Of a stretch of 64,000 nucleotides of DNA, positions 1 to 64,000 are shown in pieces. The notes under the pieces were generated by a model that was not told the origin of the DNA, ran no database searches, and saw only the letters and a program-made list of their open reading frames with translations. The position numbers and the translations under genes are program-made. Position 1 is the stretch's first letter, and each line of letters opens with the position of its first letter. The stretch is from Corynebacterium bouchesdurhonense (lineage in GTDB: Bacteria > Actinomycetota > Actinomycetes > Mycobacteriales > Mycobacteriaceae): positions 124,001 through 188,000 of the forward strand of contig NZ_LT546027.1 of assembly GCF_900078305.2 (NCBI RefSeq), read 5' to 3'.

Positions 1-1060
1 CGACCTCGTAGCGGGCGCGGGAGACGTACTCCTCCGGCACCTCGCCACCGTCGAAGCGGTCCTTGAGGCCCCTCATGACCTCCTCCATGAGCCAGGAGGT
101 CGGCGTGTGCCCCTCGGGCACGTCGGCGATGGGCATGCGGTCGTGCGGGTGCTCCTCCCACAGCTCCCCGTAGTCGCCCACGCGCTCCGCGATCCACAGC
201 GTGTTGTCGCACCCGTCCGGCACCGTGGAATCCCACAGCTCGCGCATCTGCTCGGCGGACTTGATGTAGTAGCCCGTGCCGTCGAACTTGAAGCGGTCCG
301 GGTCCATCAGCGTCTTGCCCGTCTGCACGCACAACATTGCCTCGTGCGCGGGCGCTTGGGATTCGAGCACGTAGTGGCAGTCATTGGTCACCAACGGCGG
401 CAGCCCCAGGGTCTCGCCGATACGCAGCAGGTCCTCGCGCACGCGGCGCTCGATGTGCAGGCCGTGGTCCATCAGCTCGAGGAAGTAGTTGTCCTTGCCG
501 TAGATGTCTTGCCACATCGCGGCCGCCTCGAGCGCCTGGTCGTATTGCCCCAGGCGCAGCCGAGTCTGTACGTCGCCCGAGGGGCAGCCGGTGGTGGCGA
601 TGATGCCGTCGGCGTGCTCCGCAATCAGCTCCGCGTCCATCCGCGGCCACTTGCCCAGCTGCCCCTCGTAGCTCGCCAGCGAGGAGAGCTTGAACAGGTT
701 GCGCAGCCCCGTCGCGTTTTCCGCCAGCATGGTTTGGTGCAGGTACGCACCGGAGGCGGACACGTCGTCGGATTTCTGGTCGGGCGTGCCCCAGAGCTGG
801 CGCTTCTTGTCAAAGCGGCTGCCGGGCGCCATGTACGCCTCGATGCCGATGATCGGCTTGATACCGGCGTCAACCATGCGCCGGTAAAACGCGTTGGAGC
901 CGAACATGTTGCCGTGGTCGGTCATCCCCACCGCGGGCATACCCTGGCGCGCGACCTCCTCCGCCAGCAGGTCCACTTTGGCCATGCCGTCGAGCATGGA
1001 GAACTCGGTGTGGTTGTGCAGGTGCACGAAGGAGGAGTGTTTGGCCATGCCCGCCATCAT
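1..1060 (-). CDS. dnaE: DNA polymerase III alpha subunit (DnaE1), N-terminal part; runs off the window
   Basis: N-terminal ~350 residues of the replicative polymerase catalytic subunit; the rest lies beyond position 1. The reverse-strand translation begins [17 protein letters not shown], giving the PHP-domain HxH metal motif ([12 protein letters not shown]), followed by [15 protein letters not shown] and [11 protein letters not shown], all typical of the PHP and early polymerase region of actinobacterial DnaE1. Three in-frame ATGs lie at 1060, 1057 and 1048; 1048 gives the usual [13 protein letters not shown] start, so the true start is uncertain by four codons. An in-frame TAA sits at 1097-1099. 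Family assignment is secure; nothing can be said about the catalytic or OB domains. Confidence 0.95.
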
Positions 1061-1128
1061 ATCGGCGGTGCCGACGCGCTCAGAAATGATCGTCGATTAG
1101 CACGAGCTTGTGCTTTTCGACGATCCCC

Positions 1129-2400
<1,272 letters not shown>

Positions 2401-2401
2401 G

Positions 2402-3211
2402 TCAGCTGGCCTCCCCCGCGCGCGCACCGGCGGTGGGGCGCACGTCGGTGATGCGGCCGTCCATGATCTCCACGATGCGCTCGGTCTCCTCCGCCAATTC
2501 GGGGTTGTGGGTAATAAAGACGATCGCCTTGCCCATCTCCTCGTGCAGCTGGTGGAACAGGTCCATCACGAGGCGACCGGTCTTGGAGTCCAGGGCGCCA
2601 GTGGGTTCGTCGGCAAGCAAGAGGTCCGGGTCGTTGGCCAGGGCGCGCGCGATGGCCACACGCTGCTTCTGACCGCCGGAGAGCTCGTTGGGCTGGTGGT
2701 GGATGCGGTCGCCCATGCCCATCATCCCGAGCAGCTCCTCCGCCCGGGCGTCGCGTTCCTTCTTGTCCACGCCTGCGTACATCATGGGCATGGCCACGTT
2801 TTGCAGCGCGTCCATGCGGCCGATGAGGTTGAAGTTTTGGAAGATGAAGCCGATGTTGCCGCTGCGGTAAGCCGCCAGCTCGCGGTCGGTCTTGGCGTAG
2901 ACGGGCTCGCCGTTGAAGGCGTAGGCCCCCTCAGTGGGGCGGTCCAGCATGCCGATGAGGTTCATCAGCGTGGACTTGCCGCCGCCGGACGGGCCGACGA
3001 TGGAGACGAACTCGCGCTGCTCGGCGTGGAAGTCGATGCCGTGCAGGACGGTGAGCTCGCTCGGCTCGCCCACGTTGTAGGTCTTCACAATGTTGCGCAT
3101 GTCGATCAGCAACCCGGTGTCCGCCAACCCGGCCGCCGGCGCCGCAGGCGCTGCCGCCTCCGGTTCGACTCGCCGGTGCTTGCCCCGCATGTTGGAAAAC
3201 GGCGTGCTCAC
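2402..3211 (-). CDS. MacB/LolD-type ABC transporter ATP-binding protein
   Basis: Cytoplasmic ATPase, 269 aa, that powers the neighbouring permease. The family core starts near residue 33 after a Pro/Ala-rich N-terminal extension. Visible motifs are Walker A GPSGGGKST, Q-loop FIFQNFNLIGRM, signature LSGGQKQRVAIARAL, Walker B LLLADEPTGALD and H-loop FITHNPELA. The spacing matches the MacB/LolD/FtsE group, with the typical switch region (NLIGMLDRPTEGAYAFNG). It lies 10 nt after the adaptor gene and 1 nt before the permease GTG, so the three are one transcription unit. The Walker B codons contain a copy of the GCTTNYCGACG word at 2608-2618. Confidence 0.93.
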   Translation of the reverse strand: MSTPFSNMRGKHRRVEPEAAAPAAPAAGLADTGLLIDMRNIVKTYNVGEPSELTVLHGIDFHAEQREFVSIVGPSGGGKSTLMNLIGMLDRPTEGAYAFNGEPVYAKTDRELAAYRSGNIGFIFQNFNLIGRMDALQNVAMPMMYAGVDKKERDARAEELLGMMGMGDRIHHQPNELSGGQKQRVAIARALANDPDLLLADEPTGALDSKTGRLVMDLFHQLHEEMGKAIVFITHNPELAEETERIVEIMDGRITDVRPTAGARAGEAS

Positions 3212-3221
3212 GTACCCTCCC

Positions 3222-4979
3222 CTAGTTCGCTGCCGGGGCGGGTTCCGCCGCCGGCTGCTCCGCCGGCGTGCCGGCCGGCTTGCGGGTGCTGGTCACGGTC
3301 ACGGTGGCGGTGGTGCGCTCGCGGGTCTTCTTGGCTTCCTCCACCTCTGCCGGGTCGAACCCGGAGTCGGTGATCTCCACCTTCTGGCCCACCTTGCCGC
3401 GGTAATCCTCAGGCCAGTTGATCACGATGTCGCCAGCCTTGATCTCGCCGCCGGTCACGGCGATATCCACGTCGTTGGCGGCGCCGGTCTCCACCACGCG
3501 CTCCTCCACCTTGCCGGAGCGGTCACCGTCCTTGTCTGTGGCCAGCACCAGGACCTTCTGCTTGCCGCCGTCCTCGAACACGGCGTCAACTGGCACGTTG
3601 AGCGCGTCCTTGGACTCGGCGGTGACGATCTCGGCGCGCACGCTGCCGCCCAACAGCAGGCCCTCCTTGTCGCCGGTCACCTCGATCTCCACCGGGAACG
3701 TCACGGTGGAATCGCCGCCTCGCCCGCCCTGCGCCATGGCCGCCGCGGCGGCGGTGTCGGACTCGGAGTCCCCGGCCGGGGAGACGCGCACCACGCGCCC
3801 GGTGAACTCCTTCTTGCCCGTTGCGGTGGAGGTGAATCGCACGGGGTTGTCCTTGGCAATGTTCGGCACGTCCGCCTCGCGCACGTCGGCGCGGATGAGC
3901 AGGCGGGAATCGTCCGCCACGCTGAGGATGCGCCCCTGCGGGATGTCGCCTTCTTGCACGTCAACGCGGGTGACAACGCCGGCGATCGGCGAGTAGATGG
4001 TCGCCTCCTGCACCTGGTATTCCAGGGTTCCGTCGCCGTCGCCCAGCTTCGCGTTCTCGGCCGCCCGCCACGCGGAGTCGACCTGCGCCTGGGCCTGGAG
4101 GCGCTCCTGCTCGGCCTGGGAGCGCGCCGCGGCCAAGTTCGCCTTCGCCTCCTGCAGCGCGGCGTAGGCCTGGTCGGTGCTCACGCCCGCGCCCGCACCC
4201 GCGCCGGCACCAGCACCCGCACCCGCACCCGCGAGCTGCGCCAGCTGCTCGGCGGTGAGCCCCTGAGCGGGGGCTTGCGCCGGCACCTGCGGCAGCTGCA
4301 CCTGCACCTGCGGCGCCTGCGCCGGAACCTGCGGCACCTGGGGCAGCTGGGGCACCCCCGGCAGCGTGCCGCCGGGCAGGTGGTTGCTCACGGCCTGGTC
4401 CACCTGAGAGGAAATGTGGCCCGCCATCTGTGTGGCCACACGCACGGCGCCGAGCACCACGCCCGCGGTTCCGTTCGCTCCAGCGGCCGCGTTGTAGGCG
4501 GCCTGTGCCTGGCTCAGCTGGCTTTGCGCCGCCGCGATGGCGGGGTAGGTGCCGTTGTTGATCTGCTCGTTGAGCACGTTGAGCTGCGCCTGTGCCGTCT
4601 CCACGGTCTGCATGGCGTCGGCCTGCGCGTTCGCCTGCTGGCGCTGCTGGACGTCGAGCTGTTTCTGCAGCTGGTCCACGTTCAGGGAGGCGAGGAACTG
4701 CTCGGCCTTCACGCGGTCGCCCGGCGCCACGGCGATGCGCTCCACCTCGGTCTGCAGCGGCGTGGTGATGTTGATGGCCCGCGCGGGCGCGATCTTGCCG
4801 TTGACCACCACGGAATCCGACACGCCCTCCGCCGTGGCAATGGTGTAATCGCCCGGCGCAAGGCCCTCGCCGTGATCCTTCTCGCCGGCGCTGCCGCACG
4901 CGGCGGTGAACAGGCTCGCCGAGACCACGGCGGCGAGCACCGCGCGCTTCATTCCGGGGTTGTATGGACGATAAGGCAA
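3222..4979 (-). CDS. HlyD/MacA-type efflux adaptor lipoprotein
   Basis: Periplasmic-adaptor-like subunit for the downstream ATPase and permease. The lipoprotein signal MKRAVLAAVVSASLFTAACG ends in a lipobox (TAAC). It is followed by a beta-barrel/lipoyl half, a long alpha-hairpin region (QLQKQLDVQQRQQANAQADA ... QAEQERLQAQAQ) and a C-terminal barrel domain (VDVQEGDIPQGRILSVADDS). Between the helical arms lies low-complexity sequence, PQVP/PAQAP repeats and then about eight Gly-Ala dipeptides encoded near 4183-4233. Start: a TTG at 4979 has GAGGAG 5 nt upstream; an ATG at 4952 begins the signal peptide itself but has a poor ribosome site. C-terminus Pro/Ala-rich. About 585 aa; substrate unknown. 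Confidence 0.85.
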   Translation of the reverse strand: MPYRPYNPGMKRAVLAAVVSASLFTAACGSAGEKDHGEGLAPGDYTIATAEGVSDSVVVNGKIAPARAINITTPLQTEVERIAVAPGDRVKAEQFLASLNVDQLQKQLDVQQRQQANAQADAMQTVETAQAQLNVLNEQINNGTYPAIAAAQSQLSQAQAAYNAAAGANGTAGVVLGAVRVATQMAGHISSQVDQAVSNHLPGGTLPGVPQLPQVPQVPAQAPQVQVQLPQVPAQAPAQGLTAEQLAQLAGAGAGAGAGAGAGAGVSTDQAYAALQEAKANLAAARSQAEQERLQAQAQVDSAWRAAENAKLGDGDGTLEYQVQEATIYSPIAGVVTRVDVQEGDIPQGRILSVADDSRLLIRADVREADVPNIAKDNPVRFTSTATGKKEFTGRVVRVSPAGDSESDTAAAAAMAQGGRGGDSTVTFPVEIEVTGDKEGLLLGGSVRAEIVTAESKDALNVPVDAVFEDGGKQKVLVLATDKDGDRSGKVEERVVETGAANDVDIAVTGGEIKAGDIVINWPEDYRGKVGQKVEITDSGFDPAEVEEAKKTRERTTATVTVTSTRKPAGTPAEQPAAEPAPAAN

Positions 4980-5070
4980 GGTCACTCCTCTGATAAGTGG
5001 GGCGTGCAACTTTGCCAGACTATACACCGCGCACCCCCTCCTCCCCTGCTGGAACGGTGTGAGCGCGGCG

Positions 5071-5223
5071 CTAGAACGAGGAAACGGGGCTGATGCCGAA
5101 GGCCCCCCACGCCGCGTCAGGCGGCAGGGCCTCCACGGCCTCTACGCCCGGGTCCGCGGCGATGGCGCGCAGCGCGTGGCCACCGCCGCCGAGCGCAACG
5201 GCGTGGAGCTGGACCCGGGCCGC
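5071..5223 (-). other. Coding-like extension beyond an in-frame TAA, downstream of the small rluD-linked ORF
   Basis: In the same frame as the 36-codon ORF at 5224-5334, directly after its TAA, 50 further sense codons run to a TAG at 5071-5073. Third positions are almost all G or C and the peptide looks ordinary (for example VQLHAVALGGGGHALRAIAA, ending GISPVSSF). It has no obvious start codon of its own. It may be the remnant of a longer protein cut by a nonsense mutation, or chance. I see no recognisable domain. Confidence 0.3.
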
Positions 5224-5334
5224 TTAGCCGCCGTGGTGGTGCGCGGGCGTGACCATGCCCACCGAGTACACCCCGCCGAGCGCCAGTGCGATGCCGGCGA
5301 GCACCCACGCAAGCGACCTCGCGCGCACCCGCAC
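5224..5334 (-). CDS. Small single-span membrane protein coupled to rluD (36 aa)
   Basis: A 36-codon ORF whose GTG immediately follows the rluD stop (TAGGTG), so translation is probably coupled. The product starts MRVRARSLAWVLAGIALALG and has one hydrophobic segment (WVLAGIALALGGVYSVGMV) after a basic N-terminus, then a His-rich tail ending TPAHHHGG. I do not recognise the family. The frame continues open for 50 more codons after the TAA (5071-5223), so this may be the 5' piece of a broken ~87-codon gene. Without homologues it could also be a chance ORF, although position, hydrophobicity and third-base GC favour a real gene. Confidence 0.4.
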   Translation of the reverse strand: MRVRARSLAWVLAGIALALGGVYSVGMVTPAHHHGG

Positions 5335-6264
5335 CTACGCCCCCCGAACCACGTCGAGAGCGTGTTGCAGATCCTGCGGGTACGGGGAGGAGACCTCCAT
5401 GTACTCGCCCGTGCGCGGGTGGTTGAAGCCGAGCTTGGTGGCGTGCAGCCACTGCCGGTTCAGGCCCACCTCGCGCGCCAGGTTCGGGTCGCAACCGTAC
5501 ATCGGGTCGCCCACGCACGGGTGGCCCACCGCGGACATGTGGACGCGGATCTGGTGGGTGCGACCAGTTTCCAGGTGCACCTCGAGCAGGCTCGCGCGCC
5601 TGAACGCCTCGGTAACCTCGTAGTGGGTCACGCTTGGGCGGCCATCATCCACCACGGCGAACTTCCAGCCCGAGGAGGGGTGGCGGCCGATGGGGGCGTC
5701 GATGGTGCCCACGATCGGGTCCGGCAGGCCCTGCACCATGGCGTGGTACGTCTTGTCTATGGTGCGCTCCTTGAACGCCCGCTTGAGCACCGAGTAGCCG
5801 GGCACGCTCGCGGCCACCACCATCACGCCGGAGGTGCCCACGTCGAGGCGCTGCACAATGCCCTTGCGCTCCGGCGGGCCCGCGTCCGGCAGCGTGAAGC
5901 CCATGGCCTGCAGGCCGCCCACCACGGTCGGCCCCTCCCAGCCGAGCGTGGGGTGAGCCGCAACCCCCACCGGCTTGTCCACCGCAATCACGTCGTCGTC
6001 CTGGTAGAGGATGGTCAGGCCCTCCACGTGCTCCGCCACGGGCTCGGGTGCGGCCTTTGGCGCCGGCAGAGTGGCCTCCAGCATCGCGCCCGGCACCACG
6101 CGGTCCGATTTCTGCGCGGGCCTCCCACCGATCAGCACGTCGCCGCCCTGCGCCATCTCCGCCGCTACGGCGCGCGACACGCCGAAGAGCTTCGCAATTG
6201 CCGCGTCCACCCGCATGCCGTCGAGGCCCTCCGGCACGGGCAGGGACCGGAACCCGCCGCTCAT
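5335..6264 (-). CDS. rluD: RluA/RluD-family RNA pseudouridine synthase
   Basis: Isomerises specific uridines to pseudouridine in rRNA. The 309-aa protein has an N-terminal S4 RNA-binding domain (residues about 12-75, [20 protein letters not shown] ... GDVLIGG) and the catalytic domain with motif HRLD-like [17 protein letters not shown] (catalytic Asp in RLD), plus [12 protein letters not shown] and GDPMYGCD. The ATG overlaps the lspA stop (ATGA, 6261-6264), so lspA and this gene are one operon, as in many actinobacteria. The RluD assignment is by family; which uridines it modifies cannot be read from sequence. Confidence 0.93.
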
Positions 6265-6755
6265 CGGCCCGCCTCAGTGTGCTCAGTGTGCTCAGTGCGC
6301 TCAGGCAAGAACATCGCCGCGAGCAGCACCGCCACGCCCACGGTGATGCAGGCGTCGGCGATGTTGAACACGGCGAAGCTGCCCACGGAGATGTAATCCA
6401 CCACATGGCCGAAGAAGAAGCCCGGCGCGCGGAAGAGGCGGTCGATGACGTTGCCCAGCGCGCCGCCCGCGATCAGCGCCACGCCCAGCACCTCCCAGCG
6501 GCCCGCGAGCTTGGGCGCCACGATGAGCGCGCCGACCACGAACGCGAGCTGGATGGTGGTGAACAGCCACGTCAGATTCTCCCCCATGGAAAACGCCGCG
6601 CCGGAGTTGAACAGGAGGTAGAAGCGGAACCAGTCCCCGATCACGGGCATCGGCACTCCGGGCTCGAGCCAGGAGAGCATGAGCTGCTTGACCGCCTGGT
6701 CCACCACCGCTATCAGCGCCATGGTGGCCGCCACGCGTCGTCTCTGCCGGTTCAT
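6261..6755 (-). CDS. lspA: Lipoprotein signal peptidase II
   Basis: Aspartic protease of the inner membrane that removes signal peptides from diacylglyceryl-modified prolipoproteins. The protein is 164 aa with four membrane segments. Conserved blocks are [17 protein letters not shown] (N-terminal), [36 protein letters not shown] (catalytic Asp in NVIDR) and [11 protein letters not shown] (second catalytic Asp). I chose ATG 6755 because the longer frame upstream is not family-like. The C-terminus ends in [13 protein letters not shown], produced by a 9-nt tandem repeat (CTCAGTGTG on the plus strand, 6273-6304). Its substrates in this window include the predicted lipoproteins at 3222, 6811, 9460 and CtaC. 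Confidence 0.95.
6273..6304. repeat. 9-nt tandem repeat in the lspA 3' end
   Basis: Three copies of CTCAGTGTG (the last CTCAGTGCG) plus a partial fourth, in frame with lspA on the minus strand, giving the repeated HTE/TEH tail. The period is a multiple of three, so copy-number changes would keep the frame. Confidence 0.8.
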
Positions 6756-6810
6756 CACCGCCAATACTGTAGTCCGTGGGTGCCACAGGGGCGTGGGGTA
6801 GGTTCGAGGG

Positions 6811-7764
6811 GTGCTGAAAACGCCCGTGTCCTTGCGCCGAGCCGCCGCCGCGCTCGCCGTCGTGCCCCTCGTCACCGCCTGCGCCGCCGGGGAGGACGAC
6901 CCCCTGGCCGGGGTGCCGGCGTTCCCCGTCGACGCGCCGAAGGTGTCCCTGCTCTCCGCCGGCGAGAACCCCCGCCCGCTGCGTTACACCGACGCGGCCG
7001 AGCCGTACGACACCGTCGTGACGGTGTCCAGCGGCATCGCCCAGTCCGCCGCCGGCCCGGACGTGGACCCCGCCGCGCCAGCCGGGGGCGACGTGGAGGA
7101 GGTGACGCTGCCGCTCGCGGTCGCCCCGGCCGACGCCGGCGAGCCAGGCAGCGGCGAAGCCCCCGCCGCCCGCCAGGTGGAGCTTCAGGTGGGCACGCCG
7201 ACGCACTCGGACCTCGCTTTCAACGAGGAGCTGGCGTCCGCCGAGGACTTCCTCATGCGATGGCGCGCGGCCGAGACCGGTCTGATCTCCAGCGTGAAGA
7301 TGCTCGCGCCGGAGGGCTCGACCGAAGACGGCAGGCGCGTGGTGGAGCGCTCGCTGTTGTCGTTGATGTCGGCCGCCGTGGTCTTCCCGGACGCGCCGGT
7401 GGGCGTGGGCGGCTCGTGGTCGGTGGAGGGCAGGGTCACGGGCAGCGCCTCGATGGTGCGCACCACCACCTACACGATCACCGCCATAGATGGAGACCGC
7501 GTGGACCTGCGCGCGGAGGTGTCGGAGCGCCCCACCGAGCAGACCTTATCTATCGACAACCCGGCAGCGGGCGATCTCAACGGCCAGACGCTGCGCGTGG
7601 AGAGCACCGCCACCACCTCCGACGCCGAGCTCACCGTGGACCTCGCCCGCCCGCTACCCGTCGCGGGCCGCGTGGCCGCCACCACCCGGCTCGTCTACGC
7701 CGGCGAGGGCGACGTGCGCATCGTCCAGGACGTCACCTCCGCGGTGACGTACGGCAAGGAGTAG
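6811..7764 (+). CDS. Predicted secreted lipoprotein (DUF6263-like)
   Basis: 317-aa exported protein of unknown function. It starts with GTG and the signal MLKTPVSLRRAAAALAVVPL followed by lipobox VTAC, so it is probably membrane-anchored through a lipidated Cys. The mature part is Ala/Val/Asp-rich with repeated beta-strand-like stretches (YDTVVTVSSGIAQS, LRVESTATTSDAELTVDLA, TTTYTITAIDGDRVDLRAEV). This resembles the DUF6263 family of actinobacterial secreted proteins as I remember it, a low-confidence match. It lies 4 nt upstream of the ABC-F gene and so is probably co-transcribed. It is divergent from lspA (55 bp apart), which would process it. Confidence 0.7.
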   Translation: MLKTPVSLRRAAAALAVVPLVTACAAGEDDPLAGVPAFPVDAPKVSLLSAGENPRPLRYTDAAEPYDTVVTVSSGIAQSAAGPDVDPAAPAGGDVEEVTLPLAVAPADAGEPGSGEAPAARQVELQVGTPTHSDLAFNEELASAEDFLMRWRAAETGLISSVKMLAPEGSTEDGRRVVERSLLSLMSAAVVFPDAPVGVGGSWSVEGRVTGSASMVRTTTYTITAIDGDRVDLRAEVSERPTEQTLSIDNPAAGDLNGQTLRVESTATTSDAELTVDLARPLPVAGRVAATTRLVYAGEGDVRIVQDVTSAVTYGKE

Positions 7765-7768
7765 AGCC

Positions 7769-9463
7769 GTGGTCGCTCCCCTGCACATCGGCCTGGACGG
7801 CATTTCCTTCTCCTACCCCGGCGGCGCCCGGGTGCTCACGGATATCTCATTCGCCGTACCCTCCGGCTCCGTCACGGGCCTGATCGGCGAGAACGGCGCC
7901 GGCAAGTCGACCCTTCTGGGCATCATTTCCGGCGAGCTCACCCCCAGCACCGGCACGCTCATCACCCCGCCCGTGACCGGGTTCATCGCCCAGGAGACGT
8001 CGCTGCCGTTCACCGCTCCCGCGCGCTCGCTTATCGACGCAGCCGTGGCCGAACTGCGCCAGGTGGAGCACGACATCACCGCGATCTCGGAACGCATGGC
8101 GCAGCAGCCGGACGACCCTTCGCTGGCGGAGGCCTTTGACCGCGCCCTCGCCCGTGCCGAAAACTCCAGCGTGTGGGAGCTCGACGCCCGCATCGCCACC
8201 GTCCTTGCGGGCCTCGGCCTGGCCAACGTGGCGCTGGACACGCCGCTGGGAGAGATGTCCGGCGGGCAGCGGCGCCGCTTTGCCCTAGCCACCCTGCTGC
8301 TGCGCCCCGTGGACGCCATGGTGCTCGATGAGCCCACCAACCACCTCGACGACGAGGCGGTGGACTTCCTCGTCGACGAGCTCACCGCGTTCAAGGGACC
8401 TGTGCTGGCCGCCTCGCACGATCGCTACTTCCTCGACGCCGCATGCGACAGCATCGTGGACCTGGACCCCGGCCTCGGCCCCGAGGGCGGGTTCGGCGAG
8501 GAGACCCGCCAGGGTGCGAAGTTCACCGGTAGCTTCAGCGACTACCTCGCCGCCCGCGAGGCGAGGCGCCGCCGGTGGGAGACGGACTACGCGGCCCAGG
8601 AGCACGAGCGCGCCCGCCTGGAGAAGGCCGCCAAGCAGTCCGCGGAGGACGTCTTCCACTCGCAGGAGAACAAGACCGAGGCCCGCGCCGGGGCGAAGTT
8701 CTACGCGGACCGGGCGGCCAAGACGGTGGGCAACCGGCGGCGCGCGGCCGAGCAGCGCTTAGATAACTTGGAGCGCGCCGCCATCCCTGCCCCGCCCGAG
8801 CGGCTGCGCTTCCTCGGCCTGCCGCCGCACACCGCCACCTCCATCGGCGTGCCCGCGGTGACGGCCCGCAACCTGCGCGTGCCGGACCGCCTCATGCCGC
8901 TGAGCCTCAAAGTCCAGCCCGGGCAGCAGCTGCTCGTGGAGGGCCCCAACGGCTCCGGCAAGTCCACTCTGCTCAAGATCATCGACGGCACGCTCACCGG
9001 CTACGAGGGCGAGCTCATCATCCCGGAGGAGCTTTCCATCGCCCGCCTCGAGCAGGACGACGCGTGGCAGAACCTCGACGCTACCGCGGCCGACGTTTTC
9101 GCCGCCAACACCCCTGCCTCGGCCCCCTCGCTGGTGGAGATGGGGCTCATGAGCGAAGAGCAGGCGCGCAAGCCGCTTTCAGACCTTTCCCTGGGCCAGC
9201 GCCGTCGCGTGTCGCTCGGCATCATCCTGGCCTCGCCGCCGGACGTGCTGCTTCTCGACGAGCCCACCAACCACCTCTCCCTCGCCCTCGCCGAAGAACT
9301 GGAGGAGGCGCTGACCACGTTCGCCGGCACGGTGATCATCACCAGCCACGACCGATGGGTGCGCCGGCAGTGGCGCCGCCGCATCGACCACGGCGATCAG
9401 CGCGCCCGCATCCTCACCCTGACCACCATGTGGACGGGCGAGCTCTGGCGCGACGGCAGCTAG
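7769..9463 (+). CDS. ABC-F family ATP-binding protein
   Basis: Soluble twin-ATPase of the ABC-F type, a family acting on ribosomes (translation factors or antibiotic protection). 564 aa with no membrane segments. First domain: Walker A GLIGENGAGKST, signature LGEMSGGQRRRFALATLLL, Walker B AMVLDEPTNHLDD. It is followed by a charged linker (RLEKAAKQSAEDVFHSQEN). Second domain: Walker A GPNGSGKST, signature LSLGQRRRVSLGIIL, Walker B LLLDEPTNHLS, then TSHDRWVRRQW. GTG start with AAGGAG 6 nt upstream, directly after the lipoprotein gene. Its stop shares the tetranucleotide CTAG (9460-9463) with the convergent gene. It may contribute to intrinsic macrolide/lincosamide-type tolerance, but the subgroup cannot be fixed by eye. 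Confidence 0.9.
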   Translation: MVAPLHIGLDGISFSYPGGARVLTDISFAVPSGSVTGLIGENGAGKSTLLGIISGELTPSTGTLITPPVTGFIAQETSLPFTAPARSLIDAAVAELRQVEHDITAISERMAQQPDDPSLAEAFDRALARAENSSVWELDARIATVLAGLGLANVALDTPLGEMSGGQRRRFALATLLLRPVDAMVLDEPTNHLDDEAVDFLVDELTAFKGPVLAASHDRYFLDAACDSIVDLDPGLGPEGGFGEETRQGAKFTGSFSDYLAAREARRRRWETDYAAQEHERARLEKAAKQSAEDVFHSQENKTEARAGAKFYADRAAKTVGNRRRAAEQRLDNLERAAIPAPPERLRFLGLPPHTATSIGVPAVTARNLRVPDRLMPLSLKVQPGQQLLVEGPNGSGKSTLLKIIDGTLTGYEGELIIPEELSIARLEQDDAWQNLDATAADVFAANTPASAPSLVEMGLMSEEQARKPLSDLSLGQRRRVSLGIILASPPDVLLLDEPTNHLSLALAEELEEALTTFAGTVIITSHDRWVRRQWRRRIDHGDQRARILTLTTMWTGELWRDGS

Positions 9464-10023
9464 AGGGCCGGCGCCGGCGCCGCGTCAACCGGAGCGGGTG
9501 CCACGGGCGCGTTCGCCGCGCACATTGCCGGCACCTGGTCCGCCGGCAGGGTGCCTGAGATGAGGTTGCACGCCCAGCGCTGCGACAGCTTCCAGTGGCC
9601 GTCCTCGAACACGAAGTTGACGTCGTTGATCAGGGTCGGCTCCTCGCCCGGGGCGGTGAGGTTCACCGCGGCGAGCACCTGGTTGGGCTCGAAGTCCGGC
9701 AGCACCGGCGGCACCACCTGGAAGTTCGCGCCGGATTCCTGCTGGGACTGCGTCATGACGTCGAAAAGCTCCGGCACCTGCTCCCCGCCCTGCACCGTTA
9801 GCATCCGCTCCTCGATGGGCAGGTTCGGGTCCGCCGCCCGCTGCAGCACGCCGTTGAGCTCCTCCACCGTGGGCAGGTCCGCCGCGGGAGCCGCCTGGGT
9901 GGTGGCGGCGGCCACCGTGCTCGTGGAGGTGGGCTGCTCCGTTTCTTCGCTGCCGGAGCAGCCCGCCAGCGCGAGTCCCATGCCGAATGCGGTAGCGGCG
10001 GCGACGATCTTCGGTGCGTGCAC
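9460..10023 (-). CDS. MTB12-like secreted lipoprotein
   Basis: 187-aa exported protein. Signal MHAPKIVAAATAFGMGLALA is followed by a lipobox-type AGC and a Ser/Thr/Ala-rich linker. The folded part (about residues 50-165: LPTVEELNGVLQRAADPNLP ... FVFEDGHWKLSQRWACNLI) matches my memory of the low-molecular-weight antigen MTB12-like C-terminal domain found in mycobacteria and corynebacteria. It ends in a Pro/Ala tail (APVAPAPVDAAPAPAL). Function unknown; cell-surface location inferred. It is convergent with the ABC-F gene: both use the palindromic CTAG at 9460-9463 for their TAG stops. Confidence 0.75.
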   Translation of the reverse strand: MHAPKIVAAATAFGMGLALAGCSGSEETEQPTSTSTVAAATTQAAPAADLPTVEELNGVLQRAADPNLPIEERMLTVQGGEQVPELFDVMTQSQQESGANFQVVPPVLPDFEPNQVLAAVNLTAPGEEPTLINDVNFVFEDGHWKLSQRWACNLISGTLPADQVPAMCAANAPVAPAPVDAAPAPAL

Positions 10024-10103
10024 GTGTACTCCTTTGTGGTTTGAGCTTTTCGTTCAGCGTACCCACTCGCGCCCGCCCCGTCCCAACTGGCACTGTGGTG
10101 CGC

Positions 10104-11006
10104 ATGAGCCACCCCGTTCTCGTGATCGCCACCGGCGGCACCATCGCCTCCACCACCGACGCCTCCGGCGCGCGCGTGCCCACCCTCTCCGGCGCCGAGC
10201 TCGTGCGCGCAAGCGGCGCCCCCGCCCGCGCCCTCGACGCAGCGAACCTCGACTCCTCCTCCATCACCCTCGCCGACATCGACGAGCTCGCCGCCCGTAT
10301 TGAGCATTCGCTTGCCGACGCCTCCCTCGCCGGCCTCGTCCTCACCCACGGCACCGACTCCATGGCCGAGACCGCCCTCGCGCTCGACCTCATCCACAGG
10401 GACCCACGCCCCCTCGTCCTCACCGGCGCCCAGCTACCCGCCGACCACCCGGACGCGGACGGGCCCGCCAACCTCCGCGGTGCCGTCGCCGCCGCCGCGG
10501 ACCCGCGGCTTCGCGGCCGCGGCGTTGTCGTCCACTTCGCCGGCCGCACCCTTCCCGCCCGCGGCCTTATCAAGGCATCCACCGAGGACCTCGATGCGTT
10601 CGCAGCGCCCAACAACGCGCCGCCGCGGCCCGCCCCGGTCGCCCGGCGCCCGCTGGACGGGATCCGCGTGCCCATCCTCCGCGCCTGGCCCGGCGCGAGC
10701 GGTGAGCTGGTCCGTGCAGTCGTCGGCGCCGGCGTGGACGGCATCGTCGTCGAGGCCCTCGGCTCCGGCAACGTCTCCGACGCCATGGGCAGCGAGCTCG
10801 CGCGCGCCCTCGGCGCCGGGGTGCCCGTTGTGGTGGCAACCTCCGTCCCGCGCGGCGGCGTCCACTTCGACTACGGCGGCGCCGGCGGGGGCGCCACCCT
10901 CGGCGAGCGCGGCGCCATCGCCGCCGGCGCGCTCAGCCCCGGCCAGGCCCGCATGGCCTTGATCACCGCGCTGGCGTCCGGTACCGACCCCCGCGCCCTC
11001 TTCTAG
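10104..11006 (+). CDS. L-asparaginase (type I/II fold)
   Basis: Hydrolyses L-asparagine to aspartate and ammonia. About 300 aa; motifs TGGTIAST (first catalytic Thr) and LTHGTDSMAETAL (second Thr and Asp) are present, as is LTGAQLPADHPDADGPANL, typical of the asparaginase N-domain. The C-domain (VDGIVVEALGSGNVSDAM) is complete. No signal peptide starts at ATG 10104, so the enzyme is probably cytoplasmic. A GTG three codons upstream is an alternative start; ribosome sites are weak, and a leaderless transcript is possible. Its stop shares CTAG (11003-11006) with the convergent dinB. Confidence 0.88.
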   Translation: MSHPVLVIATGGTIASTTDASGARVPTLSGAELVRASGAPARALDAANLDSSSITLADIDELAARIEHSLADASLAGLVLTHGTDSMAETALALDLIHRDPRPLVLTGAQLPADHPDADGPANLRGAVAAAADPRLRGRGVVVHFAGRTLPARGLIKASTEDLDAFAAPNNAPPRPAPVARRPLDGIRVPILRAWPGASGELVRAVVGAGVDGIVVEALGSGNVSDAMGSELARALGAGVPVVVATSVPRGGVHFDYGGAGGGATLGERGAIAAGALSPGQARMALITALASGTDPRALF

Positions 11007-12391
11007 TCGCCCTCCTCCCGGCCAGCGAGCCAATCGCCCCAGTCCAGCGAGTCCAGCGGGTCGCCGGGCGCAAGCTGCGGGTCATCTGCCCGGAAGCTGC
11101 GCACCCGCCCCGGCCCGCTCGCCCGCGTCTCAAACCGCACCGTCACCCAGCCCTTCCCGGCACCTTGCACCCAACCGTGCCCGTACTCGGGGTGGTCCAC
11201 GTCCTGCGTCGCCTGCCACCGCCCAGCCTGCGGCGCGGGCTCACTGACCAGCTCCACCCGGGCCGCACCGTCGCTCACCCCGGCCTCGTAGTCCACCGTC
11301 TCCCGCGCCGGCTTCACTATGGCCTGATCCAGCTCCGGGAACAGCACGTCCTGCAGCGACTCCTCCAGCCCAGAGTAGGACACCCCGACCAGCCTGACCG
11401 GCCCCACCTCGTCGGGGTAGCGCACGATCTTGAACGCGGTGGCCAGCAGCGTCTCTTGGTCGTCCGTCGCGTACGGCAGCGTCGCCGAGCGGGACTCGAT
11501 GTGGAAGTCGCTCATCTTCAGCTTGACGGTGACGGTGCGTGCCCCGCGACCGTCGCGAAGCAGGCGCCTGTGCGACTCCGCCGCGGCGCGCTTCAGGGCC
11601 TCGTCCACCTCCGGCGCCGTGGTCAGGTCCTGCGGGTACGTGTGTTCCGAGGAAATCTGCTTCGACTCCGCGCGCGGGGCCACCGGGCGGTCATCCACCC
11701 CGCGCGCCAGCTGCCACAGCTGCTTGCCCACCACCCCGCCGAGCGCGATCTCCACCTCGCGCTCGCTCAGCGCCGCGAGGTCGCCGATCGTCTCGATCCC
11801 CGCCGCCGACAGTTTCGCCCCAGTCACGGGCCCCACGCCCCACAGCTCGCCGACGGACAGCGGGTGCAGGATCGCCAGCTGCTCCTCCTTCGGTATCACA
11901 AACACCCCGTCCGGCTTGGCAAGCCCGGAGCCGATCTTCGCGTACTGCTTGCCGCTGCCCGCACCGATCGAGCTCGGCAGCCCCGTCTCCTCCTTGATCT
12001 CCGCGCGCAGTTCGTTAGCCCATGCGGTGACTTGCTCCGGGGTCGCGTCGACAAGCAGCTCGGGCTCCAAAAACGCCTCGTCGATGGAGAGCTGCTCCAC
12101 CACGTCCACTCGCCTCGAGATGATCTCGAACACCCTCCGCGACGCCGCCGAGTACACGGGCCTGCGCGGCGCGACCAGCACCGCCTGCGGCCCCACGAGC
12201 CGCGCCGCCCGGTGCGTGGGCATCGCCGAGCGCGCGCCGAACTTGCGCGCCTCGTAGCTCGCACCCGCCACCACCCCGCGGCCCGACACCCCCGCCACCA
12301 GCACGGGCCTGCCCTGCAACGTGGGCCGGGTCAGCTGCTCCACCGACGCGTAGAACGCGTCCATATCAATGTGCAGCACCCAGCGTGACAT
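11003..12391 (-). CDS. dinB: DNA polymerase IV (Y family)
   Basis: Error-prone translesion polymerase, 462 aa. Catalytic motif HIDMDAFYASVEQL (carboxylates), YEARKFGARSAM, and SIDEAFLEPELLVDA (second carboxylate pair) are all intact. These are followed by helix-hairpin-helix regions (GVGPVTGAKLSAAGIETIGD) and a little-finger domain. The C-terminal ~100 residues (from about 365) extend past the usual end with a domain around HPEYGHGWVQGAGKGWVTVR, seen in actinobacterial DinP/DinB2-type proteins. ATG at 12391 chosen by the conserved MSRWVLHIDMD start. It is divergent from a metallophosphoesterase across only 24 bp, and I see no clear LexA box there. Confidence 0.93.
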   Translation of the reverse strand: MSRWVLHIDMDAFYASVEQLTRPTLQGRPVLVAGVSGRGVVAGASYEARKFGARSAMPTHRAARLVGPQAVLVAPRRPVYSAASRRVFEIISRRVDVVEQLSIDEAFLEPELLVDATPEQVTAWANELRAEIKEETGLPSSIGAGSGKQYAKIGSGLAKPDGVFVIPKEEQLAILHPLSVGELWGVGPVTGAKLSAAGIETIGDLAALSEREVEIALGGVVGKQLWQLARGVDDRPVAPRAESKQISSEHTYPQDLTTAPEVDEALKRAAAESHRRLLRDGRGARTVTVKLKMSDFHIESRSATLPYATDDQETLLATAFKIVRYPDEVGPVRLVGVSYSGLEESLQDVLFPELDQAIVKPARETVDYEAGVSDGAARVELVSEPAPQAGRWQATQDVDHPEYGHGWVQGAGKGWVTVRFETRASGPGRVRSFRADDPQLAPGDPLDSLDWGDWLAGREEGD

Positions 12392-12415
12392 GTCCCTTAC
12401 GCTACCGTGGGCTGC

Positions 12416-13099
12416 ATGGAACCCATTCTCGCGCTCGCAGACGTCCACCTCGGCCGGAAGCAGACCGGGGACAGGAAGCTCGGCCCCGGCCTCGACTGGG
12501 CGCTGCGCGCGATGGAGCGGGCCGCGGACGCCGGTTGCGGCCACCTTGTCATGCTCGGCGACATCATCGACCGCAAGCGGTTCACCGAGCACACCTACGC
12601 CGAGGTTGACCAGTTCTTCCGCCGGGGCGTCGAGCTCTTCGACACCGTCTTGTTCACCGCCGGCAACCACGACGCGCACCACACCCTCACGCTGCCGCCC
12701 GGCGTGACCGCCGCCGGGTCGAGCCCCGCCACCTACCGCGCCGGCGGCTGGGCGCTCCACACCGCTGCTGTGGAGGTGGACCGCGACCCGCGGCGGCTCG
12801 CTCGGAGCTTTCCTTTGCCTTTCGACGCCACCTTGAACCTCGGCCTCCTCCACAGCAGCGTCACCGGCGAGTACAGCAACAACCCCTGCCTGCCCTGCAC
12901 CACCGAGGAGCTCACCGCCCTTGGTTACGACGCCTGGCTGCTTGGCCACGTGCACCAGCCGGTCACGCTCTCCCAGCGGCCGTTCATCGGCTGGGTGGGC
13001 ATGGGCCGCGCCCTCGCGGTCTCGCCCGGGGCCGCGGGCGGCGTGGACATCCGCGAGATCCCGACAGATCACGCAAAGGTGAGGTCCGTCGGGTCATAG
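12416..13099 (+). CDS. Metallophosphoesterase (SbcD/MPE superfamily)
   Basis: 227-aa calcineurin-like phosphoesterase. The five metal-binding blocks are visible: ALADVHLGRKQTG (DxH), MLGDIIDRKRF (GDxxDR), FTAGNHDAHH (GNHD), GLLHSSVTG (H), and WLLGHVHQP (GHxH). The order and spacing resemble SbcD/Mre11-like exonuclease cores, but there is no C-terminal capping domain and no SbcC partner nearby, so the substrate is open. ATG 12416 chosen over GTG 12407. It is divergent from dinB and overlaps the 3' end of the HNH endonuclease gene by 31 nt on the opposite strand, so three nucleic-acid enzymes sit together. Confidence 0.85.
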   Translation: MEPILALADVHLGRKQTGDRKLGPGLDWALRAMERAADAGCGHLVMLGDIIDRKRFTEHTYAEVDQFFRRGVELFDTVLFTAGNHDAHHTLTLPPGVTAAGSSPATYRAGGWALHTAAVEVDRDPRRLARSFPLPFDATLNLGLLHSSVTGEYSNNPCLPCTTEELTALGYDAWLLGHVHQPVTLSQRPFIGWVGMGRALAVSPGAAGGVDIREIPTDHAKVRSVGS

Positions 13100-14361
13100 C
13101 CGGCCCCGTCTCCGCCCGGCACCCGGGCGGGCAGGCAGCGGTTCTGGGTGACGTAGCGGGATCCGTCGATGAACTGGAACTCGATCTGGCCGGACGTGAT
13201 GTGGATGTGCGCCAGCCCGTGCGTGACCTTGGAGTGGCAGCTCGAGCACAGCGGGATCAGGTTGCTCACGTTCGTCTCGCCCCCTGCCGCCCAATCCCGG
13301 ATGTGGTGGATCTGGATAAATCTGCTGTGCGTGCACCCGGGCATCGCGCACTGGTGGCCCCACACCGCGAGCAGGGCCGCCACCTGGGCATCCGTTGCGA
13401 GGCGCTGCTGCCTACCGACGTACAAGTTCAGCCCGTCCCCGTCCAGCAGGTGGCCCCGCGCCACTGCGTTGGCCACGAATCCCCTGATCACGCTCGAGGG
13501 CGCCTGCGGGTTCTGCGGCATCCACACCCGGCCGTCCTCCGTGCAGATGATGTTCACGTGCGCGCCGGGGGCGCGCAGCGGGCTCGCCGGGTTTGTGCGC
13601 ACCATGCCGATCATGGTGATGAAAGCGTCATACAGCTGGTCCTTCAGCGGCGGGCCGAAGCGCGAGGGCAGCCGGAGGATATCCTCCGCGCTCATCTTGG
13701 TTCTCGGCCTCGGCGGAGCCTCCATAGTTGCGGGGCACGCCTCCTCTTCCTCCCCGTCGTCTTCACCCGCCGCCGATTCCGCGCTCTTCCCGCTGGCGGC
13801 GAGCTCGGCCACCTTCAGCGCGGCCACGAACTCCTGGCCCGCCACGGCCGGGAGCAGGAACTCGCCTTTGAGCATCCCGTCCTCCCGCGTGCGGAACCGG
13901 AGGTACGGCTCGGTCGGATCCCGTTTCTCCGTCTTCTCCGCCCCGGCGAGCGCCGCCATGAGTTCGGAGCGGCACAGCGTGGTGGCCAGCGCGAGCAGGT
14001 GGGACTGGTTCTCCTCGGTGAGGTACTTCGTGAGCAGCCGGACGGTGGTGTAGTCCAGCTCTCCCTTGGCAAACGCCTCCCCGATCAGCGTAAAGCGCCG
14101 GAGCGCCGTGCCCACCTGCACGTACTCGTAGGCCGTGGTGGTGGCGTAGTTGAGCTCTCTGGCCAGCCAGCTTGCGGTGCTGACGGCGCCGAAGTGCTCC
14201 GCCAGATCCTCCTCGTCGAAGCGGGCGATGTGCTCGAGCAGGAGCGCCTTTTCGCTGTTGACCGCCCGGTGGTGGGTGCGGATGGTTTCGGCGAGCTCGC
14301 GGGCCTCCTCGCTCGGTGGGCTGGCTACTTTCGACGGGTCGGGTGCGGTGGTGACAGTCAT
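13069..14361 (-). CDS. DUF222 / HNH endonuclease (13E12-type repeat family)
   Basis: 430-aa protein with the actinobacterial DUF222 domain (residues about 15-290) and a C-terminal HNH nuclease domain. The nuclease part shows HQCAMPGCTHSRFIQIHHI, then an Asn (GGETNVSNLIPLC) and CSSCHSKVTHGL, i.e. two zinc-binding CxxC pairs and the catalytic His/Asn. Such proteins are often multicopy and scattered (13E12 family of mycobacteria). The start ATG has GGGGGAAAC upstream. An SOS-like box (14442-14457) lies 80 nt upstream, suggesting DNA-damage induction; two palindromic repeat units (14484-14650) lie behind it. Biological role of the family not established. Confidence 0.88.
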   Translation of the reverse strand: MTVTTAPDPSKVASPPSEEARELAETIRTHHRAVNSEKALLLEHIARFDEEDLAEHFGAVSTASWLARELNYATTTAYEYVQVGTALRRFTLIGEAFAKGELDYTTVRLLTKYLTEENQSHLLALATTLCRSELMAALAGAEKTEKRDPTEPYLRFRTREDGMLKGEFLLPAVAGQEFVAALKVAELAASGKSAESAAGEDDGEEEEACPATMEAPPRPRTKMSAEDILRLPSRFGPPLKDQLYDAFITMIGMVRTNPASPLRAPGAHVNIICTEDGRVWMPQNPQAPSSVIRGFVANAVARGHLLDGDGLNLYVGRQQRLATDAQVAALLAVWGHQCAMPGCTHSRFIQIHHIRDWAAGGETNVSNLIPLCSSCHSKVTHGLAHIHITSGQIEFQFIDGSRYVTQNRCLPARVPGGDGAGYDPTDLTFA

Positions 14362-14441
14362 GGTGTTTCCCCCGGTGGTGTGCTGTTGCGGCTGTCTTGG
14401 GGGAGACATTAGAGGAGCGCGCCGACACGATGTTCGGACGT

Positions 14442-14457
14442 TCGACCACATGTTCGA
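14442..14457. promoter_or_regulatory. Putative LexA (SOS) box upstream of the DUF222/HNH gene
   Basis: On the minus strand the 16-mer reads TCGAACATGTGGTCGA. Against the C. glutamicum LexA consensus as I recall it (TCGAA[A/C]ANNTGTTCGA), 13 of 14 specified positions match. It lies 80 nt upstream of the ATG at 14361. Confidence 0.5.
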
Positions 14458-14483
14458 ACACAAGGCTACACCCAGGCGCCATT

Positions 14484-14650
14484 TTCCGCGCGGCGGAATA
14501 CCCTGAACCAGAGGTTGAGAGTGTTCCGCCCGGCGGAACAACGGGCGACGGGCAACGCGGGCGGCGTTCGATCTACGCCCGGTTCGCGGCCACAGTTCCG
14601 CCGGGCGGAAAACCTTCAAGTGGTGCTTGAGGGTGTTCCGCCGGGCGGAA
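14484..14650. repeat. Two-unit palindromic repeat element (REP/BIME-like), four 15-bp palindromes
   Basis: Four copies of the palindrome TTCCGCCSGGCGGAA: 14484-14498 (TTCCGCGCGGCGGAA), 14524-14538, 14596-14610 and 14636-14650. They form two units, each two palindromes exactly 40 nt apart, start to start. Inside each unit the spacer is itself a dyad (CCTTCAAG tggtg CTTGAGGG in unit 2; CTGAACC aga GGTTGAG in unit 1), so each unit can fold into one long hairpin. A fifth single palindrome is at 50589. It occupies most of the 311-nt gap between the HNH gene and ileS. Confidence 0.8.
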
Positions 14651-14672
14651 AACGTCGAGAAGCAACAGCCCC

Positions 14673-17600
14673 CTACTGCTTGGTCACGGTCGCGGTGACA
14701 CCGTCGATGACCTGGACACCGCCGCCGAGCGGATCCGTGACCACCACGAAATCGGTGGCCAGGGTCTCGGCCGCGATGTGGTCCGCGTGACGCTCGGCCC
14801 ACTCGGCGCGGTCGGCGGGCACGGACAGGCGCACGGCAATGCGGTCCGACACCTCGAGGCCGGCCTGCTTGCGGGCGTCCTGCAGGCCGCGGATCACGTC
14901 GGCGGCCCAACCCTCGGCCTCGAGCTCCTCTGTCACGCGGGTGTCGAGGACCACCAGGCCCACCGTGCCGTCGGCGCTCTCCACGCGCGCGGTGCTATCC
15001 GGATCCTCGGCGACAAGGCGCTCGGTGTACAGCTCGGGCGTGAGCACGATGTCACCGTCCACCACAACGTTCTCACCCTCGCGGACGTAATTTCCGGCCT
15101 TGACGTTCTTGATCGCGCGCTGGACGTCGCGGCCCAGCTGCGGGCCGGCCGCCTTCGCGTTCACAACCACCTCAAAGGAGCCGGCGGAATCCACGTCGGA
15201 GGTGAGGTCGATCTCCTTCACGTTCACCTCGTCGCGGATCACGGGCGCGAAATCGCGCAGCGCGTCGGCATTCGGCATCGCCACCGTGAGCTTCGGCAGC
15301 GGCAGGCGATTGCGCAGCTTGCGGGCCTTGCGTACCGACGACGCCGACGAGCACACCGCACGAGTGGCGTCCATCGCCGTAACCAGATCCGCGTCCGCCG
15401 GGAACTCCTCGGCGCTCGGGAAGTCTGTGAGGTGGACCGAGCGCTCACCCGTCAGGCCGCGCCAGATCACCTCGGAGATGTACGGCAGCAGCGGGGCGGA
15501 AACTCGGGTGAGCACCTCGAGCACGGTGTAGAGGGTGTCAAACGCCTCGGGGTGCGCCTCCTGGCCCTCCCAGAAGCGGTCGCGGGAGCGGCGGACGTAC
15601 CAGTTGGTCAGCGTGTCGGCGAAGCGGCGGATCTCGTCGCAGGCGTCGGCGATGCGGGTGTCGTCCAGCGCCTCCCCCACCGCAGCGACCATATCGTGCG
15701 TCTTGGCCAGGATGTAGCGGTCGAGCACGTCGGTGGAGTCCACGGACCACGACGCGTCGCGGGACGAGTACAGCTGCAGGAAGGTGTAGGCGTTCCAGAT
15801 CGGCAGGATGGCCTGGCGCACGCCGTCACGGATGCCCTGCTCGGTGACGATCAGGTTGCCGCCGCGCAGGATCGGCGAGGACATGAGGAACCAGCGCATC
15901 GCGTCCGAGCCGTCCCGGTCGAACACCTCGTTGACGTTGGGGTAGTTGCCCTTGGACTTGGACATCTTCAGGCCGTCGCTGCCGAGCACGATGCCGTGCG
16001 CGACCACCTTCTTGAAAGCGACGCGGTCGAACAGCGCCGTGGACAGCACGTGCTGGACATAGAACCAGCCACGGCTCTGGCCGGAGTACTCCACGATGAA
16101 GTCCGCGGGCTGGCGGGCCTCGAACTCTTCCGCGTTCTCGAACGGGTAGTGGTACTGCGCAAACGGCATGGAGCCGGACTCGAACCAGCAGTCCAGCACG
16201 TCCGGAACGCGGCGCATGGTGGACTGGCCGGTCGGGTCGTCCGGGTTCGGGCGGGTCAGCTCGTCAATGTGCGGGCGGTGCAGGGACTGCGGGCGCACGC
16301 CGAAGTCGCGCTCCAGCTCGTCCAGCGAGCCGTAGACATCCACGCGCGGGTACTCCGGGTTGTCCGACACCCACGCCGGCACCGGCGAGCCCCAGTAGCG
16401 CGTGCGGGAGATATTCCAGTCGCGGGCGCCCTCGAGCCACTTGCCGAACTGGCCGTCGCGCATGTGGGACGGGATCCAGTCGATCTCCTGGTTCAGCTCC
16501 ACCATCCGGTCGCGCACGTCGGTGACCTTCACAAACCAAGCCGGCAGGGCCATGTAGATCAGCGGCTCGCCGGAGCGCCAGGAGTGCGGGTAGGAGTGCA
16601 CGATGGTCTGGTCGCGCACCACGCGGCCGGCGGCGCGCAGGTCGCGGATGATGTCGCGGTTGGCGTCGAAGACCAGCTTGCCCGCATAGTCCGGCACCAG
16701 CGAGGTGAACTTGCCGTCGGCGTCGACCGGGATCACCAGGGGGATGTTGTACTCCTGGCAGGTGTACATATCGTCCTCGCCGAAGGCGGGCGCCTGGTGG
16801 ACCACGCCGGTGCCGTCCTCGGTGGTGACGTAGTCGGCGTTGAGCACCATGAACGCGTTCTCGGTGTCGCGGAAGTAGTCGAAGACCGGCTCGTACTCCA
16901 GGCCCTCCAGCTCAGCGCCGGTGAAGGTATCTACCACCTCGCGGGACTCGCCGAGCTCCTTGGCGTACGCGCCGACCAGGTCGGAGGCCAGCACCAGCAG
17001 CTGGCCGGCGAAGCCCTCGGCGCCGTCCTCGCCGACGCGCACGAGTGCGTACTCGACCGCGGGGTGAACCGCCAGGGCAAGGTTGGACGGGAGGGTCCAG
17101 GGGGTGGTGGTCCAGGCGATCAGGGATGCGTCGGCAAGCAATGCGTGCTCCTGCAGCGTGCGCTCGGCCGCGAACCCCTGCCGCGCGCCGCGCACCGGCA
17201 GCGCGACGGTCACGGTCGGGTCCTGGCGCTCCCGGTAGGAGTCATCCAGGCGGGTCTCCTGGTTCGACAGCGGAGTGTGCTCAGCCCAGGAGTACGGCAG
17301 GACGCGGAAGCCTTGGTAGATCAGGCCCTTGTCATACAGTTCCTTGAACGCCCACATGACAGACTCCATGTACTCCGGGTCCATGGTCTTGTAGCCGTTC
17401 TCAAAGTCCACCCAGCGGGCCTGCCGGGTGACGTAGTCCTCCCACTCGTCCGCGTAGTGCATGACGGACTTGGCGCAGTACTCGTTGAACTTCTCCAGGC
17501 CCATCTCCTCGATCTGGGCCTTGTCGGTGATGCCGAGCTGCTTCTCCGCCTCCAGCTCCGCGGGCAGGCCGTGGCAGTCCCACCCGAACACGCGCGGAAC

Positions 17601-17858
17601 GTGGTAGCCCTGCTGCGTGCGGTAGCGGGGAACGATGTCTTTGACGTAGCCCGTGAGCAGGTGGCCGTAGTGCGGCAGGCCGTTGGCAAACGGCGGCCCG
17701 TCGTTAAAGACGTACTCCTCGCAGCCCGCGCGGTTCTGCAACGATGCCTGGAACGTGCCGTCGCTGTTCCAGTAGTCCAGCACCACGCGCTCCATATCGG
17801 GGAACCTGGAGCTGCCGCCGGTCATGTCGACCTTGGGGTAAACGCCACCTACTGCCAT
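14673..17858 (-). CDS. ileS: Isoleucyl-tRNA synthetase
   Basis: Class I synthetase charging tRNA-Ile, 1061 aa, the long form with an editing (CP1) domain. The HIGH-type motif appears as [20 protein letters not shown] as [13 protein letters not shown], and editing-domain motif [16 protein letters not shown] is present, with the anticodon-binding and C-terminal domains following. I chose ATG 17858 because GGAGG lies 6 nt upstream; in-frame codons five residues earlier fall inside the T-box leader. Expression is controlled by the isoleucine T-box just upstream. The TAG stop is followed within 20 nt by a copy of the GCTTNYCGACG word (14653-14663). Confidence 0.97.
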
Positions 17859-18047
17859 GTCAATCCTCCACAACGTTTGGCAGGGACGCGACCGAGCCGG
17901 CCTCGCGGTACCACCCTGCTTGGGCCCCGGTGCGGGGCCCCGCTTCGTTTGTGAAGGATGTGACGTCTCCCTTTAACGTCCGGTTCTACTGAGGCAAGCC
18001 CGTTCTTCCGGAACGCTCCCCGGTGATGGCCGGATCAAAGCGGTTTT
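17859..18047 (-). promoter_or_regulatory. T-box riboswitch (isoleucine), translational type
   Basis: The ileS leader contains the canonical T-box bulge sequence AGGGTGGTACCGCG (17905-17917 region, minus strand). Its short stem I (GATCCGGCCATCACCGG) carries the Ile specifier ATC at 18025-18027, followed by GGGAGCGTTCCGGAAGAACG. A GC-rich hairpin (GGGCCCCGCACCGGGGCCC) precedes the T-box. The ribosome site GGAGG (17865-17869) is the likely sequestered element, as known for mycobacterial ileS T-boxes with ultrashort stem I. Uncharged tRNA-Ile would expose the ribosome site. A TAAACT -10-like hexamer lies at 18048-18053. Confidence 0.92.
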
Positions 18048-18075
18048 AGTTTAGCGCAGTTTGCTTGCCGACGGT

Positions 18076-19041
18076 CTACTTGTCACCGTTCGGCGCAAAG
18101 GAACCACGCGATTCCAGCTCCTCGAGCTGGGAGGTGAGCAGCGTCTTCAGGCGGGTGCGGTACTCGCGCTCGAACGTGCGCAGCTCGGCGATGCGGTTCT
18201 CCAGCGCGGTCTGCTGCTGCTTCACCGTGTTCATGATCTCGGTGTGCTTGCGCTCGGCGTCCGCCTGCAGCTGCTTCGCCTGCTCCTCGGCCTTGCGGAT
18301 CTGCGCCTCGGCGCGGGTGTTGGCCTCGGTGGTCGCATCCTGGGCCTTCTTCTCGGCCTCGGAGACGAGCTGGTGAGCGCGCTGCTCCGCGTCGCGGGTG
18401 GTCTGCTCGGCCTTCTTCTGGGCGTCCGCCACCTGCTTCTTGGAGGACTGGTCCGCCTCGGTGAGCTGGCGCTCGGCCGCGCTGCGGGCGTCCGCGAGCA
18501 TGGTCTGGGCCTCGGACTGCGCATCGGAGGTGAGGCGCTCCGCCATCTCCTGGGCTAGGCCGAGGACCTTGGCGGCCTGCACGTGCGTGTCCGCGGTGGC
18601 GGCTGCCGGGGTGGCGGGGGCGACCTTGGTGGCGCCGGCGAGCTGCTGCGGCTGCGCGGACTTCTTCGCCTCCGCCGCCTGCTGGCGTGCGGCCTTGGCC
18701 TCCTCGCGGGCGGCGGCGAGCTCGGACTCCGCCTGCTCCTGCTGCTGCTTCGCCTTGGCCAGGCGCTCCTCGTACTCGCCGCGGAGCTTGGCCTCAACGT
18801 CGCGGCGGATGGCGGCCTCATCGGCGGACTTCACGGGGGCGGCGGCCGCGGGGGCCGCGGGGGCGCCGTTGCCGGCCTCCTCGACGCGGGCGCGCAGGTC
18901 GTCGTTCTCGTCCTGCAGCTGCGCGAGCGTGTCCTCCACCAGGTCGAGGAACTGGTCAACCTCGTCCTCGTTGTAGCCGCGCTTGCCAATCGGCGGCTTG
19001 CTGAATGCGACATTGTGCACGTCTGCTGGTGTCAACGGCAT
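18076..19041 (-). CDS. wag31: Wag31/DivIVA polar growth scaffold
   Basis: Coiled-coil protein that marks negatively curved membrane at cell poles and directs apical peptidoglycan synthesis in Corynebacteriales. 321 aa. The N-terminal DivIVA domain ([20 protein letters not shown], then [20 protein letters not shown]) holds the membrane-binding region. A Pro/Ala linker (about residues 60-75) leads to long Ala/Glu/Gln-rich coiled coils up to residue 300. It ends [14 protein letters not shown]. Located at the downstream end of the dcw cluster next to the yggT and sepF homologues, the standard actinobacterial arrangement. Start supported by AAGGGAAC upstream. Confidence 0.96.
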
Positions 19042-19102
19042 TGGCGTTCCCTTCGATCCGTGTTTTTCATGCTTTTACAAGTTATACCCCGAAGTCGCCT
19101 TT

Positions 19103-19411
19103 TCAGGCGAGAGCCGGACGCACCATCAGGCCCCCGATCAGCGCCTGGGCCACCATCAAAATCAGGAACAGGACAATCACGCTGACGTCCAAGCCGATGC
19201 CGCCGCCCATGGGCAGCGGCGGGATGAGGCGGCGCAGGGCCTTCACCGGCGGGTCGGTGATGCGGAAAAGCGGCTCCGCGGTGAGCATGAACCACCGCGG
19301 CGGGTCGAACTGCTTGGAGAAGGCCTCGATCATCTCCACGATGATGCGGATGACCACCACCAGCATGTAGAGCCCCACAAGGGCGTACAGAATCGCTCCG
19401 AAATAAGCCAC
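19103..19411 (-). CDS. YggT-family membrane protein
   Basis: 102-aa integral membrane protein with two hydrophobic segments (LYALVGLYMLVVVIRIIVEM near the N-terminus and SVIVLFLILMVAQALIGGLM near the C-terminus) flanking the family motif FRITDPPVKALRRLIPPLP. YggT/YlmG proteins are linked to division and membrane-protein distribution in bacteria and plastids; the biochemical role is unknown. It sits 9 nt downstream of sepF and upstream of wag31, fitting the sepF-ylmG-divIVA order. Confidence 0.92.
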   Translation of the reverse strand: MAYFGAILYALVGLYMLVVVIRIIVEMIEAFSKQFDPPRWFMLTAEPLFRITDPPVKALRRLIPPLPMGGGIGLDVSVIVLFLILMVAQALIGGLMVRPALA

Positions 19412-19420
19412 GGCTTAAGG

Positions 19421-19894
19421 CTAGCCCAGGCGGGCGACGCGCTTGAGTTCGCTCTCGGAGATGCGGGCGTTCTCGGGCACGATGGCGAACACGCGGCGGC
19501 GCGAGCCGGTGTTTCGGGCCAGGTTGAACATGTTGCCGCGCAGTGCGAAGCAGAGGCCCGCGGCGAAGTCCACCACGCGCTTCGCATCCGCCGGGTCCAG
19601 GTCTGTCAGGTCCATGATCACGGCGTCGCCGTCGCGGAAGGGCTCGCCGATCTCCTTCGCATCGTTGTAGGAGCGCGGCGCGGTGGAGACGATCTCCGGC
19701 GTGAAGCTGGCGGGCGGGGCGTAGGAGGTGGCGCGCTGCGGGGCCGGCGCGTGGGTGCGCTCGGCGCGGGCGGGGGCCTCGACCGCGGCGGTCTCGCGCG
19801 GCTCGCGGTACTGCTGGTCGTCGTAGTAGGCGTCCTCGCCGTCGTCGTACGGGCCGAAGCCGAAAAATTCCTTCGCGCTGCCGATGAAAGACAT
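19421..19894 (-). CDS. sepF: Cell division protein SepF
   Basis: Membrane-tethering partner of FtsZ that replaces FtsA/ZipA in Actinobacteria. 157 aa: an amphipathic N-terminal membrane-targeting helix (MSFIGSAKEFFGFG), an acidic and Tyr-rich linker (DDGEDAYYDDQQYREP) with a Pro/Ala stretch, and the conserved C-terminal domain (about residues 75-150: GEPFRDGDAVIMDLTDLDPA, then DAKRVVDFAAGLCFALRGNM, ending ISESELKRVARLG). Located between the PLP-protein gene and the yggT homologue. Confidence 0.95.
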   Translation of the reverse strand: MSFIGSAKEFFGFGPYDDGEDAYYDDQQYREPRETAAVEAPARAERTHAPAPQRATSYAPPASFTPEIVSTAPRSYNDAKEIGEPFRDGDAVIMDLTDLDPADAKRVVDFAAGLCFALRGNMFNLARNTGSRRRVFAIVPENARISESELKRVARLG

Positions 19895-19942
19895 GGGGTG
19901 CTCCTCGCTGGAAATGCCGTGGGTGTAATTCGCCGTCCGGGG

Positions 19943-20638
19943 TCAGACTACGGGGCGGGGGCCGAACACCGCTGTTCCGACACGCACGATGTCCGAGCCG
20001 CACGCGATCGCCGTTTCGAAGTCCCCGGACATGCCCGCCGAGAACGCGAGCGGGCGGGAGAGGCGTTGGGAGTAGTCGTCGACAAGCAAACGCACCTCGC
20101 TAAACACACGCTGCGCATCAGCCCCCAGCGGGGGCACGACCATAATCCCGGCGAGCTCGAGGTGGGCCGCTTCTTCCACTTCGAGCACGAGCTTGTCGAC
20201 GTCCTCCCGCGCCGCGCCGCCCCGCGAAGTGTCGCCGTCGTACGACACCTGGATCAGGCACGGCAGCGTGGCCGAGGTGCGGTCGCCGCGCTCCAGGGCG
20301 AGCGCCACGCCGCGGTCGAGGCCGCGGGCCAGCTTGACCGAGTCCAGCGAGTGCACCTGCGCCGCCCAGCGCGCCACGGCGTTGGCCTTCTTGGTCTGGA
20401 TCTGGCCGATCATCGCGATGCCGCAACCGCGCAGCTGGGCGGCCTTCTCGCGGGCCTCCTGCTCGCGGTTCTCCCCCACCAAGTCCACGCCGAGATCCGC
20501 GAGCGCCTGCACGGCCTCTACGGGGTGGAACTTGCTCACCGGCAAAAGCGACACGCTCCCCTCCGGGCGGCCAGCGGCGCGTTCCGCCTCGCGGATGCGC
20601 CCGCGGACGGCCTCGAGGTTCTGGGCCAGCCGCTCCAT
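19943..20638 (-). CDS. YggS/PLPBP-family PLP-homeostasis protein
   Basis: 231-aa single-domain PLP-binding barrel of the alanine racemase N-domain fold, thought to buffer pyridoxal phosphate rather than act as an enzyme. The PLP lysine is in LPVSKFHPVEAVQALADLGV; other conserved pieces are FGENREQEA-like VGENREQEAREKAAQ, MIGQIQTKKANAV, and the phosphate-binding C-terminus GMSGDFETAIACGSDIVRVG followed by TAVFG. Its ATG directly abuts the stop of the upstream gene (TAGATG), so the pair is translationally coupled, a common yfiH-yggS arrangement in dcw clusters. Confidence 0.93.
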   Translation of the reverse strand: MERLAQNLEAVRGRIREAERAAGRPEGSVSLLPVSKFHPVEAVQALADLGVDLVGENREQEAREKAAQLRGCGIAMIGQIQTKKANAVARWAAQVHSLDSVKLARGLDRGVALALERGDRTSATLPCLIQVSYDGDTSRGGAAREDVDKLVLEVEEAAHLELAGIMVVPPLGADAQRVFSEVRLLVDDYSQRLSRPLAFSAGMSGDFETAIACGSDIVRVGTAVFGPRPVV

Positions 20639-21367
20639 CTACTTCGCCCCCGTCAACCAGATCACGCCCGCCTGGCGGCCGGTCACGCCGTCGCGGCGGT
20701 AGGAGAAGAAATCCGTGTCGGTGACGGTGTCGCGGGGGTCCGCGTCCACGTGGGTCACGCCGAGGCCGAGCAGCTGTCGCACCAGGCCCGCGCGGATGTC
20801 CAGGCCAGGGGTGCCCTTGCGGGTGGTGGTGCGCGAGCCGGGCAGGCGGCGCTCCACGTCCGCGGCCATGTCCGCCGGCACCTCGTAGGATTCGCCGGCG
20901 GCGGCCGGGCCCATCAGCACCTGGATGTTGCCGGGGGTGGCGCCGAGCCCAACCATCGCCTCGACGGTTTTTGCCACGATGCCGTTGCGCGCGCCGAGGC
21001 GGCCGGCGTGCGCGGCGGCCGCCACTCCCGCCGCGTGGTCCGCCAAGAGCACGGGCACGCAGTCCGCCACCAGCACGCACAGCGCAAGTCCCACCTCGCG
21101 GGTGACCACCGCGTCGGTGGCCTCCACGGGGGTGCGCTGCGGCCCCTCCACCACGGTGACGGTGTTGGTGTGCAGCTGCTCCATCCATACGAAGCGCTCC
21201 TGGTCCACGCCCACAACGCGGGCGAGGCGAGCACGGTTCGCGGCCACGCTCGCGGGGTCATCGCCCACGTGGCCGCCGAGGTTGAAGGAGCTGTACGGGG
21301 ACGACGAAACCCCGCCGGCACGGGAGGTGAACACCATGCGGACGGGGCGGTCGTTGAGATCTGCCAT
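20639..21367 (-). CDS. pgeF: YfiH/PgeF-family purine nucleoside / cell-wall-linked laccase-fold enzyme
   Basis: 242-aa member of the multicopper polyphenol oxidase (laccase-domain) superfamily now linked to adenosine phosphorolysis/deamination and peptidoglycan editing. The zinc/catalytic residues are visible in QLHTNTVTVVE, LCVLVADCVPVLLAD (Cys) and GVAAAAHAGRLGARN (His). The N-terminus MADLNDRPVRMVFTSRAGGV and FNLGGHVGDDP match the family. It lies between ftsZ (17 nt) and the yggS-type gene (0 nt) in the dcw transcription unit. Exact physiological substrate not readable from sequence. Confidence 0.88.
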   Translation of the reverse strand: MADLNDRPVRMVFTSRAGGVSSSPYSSFNLGGHVGDDPASVAANRARLARVVGVDQERFVWMEQLHTNTVTVVEGPQRTPVEATDAVVTREVGLALCVLVADCVPVLLADHAAGVAAAAHAGRLGARNGIVAKTVEAMVGLGATPGNIQVLMGPAAAGESYEVPADMAADVERRLPGSRTTTRKGTPGLDIRAGLVRQLLGLGVTHVDADPRDTVTDTDFFSYRRDGVTGRQAGVIWLTGAK

Positions 21368-21384
21368 GCACCCAGGCTAGCGGC

Positions 21385-22641
21385 TTAGCGCAGGAAGTCG
21401 GGCACGTCCACGTCGAAGTCGTCGTCGAAGCCGTGGTCGGTGCGGCTGGCCTCGCGCTCGGTGAAGAGGCCGGAGCGCTGCGGCGCCTCGTAGCGGTGGC
21501 GCGCCTGGTACTCCTCGGCGTGCTCCCCGGAGTCGCGGGGCTCGCGGCGATCGTCGAAAAGCGAGCCGCGCGTCTGCCCCGACTGCCCCGACCGCGCAGA
21601 CGGCGCGGGGGTAACCGACTCGGAGGCGGGTTCGACGCTGACGGCGGTGGAGCCGGACTTGGCGTCGGCGGCCTGCAGCTCCGGCAGCTTGTTCGCGTTC
21701 TCGTCGAAGCCGGTGGCGATGATGGTCACGCGCACCTCGTCGCCCAGGTTGTCGTCGATGATGGTGCCGAAGATGATGTTCGCGTCCTCGTCCGCCTTCT
21801 CGGAGACAATGGAGGCCGCGGTGTGCACCTCGTTGATGCCCAGGTCGGAGCCGCCGGCGATGGACAGCAGCACGCCTTTGGCGCCCTCCATCGTGGACTC
21901 GAGCAGCGGGGAATTGATGGCCTGCTCAGTAGCCGTCATCACGCGGTTCTCGCCGCGCGCGGAGCCCACGCCCATGAGCGCGGAGCCGGCGTCCGCCATC
22001 ACGGAGCGCACGTCGGCGAAGTCCACGTTGATCACGCCCGGGGTGGTGATGAGGTTGGTGATGCCCTGGACACCGTTGTGCAGCACCTCGTCGGCGGCGC
22101 GGAACGCGTCCATCATGGACAAGTCCGGGTCCCCGAGCTGCAGGAGGCGGTCGTTGGGGATGACGATGACGGTGTCGCAGACCTCCTTGAGGTTCGCGAT
22201 GCCCTCGAGCGCCTGGCGGGTGCGGCGCTTGCCCTCGAACGTGAACGGGCGGGTGACCACGCCGATGGTCAGCGCGCCCATCTTCTTGGCGATGCCGGCC
22301 ACCACCGGGGCAGCGCCGGTGCCGGTGCCGCCGCCCTCGCCGGCGGTGACGAACACCATGTCGGAGCCCTTCAGGGATTCCTCGATCTCCTGCTTGTGGT
22401 CCTCGGCGCTGGTGCGGCCAACCTCGGGGTTCGCGCCCGCGCCGAGGCCGCGGGTGGCCTCGCGGCCGATGTCGAGCTTGGTGTCCGCGTCAGTGAACAG
22501 GAGCGCCTGCGAGTCGGTGTTGATGGCGACGAACTCGACGCCCTTCAGTCCCTCCTCGATCATGCGGTTGACAGCGTTGACGCCGCCGCCACCGACACCG
22601 ACAACGCGGATCATGGCGAGGTAGTTTGCGGGAGAGGTCAT
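21385..22641 (-). CDS. ftsZ: Cell division GTPase FtsZ
   Basis: Tubulin homologue that forms the Z-ring, 418 aa. Nucleotide-binding N-domain: [21 protein letters not shown], tubulin signature [16 protein letters not shown], and the Ala/Thr-rich T7 loop region ([15 protein letters not shown]). A C-terminal variable linker (about 320-400, Ser/Pro/Arg-rich) ends in the conserved peptide [13 protein letters not shown], which docks SepF. Its own 147-nt upstream region carries a dyad shared with the ftsW promoter (22741-22763) and two GACAC words (22700-22704, and 22733-22737 on the other strand) resembling WhiA/WhcD recognition sequence. Confidence 0.98.
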
Positions 22642-22740
22642 GAGGGGATGCTCGCCTTTCAGGGTTCAAGGAACGTGTGTGGTTGCTCCAATAATCGGGG
22701 ACACGGCGAGAAATTTCGTGTTCTCGGCCGGCGTGTCTCG

Positions 22741-22763
22741 ACCCTAAACCTCTACTTTAGGGT
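22741..22763 (-). promoter_or_regulatory. Inverted repeat in the ftsZ promoter region, shared with ftsW
   Basis: ACCCTAAA (22741-22748) and TTTAGGGT (22756-22763) form a perfect 8-bp dyad around CCTCTAC. The 14-mer CTAAACCTCTACTT inside it recurs exactly 41 nt upstream of ftsW (27588-27601). Candidate shared operator or promoter element, about 100 nt upstream of the ftsZ start. Confidence 0.45.
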
Positions 22764-22788
22764 TGTGACCTGGGCTTTTGTCCCCGCC

Positions 22789-23439
22789 TCAGCGCGACGT
22801 GACCAGGTGCGGGTTGGAGACGTTGAACTCCCGGCCGTCCATCTGCAGCACCGTCTCCAGCGCCAGCGCCTTGTTCTCGTTGTCCTCAGGCGCGCCCCAC
22901 ACCACGGTGCGCCCGTCCTCCGTACGCAGCTGGTAGGTGTACTTGCCCACCTCCACGGAGGAGATCTGCCCGCGGGAGCTATTGCTTATCGACGCCGCCA
23001 CCGCCACCGCCCCCCGCAGCGCCTCCTGGTCCCCCACCTCGGCGCCCACCAGCTCCACCGCGTCCGCTGGCGGCTCCGCCACCAAAAAGTCCTTGCCGTC
23101 GCTGTCGATGAGGTGCGTCCCGTCCGGCTGGGTGATGTAGGCCACCGCCGTATGCTCTTCCACCAAGACATCGACGTGGCTGGGCCAGTCCCGCTTCACG
23201 GTCACGGACTTCACCCACGGGTCCCCGGCCACCTGCTCGGCCGCCCGGCGCACGTCCACCCGGCCCATCGGCGTGCCCGGCTCGATGCCGCTCAGCTCCT
23301 CCACGCGTCGGGTGTCCAGCGCACGGTTGCCCTCCACCTCGATGCCGCTGACGGGCATGACCGGCGTGAACGGCACCGCGGCGGCCAGTCCCGCGAGGAC
23401 AACCACCGAGGCCGCGACGCCCGCAGCCTTGCGCCGCAC
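22789..23439 (-). CDS. ftsQ: Cell division protein FtsQ
   Basis: Bitopic divisome protein linking FtsL to FtsI/FtsW. 216 aa: short cytoplasmic start MRRKAAGV, one membrane segment (AASVVVLAGLAAAVPFTPV), a POTRA domain (VSGIEVEGNRALDTRRVEEL, then GRVDVRRAAEQVAGDPWVKS), and the FtsQ domain (VDVLVEEHTAVAYIT, ending NVSNPHLVTSR). GTG start overlaps the murC stop (TAGTG), so translation is coupled. The cytoplasmic N-terminus is very short compared with other FtsQ proteins. Confidence 0.94.
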   Translation of the reverse strand: MRRKAAGVAASVVVLAGLAAAVPFTPVMPVSGIEVEGNRALDTRRVEELSGIEPGTPMGRVDVRRAAEQVAGDPWVKSVTVKRDWPSHVDVLVEEHTAVAYITQPDGTHLIDSDGKDFLVAEPPADAVELVGAEVGDQEALRGAVAVAASISNSSRGQISSVEVGKYTYQLRTEDGRTVVWGAPEDNENKALALETVLQMDGREFNVSNPHLVTSR

Positions 23440-24896
23440 TACTGCGCCTCCGCAAGCACGGCAAGGATCTCGTCCGCCAAGAGCGTCACGCTGCCCGCGC
23501 CCATGGTGAACACCATGTCGCCGGGGCGGGTGAGCGCCGCGACGGCCTGAGGCGCGGCGGAGAAGTCCGGCTCCAGGCGTACTTCGGTGCCGCCGGCAAT
23601 TCGCTCGGTGATCAGGCGGGAGGTCACGCCCTCCACGGGCGCCTCGCGGGCGCCGTAGATATCCAGCACAACGCAGGCGTCGGCAAGCGAAAGCGCGTCA
23701 GCGAACTCGGCCGCGAACTCCTGCGTGCGGGAGTACAGGTGCGGCTGAAAGCACACCACCACGCGCGCGCCGCCGCCTTCCGACGCCACCTTCTCACGCG
23801 CCGCCCGCAGCACCGCCGCCACCTCGGTGGGGTGGTGCGCGTAGTCGTCGTACACGCGGGCGCCCGCGTACGGCCCGCCGGCCACCTCGCCCTTGAGCTC
23901 GAAGCGGCGGCGCACGCCCGTGAAGTCGCGCAGGCCCGCGGCCAGGCGCTCCGGGTCCGCCCCTGCCAGTGCGCCCGCGAGCAGGGCAGCCGCGGAGTTG
24001 AGCACCATGTGCCGGCCCGGGATGGTCAGCGTGTACTCCACGCTGCCGCGGCCCGGCAGATCCACCCGGATCGGGTTCTCTGCCGTGACCACCGCCCCGG
24101 CGGGGATGTCGGCGTGGCGCGCCGCCGCCTCAGCGGTGCCGTAGCCGAGTACCCGCACGCCGCGAGCGAGGGCGCGGCGGCCGCACTCGGCGGCGTTGTC
24201 GTCGTCCAGGCAAACCACCAAGTGGCCGGTGTCGGTGACGCGGTCGGCGAAGTCGTCGAAGACCTGGAAGTACGCCTCCCGGGAGCCGAAGTAGTCCAGG
24301 TGATCCGGCTCGATGTTGGTTACCACCGCCACGTCCGGCTTGTAGCGCAAAAGCGATGCGTCCGATTCGTCGGCCTCGGCCACGAAGACGCTCCCCGCGC
24401 CGTGGTGGGCGTTGGTGCCCGCGCGGTTGAGCTGCCCGCCGATGGCGAATGACGGGTCCGCCCCCGCCGCCTGCAGCGCCACCACCGCCATGGAGGTGGT
24501 GGACGTCTTGCCGTGTGTGCCAGCGAGCAACACCTGGGTGTAGCCCTCCATCAGCTCGGCGAGGAGGTCGGAGCGGCGGATCACCGGGATGCCCTCGGCG
24601 GCGGCGCGCACCAGCTCGGGGTTGTCCTTGGGGATGGCCGCGAAGCTGGTCACCACCACCGTGGGCAGCTCGCCCGCAAGTTCGAGGTTCTCCGGCGCGT
24701 GGCCCACCGCCACGGTGGCGCCCTGGCTGCGCAGCGCCCGCACCGGGCGCGAATCCTTCACGTCCGATCCGGTGACCACGCTGCCGCGGTCCAGCAGGAT
24801 GTGGGCCACGCCCGACATGCCCGCGCCGCCGATGCCGATGAGGTGGACGCGCGAGAGGTCCACGGTGCCGGTATTCACTGCCACAGCCACTGCCAT
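23439..24896 (-). CDS. murC: UDP-N-acetylmuramate--L-alanine ligase
   Basis: ATP-dependent ligase adding the first amino acid (L-Ala) of the peptidoglycan stem. 485 aa with three Mur ligase domains: N-domain [20 protein letters not shown]; central ATPase domain [18 protein letters not shown] and [11 protein letters not shown]-domain [20 protein letters not shown] and [15 protein letters not shown]. All hallmark MurC motifs are intact. It sits between murG (10 nt) and ftsQ (1-nt overlap). A copy of the GCTTNYCGACG word lies inside at 23678-23688. Confidence 0.97.
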
Positions 24897-24906
24897 TGTC
24901 TCCTTC

Positions 24907-26004
24907 TCACAAACGGGGCTTCACGCCGCCGGCGCGGGCGATGCGCGCGGCGAGCTCCTCGGCGACGTTGCCCGCGCCGGAGCGCTCGAGCGCGCTGCGC
25001 ATCTGCGCGCGGCGTTCGTCGTCGCCCAGGATGCCCGCCACGGCGGTATAGAGCGTGTCGGGGGTCAGCGCCGCGTCGTCGATGCGCAGCGCGGCGCCGG
25101 TGGAAACCAGGTGGGCGGAGTTCAGGCCCTGCTCACCGTTGCCGTGCGGCAGGGGCACGTAGATGGCCGGCAGGCCGGCGGCGGAGTTCTCCGCAACGGT
25201 CATCGCGCCGGAACGGCACACCACCAGGTCTGCAACCGCGTAGGCGGCCTCCATGTCGTCGATGTAGGGCAGGGCGGTGTAGCCCTCGTGGGGCGCAGGG
25301 GCGTCGTTCTTTCTGCCGTAGGCGTGCAACACCTGGTAGCCGTCCGCGGTGAGGCGCTCCACCGCCCCGGCGAGGGCCTCGTTGATCCGTACCGCGCCCT
25401 GCGAGCCGCCGGTGACCAGCAGCGTCTTCCGGTTCTCGTCCAGGTTCCAGGTGCGCCGGCCGCGCTCGGCCTTCACCCCGTCCGGGTCCACGCCCACGCC
25501 CGGGCGCACGGGGATGCCCACCACGTCGCCGCGCATTCCGGAGTTGGCCACCGCGTTGAAGCCGGCGCCGCCGAGCTGCACGCCCAGCTTGTTGGCCATG
25601 CCGGCCAGCGCGTTCGTCTCGAGCACGAAGAACGGCAGGCCCATCGTGGCCGCAGCCAGGTAGGCCGAGGCGGCCACGTAGCCGCCGGTGCCGAACACGG
25701 CCTGGGCCCCCGTCTCCTTCAGCACCCGGCGGGTCTGGCGCACCGAGCGCGTCAGCTTCACGGGCACACCCGGAAGGAGCCAGGGCTTGCGACGCGGGAT
25801 GGGCACCGGGTCGATCAGGCGCAGCTCGAAGCCGCGGGCGGGCACAATGGATGTTTCCAAGCCCCGCTCGGTACCGAGGGCGACCACGTTGGCGCCGTAC
25901 GAGTCGCGCAGGACCTCGCCGACCGCGAGCGCCGGCTCGATGTGGCCGGCGGTGCCGCCGCCGGCCACCACCACGCTCAGCGTCTTCTCGGTCATGTCTT
26001 GCAT
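24907..26004 (-). CDS. murG: UDP-GlcNAc : undecaprenyl-PP-MurNAc-pentapeptide GlcNAc transferase (lipid II synthase)
   Basis: GT-B glycosyltransferase (GT28) on the inner membrane face that turns lipid I into lipid II. 365 aa; N-terminal G-loop [20 protein letters not shown], second loop [14 protein letters not shown], and donor-site motifs [16 protein letters not shown] and [20 protein letters not shown] followed by [10 protein letters not shown]. Start ATG 26004 has AGGTAGGG 5 nt upstream; an ATG three codons later would be poorly spaced. Between ftsW (22 nt) and murC (10 nt). Confidence 0.96.
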
Positions 26005-26026
26005 TGCGCCCTACCTCTATATCCGT

Positions 26027-27547
26027 CTACATCCGTCGTGCGTTCGCGCGCCGGCGCGTCTCATCGTATCGCGGCGCCGCCGAGCGCTGAACGGGCGCGC
26101 GGCCGCCCGTGACCGGGGTGCCGAAGCGGGCCTGGCGCTGCGCCGCGGTCACGGTGCGCGCCGGGCGAGCGCCGCGGGCGCCGCGGGCGCCGCGGGCACC
26201 GCGCGGCGCGGCGGACGCGCCGCGCAGCTGGGAAAGCGGGCGCGGCTCCGGGATCAGCAGCATGCGGTCGAAGGCGGGACGGCCGTGGTTCTGCATGTCC
26301 GAGATCGCGTCCGGCTCGTGACGCGCCACGGAGGCCAGCACGCCCATACCGGCGAGGGTGATGATGGCGGAGGTGCCGCCGGCGGAGAGCATCGGCAGCT
26401 GGATGCCCGTCACCGGAAGTAGGCCCACCACGTAGCCGATGTTGATGAAAGCCTGGGAGACCACGCCGGCGGTCAGCGCCGCGGCCATCAGCGACTGGAA
26501 CTGGGTCTGCGCCCGGCGCGCCACCCGCAGGCCGAAGAATCCGAGGAGGGCGAACAGGGTGATCACCAGCGCGCCGCCCCACAGCCCGAGTTCCTCGCCG
26601 ATCACCGCGAAGATGAAGTCGTTGCGGGCCTCCGGCAGGTAGAACCATTTGGCGCGGGACTGTCCGAGGCCGACGCCGAACAGGGAGCCGTCGGCAAGCG
26701 AAAGAAAGCCCTGGTGCGACTGGAAGGCCACGCCGCGGGTGTCCTCGAAGTGGCCGCGCAGGGCATCGAAGTAGACGTGGAAGCGGTTAGAGCGGAAGCC
26801 GCCCGAGAAGAACGCGACCGCCATGACTAGCAGGCCGGCCCCGGCGAGCGCGCCGATGGTCTTCCACGTCACGCCCGCGAACAGGAGGATGAAGCCGACA
26901 ACGATGGCGAAGGACATGGCCATGCCCAGGTCCCCCTGCATGGCGATGAGGAAGACGCAGAGCGTGGCCACGCTAAGGAAGAGCGGGAAGCCGTTGTTGG
27001 CGCGGAACAGCGCTCGCGGGTCACGGCCGGCGAGCACCTGCGCGCCCCAGATAGCGATGGAGATGCGGGCGACCTCGGAGGGCTGCAGGCGCAGCGGCCC
27101 CGCCACGATCCAGGACTGGGAGCCGACCTCCTCTCGGCCGGTGCCCACGCCCGGGATCAGCACCGCAATGAGCAGCAGGATGGCGACGATCATGATCGCC
27201 CCGGAGAAGCGCCGCAGCCTCTCCGGGTGCGTGCGCAGCGCCACCCAGAACATGAACAGGCCGCCGAGCACCATGACGGTCTGGCGCAGGGCCTGGGACC
27301 ACACGGAGGCGGAGTCGGCGAAGGAGGTGGCCATGGAGGAGCTTAAGACCATCACCACGCCCAGGCCGGCGAGGATGAGCACCACGGTGCGGATCACCGC
27401 GTAATCCAGCTGCGGCCTCGCCTCCATGGCGGCGTGGGCTTTGCGGGAGAAGCGGGCGAGGCCCGACTCCGGCGTGCGCGGGCGCTGCGCCCCGCGGGAA
27501 GGGGCGGGTGCGGGGCGGGTGGCGTGGCGGGTGCCGCGGACCGTCAT
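26027..27547 (-). CDS. ftsW: SEDS peptidoglycan glycosyltransferase FtsW
   Basis: Polytopic SEDS-family glycan polymerase working with FtsI at the septum. 506 aa with about ten membrane segments between residues 50 and 420. Family motifs: GREEVGSQSWIVAGPLRLQP followed by SEVARISIAI, the SPFGVG-like region as SLFGVGLGQSRAKWFYLPEA, NDFIFAVIGEELGLWG, and GIQLPMLSAGGTSAI. Both cytoplasmic ends are long and basic; the C-terminus has tandem Arg-Gly-Ala repeats (RGARGARGARGARPAR) of unknown meaning. Its own upstream gap (27548-27612) contains a dyad shared with ftsZ. Confidence 0.95.
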   Translation of the reverse strand: MTVRGTRHATRPAPAPSRGAQRPRTPESGLARFSRKAHAAMEARPQLDYAVIRTVVLILAGLGVVMVLSSSMATSFADSASVWSQALRQTVMVLGGLFMFWVALRTHPERLRRFSGAIMIVAILLLIAVLIPGVGTGREEVGSQSWIVAGPLRLQPSEVARISIAIWGAQVLAGRDPRALFRANNGFPLFLSVATLCVFLIAMQGDLGMAMSFAIVVGFILLFAGVTWKTIGALAGAGLLVMAVAFFSGGFRSNRFHVYFDALRGHFEDTRGVAFQSHQGFLSLADGSLFGVGLGQSRAKWFYLPEARNDFIFAVIGEELGLWGGALVITLFALLGFFGLRVARRAQTQFQSLMAAALTAGVVSQAFINIGYVVGLLPVTGIQLPMLSAGGTSAIITLAGMGVLASVARHEPDAISDMQNHGRPAFDRMLLIPEPRPLSQLRGASAAPRGARGARGARGARPARTVTAAQRQARFGTPVTGGRAPVQRSAAPRYDETRRRANARRM

Positions 27548-27587
27548 GAGTGCGTCGTGCCCTTTCGCTCTGATTCGCTCGGACTGT

Positions 27588-27607
27588 CTAAACCTCTACT
27601 TGAGGTT
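27588..27607 (-). promoter_or_regulatory. Dyad element upstream of ftsW, shared 14-mer with ftsZ promoter
   Basis: AACCTC (27591-27596) and GAGGTT (27602-27607) form a dyad around TACTT. The 14-mer CTAAACCTCTACTT (27588-27601) is identical to 22744-22757 upstream of ftsZ. It starts 41 nt before the ftsW ATG in the only sizeable gap of this part of the dcw cluster, so it may be an internal promoter or operator. Confidence 0.45.
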
Positions 27608-27612
27608 ACTCC

Positions 27613-29010
27613 TTAGGAGTGTCGCACTGCCGCGGCGGCGAACGCGTTGCCACGCGCAGACATTCCCGGAAACATATCCAGGCTCGCCGCCGCGGGGGCG
27701 AGCAGCACCGTGTCGCCGGGCTGCGCCTGGCTGGCCGCGAAGTCCACCACCTCGGCCATCGCGCGCTCGGGGTCGGTGGCGTCGGAGACGAACAGGGGCA
27801 CGTGCGGAGCCAGCTTTTCGACGGCCCCCCTGAGCACCCCCCTGTCCACCCCCAACAGCGCCACGGCGCGGAACTGGGCCGCGTGGGCGGCCACGAGCTC
27901 CTCCACCGCCGCGCCCTTGAGCTGGCCGCCGGCGATCCACACCACTGTGCCCGCGCCGGTGAGCGCGGAATCCGCCGCGTGCGGGTTGGTGGCCTTGGAG
28001 TTGTCCACCCAATCCACCCCGCCGCTGGAGTGGACCACCGCACCCCGGTGGCCCTCCACGCGGTACGCCTGAAGCGCCGCCTGAATGTGGTGGGGCTGGG
28101 CGCCCTGGGTCAACGCCACCGCGGATGCCGCCAGCGCATCGAGGACGCCGGCCGCCCCCGCCGGCTCGATGCCCTCGGCCGAAGCGAGGTCGCGCGGCTC
28201 GCCGCCGAGGTTGGCCACCAGGCGCCCGCCGGCCACGCCCACCTGGCCCGGTCCGGGCTCGGCGAGGGTGAAGCCCACGATGTCGTCGCGGCCGGTGCGC
28301 GCAACGAGCTCGCGCACGTGCGCGTCGTCCACACCGGCAACCGCGTGGGTTGCGGTGAGCACGCGCGCCTTGGCGGCAGCGTAGTGAGCGAAGGATCCGT
28401 GCCAGTCCAGGTGGTCGTCGGCGAGGTTGAGCAGCACGCCGGCATCAGGAGTGAGCTGGTCGGACCAGAAGAGCTGGAAGCTGGACAGCTCGGCCACCAG
28501 CACGTCGATGCGCTCGGCGGCGGTGAGCGCGTCGGCCACCGCCACGCCGATGTTGCCGCAGGCGCGGGCTCGCTTGCCGGTGTCCGCGCCGAGCTGCGCC
28601 ATCATGGCGGCGAGCATCCCGGTGGTGGTGGTCTTGCCGTTCGTGCCCGTGACCACCAGCCACTGCCGAGGCGGGCCGAACACGCCGGCCCGGTCGAGGC
28701 GGTAGCAGGCCTCCACGTCGCCGAGGACGGGAAGTGAGGCAAAGGAGGCGTCGACAAGCAAAGGCGAATTCGGCCGCCATCCGGGCGAGGTCACTACCGC
28801 CCCCACCTCGCCGAAGTGGGCGCGAGCCTCGGCTGTGGAGACGGCGCGGTGGCCGGCGGCCGCGGCGCGTGCGCGGCCGGGGTCCCTGTCGTCTGCAACC
28901 AGCACGGCCACGCCGATGTCGCGCAGCAGGTTGGCCATGCCGATGCCGGACACGCCCGCGCCGGCGACGATCACGCCGCCGCGGAGCTCCGGAGGAACCC
29001 CGGGCCTCAC
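27613..29010 (-). CDS. murD: UDP-N-acetylmuramoylalanine--D-glutamate ligase
   Basis: Adds D-Glu to UDP-MurNAc-L-Ala. About 465 aa, three domains: Rossmann-like N-domain [20 protein letters not shown], ATPase centre [20 protein letters not shown] with ELSSFQLF and [11 protein letters not shown], and C-domain [46 protein letters not shown]. The start chosen is GTG 29010, overlapping the mraY stop (GTGA); an in-frame ATG at 29037 would overlap mraY by 31 nt. The N-domain contains LLVDAS, encoded by TTGCTTGTCGACGCC, one instance of the recurrent 11-mer. Confidence 0.95.
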
Positions 29011-30113
29011 AGCACGTCGCCGATCTGGCTGAGCCACTCGGAGTAGAAGGCGGCCAGGCCCATCGCCACGCCCATCCCCGCGATGAGCCAGAAGCGGATC
29101 ACCACGGTGGTCTCGGGCCAGCCGCTGCGCTCAAAGTGGTGGTGGAAGGGAGCCATGCGGAACACGCGCTTGCCGGTGGTCTTGAACGACGCCACCTGGA
29201 TGACCACGGAAGCGGCCTCGATCACGAACAGCGCGCCGATGATCACCATCAACAGCTCGGTGCGCGAGCACACGGACAAGCCGGCCACCAGGCCGCCGAG
29301 TGCGAGGGAACCGGTGTCGCCCATGAAAATCTTCGCGGGCGCGGCGTTCCACCATAGAAAGCCCATGCAGGCACCGAAACCGGACGCGGCCAGCACGGCC
29401 AGCTCCAGCGGGTCGCGCACCGAGTAGCAGCCGGGGGCCGCCGCCGCGGCGCAGGAGTTCCGGAACTGCCAGAAGGTGATAAAGGTGTACGCCGCCATCA
29501 CCAGCGCCGTGGTGCCCGCGGCGAGGCCGTCGAGGCCGTCGGTGAGGTTCACGGCGTTGGACCACGCGGCGAGCAGGAGGTAGATGAACAGCAGGAACAC
29601 AACCGTGCCGAGGACGCCGCCGAAGCCGTCCACGTTCAGCGTCTCGATGTCGCGGGCGAAGCTAAGGAAAGTCGACCCCGGGGTAAGGCCCTTGTCGTCC
29701 GGGAACCGGAGGATGAGCAGACCGAAGACGATAGCGATGGCGAACTGGGAGATCAGCTTGGCCGTCTTGTTCAGGCCCAGGTTGCGCTTGAGAAAGAGCT
29801 TGATGCCGTCATCTGCGAAGCCGACCATGCCGAGCGCCAGGGTGAGGCCCAGCACCAGCAGGCCGGAGGCGGTGAATCCGTCGTGCCCCTGCGCCACGGC
29901 GACGGCGGCACTGACCACGTAGCCCACGGTAATGCCGAGCAGGATGGCCAGCCCGCCCATGGTGGGCGTGCCGCGCTTCTTGGCGTGCCACTGGGGGCCG
30001 TCCTCGCGGATCTCCTGGCCCATCTCCCGGCGGTGGAAGTACCTGATGAGGAGGGGCGTGGTGAAAATCGAGACGAGGAAGCTGACTACCCCCGCGATGA
30101 TGAGCTGAACCAT
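29007..30113 (-). CDS. mraY: Phospho-N-acetylmuramoyl-pentapeptide transferase (MraY)
   Basis: Transfers phospho-MurNAc-pentapeptide to undecaprenyl phosphate, forming lipid I. 368 aa with about ten membrane segments. Active-site and Mg-binding motifs: GVPTMGG-like [59 protein letters not shown] and the HHHFE-type loop [15 protein letters not shown]. Located between murF (14 nt) and murD (overlap). Confidence 0.97.
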
Positions 30114-30127
30114 GGTGCCGTCGCTTT

Positions 30128-31681
30128 CTACCGTCCTGCTTCGTTCTCTTCGGCGCTACCTAGCGTATGCGGGCGCAGGAGCTGCTCCGCCACCGCCCAG
30201 AGGCCGAGCGCGTTGGAGGCCTTAACCAGCACAACGTCCCGGTCGCGCCGCTCACGCCAGCCCTCGGCGCCGGCCGGCGTCGAGGCGAGGAGTGTCTCCA
30301 CCTCAGCGGCAGCGCCGGCGGCGTCGGCCACCTCGAGCGTGTGCACGCCCTCGCCGCGGGCGGCCTCCGCCAGCGCCTCCGTGGCGGGGTTGAAACCGAC
30401 GGTGACCAGGTGCGTGACGCGGTAGCGCGCCAGCTCCTCCGCCAGCGCAGCGTGGGCGCGCACCGAGTCCTCGCCCAACTCCCCCATCTCGCCCAGCACC
30501 GCCACCGAGCGCACGCCCGGACGCGCCGCCGCGGTGAAGCCCAAGGCAGCGATACCGGCGCGCATGGATTCCGGGTTGGCGTTGTAGGCGTCATTAATCA
30601 CCGTCACCCCATCCGGGCGGGTGTTCACGTCCATGCGGTTGACCGAGACCGAGTGTGCGCCGCTGAGCGCGTCCGCCACCACTGCCGCGTCGATGCCGCA
30701 CTCCATGCCCACCGCGGCTGCGGCAAGCGCGTTGGACACCTGGTGCGCGCCGAACACGTTGAGCTCAACACGCTGCGGCGGCGCGTCCGGGCTGTGCAGG
30801 GTGAAGGTCGCACGCGCCAGCTCGTCCAGCTCCACGTCCGTGGCGTAGTAATCCGCCGGGTTGCCCTCCGCGGAGAATGTGACCACCCGCGCGGCGGTGC
30901 GGCTGCGCATGGCGGAGACCAGGTCATCATCGGCGTTGAGCACCGCCACTCCCCCGTCCGCGGCGGGCGGGAGCGCCTCCACCAGCTCGCCCTTGGCCAG
31001 CGCGATGTTCTCCCGGGAGCCGAACTCCCCCAGGTGCGCCGATCCCACGTTGAGCACCACGCCCACCTGGGGCGGGGCGATGCGGGCGAGGTGGGCGATG
31101 TGGCCCACCCCGCGCGCCGACATCTCGGCCACCAGAAAGTCCGTGTCCGTGGTGCACCGCAGCACGGTGTACGGGTGGCCGATCTCGTTGTTGAAGGAGC
31201 CGGGCGGGGCCACCGTCTCACCCGCGCGCGCGAGCACAGCGGCGATAAGGTCCTTCGTAGAGGTCTTGCCCGCCGAGCCCGTCACCCCGGTAATGCGCAG
31301 CCCGTGGTGCGCGGTCAGCTCGCGCGCCACGTGGGCGGCGAGCGCCGACATCCCGGCCACCACCCCGGCGGCCGAGCCGTCCGGGTCGCCCGCCGCCAAG
31401 TCCGAATTGTCGCCCTCGCGGCGGGGCACCTTGGGCAGCACAATTGCCGGCTGGCCCACCTCGCGGGTGGTCAGGGCCGCCACCGCGCCGTTGGCCGCCG
31501 CCGCGGCGACGTAGTCGTGGCCGTCCACCCGTGCGCCCGGGAGCGCGACGAAGAGCCCGCCCGGGGTGATCTTCCGCGAGTCGAACTCGACGAAGCTGCT
31601 CACGCGGGCGGCCGGGTCCGCCTCGGGGCTAAGCCGACCTCCGGTGATGTCCGCGATGTCTTGCAGCGAAAGCGTAATCAT
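30128..31681 (-). CDS. murF: UDP-N-acetylmuramoyl-tripeptide--D-alanyl-D-alanine ligase
   Basis: Adds the D-Ala-D-Ala dipeptide to the stem. 517 aa: N-domain [20 protein letters not shown], ATPase domain [37 protein letters not shown] and [18 protein letters not shown]-domain [20 protein letters not shown] and VLGEMGELG. It starts 5 nt after the murE stop. An extra acidic insert near residues 85-105 ([19 protein letters not shown]) is longer than usual for MurF and may be strain- or genus-specific. Confidence 0.96.
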
Positions 31682-31686
31682 GTCTC

Positions 31687-33234
31687 TTACTCCCCACCTA
31701 TCCGGTGCACTCGCGCTTCCAGCGCGCGGGCCATCTCTTCCCTGTCGTCGAAGTGGTGCGTGGTGGTGCCCACAATCTGGCCCACCTCGTGGCCCTTGCC
31801 CACCACAATCACCGCGTCGCCGGGCAGGGCCCAGGCCACAAGCTGATCGATGGCCTCGCCGCGGTGGCCCACTTCCCGGATCTCCACGCCCGCGCCGGCC
31901 GCCTCCCGCGCGCCCTCGAGGACCGCGGCGCGGATGGCGGCGGGGTCCTCGGTTCGCGGGTTGTCGTCGGTGACAATCACCAGGTCGGCGCGCGCCGCGG
32001 CCTCGCGGCCCATCACGGGGCGCTTGGACGCGTCGCGGTCGCCGCCGGCGCCGAGCACTACCCCGACGCGCCCACTGACCTGCCCGCGCAGCGTGTCCAG
32101 GACAGCGGCCACGGCGGCGGGCTTGTGCGCGTAGTCCACCACGGCCACGAAGTCCTGACCGCGGTCGATGCGCTGCATCCGGCCCGGCACGCTGGCCTCG
32201 GAGAGGCCCGAGATGAACGCTTCCGGGTCCACCCCCACCTCGGCGGCGAGCGCGACGGCTAGCGCGGCGTTGGCTACGTTGAACGCGCCGGGCAGGGGCA
32301 AGGTGAACTCATAGGTTGCGTCGCCAAGCACGAGCTCCACCTCCTGCGCACCCGAATCGTCGGCGCCGAGCTGGGTGGCGGCAACATCCACGCCGGCCTG
32401 GCCGCGCGTGCCCACTGTGACGGGGTTGCGCGCCACGCGGGCCATGCGCTCGCCCCACTCGTCGTCGACGCAGATCACGCTGCGCTCAGCATGAAGCGGG
32501 GAGGCCGGGTCAAAGAAGAGGGCTTTCGCCTCGAAGTAGTCCTCCATCGTCGGGTGGAAGTCGAGGTGGTCCTGGGAGAGGTTGGTAAAACCGGCTGCGT
32601 CGAAAAGCGTGCCCCCAACCCTGCCGAGCATGAGCGCGTGGGAGGACACCTCCATCACCACGTGCGTGACCCCCTCGCGCGCCATGCGGGCGAACAGCGC
32701 CTGCAGCGTCGGTGCCTCGGGGGTGGTCAGCGCGGTAGGCACGTCCACGCCCTTGATGCGGGTGCCGGTGGTGCCGATCAGCCCCACGCTGCATCCGGCC
32801 GCGGTCAGGCCCCGCTCCAAGAGGTAGGTCGTGGTGGTTTTGCCGCTCGTGCCGGTCACGCCGATGAGCTTCATGCTTTTCGACGCCCACCCGTACACCT
32901 CGGCCGCGACCTCGCCCAGCACCCGCCGCACGTCATCAACCACGAGGACCGGGCGCGTGTCCGGGGTGCCCGCGATGATGGCCAGGCCCTCCCGGTCGGT
33001 GAGGATCGCGCCGGCGGCGGAGTCGAAGGCGTAGCGGGCGCCGTGCACGCGCGTGCCCGGCAGCGCCGCGAAGAGGCCGCCCGGCTCGACGGCCGCGGAA
33101 TCCAGGCTCACCGACGCAACCGGCCAGTCCGCCCGCGGCGCGTGCACCAGCTCGGCGCCCGCGATCTCCGCCAGCCTCGCCAGGGTTGGCCCGGCTGCCC
33201 GGTCCGCGTCTGCCGCGTGTGTCACGTGTGTCAC
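31687..33234 (-). CDS. murE: UDP-MurNAc-L-Ala-D-Glu--meso-DAP ligase
   Basis: Adds meso-diaminopimelate to the stem peptide. 515 aa; motifs SLDSAAVEPGGLFAALPGTR, ATPase loop GVTGTSGKTTTTYLLERGL, EVSSHALMLGRVGG, FTNLSQDHLDFHPTMEDYFE, and the DAP-specificity motif DNPR in VIVTDDNPRTEDPAAIRA. DNPR indicates a meso-DAP rather than Lys peptidoglycan, consistent with ltsA downstream in the window (DAP amidation). 40 nt separate it from ftsI. Confidence 0.97.
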   Translation of the reverse strand: MTHVTHAADADRAAGPTLARLAEIAGAELVHAPRADWPVASVSLDSAAVEPGGLFAALPGTRVHGARYAFDSAAGAILTDREGLAIIAGTPDTRPVLVVDDVRRVLGEVAAEVYGWASKSMKLIGVTGTSGKTTTTYLLERGLTAAGCSVGLIGTTGTRIKGVDVPTALTTPEAPTLQALFARMAREGVTHVVMEVSSHALMLGRVGGTLFDAAGFTNLSQDHLDFHPTMEDYFEAKALFFDPASPLHAERSVICVDDEWGERMARVARNPVTVGTRGQAGVDVAATQLGADDSGAQEVELVLGDATYEFTLPLPGAFNVANAALAVALAAEVGVDPEAFISGLSEASVPGRMQRIDRGQDFVAVVDYAHKPAAVAAVLDTLRGQVSGRVGVVLGAGGDRDASKRPVMGREAAARADLVIVTDDNPRTEDPAAIRAAVLEGAREAAGAGVEIREVGHRGEAIDQLVAWALPGDAVIVVGKGHEVGQIVGTTTHHFDDREEMARALEARVHRIGGE

Positions 33235-33274
33235 CGTGCTGTCTCCTTCCGCGTTGGGGTGGTGTGTGCTGCCT

Positions 33275-35251
33275 CTATTGTGCCTGGAGCACGAACGGCT
33301 CGGCCGGCGGGCTCAGCGGGACGTTTTCCCGGTTCAGCAGCCAGCTAGCGATCTCCTTGAACACCGGCGCCGCCGACTGGCCGCCCATGCCGCCGCGCAG
33401 CGGGCCGCGCTGGGGCTCGTCCAGCATGATGGCCACCACAAAACGCGGGTCGTCCGCCGGAGCGATGCCCGCGAAGGTGATCCAGAACTGGCTCTGGGAG
33501 TACGCGCCCGTCTCCTCGTTCACCTTCTGCGCGGTGCCCGTCTTGCCGGCCAGCTGGTAACCCTCCAGCTCGCTGCCGCCTGCGGTGCCGTTCTGCAGCC
33601 CCGCCGGGTCCGACTGGAAGGTGGAGCGGAACATGTCCACCACCGTGCGCGCCGTCTCCTCGCTCACCACACGGGTGCGCTCCGGGGCCGGCTGCGCCAC
33701 CTCCTGGCCGTCCGGGCCGGTCACCTTGGAGATGATGCGCGGCTCCACCCGCTCCCCGCCGTTGGCCAGAGACTGGTACACGCTGGCTAGCTGCAGGGAG
33801 GTCCAGCTCATGCCCTGCCCGATGGGCAGGTTGGCAAAGGTGCCGCCCGACCACTGCTCTCGCACCGGGACGAGGCCAGCGGACTCGTTGGGCAGCTCGA
33901 TGCCGGTGGTTGTGCCGATGCCGAAGCGCTGAAGGTAGTCCCAGTACCGGTCCTCCCCCAGCTGCTGCGCGAGCTGCAGGGTACCCACGTTGGAGGACTT
34001 ACCAAAGATGCCCGCCGTGGTGTACGGCGCGACACCGTGCGGCCAGGCATCGTTGACCGTGATGCCGGCCATGTCGATCGAGCCCGGCACCTGGTGCACC
34101 TGCTTCGGGTCGGTCAACCCCTCCTCGATCGCGGCGGCAGCGGTGATGATCTTCGCCACCGAGCCCGGCTCGAAGGGGTGGGAAATGGCGATGTTTTCAA
34201 AGTCGCGCCCCTGCGCCAGCTGCTTCTCCAGGTTGCCGTTCGGGTCGATGGTGTCCGTGTTCGCCATCGCGAGCACCTCGCCCGTGTGCGCGTCCAGCAC
34301 CACCGCCTGCGCGTCCTTGGCCAGCGAGTTCTCCTTCGCCTGCTCGAGGGTCTGCTGCACGAACGTCTGCAGGTCCAGGTCGATGGTCAGCTCGATCTTG
34401 GCGCCGTCCACCGCCGGCACCACGTCGCGCAGCGTGCCGGGGATGGACTGCCCGTCGCCCGAGACGTCCTCGGTAGAGCGCCCGTTGATGCCGGTGAGCA
34501 CCGCGTCGCTGGACGCCTCCAGGCCGAACTGGCCGTGCCCGTCCATGGAGACCTTGCCCAGGATGTTCTCCCCGATCGCCCCGTTGGGGTACTGGCGGAT
34601 GTCCTGGCGGTCCGCCGCCACGCCGTGGAACTTCGACGCAATCTGCTGCGCCACGTCCGGGTCCACGTTGCGCACCAGCACCTCGTAGTCGGTGTCCGCG
34701 CGCAGCTTGTCCAGGATCTCCCGCGAGCTCACGTCGCCCACGCGGGTGTGGTCGGCCTCCGCGTCCTTTTCCTTATCAGTGCTCTGGCCGCCCTCCGCGC
34801 CGATCATGGTCGGAATTTCGTTGGCCATGGTGCGCAGCACGTCCTCGACCCGGGCGTCGATCTGCGCGTCGATGGCCTCCCTCGAGGCGCCGTCGATACG
34901 CATTTGCAGCTCCTGCTGCTCGCGGATCTCCTTGCGCAGGGTCATCGGCGAAACGGTCAGGGAGCGGGCCTGCATGGTGTACGCGAGGCGGTTGCCGTTG
35001 CGGTCCACCACCTCGCCGCGGCGCGCGGGTTCATCGTAAACGCGCTCGCGCTGGTGCTGAGCCTGCACGCGGAGGTCCGAGCCCCACACCACCTGCACCC
35101 AGAACAGGCGGCCGATCAGCAGCGCGCCGACCGCGAGGAAGACCACCGCTAGCCAGAACGCGCGGCGGTTCGTTACCTGCGCCTGCGATTCGGGGGCTTT
35201 TGCTTGCCGACGCCCCCCACGCGGCCCACCGCCTCTCACCACGCTGCCCAC
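33275..35251 (-). CDS. ftsI: Septal transpeptidase, class B PBP (FtsI/PBP3)
   Basis: Cross-links septal peptidoglycan with FtsW. 658 aa: cytoplasmic basic N-terminus, one membrane segment (FWLAVVFLAVGALLIGRLFW), PBP dimerisation domain, and transpeptidase domain with SxxK in FEPGSVAKIITAAAA (near residue 362), SxN in FGKSSNVGTLQLAQ (near 420) and KTG in YQLAGKTGTAQKVNEETGA (near 570). No PASTA domain follows; it ends EPFVLQAQ. The N-terminal codons for RRQAKAPES contain the recurrent 11-mer (35202-35212). Located 73 nt downstream of ftsL. Confidence 0.96.
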   Translation of the reverse strand: MGSVVRGGGPRGGRRQAKAPESQAQVTNRRAFWLAVVFLAVGALLIGRLFWVQVVWGSDLRVQAQHQRERVYDEPARRGEVVDRNGNRLAYTMQARSLTVSPMTLRKEIREQQELQMRIDGASREAIDAQIDARVEDVLRTMANEIPTMIGAEGGQSTDKEKDAEADHTRVGDVSSREILDKLRADTDYEVLVRNVDPDVAQQIASKFHGVAADRQDIRQYPNGAIGENILGKVSMDGHGQFGLEASSDAVLTGINGRSTEDVSGDGQSIPGTLRDVVPAVDGAKIELTIDLDLQTFVQQTLEQAKENSLAKDAQAVVLDAHTGEVLAMANTDTIDPNGNLEKQLAQGRDFENIAISHPFEPGSVAKIITAAAAIEEGLTDPKQVHQVPGSIDMAGITVNDAWPHGVAPYTTAGIFGKSSNVGTLQLAQQLGEDRYWDYLQRFGIGTTTGIELPNESAGLVPVREQWSGGTFANLPIGQGMSWTSLQLASVYQSLANGGERVEPRIISKVTGPDGQEVAQPAPERTRVVSEETARTVVDMFRSTFQSDPAGLQNGTAGGSELEGYQLAGKTGTAQKVNEETGAYSQSQFWITFAGIAPADDPRFVVAIMLDEPQRGPLRGGMGGQSAAPVFKEIASWLLNRENVPLSPPAEPFVLQAQ

Positions 35252-35324
35252 CTGCCTGTCCTACTGTCTGCTTGCCGTCCACCACATACTGCCCGCCGCC
35301 CGCCCGGATCGGCGGGATCACACG

Positions 35325-36029
35325 CTAGAAGTTGGCGGGAACGTTTGGCTGGTACGGCAGTAGGGTGTCCACGGCCGGGCCCGCGTTCCCCGGTTGCCCC
35401 AGCACGTTGCCGCCCGGCAGCTGGGTCAGGGAATCGCCCAGCTCGCTCGTGGCGCGCTGGTCGCTCGACGCGCGGGTCGCCCGCGTCGGCGCACCGTTCA
35501 CGTCGCGCACCTGGGAGACCGACTCCGGGTTGAACTCGCGGCGGCGCTCCACGCGGCCGTCCGCGGCCACATCCACCACGCCCGGCTCTGAGGCGACGAG
35601 CATGCCGGACTCCGCCGCGCGCTGCGCGATCTCCGCGGTGGAGCGCAAGTCCTCCAAGTCGCGGTTGAGGGATTCGACCTCGTTCTTTAGGGTGCGCTCC
35701 TGCGACTGCAGCTGCTGGATGGCAAAAGTCTGCGTCGTGGACAGACCCGAAAGGAGCATCGCCACGGCCACGCCCACGATCAGCAGCACCACGGCCACGC
35801 CGCCGGTTTTCACCAGCGGGTTCTTCTCTTGGACGGGGCCCGCTACTCGACGCCCCCGGACGCTGACCACCTGCTGCGAGCCGAGCCGCCCCCGGGATTT
35901 GCCGTGCGGCACGTGCGGGCGCACGCCCGGCGCTTGGCCCGGCGCTTGGGCGGGAGTGGCCGTGCGCGACGGGCGGGTGCGCGGCAGCGTGGAGGTGCGA
36001 GGGGCGGAGGCGATGTCGCGGACTGCCAT
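35325..36029 (-). CDS. ftsL: FtsL-like divisome protein (internal start within the fused frame)
   Basis: The normal ftsL would be this 234-aa product: a basic Pro-rich N-terminus beginning [20 protein letters not shown], one membrane segment ([20 protein letters not shown]), a short coiled coil with heptads ([20 protein letters not shown], then [20 protein letters not shown]), and a disordered tail rich in Pro/Gly/Asn. Coiled-coil/TM architecture, size and position before ftsI identify it as FtsL. Its own ribosome site (AAGAGAG) and ATG lie inside the left arm of a perfect 70-bp inverted repeat, so they would be buried in a hairpin in the mRNA. It may therefore be made mainly as part of the fused frame. 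Confidence 0.8.
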
Positions 36030-37133
36030 GATGTCACTCTCTTTCGGGTCGTTGTGCGGGGGCTGGGGTGGAGAGAGTGACATCATGGCAGTCCGCGACA
36101 TCGCCTCCGCCCCTCGCACCTCCACGCTGCCGCGCACCCGCACCGGCGCCGCGCGGGAGTTGAGCTCGATCTCCGCCTCCGACGCCTTCTCCGCCCCGCG
36201 GGTGATCGGGGCGAAGCGCGCGGCGCTGCCGGGCAGATCCATCGGCAGGCCGGCCGGCGTAGTCGAGGTGGTCAGCTCGGCGAAGGCGGACTTGATGATC
36301 TTGTCCTCGAGCGACTGGTAACTCATGAACACCACGCGACCGCCCGGGCCGAGCAAGTCACAGATGACGGGCACGGCGTTCTCCACCGCCTCCAACTCGC
36401 GGTTGACCTCCACCCGCAGCGCCTGGAACGTGCGCTTGGCGGGGTGGCCGCCCGTGCGCCTCGAGGCCGCCGGGATCGTGTCGTAGAGCAGCTCCACCAG
36501 GCGGCCGCTGCGCTCGAACGGTTCGCGCTCGCGCTCCCTGAGCACGGCGGCCGCGATCTTGCCGGCGAAGCGCTCGTCGCCGTACGTTTTCAAAATGCGC
36601 GCGAGGTCCCCGTGCGAGTAGGTGTTGAGTACCTCCGCGGCGGTAATGCCCGCCGTGGGGTCCATCCGCATGTCCAGGGGCGCGTCCACCTTGTACGCAA
36701 AGCCGCGCTCCTCCTGATCCAGCTGCATCGAGGACACACCCAAGTCGAATAGGGCACCGGCAACCCCGACTTCGCGCACGGCATCGAAGGCGGGTCCGGT
36801 GCCGCCGAGGATCGGCTCGGCAATGTGATCGAAGCGGGCGCGGACCGGCGCAAACCTGTCGCCGAAGCGCTCGAGACGGGCGCACGCCTGCTCGAGCGCC
36901 GCGGGATCCCGGTCGACGCCGATGACACGGGCGCCCGGGAAGACGTTGAGGAAGTGCTCGGTGTGGCCGCCGGCTCCGAGGGTTGCGTCGACAAGCACAG
37001 CGCGATCCGCGAAGCGCTCCACGGCGGGAGCGAGCAACTCCGCCATCCGGTCGCGCATAACCGGCACGTGGCCGTGGTTCGCGTCGATGGAAAACTCCAT
37101 GTCCGCGGGCTGCGGAGACTGCTGCGATGCCAT
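35325..37133 (-). CDS. rsmH: RsmH (16S rRNA m4C1402 methyltransferase) fused in frame to FtsL
   Basis: Residues about 1-330 are a normal RsmH/Mra[19 protein letters not shown] loop [64 protein letters not shown] and [17 protein letters not shown], ending [10 protein letters not shown]. Instead of stopping there the frame runs on. Residues about 331-354 ([20 protein letters not shown]) are encoded by an inverted copy of the ftsL start, about 354-364 by the old intergenic spacer, and from Met-369 the protein is FtsL. Total 602 codons. This could be a real template-switch mutation or an assembly artefact. ATG 37133; an ATG at 37100 is also possible. Confidence 0.85.
35973..36141. repeat. Perfect 70-bp inverted repeat with 29-nt spacer at the rsmH/ftsL junction
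   Basis: Bases 35973-36042 are the exact reverse complement of 36072-36141, all 70 positions; the spacer is 36043-36071. The left arm is the genuine start of ftsL with its ribosome site; the right arm is an inverted copy placed at the end of rsmH. Both arms end at GCGGGTGCGCGG-type sequence that rsmH (coding VRVR) and ftsL (coding RTRP) would share by chance, i.e. inverted microhomology at the breakpoint. Confidence 0.95.
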
Positions 37134-37318
37134 ACCGGGAATTCACCCCCCTACGAGTTGTCGGCCGCCGGTGCTTATCACGAGGGGGAGCGGGTAGAGC
37201 CCTGCCCGGGGCGGCTGCTCTGATGTCGGGGAAGTACACCAGAGCGCTCCACGCCCCGGACAGAGTCCGTACACGCTCTCCGTCAGTAGTCAGTGCCCGC
37301 AGTGTGGGTAGTCAGCCC

Positions 37319-37753
37319 TCACAGCAGACCGGAGAGAATGTCGTCATCGTCCGCCGCCGAGAAGGCGGCTTCGGTCTCTTGCTGGTAATTCGCCCAGGAC
37401 TCTGCGTCCCAGATCTCAAGAAAATCCACCGAGCCGATGACCACGCATTCCTTGGACAGGTTTGCGTACTCACGGTGCGCCGGCGACAGCGTGATGCGCC
37501 CCGAACCGTCCAGCGCCTGCTCATCCGCACTTGCAGCCAAGTTGCGGATGAACGCGCGCGCCTTCGGGTTCGTGCGAGAAGCCGCCGCCGCCTTGCGGGC
37601 GCGCGCGGCGAACTCCTCGCGGGGATAGACCGCCAGAGAGTGGTCCTGCCCCTTGGTCACCATCAACCCGTCCGCCAGGTCCTCGCGGAACTTGGCGGGC
37701 AGCGTCAGGCGCCCCTTGTCGTCGAGCTTGGGAGTGTAGGTTCCCAGAAACAT
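37319..37753 (-). CDS. mraZ: Transcriptional regulator MraZ
   Basis: Dodecameric DNA-binding regulator of the dcw cluster; 144 aa from ATG 37753, which gives the invariant start [20 protein letters not shown] and has GGAAGGTAGG upstream. Two SpoVT/AbrB-like halves are visible: [18 protein letters not shown] and [19 protein letters not shown]. The C-terminus is an acidic tail ([14 protein letters not shown]). Direct repeats of TGGGN with a 10-bp period lie upstream (37865-37890), the expected MraZ target, implying autoregulation of the cluster. Confidence 0.96.
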
Positions 37754-37864
37754 CGGGCGACCTACCTTTCCTTCACCTTCAGACTGGAAGCTCATGCAGT
37801 TTTCTTGACGCTTCGATCCGCACGGCCCATGTAGTCAGCACGGGCCCCACGTATCTCCGCTGCG

Positions 37865-37890
37865 CCCCACTTTAACCCACTTCTCCCCAC
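37865..37890 (-). promoter_or_regulatory. MraZ-binding repeats (MRR)
   Basis: On the minus strand GTGGG GAGAA GTGGG TTAAA GTGGG: three TGGG half-sites with 10-bp spacing, matching the known TGGGN-N5 direct-repeat target of MraZ, about 110-140 nt upstream of the mraZ ATG. Confidence 0.8.
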
Positions 37891-38137
37891 CAGCGCCACA
37901 CCCCGCGGGTTTTTCGGCTTTTAATTTTCTATTTGCGCAGCGCAAGTGGGAGGTTTCTGGTGGGGCGGCGGCCCGCTGCCGTCCCGTTTCACACTGCACC
38001 TCGAGCCACACCAGCCCCTGTAGTGCATTTGCGGCGTGGGAGGATCGCCACCTCCGGCCGCTGTTCGGAGCTCACGGAGGCTCCGTGGGGCAAAGTGGGG
38101 ATTTCTTGTGGGGCAAAGTGGGGAGGGCCCACGCACG

Positions 38138-38173
38138 AAAAACCCGCCCGGGCCGGTTGAGGCCCGAACGGGT
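38138..38173 (-). terminator. Rho-independent terminator of the DUF3040 gene
   Basis: Minus strand: stem ACCCGTTCGGGCC / GGCCCGGGCGGGT with loop TCAACC, followed by TTTTT; 34 nt after the DUF3040 stop. Confidence 0.85.
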
Positions 38174-38206
38174 ACAAGGTTGCGTTCGCGGAGTGCGCTA
38201 GCGGTA

Positions 38207-38599
38207 CTACTGACGATCTTCGAATCGCCGGCGGAAACTCTCCTCCATCGCCGCACTGCGCGGGGAGCGGGGGCGCTGGCCCCGGGCGCCGGAGCGCGAT
38301 GGCGGCACCGGACGGGAGGGCGTGCGCAGCGCCATGATGCCGCCGGCCATCATCACCGCAAACCCTGCGACGCTCAGCAGGACGGCCCACATGGTAACCG
38401 ACGCCAGCGCCACGCCGCCGATGAGGAGCACCAAGCCGAGGACGAACAGGGCCACGCTGCGCATGGTTACCTGGCCGGTGCGGGGCCCCTGAGAAAAGCC
38501 GGACTCCTCAGCCACACTGCTGCCAAACCTCGGATCCTCAGCCAGCAGCGACTGTTCAATCTCACGCAGCGCGCGTTGTTCTTGCTCAGAGAGAGACAC
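38207..38599 (-). CDS. DUF3040 membrane protein
   Basis: 130-aa actinobacterial protein of unknown function. The conserved N-terminal signature MSLSEQEQRALREIEQSLLA and EDPRFGSSV define DUF3040. They are followed by two hydrophobic segments (SVALFVLGLVLLIGGVALAS and MWAVLLSVAGFAVMMAGGIM) and a basic, Pro/Arg-rich tail ending RRRFEDRQ. GTG 38599 is chosen because it gives the family start and has GGAG 8 nt upstream; an ATG ten codons earlier gives an atypical leader. DUF3040 genes commonly neighbour mraZ in Actinobacteria. Confidence 0.9.
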   Translation of the reverse strand: MSLSEQEQRALREIEQSLLAEDPRFGSSVAEESGFSQGPRTGQVTMRSVALFVLGLVLLIGGVALASVTMWAVLLSVAGFAVMMAGGIMALRTPSRPVPPSRSGARGQRPRSPRSAAMEESFRRRFEDRQ

Positions 38600-38713
38600 T
38601 GATTTACTCCGATTTACTCCACAGCTCATGGGCGGACTTGCTTTCCCTTTAAACGCCCATGCTATCCCTTTTGTTCCCGCACCCCCGGCCCGCCCGCTCC
38701 CCCGCTCCCACCC

Positions 38714-39148
38714 TTACGCGGCGAGCGGGGCAAATGACGGGTGCGCCCAGAAGTAGAACTCCTCGGCCGCAGCCAGCAGATCCAGCACCACCACCGGGTC
38801 CGGGCTCGCCTCGATGCCAGACGCTACCCGGCCCCGCTCGCGGGAGAACTGCCGAAACCGGGCCGCCCACTGCTGCCCCTGCGCCCCGGTCAGTGCCAGC
38901 TTGTCCCAGGCGCTAGTGGGTAGACGCTTGCGCTTCTTCACCGCCGCGGACCCGGCACACACCGCGCCCGCCACGCGCAGGGCGGCGCGGTAGGCGCTTT
39001 CCATCGCTAGGTCAAACTGCCCCCGCTCCACCTCATCGTGCGCGGCGAGCAGCAGCGAATCGGCGGAGGACAGGAAAGTGTCCCGGCGGGAGGGGCGGGA
39101 CGCGGAACCGTACGTCTTGGAAGTGGTGGCGGAGACAACGCTGCTCAT
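38714..39148 (-). CDS. SAV_6107-type HEPN-domain protein
   Basis: 144-aa helical protein. The stretch DTFLSSADSLLLAAHDEVER, then GQFDLAMESAYRAALRVAGA with an RxxxxH-like absence, and WDKLALTGAQGQQWAARFRQ resemble the SAV_6107 HEPN family of actinobacteria as I recall it. Some HEPN proteins are RNases or toxins, but the canonical RX4-6H active site is not evident here, so activity is doubtful. ATG 39148 has AGAGGAAATCCC upstream. It is divergent from a GNAT gene; an SOS-like 16-mer lies between them. Confidence 0.7.
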   Translation of the reverse strand: MSSVVSATTSKTYGSASRPSRRDTFLSSADSLLLAAHDEVERGQFDLAMESAYRAALRVAGAVCAGSAAVKKRKRLPTSAWDKLALTGAQGQQWAARFRQFSRERGRVASGIEASPDPVVVLDLLAAAEEFYFWAHPSFAPLAA

Positions 39149-39246
39149 GGGATTTCCTCTCTTGATCGGTTCGAACACCGGGCTCAGCGAGACCCGATCC
39201 GTTGAGTAAAAACCTACGATCCTCACCCCTCACCCGTTCACCACGT

Positions 39247-39262
39247 TCGAATATCCGTTCGA
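39247..39262. promoter_or_regulatory. Weak LexA-like box between HEPN and GNAT genes
   Basis: TCGAATATCCGTTCGA matches 12 of 14 specified positions of the corynebacterial SOS consensus as I recall it and keeps the TCGA...TTCGA ends. A half-like TTCGAACACC also occurs at about 39168. Could serve either divergent gene. Confidence 0.3.
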
Positions 39263-39327
39263 CTCGGGGCAAAACTGCTCCAACAATCTTGCGCGGCGGG
39301 GCACGCCGCCGTGGTTAGGTGGTGTGC

Positions 39328-39888
39328 GTGACTGTGGAGATCAGGAGGCTGAGCCCGGCGGAGTTCTCGCTGCTCGTCCCGCAACTCGTGGACATCTACA
39401 TCGACGCGATGGAGTATGACCCCGCCATCCGCGCGCAGCGCCAACGGGTGTGGCGCGGCGAAGTTCGGTGGCCGGGGTTCACCGCGGTCGCGGCCGTCGA
39501 CGGCGGCGAAGTAGTGGGTGCGGCATACGGCTTTCTCGGCGCCCGCGAGCGCTGGTGGGATAAGCAGCTCGTGCGCTGCATGGAGGAGCGCGGCGGCCTG
39601 ACGCCGCGGCACAGGGACATGCTGGAGAGCTATTTCGAGGTGGCTGAGGTGCACGTCTCCCCCGCCCGCCAAGGCGCGGGCATCGGCGCAGCCCTGCTCA
39701 GCGAGCTGCTTCGCCTCGCACCAGCGCGCTGGGCCATCCTGTCCACCCCGGAGGTGGACGGGGAGGCCAACAACGCCTTCGGCCTGTACCGCAAGTACGG
39801 GTTCACGGACGTGGGCAGGGATTTCCTCTACCCCGGGGACCCCCGCCCCTTCGCCATCCTCGCCCGCCCTCTGCCGTTGTCCTCCTAG
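39328..39888 (+). CDS. GNAT-family N-acetyltransferase
   Basis: About 186-aa acetyltransferase of the GCN5 superfamily. The acetyl-CoA binding motif is seen in EVAEVHVSPARQGAGIGAALLS (R/Q-x-x-G-x-G/A) and the C-terminal beta-bulge in AFGLYRKYGFTDVGRDFLYP. The N-terminal part (RLSPAEFSLLVPQLVDIYID) gives no substrate clue. Several GTG codons could start it: 39319, 39322 and 39328; I prefer 39328, which has AGGTGG 5 nt upstream. Stands alone upstream of idsA. Confidence 0.85.
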   Translation: MTVEIRRLSPAEFSLLVPQLVDIYIDAMEYDPAIRAQRQRVWRGEVRWPGFTAVAAVDGGEVVGAAYGFLGARERWWDKQLVRCMEERGGLTPRHRDMLESYFEVAEVHVSPARQGAGIGAALLSELLRLAPARWAILSTPEVDGEANNAFGLYRKYGFTDVGRDFLYPGDPRPFAILARPLPLSS

Positions 39889-39963
39889 GGTTCCGCCGCA
39901 TCAGTAGGGTGGTGCCGGTATACCGCGCATCCTTTTTCCAGCGTCCCCCAAAAGGAGCACCAC

Positions 39964-41055
39964 GTGCAAGACCGTTCCATGAGCCTCACCGAGATCCCCG
40001 CAGCTGTCCAGGAACAGCTCCGCGCGTTCTTCGACGAGCGGGCGGCGGAGGTCCAGGCCATCGGCCAACCGGTGGTCGACGCAGTGGCCCACCTCGAGCG
40101 CTTCGTGCTTGGCGGCGGCAAGCGCATCCGCCCCATGTACGGGTGGGCCGGGTTTGTCGGCGGCGGCGGGCTGGAGCGGGGCGCGGAGGATTCCGGCGCG
40201 GTGCTGCGCGCGATCAGCGCCCTCGAGCTGATCCAGGCTTGCGCCCTGATCCACGACGACATCATTGACGCCTCCGACACCCGCCGCGGCAACCCCACCG
40301 TCCACCGGGCGGTGGAGGCGGATCACCGCCGTCTGGGCTACCGCGGTGATTCCGCGGTGTTCGGCGAGCACACCGCCATTCTCATCGGCGACCTGGCGCT
40401 GGCGTGGTCCGAGGACATGTGGCGGGGCTCGGGCGTCTCTGCCGAGGCGCTCGCGCGGGCGGAGGCGGCGTGGCGCGGGATGCGCACCGAGGTCATCGGC
40501 GGGCAGCTCCTCGACATCACGCTCGAGGCCGAGGGCAGCGAGTCCGTCGACATGGCGGAGCGCGTGAACCGCTTCAAAACCGCCGCGTACACCATCGAGC
40601 GTCCCCTGCACCTCGGCGCGAGCCTCGCCGGCGCAGGCCCCGACGTCATCGCCGCCTTCCGCGGCTACGGCCGGGATATCGGCCTCGCTTTCCAGCTCCG
40701 CGACGACCTGCTGGGGGTCTTCGGCGACACCGCCGTTACCGGCAAGCCCGCCGGCGACGACATCCGGGAGGGCAAGCGCACCGTCCTGTTCGCCCAAGCG
40801 CTGTTGCTTCTCGACGCATCCGGGGATCCAGCAGCCCGCACCCTCCGCGAAGGAATCGGCACCGCCTCCGAGCCCGATGAGCTCAACCACCTCGCCGGCA
40901 TCATCGAGCGAAGCGGTGCGGTGGAAAAGGTGGAGGCGCGCATCACCGAGCTCACCGAGTCCGGACTCGCCCACCTCGAGCGGGCGCCGATCGGCGACGA
41001 CGTCGCCGAATCCCTGCGCGAGCTCGCGGTGAAGGCGACCGCGCGCCGAATGTAG
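39964..41055 (+). CDS. idsA: Geranylgeranyl/polyprenyl diphosphate synthase (IdsA-like)
   Basis: Trans-isoprenyl diphosphate synthase making C20 (or longer) precursors for carotenoid, menaquinone and decaprenyl phosphate pathways. 363 aa; conserved FGGGKR-like VLGGGKRIRPMYG, first Asp-rich motif ALIHDDIIDASDTRRGNPTV, and the second Asp-rich region FQLRDDLLGVFGD, which has Gly in place of the last Asp as in actinobacterial GGPP synthases. GTG 39964 has AGGAG 5 nt upstream; ATG 39979 is an alternative. The neighbour relation to pknL matches C. glutamicum idsA. Chain length is inference. Confidence 0.88.
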   Translation: MQDRSMSLTEIPAAVQEQLRAFFDERAAEVQAIGQPVVDAVAHLERFVLGGGKRIRPMYGWAGFVGGGGLERGAEDSGAVLRAISALELIQACALIHDDIIDASDTRRGNPTVHRAVEADHRRLGYRGDSAVFGEHTAILIGDLALAWSEDMWRGSGVSAEALARAEAAWRGMRTEVIGGQLLDITLEAEGSESVDMAERVNRFKTAAYTIERPLHLGASLAGAGPDVIAAFRGYGRDIGLAFQLRDDLLGVFGDTAVTGKPAGDDIREGKRTVLFAQALLLLDASGDPAARTLREGIGTASEPDELNHLAGIIERSGAVEKVEARITELTESGLAHLERAPIGDDVAESLRELAVKATARRM

Positions 41056-41060
41056 CTCGC

Positions 41061-41435
41061 CTAGAAGGCCATCGCCTGCGCGCGGCGGATCACCTCGCGC
41101 GCCCCGTGCCCGTGCAGGGCGTCGATGGGGCGCCCCGGCAGGGTCTCGTCCGGGGTGTAGAAGAAGGTAAGGATCTCGTCAGCGGAAAAGCCCCCGTCGG
41201 ACAGTACGGTGATCGCACCGGCGACGAATTTGGACAGCTCGCCGTCCCCCAGCAGCTTCGCGGGTACGTAGCGCACGCCGTCCTTGCGGTAGACAACCAG
41301 CTTGTTCGCGCCGACGATGTCGTGGATGCGGGTCACCGGCACGCCGAGTAGCTCCGCGACATCCGGGAACGTGAGGAGCTGCTCGTCTGCGAGGAGCTCG
41401 TCGAGGGTCTGCTGGGGCTGCTGCGGGGAAGTCAC
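41061..41435 (-). CDS. Rv2175c-like winged-helix DNA-binding protein
   Basis: 124-aa protein. TFPDVAELLGVPVTRIHDIV is a helix-turn-helix at residues about 25-45, followed by a winged segment (NKLVVYRKDGVRYVPAKLLG) and a C-terminal domain around FVAGAITVLSDGGFSADEIL with ALHGHGAREVIRRAQAMAF. This matches Rv2175c of M. tuberculosis, a DNA-binding substrate of PknL, and it is here divergent from pknL as well (63 bp apart). GTG start with TACACT just upstream; the transcript may be leaderless. Confidence 0.87.
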   Translation of the reverse strand: MTSPQQPQQTLDELLADEQLLTFPDVAELLGVPVTRIHDIVGANKLVVYRKDGVRYVPAKLLGDGELSKFVAGAITVLSDGGFSADEILTFFYTPDETLPGRPIDALHGHGAREVIRRAQAMAF

Positions 41436-41498
41436 GGCTCGTAAGTGTAGCGCTGTTTCGCGTTGGCCCGCGACGGGCGCTGTGACCATACTGGTTGC

Positions 41499-42689
41499 AT
41501 GCAGTTGGCAGTTGGGGACTATCTGGAGGACCGCTACGTCATCGACCGCGCGATCGCGCGCGGCGGGATGGCCACCGTGTACCGCTGCGTGGACGTGCGG
41601 CTGGGCCGCGAGGTGGCGGCGAAGGTCATGCACGAGCAGTACGTGCACGACCCGGTGTTCCGCGACCGGTTCCGCAGGGAAGCGCGCGCGATGGCGCAGC
41701 TGAGCCACCCCAACCTGGTCAACGTGTACGACTTTTCCGCCCAGGGCGAGACCGTCTACCTGATCATGGAGCTGATCACCGGCGGCACACTCCGCGAGCT
41801 CTTGGACGAGCGGGGGCCGATGCCGCCCCACGCCGCGGCCGCCGTGATGCGCGGCATGCTCACCGGGCTGGCGGTTGCTCACGGGAAGGGAATGATCCAC
41901 CGCGACATCAAGCCGGACAACGTGCTGATCAACGCGGACCACCGCGTCAAGCTCGCGGACTTCGGCCTGGTGCGCGCCGCCGCGGACGCGACGCATTCCA
42001 CCGACCAGATCATCGGCACCGTGGCGTACCTCTCCCCCGAGCAGGTAGACGGCTCGCCCATGACCTGCGCCTCCGACGTGTACTCCGCCGGCATCGTGCT
42101 CTTCGAGCTGCTCACCGGCCGCACGCCGTTCGCCGGCGAGACACCGCTTGCGCACGCGTACGCGCGGCTGAGCCGGGATGTGCCCGCGCCCTCGGCGCTG
42201 ATTGGGGGTGTGCCGAAGCTTTTCGACGAGCTCGTGGCCACCGCAACAGCCCGGCACCCGCAAGACCGGTTCCGCGACGCCGCCGAGTTCCTCGCCGCGT
42301 TGGAGGATGTCGCGGGCGCGCTGGGGCTGCCCGCCTTTACGGTCCCGATACCGCGCAACTCGGCGGCGAATCGCGCCGCAGCGCACCCGACACATTTCCA
42401 CCCCTTGCCGGAAGCTGCGGAAAACGTGGCGTCGACGCGCCTCTTCCCGGACTCGCCAGCCCCGCCAACGCCACCAGCCCCAGTGGCGCGGCCGGCAGCC
42501 CCCGCCGAAGTCTCGGCGGCGCCGCCGGCCCCGCGGCCACAGATCAAGCCGGTGACTAACCGCAGCGGGGTCGGCCTAGCCGTGTTTCTCGCGCTGTCGA
42601 TCGTCGCGGCGGCGGCGGTGGCCGTAGGCGGATGGTGGTTCGGCTCGGGCCTCTACGGTATCCTTCCGCCCCTCATCGCCGGGCTCTAA
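41499..42689 (+). CDS. pknL: Serine/threonine protein kinase PknL
   Basis: Hanks-type kinase, 396 aa. Kinase domain residues about 8-275: GGMATVYRCVDVRLGREVAAK (glycine loop and VAAK lysine), catalytic MIHRDIKPDNVLINADHRVK, DFG in LADFGLVRAAADATHSTDQI with activation-loop Thr/Ser, and GTVAYLSPEQVDGSP. A Pro/Ala-rich juxtamembrane stretch (SPAPPTPPAPVARPAAPAEV) leads to a single C-terminal membrane segment (FLALSIVAAAAVAVGGWWFG) and almost no external part; there are no PASTA domains, as in PknL rather than PknB. Divergent partner is the Rv2175c-like gene. Confidence 0.93.
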   Translation: MQLAVGDYLEDRYVIDRAIARGGMATVYRCVDVRLGREVAAKVMHEQYVHDPVFRDRFRREARAMAQLSHPNLVNVYDFSAQGETVYLIMELITGGTLRELLDERGPMPPHAAAAVMRGMLTGLAVAHGKGMIHRDIKPDNVLINADHRVKLADFGLVRAAADATHSTDQIIGTVAYLSPEQVDGSPMTCASDVYSAGIVLFELLTGRTPFAGETPLAHAYARLSRDVPAPSALIGGVPKLFDELVATATARHPQDRFRDAAEFLAALEDVAGALGLPAFTVPIPRNSAANRAAAHPTHFHPLPEAAENVASTRLFPDSPAPPTPPAPVARPAAPAEVSAAPPAPRPQIKPVTNRSGVGLAVFLALSIVAAAAVAVGGWWFGSGLYGILPPLIAGL

Positions 42690-42699
42690 CCGGCAGCTA

Positions 42700-44121
<1,422 letters not shown>

Positions 44122-44122
44122 T

Positions 44123-44137
44123 CAGGTTAATAACCTG
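44123..44137. promoter_or_regulatory. Palindrome upstream of aroG, candidate operator
   Basis: CAGGTTAATAACCTG is a 7-bp perfect dyad around a central A, 35 nt upstream of the aroG ATG, in the 56-nt gap to the exoribonuclease gene. Plus-strand CTATTTTT follows, so it could instead be a weak terminator of a plus-strand transcript. Confidence 0.35.
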
Positions 44138-44144
44138 CTATTTT

Positions 44145-44678
44145 TCACCGTACAGAATGGCCGTTCCGCAGTGTGGACACTTTTCCGGCCCGGTCCATCG
44201 GCAGCGCGTCGGCGCATGCGCGGAATTTGGCCAGGTTGTGCCTCGCGTCCACCAAGGCATCGTGGTTGCCGGCCGGCAGCTGCGGCAGGCGCGGACGCCC
44301 CGCCATGATCCAGTACTGCTTGAGCTCTCGGGTGTACCGGGGCATCTCCCGCGGCAGCGCGCGCATGTCACCCCACAACTGGGCCAGCACCACGTGGTCG
44401 TACGCACCAACCCAGGCCCACAGTTCGGGCTGGGTGCGGCCCGATGTGAGGAACGCGAAGACCTCGTCGCGGATCTGGGTGCGCGGCATCCACGCCCGGT
44501 GGCCCGGGGCGGGAAGCTTGTCCAGCACGTTCTGGCGCACCCACTCGTTCGCGGCCGCCGGGTCGAACTCCGTGGAGACGGCGTAGAACTCCCGCCCGTC
44601 CTCGGCCACGATGCCGATGGAGACGAGCTCGATGGTGGAGCCGTCCTCGATAAACTCAGTGTCGTAGAAGAACCTCAT
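44145..44678 (-). CDS. 3'-5' exoribonuclease (Rv2179c/AS-type RNase)
   Basis: 177-aa DEDD-family exoribonuclease. Begins RFFYDTEFIEDGSTIELVSI (catalytic D and E of motif I) with later WVGAYDHVVLAQLWG (motif II Asp) and GNHDALVDARHNLAKF (motif III with His and Asp). Order and size match Rv2179c of M. tuberculosis, reported as a polyadenylate-specific RNase. Lies between aroG and the small membrane protein gene, the same neighbourhood as in mycobacteria (Rv2178c-Rv2182c). Confidence 0.9.
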   Translation of the reverse strand: MRFFYDTEFIEDGSTIELVSIGIVAEDGREFYAVSTEFDPAAANEWVRQNVLDKLPAPGHRAWMPRTQIRDEVFAFLTSGRTQPELWAWVGAYDHVVLAQLWGDMRALPREMPRYTRELKQYWIMAGRPRLPQLPAGNHDALVDARHNLAKFRACADALPMDRAGKVSTLRNGHSVR

Positions 44679-44693
44679 CGCTTCCCCGCGGGC

Positions 44694-44918
44694 CTAACGG
44701 CGGGCCTCCTCCTGGGCGCGGTGGAGTTCCGCGCGCGCGGAGCGCCCGTCCCCCGCGCCACCCTCCTGGTCGCGACGGGGCCAGAACATGATCAGGGCAA
44801 CCGCCACCACGGACGCGGGGGCGAGGACAGAGTTGTGGAAGTTGTAGTGCGACGCAACCAGGTAGAGCGCCACCACCGCGGCGACGAGCGCGAACCGAAT
44901 GCCGAGCTGCTTGTTCAT
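44694..44918 (-). CDS. Small two-span membrane protein
   Basis: 74-aa protein of unknown function with two adjacent hydrophobic segments (RFALVAAVVALYLVASHY and SVLAPASVVAVALIMFWP) and a charged C-terminal tail (RRDQEGGAGDGRSARAELHR). Its ATG directly follows the plsC stop (TAGATG), so translation is coupled and it may act with the acyltransferase. I do not recognise the family. Confidence 0.8.
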   Translation of the reverse strand: MNKQLGIRFALVAAVVALYLVASHYNFHNSVLAPASVVAVALIMFWPRRDQEGGAGDGRSARAELHRAQEEARR

Positions 44919-45680
44919 CTACTTGGCCTCCCCACGCTCTTCGAGGCGGCCGCCGGGCTCCGCGCCCTCCGGGTACCGGCCTGTGGACTCGAGCTCACGC
45001 TTCACGTCCGAAGCGTAGAGATCCACGTACGGGTTGCCGGAAAGCTCGGCCAGAGCGCGCATGCAGTAGTCGGTGAACGGGCGCGCCACCTCGCGCGAGT
45101 GCGGGTCGTACCCGTGCTGCTGCGCCCAGGCGTGCGGATCGATCGGTTCGCTCATCTTGATGCCCACCTTGGCGGGACGGGGAACGGACGTGCCGATGGG
45201 GTTCGCATCGCGGGTGCCCAGCATGGCCACCAACACAACGGGCGCGCCGGTGGACATGGCGATCCTGGCCATGCCGGTCCTGCCCTTGTAGATGCGCCCG
45301 TCCGGGGAGCGGGTGCCCTCCGGGTAGATGCCGAAGACATCCCCGCGCGAGAGCACCTCCTCGGCGGCGCGCTGCAGGTCCCCGCCCGCGCTCGAGCTGC
45401 TGCGGTCCACGGGGATCTGGCCCACCGAGGAGAAGAAGAACTTCTGGACCCGCCCCTTGATGCCGGGTGCCGTGAAGTACTCCTTTTTGGCGGGGAACTG
45501 GATTTGCCGGGCAAGCATGAGCGGCAGGTAGAACGAATCCATCACGGCCTGGTGGTTGGACACCAGGATGACGGGGCCGGACTCGGGCACGTTCTCGGCG
45601 CCCTCGATGGTGGGCCGGTTCCACAACCAGAGCGGCGGGCCGAGGGTCGCTTTGAAGAACGAGTACCACTTGTTGTGCAT
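44919..45680 (-). CDS. plsC: 1-acyl-sn-glycerol-3-phosphate acyltransferase (PlsC family)
   Basis: Acylates lysophosphatidic acid or a related acceptor at the membrane. 253 aa; the four acyltransferase blocks are SNHQAVMDSFYLPLMLA (HX4D), FPAKKEYFTAPGIKGRVQKF, VFGIYPEGTRSPDGRIYKG (EGTR) and VVLVAMLGTR. It corresponds in position to Rv2182c. Basic, Trp-rich N-terminus (MHNKWYSFFKATLGPPLWLW) suggests peripheral or monotopic membrane association. Immediately upstream of the small membrane protein; 13 nt after the glucokinase. Confidence 0.9.
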   Translation of the reverse strand: MHNKWYSFFKATLGPPLWLWNRPTIEGAENVPESGPVILVSNHQAVMDSFYLPLMLARQIQFPAKKEYFTAPGIKGRVQKFFFSSVGQIPVDRSSSSAGGDLQRAAEEVLSRGDVFGIYPEGTRSPDGRIYKGRTGMARIAMSTGAPVVLVAMLGTRDANPIGTSVPRPAKVGIKMSEPIDPHAWAQQHGYDPHSREVARPFTDYCMRALAELSGNPYVDLYASDVKRELESTGRYPEGAEPGGRLEERGEAK

Positions 45681-45693
45681 GCGTTGAACTCCC

Positions 45694-46686
45694 TCAGCAC
45701 GTACCGGTTGCGCGGCCCAGGCGCTCCCGGGCCAGATCAGCTACGCCGATCATACCCGCCTGCGGGCCCAGCTCCGCGCACAGGACCTGGGGAACAGGCC
45801 GGTAGCCTGCGCCGACAATGTTCGCCCCCATCTCCTCGCGCGCGGCGTCCAAGAAGAGGTCCGCGTCCGCGCTCACTCCCCCGCCGATGACGATGAGCGA
45901 CGGGTCAAGCACGTCCGCGACGATGGAGAGGCCGCGGCCGAGCCACGTGGCAAAGCTGGACAGGGCGGCCAGGCCGAGCGCGTCGCCGGCCCGGGCCGCG
46001 GCCATCACGTCCTGCCCGCTGGCCCGCTTGTCCACCACCTTGCGGTACAGGGCGCAGTCCACGTAGCGGCCCTGGGTGGCCTTTTCCACGGCGCAGTCCA
46101 CGAGCGAGGTGCCGGAGGCGTAGCGCTCCAGGCAGCCCTTCTTGCCGCAGGAGCACACCCGGCCGCCCGGAACCACGGTGAGGTGGCCGAACTCCGGCGC
46201 CGTGCCGAATGCGCCACGGTAGATTTCGCCCCGGTGCATCAGCGTGGCGCCGATACCCGTACCGACGGCGAAGAACACCCAGGTCTCCGCGTCGATCGCT
46301 GCGCCGAAGCGGTACTCGCCCCAGGCCGCCGAGTTCGCGTCGTGCTCGAGCCGCACGGGCAAGCCCAGGGCCGCCTCGAGCTCGGCGCGAACCGGGCGGT
46401 CGTCGCGCCACGGGAGGTGGGGTGCGAACCGGACGATCTCGCAGTCCGGGTCCAGGAACCCGGCGATGGCCAAGCCCACCGCGGCGATGTCGTACTCAGC
46501 GCGCAGCTCGTTAACTATGCGCACGATCGTGGCGGCCAGCTCGTCCGCGTCCTGCGGCGTGTGCGCTGAGCGGACGTCCAGGACCTCGCCGTCGGGGGTG
46601 ACCACCCCGGCGCGGGTGTTCGTGCCGCCGATGTCGAATCCGACGGTCAGCTCCCGGGAAGATCGATCACGCGTAGCTCCAGCCAT
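45694..46686 (-). CDS. glk: ROK-family glucokinase
   Basis: Phosphorylates glucose (ATP-dependent in this family branch). 330 aa; phosphate-binding VGFDIGGTNTRAGVVTPDGE, sugar site LEHDANSAAWGEYRFGAA, ROK signature FGHLTVVPGGRVCSCGKKGC with zinc ligands CxCGxxGCxE, and adenosine-site VLDPSLIVIGGGVSADADLF. The place beside pimB' matches the C. glutamicum glk gene. The ROK family also includes repressors, but there is no N-terminal winged helix here, so an enzyme is expected. Confidence 0.9.
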   Translation of the reverse strand: MAGATRDRSSRELTVGFDIGGTNTRAGVVTPDGEVLDVRSAHTPQDADELAATIVRIVNELRAEYDIAAVGLAIAGFLDPDCEIVRFAPHLPWRDDRPVRAELEAALGLPVRLEHDANSAAWGEYRFGAAIDAETWVFFAVGTGIGATLMHRGEIYRGAFGTAPEFGHLTVVPGGRVCSCGKKGCLERYASGTSLVDCAVEKATQGRYVDCALYRKVVDKRASGQDVMAAARAGDALGLAALSSFATWLGRGLSIVADVLDPSLIVIGGGVSADADLFLDAAREEMGANIVGAGYRPVPQVLCAELGPQAGMIGVADLARERLGRATGTC

Positions 46687-46703
46687 GAATCAACATCGTA
46701 GAC

Positions 46704-47843
46704 TCACCGCGCCGCGCCTCCGAGCACATCCCGCAGCCGGTCGCCCAGCACCTCCCAGGAGTACGCAGACGCCACAAAGTTGCGGCCGGCGGAGCCCATG
46801 GCGGCGCGCAAGGGGGCGTCGACAAGCAACGAGCTCAAAGCCTCGGTCAACGCGCGGATGTCGCGGCCTCCCACCACGATCCCGGTGCGCGGCGTGACGG
46901 TCTCGGGCGCGCCGCCCGAATCGCCGGCGACAACCGGCACGGCGCAAGACTGCGCCTCAAGGTAGACGATGCCGAGGCCCTCAACGTCGAGCCCGCCGCC
47001 GCGGGTGCGCGCGGGCATGGCAAAGACATCGGCCGCAGCCACAATGTCGCGCAGCAGCTCGCGCTCAACCGGGCCGGTGAAGGACACGCCGTCCACCCCT
47101 CGGGCCAGGCGGTCGAGGCGCGAACGGTACGGGCCCTGGCCCACAACAACTAACCGCGCGCCGGGCACGCGTCGCCGCACCTCCGGTAGTGCGCGGATGA
47201 GCTGGTCCTGGCCCTTGCGTGCGACGAGGCGGGACGCGCAGACGATCAGTGGGGCCTCCCCCACCCCGAGCGCCTCCCGGGTCCGGGCGCGCTGCGCCGG
47301 GGTGGCGGGGCGGAAGAAGTCGGTGTCCACACCGGAGGGCAGCGCGACGTACTCGGGGTGGTGGCCGAACGCGCGGCGGAACCGGCCCAGGGTGTACTCG
47401 GAGATGTAGGAGACAGTGTCCGCGGCGTTGCCGATCACCCGCAGCGTGCGCCGCGCTCCGGGCAGCATGGACCAGCCCACCTCGTGGCCGTGGGTGGTGG
47501 CCACCACGCGCCTCGCACCTGCCCGCTTCGCGCCGCGCCCCATCACGGCCAGCGGCGCCGCCGCACCGAACCAGACCGTGTCCACCCCATGCGCCCTCAC
47601 CAGCTGCGCAATCCGGCGGGCCGTGGAAGGAGTGGGCAGCATCACCCGGCGGGGCCAGCGGATCACGCGGTACGGCTGCGCGGCGTCGAAGCGGGCGGCC
47701 TCGGCAGCGTTCTGGGTGGAGGCGAAGACGATGATCGCGTCCGCACCCTCGCGCTTGACGTACTCGTTTACGTAATCGCGCAGGTAGGACTGGATACCGC
47801 CGACGGTTGGCGGGAAGTCGTTTGTCACGAGGAGCACCGTCAC
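46704..47843 (-). CDS. pimB: GDP-mannose-dependent PIM1 alpha-1,6-mannosyltransferase PimB'
   Basis: GT4-family glycosyltransferase (GT-B fold), 379 aa, that adds the second mannose to phosphatidylinositol mannoside in the cytoplasmic membrane. N-terminus MTVLLVTNDFPPTVGGIQSY, acceptor region THGHEVGWSMLPGARR, donor-site VVVGQGPYRSRLDRLA and the EX7E motif in DVEGLGIVYLEAQSCAVPVV. Best matched to PimB' (Rv2188c-type) by its position after glk and before the NlpC/P60 genes. The 3' half contains a copy of the recurrent 11-mer encoding LLVDAPL. Confidence 0.88.
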   Translation of the reverse strand: MTVLLVTNDFPPTVGGIQSYLRDYVNEYVKREGADAIIVFASTQNAAEAARFDAAQPYRVIRWPRRVMLPTPSTARRIAQLVRAHGVDTVWFGAAAPLAVMGRGAKRAGARRVVATTHGHEVGWSMLPGARRTLRVIGNAADTVSYISEYTLGRFRRAFGHHPEYVALPSGVDTDFFRPATPAQRARTREALGVGEAPLIVCASRLVARKGQDQLIRALPEVRRRVPGARLVVVGQGPYRSRLDRLARGVDGVSFTGPVERELLRDIVAAADVFAMPARTRGGGLDVEGLGIVYLEAQSCAVPVVAGDSGGAPETVTPRTGIVVGGRDIRALTEALSSLLVDAPLRAAMGSAGRNFVASAYSWEVLGDRLRDVLGGAAR

Positions 47844-47879
47844 GGCTGCTCCCCCGGGGCGTCGAAAAGCAACAAGCCC

Positions 47880-48914
47880 CTAGTAGCGCACCGCGCCCGT
47901 GATCGGCATGGAGTTGTACGGGACAACCTGGATCGGAATGCCGTAGTCAGAGGAGTGGACCACCATGCCGTCGCCGATGTACATACCCACGTGGGTGGTG
48001 CCCGGGTAGTAGCCGATGATGTCACCCGGCTGCAGCTGGCTCAGCGGCACGGGAGTCCCGCCCGCGAGCTGGGCTTGTGAGGTGCGCGGGATGGCGATGC
48101 CGTTCTGCGCGTAGGCGTAGACCATGAGACCGGAGCAGTCGAAGGCGTCCGGGCCCGTGGCGCCCCATCCGTAGGGCTTGCCCAGCTGCGCCAGCGCGGC
48201 CGAGGTCACGCCGGTGGGGGCACCCGCGAGATTGACCGAGGCGAGGTCCACCGGGTGATCCTTGTTCACCCACCGCGCGTACTCGGCGTCGCTGAGGTTG
48301 TCCACGCGGGCCTCGAGGCTGCGCACCCGCGCGTCCAAGTTCTCGCGCTCGCGCTCCAGCTTGCCGCGCTTGGCGTCCAGGTCTGCGCGCTGCTGCTGTG
48401 CCTCGCCCACCGCGCGGGTGACCTCGGAGGTGCGGTGCTCCGCGTCCTTGCTGGCGGCGTCCAGATCCGAAATGGTGCGCTCCGCCTTGCGGCTCAGCGA
48501 ACCCAGGTACGCGGCGCGGTCAATGGCCGCCTGTGGGCTACCGGAGTCCAGCGTGTGCAGGAGCAGGTCGGAGTAGGAGTTGCGGTAGCGTGTCTGGGCA
48601 ATGCCGTCCACGTTCTCCTGGTAGCCGGAGCGCGCACCCTTCGCGCGTTCCGCGTCCCCGCGCGCGGTATCCGCCTGGCGGCTGAGGTCCCCGATCCGCG
48701 CCTCGGCGGCCGAGATCTCGTCCTCGAGGGTCTTAATCTCCTCCACCTTCGCGCTGGCTTGCTGCGAAACGGCGTCCAGCTCGGCAATCAGGTCATCCAC
48801 CTCGTCGGCGTGCGCCGCTGTGGGCACCACCGCGGGCGCCCCCGCCATCACAGCCGCGATTGCCGCTACGGCCGCCTTCGACCGCCCGCCCCGACGCACG
48901 GAATGCTTGCCCAT
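47880..48914 (-). CDS. NlpC/P60 peptidoglycan hydrolase with coiled-coil N-domain (RipC-like)
   Basis: 344-aa exported cell-wall hydrolase that would cleave stem peptides between D-Glu and meso-DAP. Sec-type signal (KAAVAAIAAVMAGAPAVVPTAAHA), then a long coiled-coil region (residues about 38-225: DDLIAELDAVSQQASAKVEE to VRSLEARVDNLSD) as in RipC, and the NlpC/P60 domain with catalytic Cys in GPDAFDCSGLMVYAYAQNG and His in GTTHVGMYIGDGMVVHS. The coiled coil usually holds the enzyme inactive until FtsEX binds. Upstream lies an MtrA-like direct repeat (48939-48954). Confidence 0.92.
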   Translation of the reverse strand: MGKHSVRRGGRSKAAVAAIAAVMAGAPAVVPTAAHADEVDDLIAELDAVSQQASAKVEEIKTLEDEISAAEARIGDLSRQADTARGDAERAKGARSGYQENVDGIAQTRYRNSYSDLLLHTLDSGSPQAAIDRAAYLGSLSRKAERTISDLDAASKDAEHRTSEVTRAVGEAQQQRADLDAKRGKLERERENLDARVRSLEARVDNLSDAEYARWVNKDHPVDLASVNLAGAPTGVTSAALAQLGKPYGWGATGPDAFDCSGLMVYAYAQNGIAIPRTSQAQLAGGTPVPLSQLQPGDIIGYYPGTTHVGMYIGDGMVVHSSDYGIPIQVVPYNSMPITGAVRY

Positions 48915-48938
48915 TTGCCGTCCCCTCTCGCGGAAACC

Positions 48939-48954
48939 TTTACAAAACCGTTAC
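48939..48954 (-). promoter_or_regulatory. MtrA-like direct repeat upstream of the RipC-like gene
   Basis: Minus strand GTAAC-GGTTTT-GTAAA, two RTAAM half-sites 11 nt apart, 25 nt upstream of the ATG. MtrA is known to control nlpC-type hydrolase genes in C. glutamicum through such repeats; the match is by eye. Confidence 0.4.
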
Positions 48955-49056
48955 CACTATAACCGCGCCGGACCCCGCGTCCAAGAGCGGAGCATGATGC
49001 TTTTCGACGCTCCCCCCAACCCCTTGAACTGCAGAGACACCTGTGACACCAGGGAC

Positions 49057-49085
49057 TGGAGTGCTGGAGTGCTGGAGTGCTGGAG
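49057..49085. repeat. 8-nt tandem repeat
   Basis: TGGAGTGC three times (49057-49080) plus TGGAG, in the gap between the two NlpC/P60 genes, just downstream of the terminator of the second. No coding role seen. Confidence 0.8.
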
Positions 49086-49100
49086 ACTGCCCAGATACGG

Positions 49101-49128
49101 AAAAAGCCCCGACCCTTGCGGGCGGGGC
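49101..49128 (-). terminator. Rho-independent terminator of the second NlpC/P60 gene
   Basis: Minus strand GCCCCGCCCGCAAGGGTCGGGGC followed by TTTTT, about 15 nt after the stop at 49143. Confidence 0.85.
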
Positions 49129-49142
49129 AGCATGCGGGCTCT

Positions 49143-49901
49143 TTAGTAGAAGCGGAACGCGGAGTAGACCGGCATCATGTGCAGCGGACGCTCACCGACC
49201 GGGATACCGGAGTTCAGAGCATCGATGATCATGCCGTTACCCGCGTAGATGGCCACGTGGGACGCGCCGGAGTAGTACGCCACGATATCGCCGGGCTGCA
49301 GGTCGTCGAGGGAGACCGGGCGGCCAGCGGCGGCCTGGGCCTGCGAGGTGCGCGGGATGGAAATGCCAGCCTGCGAGTAGACCCAGGAGGTGAAGCCGGA
49401 GCAGTCGAAGGCGTTGGGGCCCGCGGCACCGTACACGTACGGAGAGCCGATCTTGCTGCGCGCGATGTCCACGATCTGCTGGCCCTTGGACACCTGCGGC
49501 GCCGGGGCGGGAGCAGCGTACTGCTGCGCGGGGGCGGCAGGGGCGGCCGCCGGGGCTGCCTGCGCCTGAGCGCGGTCAAGGAAGGCGTTGAAGCTCGGGA
49601 CGTTCGCCACACCCGGCAGGGTGCGGGCCGCGGCGATTGCGGACTGGACGTCGCCACCAGCGGCCTGGCCAGCGAGGGACGGGATCCACTGCTCGATGCC
49701 CGGAACCGATGCGATACCCGGCACGTTCTCGATCCCCGGAACCTCGGCAGCGATCGGCGTGTTCGGAACGCGGACCTGGGCCGCCTCGGCGGCGGGTATC
49801 ATCATGGTTGCGCCAGCCACAGCTGCGGTAGCCGCCGCGACGGTGCGGACGGCGGTGTGGGTCTCTTGGCGACGGTGCTTAGCCACGAAAGGGTTCTCCA
49901 T
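49143..49901 (-). CDS. NlpC/P60 family cell-wall hydrolase under c-di-AMP riboswitch control
   Basis: 252-aa secreted endopeptidase. Signal region VRTVAAATAAVAGATMMIPA ending AEA, then repeats of VPGI (EVPGIENVPGIASVPGIEQW), a Pro/Ala linker, and an NlpC/P60 domain: SPYVYGAAGPNAFDCSGFTS (catalytic Cys), PGDIVAYYSGASHVAIYAGN (His). It has no coiled coil, unlike its neighbour, so it resembles C. glutamicum cg2402-type proteins. The 5' leader contains a ydaO-type riboswitch (49912-50090) and an MtrA-like repeat, implying control by turgor/c-di-AMP and by MtrAB. Its terminator is at 49101-49128. Confidence 0.92.
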   Translation of the reverse strand: MENPFVAKHRRQETHTAVRTVAAATAAVAGATMMIPAAEAAQVRVPNTPIAAEVPGIENVPGIASVPGIEQWIPSLAGQAAGGDVQSAIAAARTLPGVANVPSFNAFLDRAQAQAAPAAAPAAPAQQYAAPAPAPQVSKGQQIVDIARSKIGSPYVYGAAGPNAFDCSGFTSWVYSQAGISIPRTSQAQAAAGRPVSLDDLQPGDIVAYYSGASHVAIYAGNGMIIDALNSGIPVGERPLHMMPVYSAFRFY

Positions 49902-49911
49902 ATCTTCTCTG

Positions 49912-50090
49912 TGCCTACCGGGTTAGCTGACGGGTTGGGCCTGAGAATCGGCCCTGGCCGGCTCCGTACCGCGCAGAGGCGGTACCCTTGCTGCCATTCA
50001 CCCCAGGGGCTGGAAGCCTCGCGCTTCCTCGTGGTGGGCCCCCGGCTTCCGCCTCCCCCCGCAGCCGCGGAGAGATTTGGAACTCGGCGT
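49912..50090 (-). promoter_or_regulatory. c-di-AMP riboswitch (ydaO/yuaA type)
   Basis: Minus-strand leader carries the conserved ydaO core: CGCCGAGTTCC near its 5' end, GGAGGCGGAAGCC, GGGGTGAATGGCAGCAAGGG, paired GGTACCGCC/GCGGTACGG, CCGATTCTCAGGCCC, and the 3' signature CGTCAGCTAACCCGGTAGGC just before the start codon. In Actinobacteria this riboswitch class typically precedes NlpC/P60 and Rpf-type cell-wall hydrolase genes and is an OFF switch for c-di-AMP. Confidence 0.88.
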
Positions 50091-50184
50091 TATATGTTCG
50101 GTTTTCGTACTTTGCAGCGACCCCGTCGCCGCAATGTCTCGAACAGATTACGAAACGGCAACGGTCATGTCCAACAGCCACGCT

Positions 50185-50200
50185 GTTATTGAACCGTTAT
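50185..50200 (-). promoter_or_regulatory. MtrA-like direct repeat upstream of the riboswitch
   Basis: Minus strand ATAAC-GGTTCA-ATAAC: two half-sites 11 nt apart, same geometry as 48939-48954 upstream of the neighbouring hydrolase gene. Confidence 0.4.
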
Positions 50201-50466
50201 TTTTTCCGCAGCCGCGTTCGGGGGCCGCTGGGGCCGTTTGGGGCCCGGGTCGCGCTCCCGGTTCCCCGGGCCCAATGACCGCGCTGGGCTGGCCCGATAA
50301 GCTTCGCTATCAAGTTGTTGTGGCTGCTTGATGATGCGTCACACTCCGTTCCGTGCGAACCGTGTGATCTGTGACACGCACACGCGCGCCGAGCACCGTG
50401 AGCCCCCTCCGCCCCACCTTTCCCACGCTCTTGACGCGCGTGAAGGGCTAACTCACCCCTTGTTCA

Positions 50467-50555
50467 CAAACAGGCATATTCGCGGAAGGGCCCGAGGCCG
50501 CCAAATAGGCATAACCGCAGGTCAGATTTTCTGGCAGACCAATATGCCTGTTTGG
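50467..50555. repeat. Three-copy CCAAAYAGGCATA repeat forming a 14-bp inverted repeat
   Basis: CAAACAGGCATATT (50467-50480) and its exact reverse complement AATATGCCTGTTTG (50541-50554), 60 nt apart; a third, direct copy CCAAATAGGCATAAC lies at 50501-50515. Could fold as a hairpin or act as an iterated protein-binding site. Not linked to a recognised element. Confidence 0.7.
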
Positions 50556-50588
50556 AGGCGCCGCACCGTCCCTACGCCGCGCATAGCG

Positions 50589-50603
50589 TTCCGCCGGGCG
50601 GAA
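50589..50603. repeat. Solitary copy of the TTCCGCCGGGCGGAA palindrome
   Basis: Identical to the palindromes at 14596 and 14636; here a single unit without a partner 40 nt away. Confidence 0.8.
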
Positions 50604-50625
50604 ACCAACTCCGCGTATAGATACG

Positions 50626-50657
50626 AAAAGAGCCCCTCCCGGACGGGAAGGGCTCTT
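50626..50657 (-). terminator. Terminator of the qcrCAB operon
   Basis: Minus strand hairpin AAGAGCCCTTCCCG/CGGGAGGGGCTCTT followed by TTTT, 14 nt after the qcrB stop. Confidence 0.85.
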
Positions 50658-50670
50658 CGGGCGAAGCGGT

Positions 50671-52296
50671 TTAGTCGCGCGGCGTGGCGTCGCGGTCGCT
50701 GTGCTGCTTCGTCTCCTCGAGGCGGCGCAGGGTCTCCACCTCTTCGTGGTGGTGCTCGTCGGCGGCGTCGCGGACGCGCTCGGTCACGGCGAGGTCTGCC
50801 GGGCCGAAGGTACCGACGGTCTCAGAGTCAGCGAAGCCGAGCTGGTTGAGCTGCTTCGGCACCGGCGCGCCACCGTACTCCAGCGGGACAGCGTGGCCGT
50901 GCTCGTCGACGGGGCCGAGCGGCTGGTGGATCTCCACGAAGGCGCCGTTCGGCAGCTTCTTAATCACACCGGTCTCGATGCCGTGCTCCAGCACCTCGCG
51001 GTCGGAGCGCTGAAGGCCAACGCAGATGCGGTAGGTGATGAAGTACGCCAGCGGCGGAAGGATGATCAGACCGATGCGCCCGAACCAGGTCATCGCGTTC
51101 AGCGAGATCTGGAAGAAGTGGGCTACGTGGTCGTTACCACCCGAGATGGTCAGCAGCAGGAAGAACACGACACCCATAACACCCAGGCCGGTACGGGCCG
51201 GGACGTCGCGCGGACGCTGCAGCAGGTTGTGGTGGGCGTCGTCGCCGGTGACAGCCTTCTCGATGAAGGGGTAGGTGATCAGCAGGATCACCATGACCAG
51301 AGCCATCAGGGCCACCCAGAAGGCACCCGGGATGGTGTACCGGCCGAGGTAGAGCTCCCATGCCGGCATGACACGGGCGGCACCGTCAGTCCACAGCATG
51401 TAGATATCCGGCTGGGAACCAGCGGAAACCTGGGACGGGTTGTAGGGGCCGAGGTTCCAGATCGCGTTGATCGTGGTCAAACCGGCCATGAGGGCCAGCA
51501 CGCCGAAGACGATCATCATGAAGCCGATGGCCTTGACGGCGAAGACCGGGAGGATGCGGATGCCGATGACGTTGTTCTCAGTACGGCCCGGGCCCGGGAA
51601 CTGGGTGTGCTTCTGGAACCAAACGAGGATCAGGTGAGCGGCAACCAGGGCGAGGATGATGCCCGGCAGAACCAGCACGTGCAGGATGTAGAAGCGGTCA
51701 AGCATCAGGTCAGACGGGAAGTCACCGCCGAACAGCGCCCAGTGGATCCAGGTACCGATGATCGGCACGGACAGGATGATGGCGGACATGATGCGCAGGC
51801 CCACGCCGGAGAGCAGGTCGTCCGGCAGCGAGTAGCCCATGAAGCCCTCGATCATGCCGAGCAGGATCAGGGTGACACCGATGACCCAGTTGGCCTCACG
51901 CGGGCGGCGGAACGCACCGGTGAAGAAGATGCGCAGCATGTGGGCGAACATCGCCATCATGAACATCAGCGCGGCCCAGTGGTGCATCTGGCGGACGAAG
52001 AGGCCGCCGCGCACGTCGTAGGAAATGTCGAGCGCCGTCGCGTACGCGCGGGACATTTCGACGCCGTTGAGTGGCAGGTACGCACCGTCGTAGATCACCT
52101 TGGTGATGGACGGGTCGAAGAACAGGGCAAGGTACGTGCCCGTAAGCAGCAGGATGATGAAGCTGTACAGGGCCATCTCACCGAGCATGAAGGACCAGTG
52201 GCTCGGGAAGACCTTGTTTAGCTGGGGCCGGAGGAACCCGGCGCCAGAGAAGCGCGAATCAGCGTTGTCCGCGGCTTTTGCGAGTTTAGTGCTCAT
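50671..52296 (-). CDS. qcrB: Cytochrome bc1 complex cytochrome b subunit
   Basis: Membrane subunit of the menaquinol:cytochrome c reductase, part of the bcc-aa3 supercomplex. 541 aa, eight or more membrane segments; haem ligand helix [20 protein letters not shown] and [40 protein letters not shown], and the Qo-site region with [21 protein letters not shown] long cytoplasmic C-terminus (about 120 residues, charged) is typical of actinobacterial QcrB. The ATG overlaps the qcrA stop by one base (TAATG). Confidence 0.96.
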
Positions 52297-53516
52297 TAGG
52301 ACTGACGCTCCCAGAATGCCGGGCCGACGGGCTCAATGAAGTTGCCGTTGGCGATGAGGTAACCTTCTTCGTCAATTGTCACCGGCAGCTGCGGCAGCGC
52401 GCGGGCGGCCGGGCCGAAGATCGGCTTACCGCTCTGCAGCGCGTCGAACTGCGACTGGTGGCAAGGGCACAGGATGCGGTTGGTCTGAGCCTCGTAAAGC
52501 GAGGTCGGGCAACCGATGTGGGTGCAGATCTTCGAGTAGGCGTAGTAGTCGCCGTAGTGGAAGTCCTCTTGCCCCTCGCGCTCCACTACCCGCTTAGCGT
52601 CCTGCGAGCGCAGGCGGATCAGCATCACGGCGTTGCGCGGGCCGTGGATGGAGTGCATGTGGTGCTCGTAGACGTCGCGCTCCTTGTCGTACTTGTCGCC
52701 GTCGTTGACGTCCTCCTCGTACAGCGGGAAGACCGTCTCCATCGCGGCAGCGGCAAGATCCTCGGGGCGCATACGCACCAGGCGGGACACACCTGCGGTG
52801 GTGTAGTGCTCGCCGGTGACGCCAGCGTGACGTTCGGCAATCGCGCCGGTGTCGCGGCCCAGGTAGACCTTCACACCCTTGTCCTGGATGGTCCAGCCCT
52901 GGGTCCACAGGGTGCCGTCACCGTGGTAGTCCAGCTCGTGGCGCGGCTTCCACGGGTTCTTGATCAGGCCGCCGAGCGGCGCAATGACAACCAAGCCGGC
53001 AAGCACGCCGGCGGTGCCCAGCAGGCCCTTCATGGCCTTGCGGCGGCCAAGGGTGGAGGTCTCCCACGCGTCGTTCAGCAGCGCGGTGGTCGTGCGGCGG
53101 TCCAGCTCGGAGGAGCGGCCGTCGTGACGACGCTGCACGGAAATCTCCTCCGGGATGAACTTCTTCACGTACTGGATCACGGCGATGCCGAGCGAGGCGA
53201 AGCTCAGCGCCGCGGTGAGGCCCAGCAGCGGGGTGTACAGGGTGTACACCCACAGGTCTTCGTCGCCGTGGAACTTCGGCTCCCACGGCCAGAACAGGTA
53301 GACGCCCAGGAAGGCGATCGCGGCGAGCACGGAGATGACCAACCACGTGGTGATCCCGGCGGCGGCACTCTTCTCACGCGGGTCGCCCTCGACCGGGAAG
53401 CGCTCCTTGCGGTACGCCACCGTCACGTCGTCGAGCTCGGTGCCCAGCGCCGCGAGCTCCGCATTGCTCATGCGGTCGAGCTCCTCGGTTGTGTAATTCT
53501 TCTTCACATCACTCAT
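52296..53516 (-). CDS. qcrA: Cytochrome bc1 complex Rieske iron-sulfur subunit
   Basis: 406-aa Rieske protein with three N-terminal membrane segments (typical of actinobacterial QcrA): [40 protein letters not shown] and a third near [20 protein letters not shown]. The 2Fe-2S cluster motifs are [12 protein letters not shown] and CPCHQSQFD in the C-terminal domain. The start ATG 53516 overlaps the qcrC stop (ATGA). Confidence 0.96.
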
Positions 53517-54364
53517 GAGCGGGATCCAATCCAAATAGCAGCGGCGGCCACGAGGGTCACACCGATCATCCACATAGCCATGCCTTCAGACACCGGGCCG
53601 AGGCCGCCGAGGCCCCAGCCGCCCGGGCTCGGAGTCTCCTTGGTCGACTTGATAAAGGCGATGATGTCCTTCTTCTCGTCGGCCGTGAGCTGACGGTCGG
53701 AGAACTTCGGCATGTTCTGCGGGCCGGTCAGCATCGCCTGGTAGATCTCCTGCTCGTTGGCGGGATCGAGCACCGGGGCGTACTTACCGGAGGACAGCGC
53801 GCCACCGCGGCCGGTGAAGCTGTGGCAGGAAGCGCAGTTCAGGCGGAAGAGCTCGCCGCCGCGAGCGACGTCCTCGGCCTGGATCTGGCCGTCGAAGTTC
53901 TTGCCGCGCAGCGACTCCATTGCAAGCGAGCCGTCGGGGTTGTACACGAGCTCCGGGCCGCCACCGTTCGCCGCGACGTAGGCGGCGAGGGCCAGGGCCT
54001 GGGACTCGGTGTAGCGCGGGCGCTTGCGCTCGGCCTGCGCGTCGTTGGACATCATCGGCATGCGGCCGGAGTTGACCTGGAAGTAGACGGCACCTTCGCC
54101 GGTACCGATCAGCGACGGGCCGCGGTCCTCCACGCCCTGCAGGTTGGCGCCGTGGCAGGTGATGCAGGCAACGTCATAAATATCTTTGCCCTCCTGCACG
54201 AGGGCCTGCTCGTCGCGCTGGGCGGTAGCCACCTGGGCGTTCGGCGTCAGCGCCGTAGCCAGGAAACCGGCGCCGGTCAGACCGAGACCAAGGGCCGCTG
54301 CCCCAGCGACGGTGCGCTGCGTCTTGCGGCGGCTCCGCGTCTTCTTGGGTTTGTTTTCCATCAT
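53513..54364 (-). CDS. qcrC: Diheme cytochrome c subunit of the bcc complex
   Basis: 283-aa membrane-anchored cytochrome cc. Two haem-binding motifs, [20 protein letters not shown] and [14 protein letters not shown], each followed by a Met-containing segment ([10 protein letters not shown] and NMPKFSDRQ). An N-terminal hydrophobic anchor ([20 protein letters not shown]) and a C-terminal one ([20 protein letters not shown]) hold it in the membrane; it replaces a soluble cytochrome c by donating directly to CtaC. ATG at 54364, or the adjacent ATG 54361, with AAAAGGG upstream. 66 nt after ctaE. Confidence 0.95.
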
Positions 54365-54430
54365 GTTCCCTTTTGACAACTTTTCAGTACTACGTCTTTA
54401 CGGTGTCTTTGCGGTGTCTTTTACAGCGCT

Positions 54431-55051
54431 CTACTGCACCACGTACAGCGTGATGAACACGCCGACCCACACAACGTCGACGAAGTGCCAGTAGTACGAG
54501 GTGGCCATCGCCGCGGTCGCCTGCGCCGGCGTGAACTTGGACTTGGACACGCGCAGCAGCACCACGATGAAGGCGAGGATGCCCGCGGTCACGTGCGCCA
54601 TGTGGAAGCCGGTGATGATGTAGAACACCGAGCCGTAGACGCTGGACTGCACGGTCACGCCCTCGGAGATCAGCTCGGACCACTCGAACGCGACGAGACC
54701 GAGGAAGATCACGCCCATCACGATGGTGATGGTGAACCACTTACGCAGGCCGAACACGTCGCCGCGCTCCGCCGCGAACACACCCATCTGGGAGGTCACG
54801 GAGGAGGACAGCAGCAGCACCGTGATCACCAGGCCGGAAACGAGGCTCAGGTTCGAGGTCTGGGTGTCCCAGTTGCCAGCAGCGAGGCCGTTCGCGCGCG
54901 ACGTGAAGTACATCGCGAACAAACCGGCGAAGAACATCAACTCTTGGGCGAGGAAGGCGATGGTGCCGACGCTGACGATGTTGGGTCGGTTCAGCGCGGC
55001 GACGCGATCCTGTGGTGTCGCCATACTTTGGTTAGAAATTGCGGTCGTCAC
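54431..55051 (-). CDS. ctaE: Cytochrome c oxidase subunit III
   Basis: 206-aa membrane protein with five segments, subunit of the aa3 oxidase. Conserved blocks are FLAQELMFFAGLFAMYFTSR, GVFYIITGFHMAHVTAGIL-type HMAHVTAGILAFIVVLLRVS and YYWHFVDVVWVGVFITLYVV. I chose GTG 55051 (start MTTAISNQSMATPQDRVAAL) as in other corynebacteria; the ATG nine codons on (55024) is an alternative. The gene is separated from ctaF by 398 nt, so it probably has its own promoter together with qcrCAB. Confidence 0.93.
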   Translation of the reverse strand: MTTAISNQSMATPQDRVAALNRPNIVSVGTIAFLAQELMFFAGLFAMYFTSRANGLAAGNWDTQTSNLSLVSGLVITVLLLSSSVTSQMGVFAAERGDVFGLRKWFTITIVMGVIFLGLVAFEWSELISEGVTVQSSVYGSVFYIITGFHMAHVTAGILAFIVVLLRVSKSKFTPAQATAAMATSYYWHFVDVVWVGVFITLYVVQ

Positions 55052-55449
55052 GCATGCGATTATTCCCCCTCCGCACCGTAAAGTCACCTCGATTACCCCC
55101 AAAATTTTTCTGAGGGTGCGCCCGCAACCAGCCATTTTTGAGCTTTTGCTTGTCGACGAAAACTTTTTCACGAACGCGGGAACTTTTCCGCCCCACCATC
55201 CGACCGCCATCGGCGCAGGTTAACTGCCGGGCCGGCGGCGGCGCACCTCCGGTACAGCGCACTTCCCCGCCGCAACCCAGTTCCCCGTTGTGTCCGATCT
55301 CACATCGGCCGACAGGGTGGAACCGCGGCTCGCCAACTTTCGTATGACCCCCGGGATAGGGTGTGGCTGTGGCGTCGATAAGCAAAAGCCCCGCACCCAG
55401 AAGGATGCGGGGCAGGCACTGCCCGCGAAGGCGGCGGGCGAGCGAGCGG
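55052..55449. other. 398-nt region between ctaF and ctaE
   Basis: No gene seen. Holds the presumed ctaE-qcrCAB promoter region on the minus strand, two copies of the recurrent 11-mer (55148-55158 plus; 55373-55383 minus), and the ctaF terminator (55384-55413). A weak A/T-rich stretch lies at 55110-55185. Confidence 0.5.
55384..55413 (-). terminator. Terminator after ctaF
   Basis: Minus strand GCCCCGCA-TCCTTCTGGG-TGCGGGGC then TTTTGCTTATCGACG: a strong stem whose T-run runs straight into a copy of the recurrent GCTTNYCGACG word. Confidence 0.85.
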
Positions 55450-55881
55450 CTAGTGCTTCTCGCGGGGGATGCCGTACTGCAGGTTCAGCTGCGTGGTGGT
55501 CCAGATCAGGAAGACCGCGCCGAAGGCGACCAGCCAGAGCTGGTAGAAGGCGATACCCAAGCCGAGGAAGAAGACCGCGCCGGCCATTGCGAACGGCCAG
55601 ATGGAGCTCGGGGAGAAGAAGCCGAGCACGCCTGCGCCGTCCTCGATCTCCGCCTCTTCCCAGTCCTCCGGGACGATATCCATGCGGCGCTCGGTGAAAT
55701 CGAGGTAAACACCGAGCATGAACGCCATCGCGGTGGCAAGCACCAGCGCCACAGCGCCGATCCACTCGAGGCCGAACAGCCACGCGTCCTCACCAACCCA
55801 GGAAGTGGCGATGATGTAGAACACGGCCATCAGGGCGAGGAAGGTACCGATTGCGTAGAAGACTCTTGCGCCAGTTCCCAT
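55450..55881 (-). CDS. ctaF: Cytochrome c oxidase subunit IV (CtaF, actinobacterial)
   Basis: 143-aa small subunit specific to actinobacterial aa3 oxidases. Four membrane segments (VFYAIGTFLALMAVFYIIAT, WIGAVALVLATAMAFMLGVY, SIWPFAMAGAVFFLGLGIAF, LWLVAFGAVFLIWTTTQLNL) with an acidic loop (DWEEAEIEDGAGV) between the second and third. 17 nt downstream of ctaC, so co-transcribed. Confidence 0.95.
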   Translation of the reverse strand: MGTGARVFYAIGTFLALMAVFYIIATSWVGEDAWLFGLEWIGAVALVLATAMAFMLGVYLDFTERRMDIVPEDWEEAEIEDGAGVLGFFSPSSIWPFAMAGAVFFLGLGIAFYQLWLVAFGAVFLIWTTTQLNLQYGIPREKH

Positions 55882-55898
55882 TGTTCTGCACTCTCTTT

Positions 55899-56993
55899 CT
55901 AAACGGTGGCGTTCGGCTCGTTGACGTTCTCACCGTCGCGCGTACCGACGCGGTCGGTTACGAACGGGTGGGTGGAGGTTGCGTACGGCTCCTCGCCGAT
56001 TGCCTTCAGCGCCTCGGAGTTCGGGGCCTGCGGGTTCTCGGTGCGGAACTGGATGTAGTCACGGAACTGATCCGGGGTCACTGCGCGGACCTCGAAGTTC
56101 ATCATGGAGTGGTAGGTGCCGCACATCTCGGCGCAGCGGCCGACGAAGGCGCCGGTTTTCTCGATCTTCTCGATCTGGAACCTGCGCTGCTGCTGGTTGT
56201 TCTCCGGGTGGGCGTACACGTCGCGCTTGAAGAGGAACTCCGGAACCCAGAACGCGTGGTTCACGTCGGCGGAGGCGAGACGGAACTCGATCGGCGTGTC
56301 CGTCGGCAGCACCAGCACCGGGATCTCCTCGGTCGAGCCCATGGTCTCGATCTCGTTGAAGTTCAGGTAAGACAGGTCACCCTCGGAGTAACCGTGGATC
56401 GGGTTCGCGTTGTGCGCGTCCTCGGGGTCGTACTTCGTCTTGTCGGCGAGCGCCTGGCGCTCGGCATCGGCACCGTCGTAGTCCGCGCCGGTACCGGTCA
56501 GGTCGCCGTCAACCTTGGCGTAGCCGAACTTCCAGTTCCACTGGTAGCCGGTCACGTCGACCGTCACCTTCGGGTCCTTGTCCAGCGCGGTGGTCTGCGT
56601 CTGCGCCTGAACGGTGAAGAAGAACAGGGTCATCACGATGATGATCGGCAGGATGGTCAGACCCAGCTCGAGCGGGACGTTGTACTGCAGCTGCTTCGGA
56701 AACTCGCCGGCACCTTCCTTGGCACGCTTCTTGTCGTTCCACTTGAAGATAACGGTGAGGAACAGGCCCCACATGATGATGCCGATGATCCAAGCGGCAA
56801 CCCAAGTCCATACCCAGAAGTTGTACAACTGGGTGCCCTCCGGGGTGATCGGGTCCGGCCAGCCCATGTCGAGGACCTTTGCCAGGCCCTCCGGGGGCGC
56901 CACCTCACAGCCGGTCAGTGCCATGCCGCCAAGAAGCAGGGCACCAGCGGCTCCCGCTTTCCTGGACCAGCCGCGGCTCTTTCGCTTATCCAC
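55899..56993 (-). CDS. ctaC: Cytochrome c oxidase subunit II (CuA)
   Basis: 364-aa lipoprotein-type subunit that receives electrons from QcrC. Signal with lipobox (LLLGGMALTGC), two membrane helices (VWTWVAAWIIGIIMWGLFLT and LGLTILPIIIVMTLFFFTVQ), and a cupredoxin domain with the CuA ligands in VNHAFWVPEF and GRCAEMCGTYHSMMNFEVRA. An insertion of about 60 acidic residues (DGADAERQALADKTKYDPED and neighbours) is typical of actinobacterial CtaC and binds QcrC. GTG 56993 chosen, with GGAAGG 8 nt upstream. Confidence 0.95.
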   Translation of the reverse strand: MDKRKSRGWSRKAGAAGALLLGGMALTGCEVAPPEGLAKVLDMGWPDPITPEGTQLYNFWVWTWVAAWIIGIIMWGLFLTVIFKWNDKKRAKEGAGEFPKQLQYNVPLELGLTILPIIIVMTLFFFTVQAQTQTTALDKDPKVTVDVTGYQWNWKFGYAKVDGDLTGTGADYDGADAERQALADKTKYDPEDAHNANPIHGYSEGDLSYLNFNEIETMGSTEEIPVLVLPTDTPIEFRLASADVNHAFWVPEFLFKRDVYAHPENNQQQRRFQIEKIEKTGAFVGRCAEMCGTYHSMMNFEVRAVTPDQFRDYIQFRTENPQAPNSEALKAIGEEPYATSTHPFVTDRVGTRDGENVNEPNATV

Positions 56994-57403
56994 GTGTGTC
57001 TGCCTTCCTGTCCACACTTACAACCATGAATGCTCATGGAAATGCCAGAACATTCCTACCGGGACAGAATAGTTCAAAGGCCAAACCCCGTCCGCATTCT
57101 TCCGGCGGTGTGACCCACCCCTCTCCCCCGCTAGCCTCGCGCCCCCGGCCACTGGGCGCTTACCGGCGAGAACGGGGCCGCGCTGCCGGTCCGCGCCGTG
57201 GCTGCATCTGCGAGCGCCGCCCCGGGGGCGCGAGGCTACACCGAAAGTTGGCCCCCGTTCGGGGCACGGCAAAAGGTGTACCGCCCGCGACGCGCCACAG
57301 CCACGCCGTTTCCCGCTGCGCCCCGGTACCTCTCTATTCTTTAATGCATCACCGCGGACCCGCCAGTGCCGGGCCGCACCTTATTAATAAGGAGACAACT
57401 GCC
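56994..57403. other. 410-nt divergent promoter region ctaC / ltsA
   Basis: No gene seen. Contains a perfect 17-bp inverted repeat (57132-57148 and 57222-57238) and nested GAACGGGGCC / GGCCCCCGTTC partial complements. The ltsA ribosome site AAGGAG lies at 57389-57394. Confidence 0.5.
57132..57238. repeat. 17-bp inverted repeat in the ctaC-ltsA intergenic region
   Basis: TAGCCTCGCGCCCCCGG (57132-57148) and its exact reverse complement (57222-57238), 73 nt apart. The loop contains further GC-rich complementarity. May form a structured leader for ltsA or ctaC, or be a small mobile repeat. Confidence 0.8.
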
Positions 57404-59326
57404 ATGTGTGGCCTTCTCGCAATGCTCGCTTCCCGCGGCGATGCCGACACGTACGTCGACGCGGCGGAGCGCGCGCTCCCCTGCATGTACCACCGCGGCC
57501 CAGACGCGGCGGGGACTTGGAACGACGATGACGCCGTCTTCGGCTTCAACCGGCTCGCCATCATCGACATCGAGCACTCTCACCAGCCGCTTCGCTGGGG
57601 CCCGGCCGACAACCCGGAGCGATACGCACTGACCTTCAACGGCGAGATCTACAACTATGTCGAGCTGCGCGAGGAGCTGGCCGCCGCGGGCTACGCTTTC
57701 AACACCTCGGGCGACGGCGAACCCATCGTGGTGGGCTTCCACCACTGGGGCGAGCAGGTGGTGGAGCACCTGCGCGGCATGTTCGCCTTTGTCATTTGGG
57801 ACACCGAGACCCGCACCATGTTCGCGGCGCGCGATCAGTTCGGCATCAAGCCGCTGTACTACGCCACCACCGCCGCCGGCACAGTCTTCGCCTCCGAGAA
57901 GAAGTCCATCTTGGAGATGGCGGACGCAATCGGTCTCGGCCTTGAGCTTGACCGCCGCGCCATCGAGCACTACGTGGACCTGCAGTACGTCCCGGAGCCG
58001 GAGAGCCTGCACGCCGAGATTCGCCGCGTGGAGTCGGGCTGCACCGTCACCCTGGAGCCAGGCGGCAAGGTGGTATCCAAGCGCTACTTCCAACCCTCGT
58101 TTACGCCCACCCCAGTAGTGAAGGGTAAGGAGCAGGATCTCTACGACCGGATTGCCCGGGCGTTGGAGGATTCCGTCGAAAAGCATATGCGCGCTGACGT
58201 GACCGTCGGATCATTCCTCTCCGGCGGCATCGATTCCACCGCGATCGCCGCGTTGGCGAAGCGGCACAACCCGAATCTGCTCACCTTCACCACTGGTTTC
58301 GAGCGGGAGGGCTACTCGGAGGTGGACGTGGCGGCCGAGTCCGCGGCTGCGATCGGGGTGGAGCACATTGTGAAGATCGTCTCCCCCGAGGAGTACGCGG
58401 GGGCGATCCCGAAAATCATGTGGTACCTGGACGATCCGGTGGCGGATCCCTCCCTCGTGCCGCTGTACTTCGTGGCCCAGGAGGCACGCAAGCACGTCAA
58501 GGTGGTGCTCTCCGGCGAGGGCGCGGACGAGCTGTTCGGCGGCTACACCATTTACAAGGAGCCGCTCTCGCTCGCCCCGTTTGAGAAGCTGCCCACGCCG
58601 CTCTCCCGCGGTCTGAACCGCCTGAGCAAGGTGCTGCCCGACGGCGTGAAGGGCAAAAGCCTGCTCGAGCGCGGCACGACCCCGATCGAGGACCGCTACT
58701 ACGGCAACGCCCGCTCGTTCAATTTCGCGCAGCTGCAGCGCGTGCTGCCGTGGGCCAAGCCGGAGTGGGACCACCGCGAGGTCACGGCCCCCATCTACGC
58801 CGCCTCCACCGCGATGGACCCGGTGGCGCGGATGCAGAACCTTGACCTGTTCACCTGGATGCGCGGCGACATCCTGGTGAAGGCCGACAAGATGAACATG
58901 GCCAACTCCCTCGAGCTGCGCGTGCCGTTTTTGGACAAGGAGGTCTTCGAGGTGGCGCAAACCATCCCGTACGACCAGAAGATCTCGCACGGCACCACCA
59001 AGTACGCGCTGCGCAAAGCGATGGAGCAGATCGTCCCGCCGCACGTGCTGCACCGCAAGAAGCTCGGGTTTCCCGTACCCATGCGCCACTGGCTGGCCGG
59101 CGAGGAGCTCTACGGCTGGGCGCAGGACACCATCCGCGAGTCTCAGACCGAGGACATCATTGCCAAGGACCAGGTGCTGGAGATGCTCAAGGAGCACCGC
59201 GACGGCGTGAGCGACCACTCCCGCCGCCTGTGGACGGTGCTGGCGTTCATGGTGTGGCACGGCATCTTCGTGGAGCACCGCATCGACCCGCAGATCGAGC
59301 GCAAGGATTACCCGGTCAAGCTGTAG
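57404..59326 (+). CDS. ltsA: Glutamine-dependent amidotransferase LtsA (asparagine-synthase family; DAP amidation)
   Basis: 640-aa class II glutamine amidotransferase fused to an asparagine-synthetase-like ATP-pyrophosphatase. Cys-2 nucleophile in MCGLLAMLASRG, glutamine-site CMYHRGPDAAGTW and FNGEIYNYVELREELAAAGY; PP-loop VGSFLSGGIDSTAIAALAKR; later SGEGADELFGGYTIYKEPLS and KADKMNMANSLELRVPFLDK. In C. glutamicum the homologue LtsA amidates meso-DAP in peptidoglycan and its loss gives lysozyme and temperature sensitivity. ATG 57404 with AGGAG 9 nt upstream. It points away from ctaC. Confidence 0.92.
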   Translation: MCGLLAMLASRGDADTYVDAAERALPCMYHRGPDAAGTWNDDDAVFGFNRLAIIDIEHSHQPLRWGPADNPERYALTFNGEIYNYVELREELAAAGYAFNTSGDGEPIVVGFHHWGEQVVEHLRGMFAFVIWDTETRTMFAARDQFGIKPLYYATTAAGTVFASEKKSILEMADAIGLGLELDRRAIEHYVDLQYVPEPESLHAEIRRVESGCTVTLEPGGKVVSKRYFQPSFTPTPVVKGKEQDLYDRIARALEDSVEKHMRADVTVGSFLSGGIDSTAIAALAKRHNPNLLTFTTGFEREGYSEVDVAAESAAAIGVEHIVKIVSPEEYAGAIPKIMWYLDDPVADPSLVPLYFVAQEARKHVKVVLSGEGADELFGGYTIYKEPLSLAPFEKLPTPLSRGLNRLSKVLPDGVKGKSLLERGTTPIEDRYYGNARSFNFAQLQRVLPWAKPEWDHREVTAPIYAASTAMDPVARMQNLDLFTWMRGDILVKADKMNMANSLELRVPFLDKEVFEVAQTIPYDQKISHGTTKYALRKAMEQIVPPHVLHRKKLGFPVPMRHWLAGEELYGWAQDTIRESQTEDIIAKDQVLEMLKEHRDGVSDHSRRLWTVLAFMVWHGIFVEHRIDPQIERKDYPVKL

Positions 59327-59370
59327 GACCCTCAGACCCCGACCCCCGCGCCGGCTTGGCCGCGAAACGC

Positions 59371-59399
59371 AAAACCCGCGGCCAAAGGGTGGCTGCGGG
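59371..59399 (-). terminator. Terminator between ltsA and the IscA-type gene
   Basis: CCCGCGGCCA-AAGGG-TGGCTGCGGG hairpin; the T-run (TTTTG) lies on the minus-strand side, so it ends the minus-strand Fe-S gene and may also stop ltsA. Confidence 0.75.
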
Positions 59400-59440
59400 C
59401 TGAGTACGGCTTCAAGTAGCCGTCGAAAAGCGAAATCGGC

Positions 59441-59785
59441 TTAGTTGAAGGAGTCGCCGCAGGCGCAGGAGCTGCCGGCGTTGGGGTTGTCGATGGTGAA
59501 GCCCTGCTGCTCGATCGTGTCGGCGAAGTCGATGGTGGCGCCGGCGAGGTACGGCACGCTCATCTTGTCCACCACGAGGCGCACACCGCCGACCTCGTCG
59601 GCCTTGTCGCCGTCCAAGTCGCGGTCATCGAAGTAGAGCTGGTAGCGCAGGCCGGCGCAGCCGCCGGGCTGGACCGCGATGCGCAGCGACAGGTCGTTGC
59701 GGCCCTCCTGGTCGAGCAGCGCCTTCGCCTTCGCGGCGGCGGCGTCGGTGAGGATCACACCGGTAGCGGACGTGGGTGCGGACAT
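59441..59785 (-). CDS. erpA: Iron-sulfur cluster assembly A-type carrier (IscA/ErpA/HesB)
   Basis: 114-aa A-type carrier protein inserting Fe-S clusters into targets. The three cluster cysteines are in IAVQPGGCAGLRYQLYFDDR and NPNAGSSCACGDSF (CxC). VGGVRLVVDKMSVPYLAGAT and IDFADTIEQQGFTIDNP complete the HesB fold. Called erpA by usual actinobacterial naming; IscA-type cannot be excluded. Likely client enzymes nearby include the Rieske subunit. A copy of the recurrent 11-mer follows its stop (59421-59431). Confidence 0.9.
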   Translation of the reverse strand: MSAPTSATGVILTDAAAAKAKALLDQEGRNDLSLRIAVQPGGCAGLRYQLYFDDRDLDGDKADEVGGVRLVVDKMSVPYLAGATIDFADTIEQQGFTIDNPNAGSSCACGDSFN

Positions 59786-59973
59786 GTTGCTTCTCCTTAC
59801 TCAGTTCCGGAGCCAAGGGTATCTCCGGGGATCGGCCCGGAAGTTCGGCCCCAGCGTACTCGAACTAGACCGTGCAACACGAGCGCGGTCCGGTGTATTC
59901 CCAAACCAGTTCCCGGCACCGGTTCCCCGCGGTGGTGGCCACCGTGTGGGGGCCGCATTGTAGCCTTGGGGGC

Positions 59974-60690
59974 GTGAAACTTCCCTGGCAAAAATCCGAG
60001 CAAGCAACCGGCGGCTCAACCAAGCTGGAGTTGCCCGAGAGCGAGCAGCATGCCGACGGCGCCGCCGCGGCCCCCGAGGAGGCGAAGCTGCCCAAGGGCT
60101 ACACGCCGCCGAAGGGGCGCCCCACGCCCAAGCGCCACGACCAGGAGGTCAAGCGCGGCGTAGTCCGAGATCCGGACGCGCTCACACCGGCGCAGCAGCA
60201 GCAGCGCAACAAAGAGCTGAAGAAGTCCATGACGAAAGAGGAGTGGAAGGCGTACAAGAAGGAGCAGCGCGAGCAAAACCGCGCCGCCAACCGCGAGATG
60301 CAGGCGCGCATCGACGCGGGCGACGAGCGCTACCTCCTGGACCGGGACCGCGGGCCGGTGCGCCGGTACGTGCGCGACTGGGTGGACTCGCGCCGCTTCC
60401 TCAACAACTACGTCATGCCGATGGCGCTGGTGCTCCTGGTCATCCTGATCATCGGCACCTGGCTACCGCAGGTGGCGTCCGTGCTCTCCATGATCACCCT
60501 CGTGTTCATGCTGGCGATCCTGGTGGAGGCCGTGATCATTGGTCGGCGCGCCAACGCCGCGGTGCGGGCCAAATTCCCGGACACCACGGAAACCGGCTTC
60601 GGCCTGGGCACCTACGCGTTCTCCCGCGCCTCCCAGCCGCGCAGCTGGCGCTCCCCGAAGCCGCAGGTCGCGCTCGGCCAGAAGGTGTAG
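59974..60690 (+). CDS. DUF3043 family membrane protein
   Basis: 238-aa actinobacterial protein. A charged, Lys/Glu-rich N-terminal half (PKGYTPPKGRPTPKRHDQEV, then KELKKSMTKEEWKAYKKEQR) precedes RDRGPVRRYVRDWVDSRRFL and two membrane segments (VMPMALVLLVILIIGTWLPQ and SMITLVFMLAILVEAVIIGR), ending in a basic tail. This is the DUF3043 layout. GTG 59974. It lies 9 nt upstream of cobT and is divergent from the Fe-S gene. Function unknown. Confidence 0.88.
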   Translation: MKLPWQKSEQATGGSTKLELPESEQHADGAAAAPEEAKLPKGYTPPKGRPTPKRHDQEVKRGVVRDPDALTPAQQQQRNKELKKSMTKEEWKAYKKEQREQNRAANREMQARIDAGDERYLLDRDRGPVRRYVRDWVDSRRFLNNYVMPMALVLLVILIIGTWLPQVASVLSMITLVFMLAILVEAVIIGRRANAAVRAKFPDTTETGFGLGTYAFSRASQPRSWRSPKPQVALGQKV

Positions 60691-60699
60691 GGCGCACGC

Positions 60700-61677
60700 G
60701 TGGCCATCCAGTTTCCGCAGGTTGATGCGCCGGACGAGGCACGGCAGCGCGACCTTGCCCGCAGGCTCGACGCCTCCGTGCCGGGCCGCGCGCTGGGGCG
60801 CCTCGGCGCGATAGGCGCGTGGGTGGCTGGCGCGCAGGGCGCCGACCTCCCCCACCCCTTTACCCGCGCCCGCGCCGTGGTGGTGGCGGGCAACCACGGC
60901 ATTGCCGAGCGCGGCATCTCCGCGTGGCAGCCGGACGCGGCGCGGGCCCAAGCCGCGGACATCGCCGCCGGCGGGGGCCCGGTAAACGCGGCCGCGCGCA
61001 TGGCGGGCGCCGGGGTGCGCCTGGTGGAGGACTTCTTGGACCAGCCCACCGGCGCAATCGACGTCGAGGCGGCGATGAGCACCCAGGCATGCGCGGACGC
61101 GCTGCAGCTGGGTGTGGACCTCGCGGACGAGGAGGTCGACGCCGGCACCGACATCGTTCTGCCCGGGGACCTCGCGGTGGGGAACACCACCGTCGCCGCG
61201 GCGCTGTACGGCACGTTCACCCGCACGGAGCCGGTCTTGGCCGTGGGGCGCGGGTCCGGGATCAACGACGAGGTGTGGAAGGTGAAGGCGGCCGCGGTGC
61301 GCGACGCCATGTTCCGCGTCCGCGGGTGCCGGGACGACGAGGAGCGGGTGCTGGCGGAGATCGCGGGCCCGGACTTCGCGTGTCTGGTGGGCCTCATCGC
61401 GCAGTCGGCGGTGCGGCGCACCCCAGTGGTCGTCGACGGGGCGTACGTGGCCGTGGCCGCCTATGTGGCGGAGCGCCTCGCCCCGGGGACGAAGCGCTGG
61501 CTCATTGCCGGCCAGCTCACGCCCGAGCCGTCCCACCTGGGGTGCGTGCAGGCGCTGGGGCTCACGCCCGTCCTCGCCCTGGACATGACCGCGGGCCAGG
61601 CGGCGGGCTCGCTCGCCGCCCTCCCCACCATCAACCTCGCCGCCGAGTTGGCGGCGGAGGTGTTGGGAGGCGCGTAG
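60700..61677 (+). CDS. cobT: CobT-like nicotinate-nucleotide-dimethylbenzimidazole phosphoribosyltransferase, orphan and possibly non-catalytic
   Basis: 325-aa homologue of CobT, which makes alpha-ribazole phosphate for the cobalamin lower ligand. Recognisable: VVVAGNHGIAERGISAWQPD, GDLAVGNTTVAAALYGTFTR, VGRGSGINDEVW and TKRWLIAGQLTPEPSHLGCV followed by QALGLTPVLALDM. Where CobT normally reads MRLGEGTGA with the catalytic Glu, this protein has MTAGQAAGS, i.e. Gln in that place. Neither cobU nor cobS is adjacent, unlike in C. glutamicum as I recall it. The gene may be decaying or repurposed. GTG start; 9 nt after the DUF3043 gene. Confidence 0.85.
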   Translation: MAIQFPQVDAPDEARQRDLARRLDASVPGRALGRLGAIGAWVAGAQGADLPHPFTRARAVVVAGNHGIAERGISAWQPDAARAQAADIAAGGGPVNAAARMAGAGVRLVEDFLDQPTGAIDVEAAMSTQACADALQLGVDLADEEVDAGTDIVLPGDLAVGNTTVAAALYGTFTRTEPVLAVGRGSGINDEVWKVKAAAVRDAMFRVRGCRDDEERVLAEIAGPDFACLVGLIAQSAVRRTPVVVDGAYVAVAAYVAERLAPGTKRWLIAGQLTPEPSHLGCVQALGLTPVLALDMTAGQAAGSLAALPTINLAAELAAEVLGGA

Positions 61678-61706
61678 GGAAGGGAGCGTCGATAAGCGAA
61701 AGCCCC

Positions 61707-62831
61707 CTACACCAGGCGGTAGTTCCAACCGTGGGTGTCTGCGATGGTGCCGTTCTGGATGCCGCGCAGCTGCTCGCGCAGCTTCATGGTGATCTCGCCC
61801 GCCTCGTTGTTGTTCACGGTGAACTCGCCGTGCGGGGACTTGGCGCGGCCGACGGGGGTGATTACGGCCGCGGTGCCGCAGGCGAAGGTCTCGGCGAAGC
61901 GGCCGGACTCGGAGCCGTCGCGCCACTCGCCGACGGTGACGCGGCGCTCCTCGGTCTTGTACCCCATGTCCTCAGCGAGCTCGAGGATGGACTTGCGGGT
62001 AATGCCTGGCAGGAGCGAGCCGCTGAGCGCGGGGGTAACCACGGTGTAGTCGTCGGGCTCGGTGCTGCCCTCGGCGCCGGTGTACTCGACAAACATGAGG
62101 TTCATCCCGCCCATCTCCTCGATGTACTTGCGCTCGATCGCGTCGAGCCACACCACCTGGTCGCAGCCCTCATTCTCGGCGTTGGCCTGGGCCGCGAGCG
62201 AGCCCGCGTAGTTGCCGGCGAACTTGGCGTCGCCCGTGCCGCCCGGCGCGGCACGCACGAAGTCCTCGGAGATCCAGACGCTAACCGGCTTCACGCCACC
62301 CTTGAAGTAGGCGCCGGCCGGGGAGGCGATGACGTAGTAGGTGTAGCTAGAGGAGGGCTTCACGCCCAGGGTCTCCTCGGTGCCGATCATGAAGGGGCGT
62401 AGGTAGAGCGCGTCCTCGCCGCCAGCCTCCGGCACCCACGCCTCGTCGGCGGCGACGAGCTGGCGCAGGGACTCGATGAACAGCTCCTCGGGCAGCTGCG
62501 GCATGGCCAGGCGGTCCGCGGAGTGCTGCATGCGCGCCGCGTTCTGGTCTGGACGGAAGGTGACAATGCTGCCGTCCTCGTGGCGGTACGCCTTCAGGCC
62601 TTCGAAAATGGCCTGGCCGTAGTGAAAGACGTTGGTGGCTGGGCTCAGCTCCACGGGGCCGAAGGGGCGCACCTGGGCGTTGTGCCAGCCCTTGTCGGCG
62701 GTCCAGTCGATGGAGACCATGTGGTCGGTGAAGGCCTTGCCGAAGCCGGGCTCGGCGAGGATCTCCGCGCGCTGGGCGTCGGTGGCGGGGTGCTCGTTCT
62801 TGGTCACTGCGAATTCTAGGCGTTGCTCCAT
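61707..62831 (-). CDS. ilvE: Branched-chain amino acid aminotransferase
   Basis: PLP-dependent class IV aminotransferase of valine, leucine and isoleucine metabolism. 374 aa; [60 protein letters not shown], catalytic Lys in [20 protein letters not shown], and [23 protein letters not shown] 62831 gives the corynebacterial-type start [18 protein letters not shown]. Its stop is followed directly by GGGGGC and a copy of the recurrent 11-mer (61687-61697). It is divergent from pepA with 97 bp between starts. Confidence 0.96.
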
Positions 62832-62885
62832 GGGCGCTACCCTACTCCGGCACCGGTACGCTCTAGCGATACCGATTCGTAACAC

Positions 62886-62915
62886 GACCCGAGAAGACCC
62901 GAGAAGACCCGAGAA
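62886..62915. repeat. 10-nt tandem repeat in the pepA leader
   Basis: GACCCGAGAA three times in a row, ending right before GAAAGG, the pepA ribosome site, 14 nt from the ATG. Copy-number change would move promoter spacing, not the frame. Confidence 0.85.
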
Positions 62916-62928
62916 GAAAGGTGCGTTC

Positions 62929-64000
62929 ATGGCATTCGACATTTCGCTCCCCGCCCGCGGAACCGTCCCCGAGGTCCGCTTCTCCCCCACCGCCCCGTCC
63001 GGCGCCGCGCGCATCGTGCCGGTGGCGAAGGGTGAGGACGGCCTCGAGCTGCCGGTGACCGCGTTCGCGGCCCCCGGCCTGTTCGATGCGCTGGTTGCGC
63101 TCGGTGCGACCGGTAGCGCGTCCGAGACGGTGCGTTTGCTTGTCGACGACACCCTGTACATCGCCACCGGCCTCGGCGCCGCAGATGCGGTGGACGATGA
63201 CGCGGTGCGCCGCGCATACGGCTCCGCTGCCCGCACCCTGGCCGGCCTGAAGGGCGAGACCGGCCAGACCGGCCAGACCGGCCAGACCGGCTCAGTGGAG
63301 GCGGCCGTGTCCTGCGAGTTCGGCGTCGGCCCAGTGGTGGAGGGCCTGATCCTGGGCGGCTACGCGTACGCGGGGCAGAAGTCCCGGGCGGGCCGCGACG
63401 AGGCTGGCGGGTCCGACGGAGCCGCCCGCGGCGTGACCGTCACGGTGGTGGGTTCCGAGGACCAGCGCGCCGCCTTTGAGCGCGCCGTGGTCATCGCTGA
63501 GAGCACAAACCTCGCCCGCGACTTGGTCAACACCCCAGCCAACCACCTCTACCCGGAGTCCTACGCCCGGGTAATGCGGGAGGTGGCGCAGCAGGCGAGC
63601 CTGGATGTGGAGGTGCTCGACGAGGCGCAGCTGGAGGCCGAGGGCTTCGGCGGCATCCTCGCCGTGGGCCGCGGCTCGGCGCGCCCGCCCCGCCTGGTGC
63701 ACCTGTCCTGGGACGGTGCCGCCGAGTCGGGCACCTCAGTGGCGCTGGTGGGCAAGGGCATCACCTTCGACACGGGCGGTATCTCGCTGAAGCCGGCCGC
63801 GAAAATGGAGGAGATGATCTCCGACATGGGCGGGTCCGCCGCCCAGCTCGCCGCCATCGTCGCCGCGGCGCGCCTGGCACTGCCGGTGCGGGTGGATGCG
63901 TGGCTGCCGCTGGCGGAGAACATGCCCTCCGGCACTGCCACCCGCCCGGGCGACGTGATCACCCACTACGGCGGGTTGACCAGCGAGATCATCAACACCG
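62929..64000 (+). CDS. pepA: Leucyl aminopeptidase (M17), truncated at the window end
   Basis: Dimetal aminopeptidase of the M17 family; N-terminal ~357 residues present, the catalytic C-domain continues past 64000. The N-domain is poorly conserved as usual; then [20 protein letters not shown], the start of the catalytic domain [20 protein letters not shown], and the metal-binding loop [20 protein letters not shown] with Lys and Asp. An in-frame 9-nt repeat (63262-63288) gives [13 protein letters not shown] in a linker. ATG 62929 follows a tandem repeat leader (62886-62915). Confidence 0.94.
63262..63288. repeat. 9-nt tandem repeat inside pepA
   Basis: GGCCAGACC three times in frame, encoding repeated GQT/TGQ in the non-catalytic N-domain. 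A neighbouring GAGACC just before and GGCTC after are partial copies. Confidence 0.8.

Follow-up and report, generated by a model that had tools for sequence, protein, structure and literature searches.

The locus described here raises the question of how two genes of a cell-division operon have come to be read as a single frame, and whether the long inverted repeat at their junction is a real feature of the chromosome. The window, by which is meant the whole stretch of 64,000 nucleotides that was analysed, comprises positions 124001-188000 of contig C17 in the Corynebacterium bouchesdurhonense assembly (G000; 18 contigs, 2.26 Mb), and coordinates refer to the window unless a contig or another locus is given. 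The gene order on the minus strand is mraZ (37319..37795), rsmH, ftsL, ftsI (33275..35251), and murE (31687..33234), where mraZ, ftsI, and murE were named by reading. Both the list of open reading frames and the family models show rsmH and ftsL within one minus-strand frame of 602 amino acids (35325..37133), as a preliminary description of this DNA had proposed. The NCBIfam models TIGR00006 (RsmH) and NF053549 (FtsL_Actino) match residues 42-329 and 446-522 of the fused frame, both above cut-off. Pfam Methyltransf_5 covers residues 21-334, and no Pfam match to FtsL was found in the fused frame. The ftsL ATG (36027..36029, minus strand) is residue 369, the position earlier assigned to it.

The fusion coincides with two arms, at 35973-36042 and 36072-36141, that a script re-check found to be exact reverse complements (70/70) separated by a 29-nt spacer, so that the perfect 70-bp inverted repeat originally reported stands. 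A search for perfect inverted repeats, with a seed of 14 and gaps of at most about 700, covered 304 kb of this genome, made up of the window and 12 stretches of 20 kb each. The next longest in the window has arms of 18 bp, and the longest in the other 240 kb has arms of 28 bp; the 70-bp repeat is thus an outlier, and a chance origin is excluded. The 28-bp repeat has a 6-nt loop (C18:413867-413928, L145), and a 27-bp repeat with a 34-nt loop is found at C18:654824-654911 (L146). In 150 loci from other genomes (813,999 bases, gap up to 400; two collections, with some genomes duplicated) the longest perfect arms are 32 bp, and the only ones of at least 20 bp are the 32-bp repeats of C. riegelii (L041) and L122. 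When inverted repeats scoring at least 20 (gap up to 300) were sought in the 110 loci L004-L113, they were seen only in the window's own locus (L004) and in L041. The repeat of C. riegelii (L041 1280-1397) has 36-nt arms that are 97% complementary and a gap of 46 nt, and is located away from the rsmH-ftsL junction. The possibility that the 70-bp repeat is shared or ancient was rejected, as it is absent from the 109 relative loci L005-L113 even when mismatches are allowed.

A different kind of symmetry was noted elsewhere in the genome. The palindrome TTCCGC(C/G)(C/G)GGCGGAA is found at six places genome-wide, all on contig C17, and the pattern read backwards has zero occurrences genome-wide. 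Four copies lie within 170 bp (14484-14650), just past the 3' end of ileS and adjoining a gene that by reading is HNH/DUF222-like, and one (50589-50603) lies about 70 bp past the 3' end of a gene read as cytochrome b-like. It is perhaps a candidate regulator-binding site or a 3'-end hairpin.

The junction between rsmH and ftsL could be located by pattern in 139 of 140 loci including the window (L093 was missed), and 109 of these junctions are unique. The ordinary Corynebacterium junction resembles that of the window in that ftsL comes after rsmH on the same strand, but rsmH has its own stop, 15-126 nt past the RVR codons, in all 138 other loci, while the frame of the window alone runs on. The loss of the rsmH stop claimed at the outset is borne out by this comparison. 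The accompanying expectation that relatives would stop near residue 335 was right as to the existence of a stop and not as to its exact place, since the stops come 5-42 codons after RVR. RsmH of the window shares about 81-83% of its residues with its nearest relatives, a distance that was counted against the proposed mutation. An RsmH tree (83 rows; the bootstrap had not fully settled) groups it, with support 99/87, in one clade with seven others, namely C. gottingense, C. riegelii, HMSC29G08, C. stercoris, G009, C. glaucum, and G114, in each of which rsmH has its own stop.

Wider searches gave the same picture. The region has DNA matches in all 61 relatives and in 234 of the 242 genus genomes, and RsmH is present in 240 of the 242. 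Among the 150 genus matches listed, frames of at least 530 amino acids are found only in G000 (605) and G196 (714), and there is no other rsmH-ftsL fusion. The long frames of G196, G079, G224, and G095 were considered as fusions and rejected, as they are extended upstream only. The same applies to 11 long frames (at least 530 amino acids, G000 aside) among the matches listed from an order-wide search of 298 genomes; these have their own rsmH stop and are upstream extensions. The accessible part of the Corynebacterium literature on both genes contains no mention of an rsmH-ftsL fusion.

The two arms differ when it comes to their relationship to other corynebacteria. The left arm (35973..36042, minus strand) contains the original ribosome-site region, the ATG, and the first codons of ftsL, and it encodes the start MAVRDIASA, with which FtsL of C. 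stercoris and of G009 also begins. The right arm, when inverted, aligns over 56 nt (82%) with the beginning of ftsL in G009. These two results mark the left arm as ancestral and the right arm as its copy, in agreement with the preliminary description. The inner 57 nt of the right arm (36072..36128, minus strand), the reverse complement of the ftsL 5' region, correspond to nothing in the rsmH genes of the relatives examined. The outer 13 nt, GCGGGTGCGCGGC (36129..36141, minus strand), also fit rsmH codons for VRVRG and align with the RVRG codons of the relatives; they are the presumed switch point. Because these 13 nt fit native RsmH codons, the number of wholly new residues is 19 (336-354) rather than the approximately 24 antisense-encoded residues first suggested. 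The spacer (36043..36071, minus strand) begins with CCACCCCAGCCC, a sequence that follows the rsmH codons for EKL(S) in L006/L047 (HMSC05H05), L058, and L129 as well. The spacer is thus probably what is left of the old rsmH tail or intergenic stretch.

We consider it fairly probable that the repeat is a real chromosomal mutation, created during DNA replication by one short-range double template switch of the quasipalindrome type. We infer the event and the order of its steps as follows. The nascent strand would have left its template at an inverted microhomology between GCGGGTGCGCGGC in rsmH (RVRG codons) and GCCGCGCACCCGC in ftsL (LPRTR codons), and the ftsL start would then have been copied backwards over about 57 nt, either from the other strand or from the nascent strand itself folded as a hairpin. 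Synthesis would have switched back to its first template at the former rsmH tail, a microhomology of the CTCT type being the probable site, and the event would fall among short-range template switches with four switch points in all. The rsmH 3' end would be displaced and its frame shifted, such that the old stop is left unread and translation continues in frame through the ftsL ATG. Two observations are those expected of a template switch: the right arm is a reverse-complement copy of adjacent sequence, and the flanks are collinear on both sides, which means that the copying went back to the original strand. That the repeat is known from one assembly counts against a real mutation.

The evidence from the proposed points of exchange is less uniform. 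An outer microhomology of the type GCGGGTGCGCGG had been suggested, and C. stercoris, which does not have the arm, carries 8 nt of the seed at the same place (GTGCGCGG in rsmH and CCGCGCAC in ftsL). The seed is 5-9 nt long at 106 of 108 other junctions, the highest value being 11, so that the 8 nt of C. stercoris are within the range of chance. The seed argument is thus carried by the 13 nt of the window; the 19-nt seed given for the window in the table of junctions includes the copy itself. Judged from the sequence, the 13-nt GCGGGTGCGCGGC would have been present in rsmH before the event. At the other end CTCTCT adjoins CCACCCCAGCCC, and this is a candidate return point, as placed by comparison with nearest relatives of about 81-83% identity in RsmH.

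A fold-back artefact would give a similar picture. It would mean that the consensus had taken in a chimeric molecule, formed when the DNA was amplified or the library prepared, or an assembly error at such molecules, and that the real chromosome has an ordinary junction. The repeat is perfect and is seen in one assembly only, and both points speak for an artefact. FtsL is held to be essential, and the reading of the repeat as a real mutation is weakened by this, as the change should disturb FtsL expression; that the gene hit is one held to be essential likewise speaks for an artefact. In the accessible part of a transposon study of C. diphtheriae, ftsL_2, located beside mraZ and rsmH, is discussed under essential genes (PMC10166564). 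Among the chimeric reads from T7-replisome amplifications inverted repeats are the predominant kind, and high proportions of chimeras in multiple-displacement amplification are cited in the same source, as far as its available text goes (PMC9484634). However, nearly all chimeric reads described there consist of exactly two alignments, corresponding to one switch, while the sequence of the window comes back to the first strand and continues through rsmH. A single switch continuing on the opposite strand, as in a chimera, is not what is seen here, and this return to the original strand favours a real mutation over a one-switch fold-back chimera. Neither a second copy of the rsmH-ftsL junction, ordinary or otherwise, nor a second FtsL was found in the assembly. 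Furthermore, the 304 kb sampled contain no other perfect repeat longer than 28 bp, so the sample is not rich in fold-backs. An artefact is judged to be unlikely, chiefly in view of the two switches and of the relatives.

If the double template switch is accepted, the fate of the old rsmH stop needs to be explained. The preliminary description assumed that the inverted copy had overwritten the end of rsmH. An out-of-frame TGA is found at 36034..36036 (minus strand), with its T lying seven bases ahead of the A in the ftsL ATG. In the alignment it coincides with the stop codon of rsmH in C. riegelii, HMSC29G08, and C. glaucum (loci L040, L041, and L078), making it a candidate for the former stop. 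It is correct that the stop is no longer read, but the aligned TGA favours a frame shift that bypasses the stop. In the simplest history the insertion would have shifted the frame past the old TGA and into that of ftsL. Alternatively, the spacer might be read in the same frame as in L047 (LSPPQP), and a stop closer by would then have been lost in some other way.

The copy also has consequences for the start of ftsL. The predicted RNA fold has an energy of -185 kcal/mol, compared to -87 (sd 4.7) in 200 shuffles, and the ftsL ATG lies inside the very stable predicted stem, in keeping with the earlier suggestion that the start is locked in a hairpin. According to this model, the 70-bp RNA stem should make it difficult for ribosomes to start independently at the ftsL ATG, unless those translating rsmH open the stem. 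A consensus scan of 35600-36600 detected no promoter-like site, and three terminator-like sites were found in the same interval, none of them in the repeat, although a loop of 29 nt is one to which that scan is blind.

FtsL would still be producible as an RsmH-FtsL fusion. The N-terminus of FtsL is cytoplasmic, which makes such a fusion topologically plausible, and fusions of the GFP-FtsL type are fully functional. GFP-FtsL has been produced in E. coli strains, as seen from the available part of the report (PMC7117782), and a cytoplasmic N-terminal partner should thus be tolerable in principle. It is a tentative and rather doubtful proposal that this is a living Corynebacterium with FtsL solely as an RsmH-FtsL fusion, in which one switch both hid the ftsL start and opened the read-through, instantly creating a chimeric divisome protein. 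The genome encodes RNase III, for which a long stem should be a target, and this was counted against a real mutation. For SbcD only a match below the cut-off was found (36.4 vs 77.65 bits), which says nothing on cleavage of palindromes.

The stem might instead have been selected as a regulatory hairpin controlling ftsL, either by blocking the start unless rsmH is translated or by being cut by RNase III. The position of the start region within the predicted stem and the presence of RNase III would fit this, but the repeat is absent from the relatives examined, the arms have zero substitutions between them and hence give no sign of age, and any influence on expression would be a consequence of the mutation and not necessarily the reason for it; this explanation appears very improbable. 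An invertible, phase-variable switch, in which inversion of the 29-nt spacer between the arms would turn the fusion on and off, is scarcely credible and was rejected as a frame switch, for although inversion of spacers between perfect arms is reported for yeast coding genes in the accessible text of PMC8604942, the flipped spacer here has the same length and no stop, so that the frame is open both ways.

If the repeat is real, it represents an unusually large bacterial template-switch mutation, still perfect and situated in a conserved cell-division operon, and it would imply that one error of replication is enough to join two genes. A test of whether FtsL functions when tethered to a cytoplasmic enzyme would also become feasible. 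If it is an artefact, it cautions that short perfect inverted repeats in assemblies should be backed by reads.

Provided that the DNA is real, the mutation is of a known kind, and its size, its place, and the gene fusion are what is unusual. The following comparisons are with the accessible parts of the reports cited. Long, perfect, and closely spaced inverted repeats in coding sequence are also found in mitochondria of Nematomorpha, where the mean spacing is 37 bp (PMC6649704). However, 110 repeats of at least 15 bp were found in the four genomes, against the one repeat here, and both arms of those repeats encode conserved residues, while the residues of the right arm here are not seen in relatives. 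In yeast coding genes a switch and return has likewise produced perfect stems, but with arms of up to 16 bp, far shorter than the 70 bp of the window (PMC8604942). A single switch-and-return event is also described as the origin of perfect stems in hairpin-creating template switches, as proposed here, although those hairpins belong to RNA genes (PMC8794818). Mutations by quasipalindrome-associated template switching have been described for E. coli, where the polymerase goes back to the correct template, as in the scheme above (PMC7202029). In the E. coli lacZ reporters a difference of 4 bp is corrected within an existing palindrome, while here about 57 nt would be new and two genes would have become one frame.
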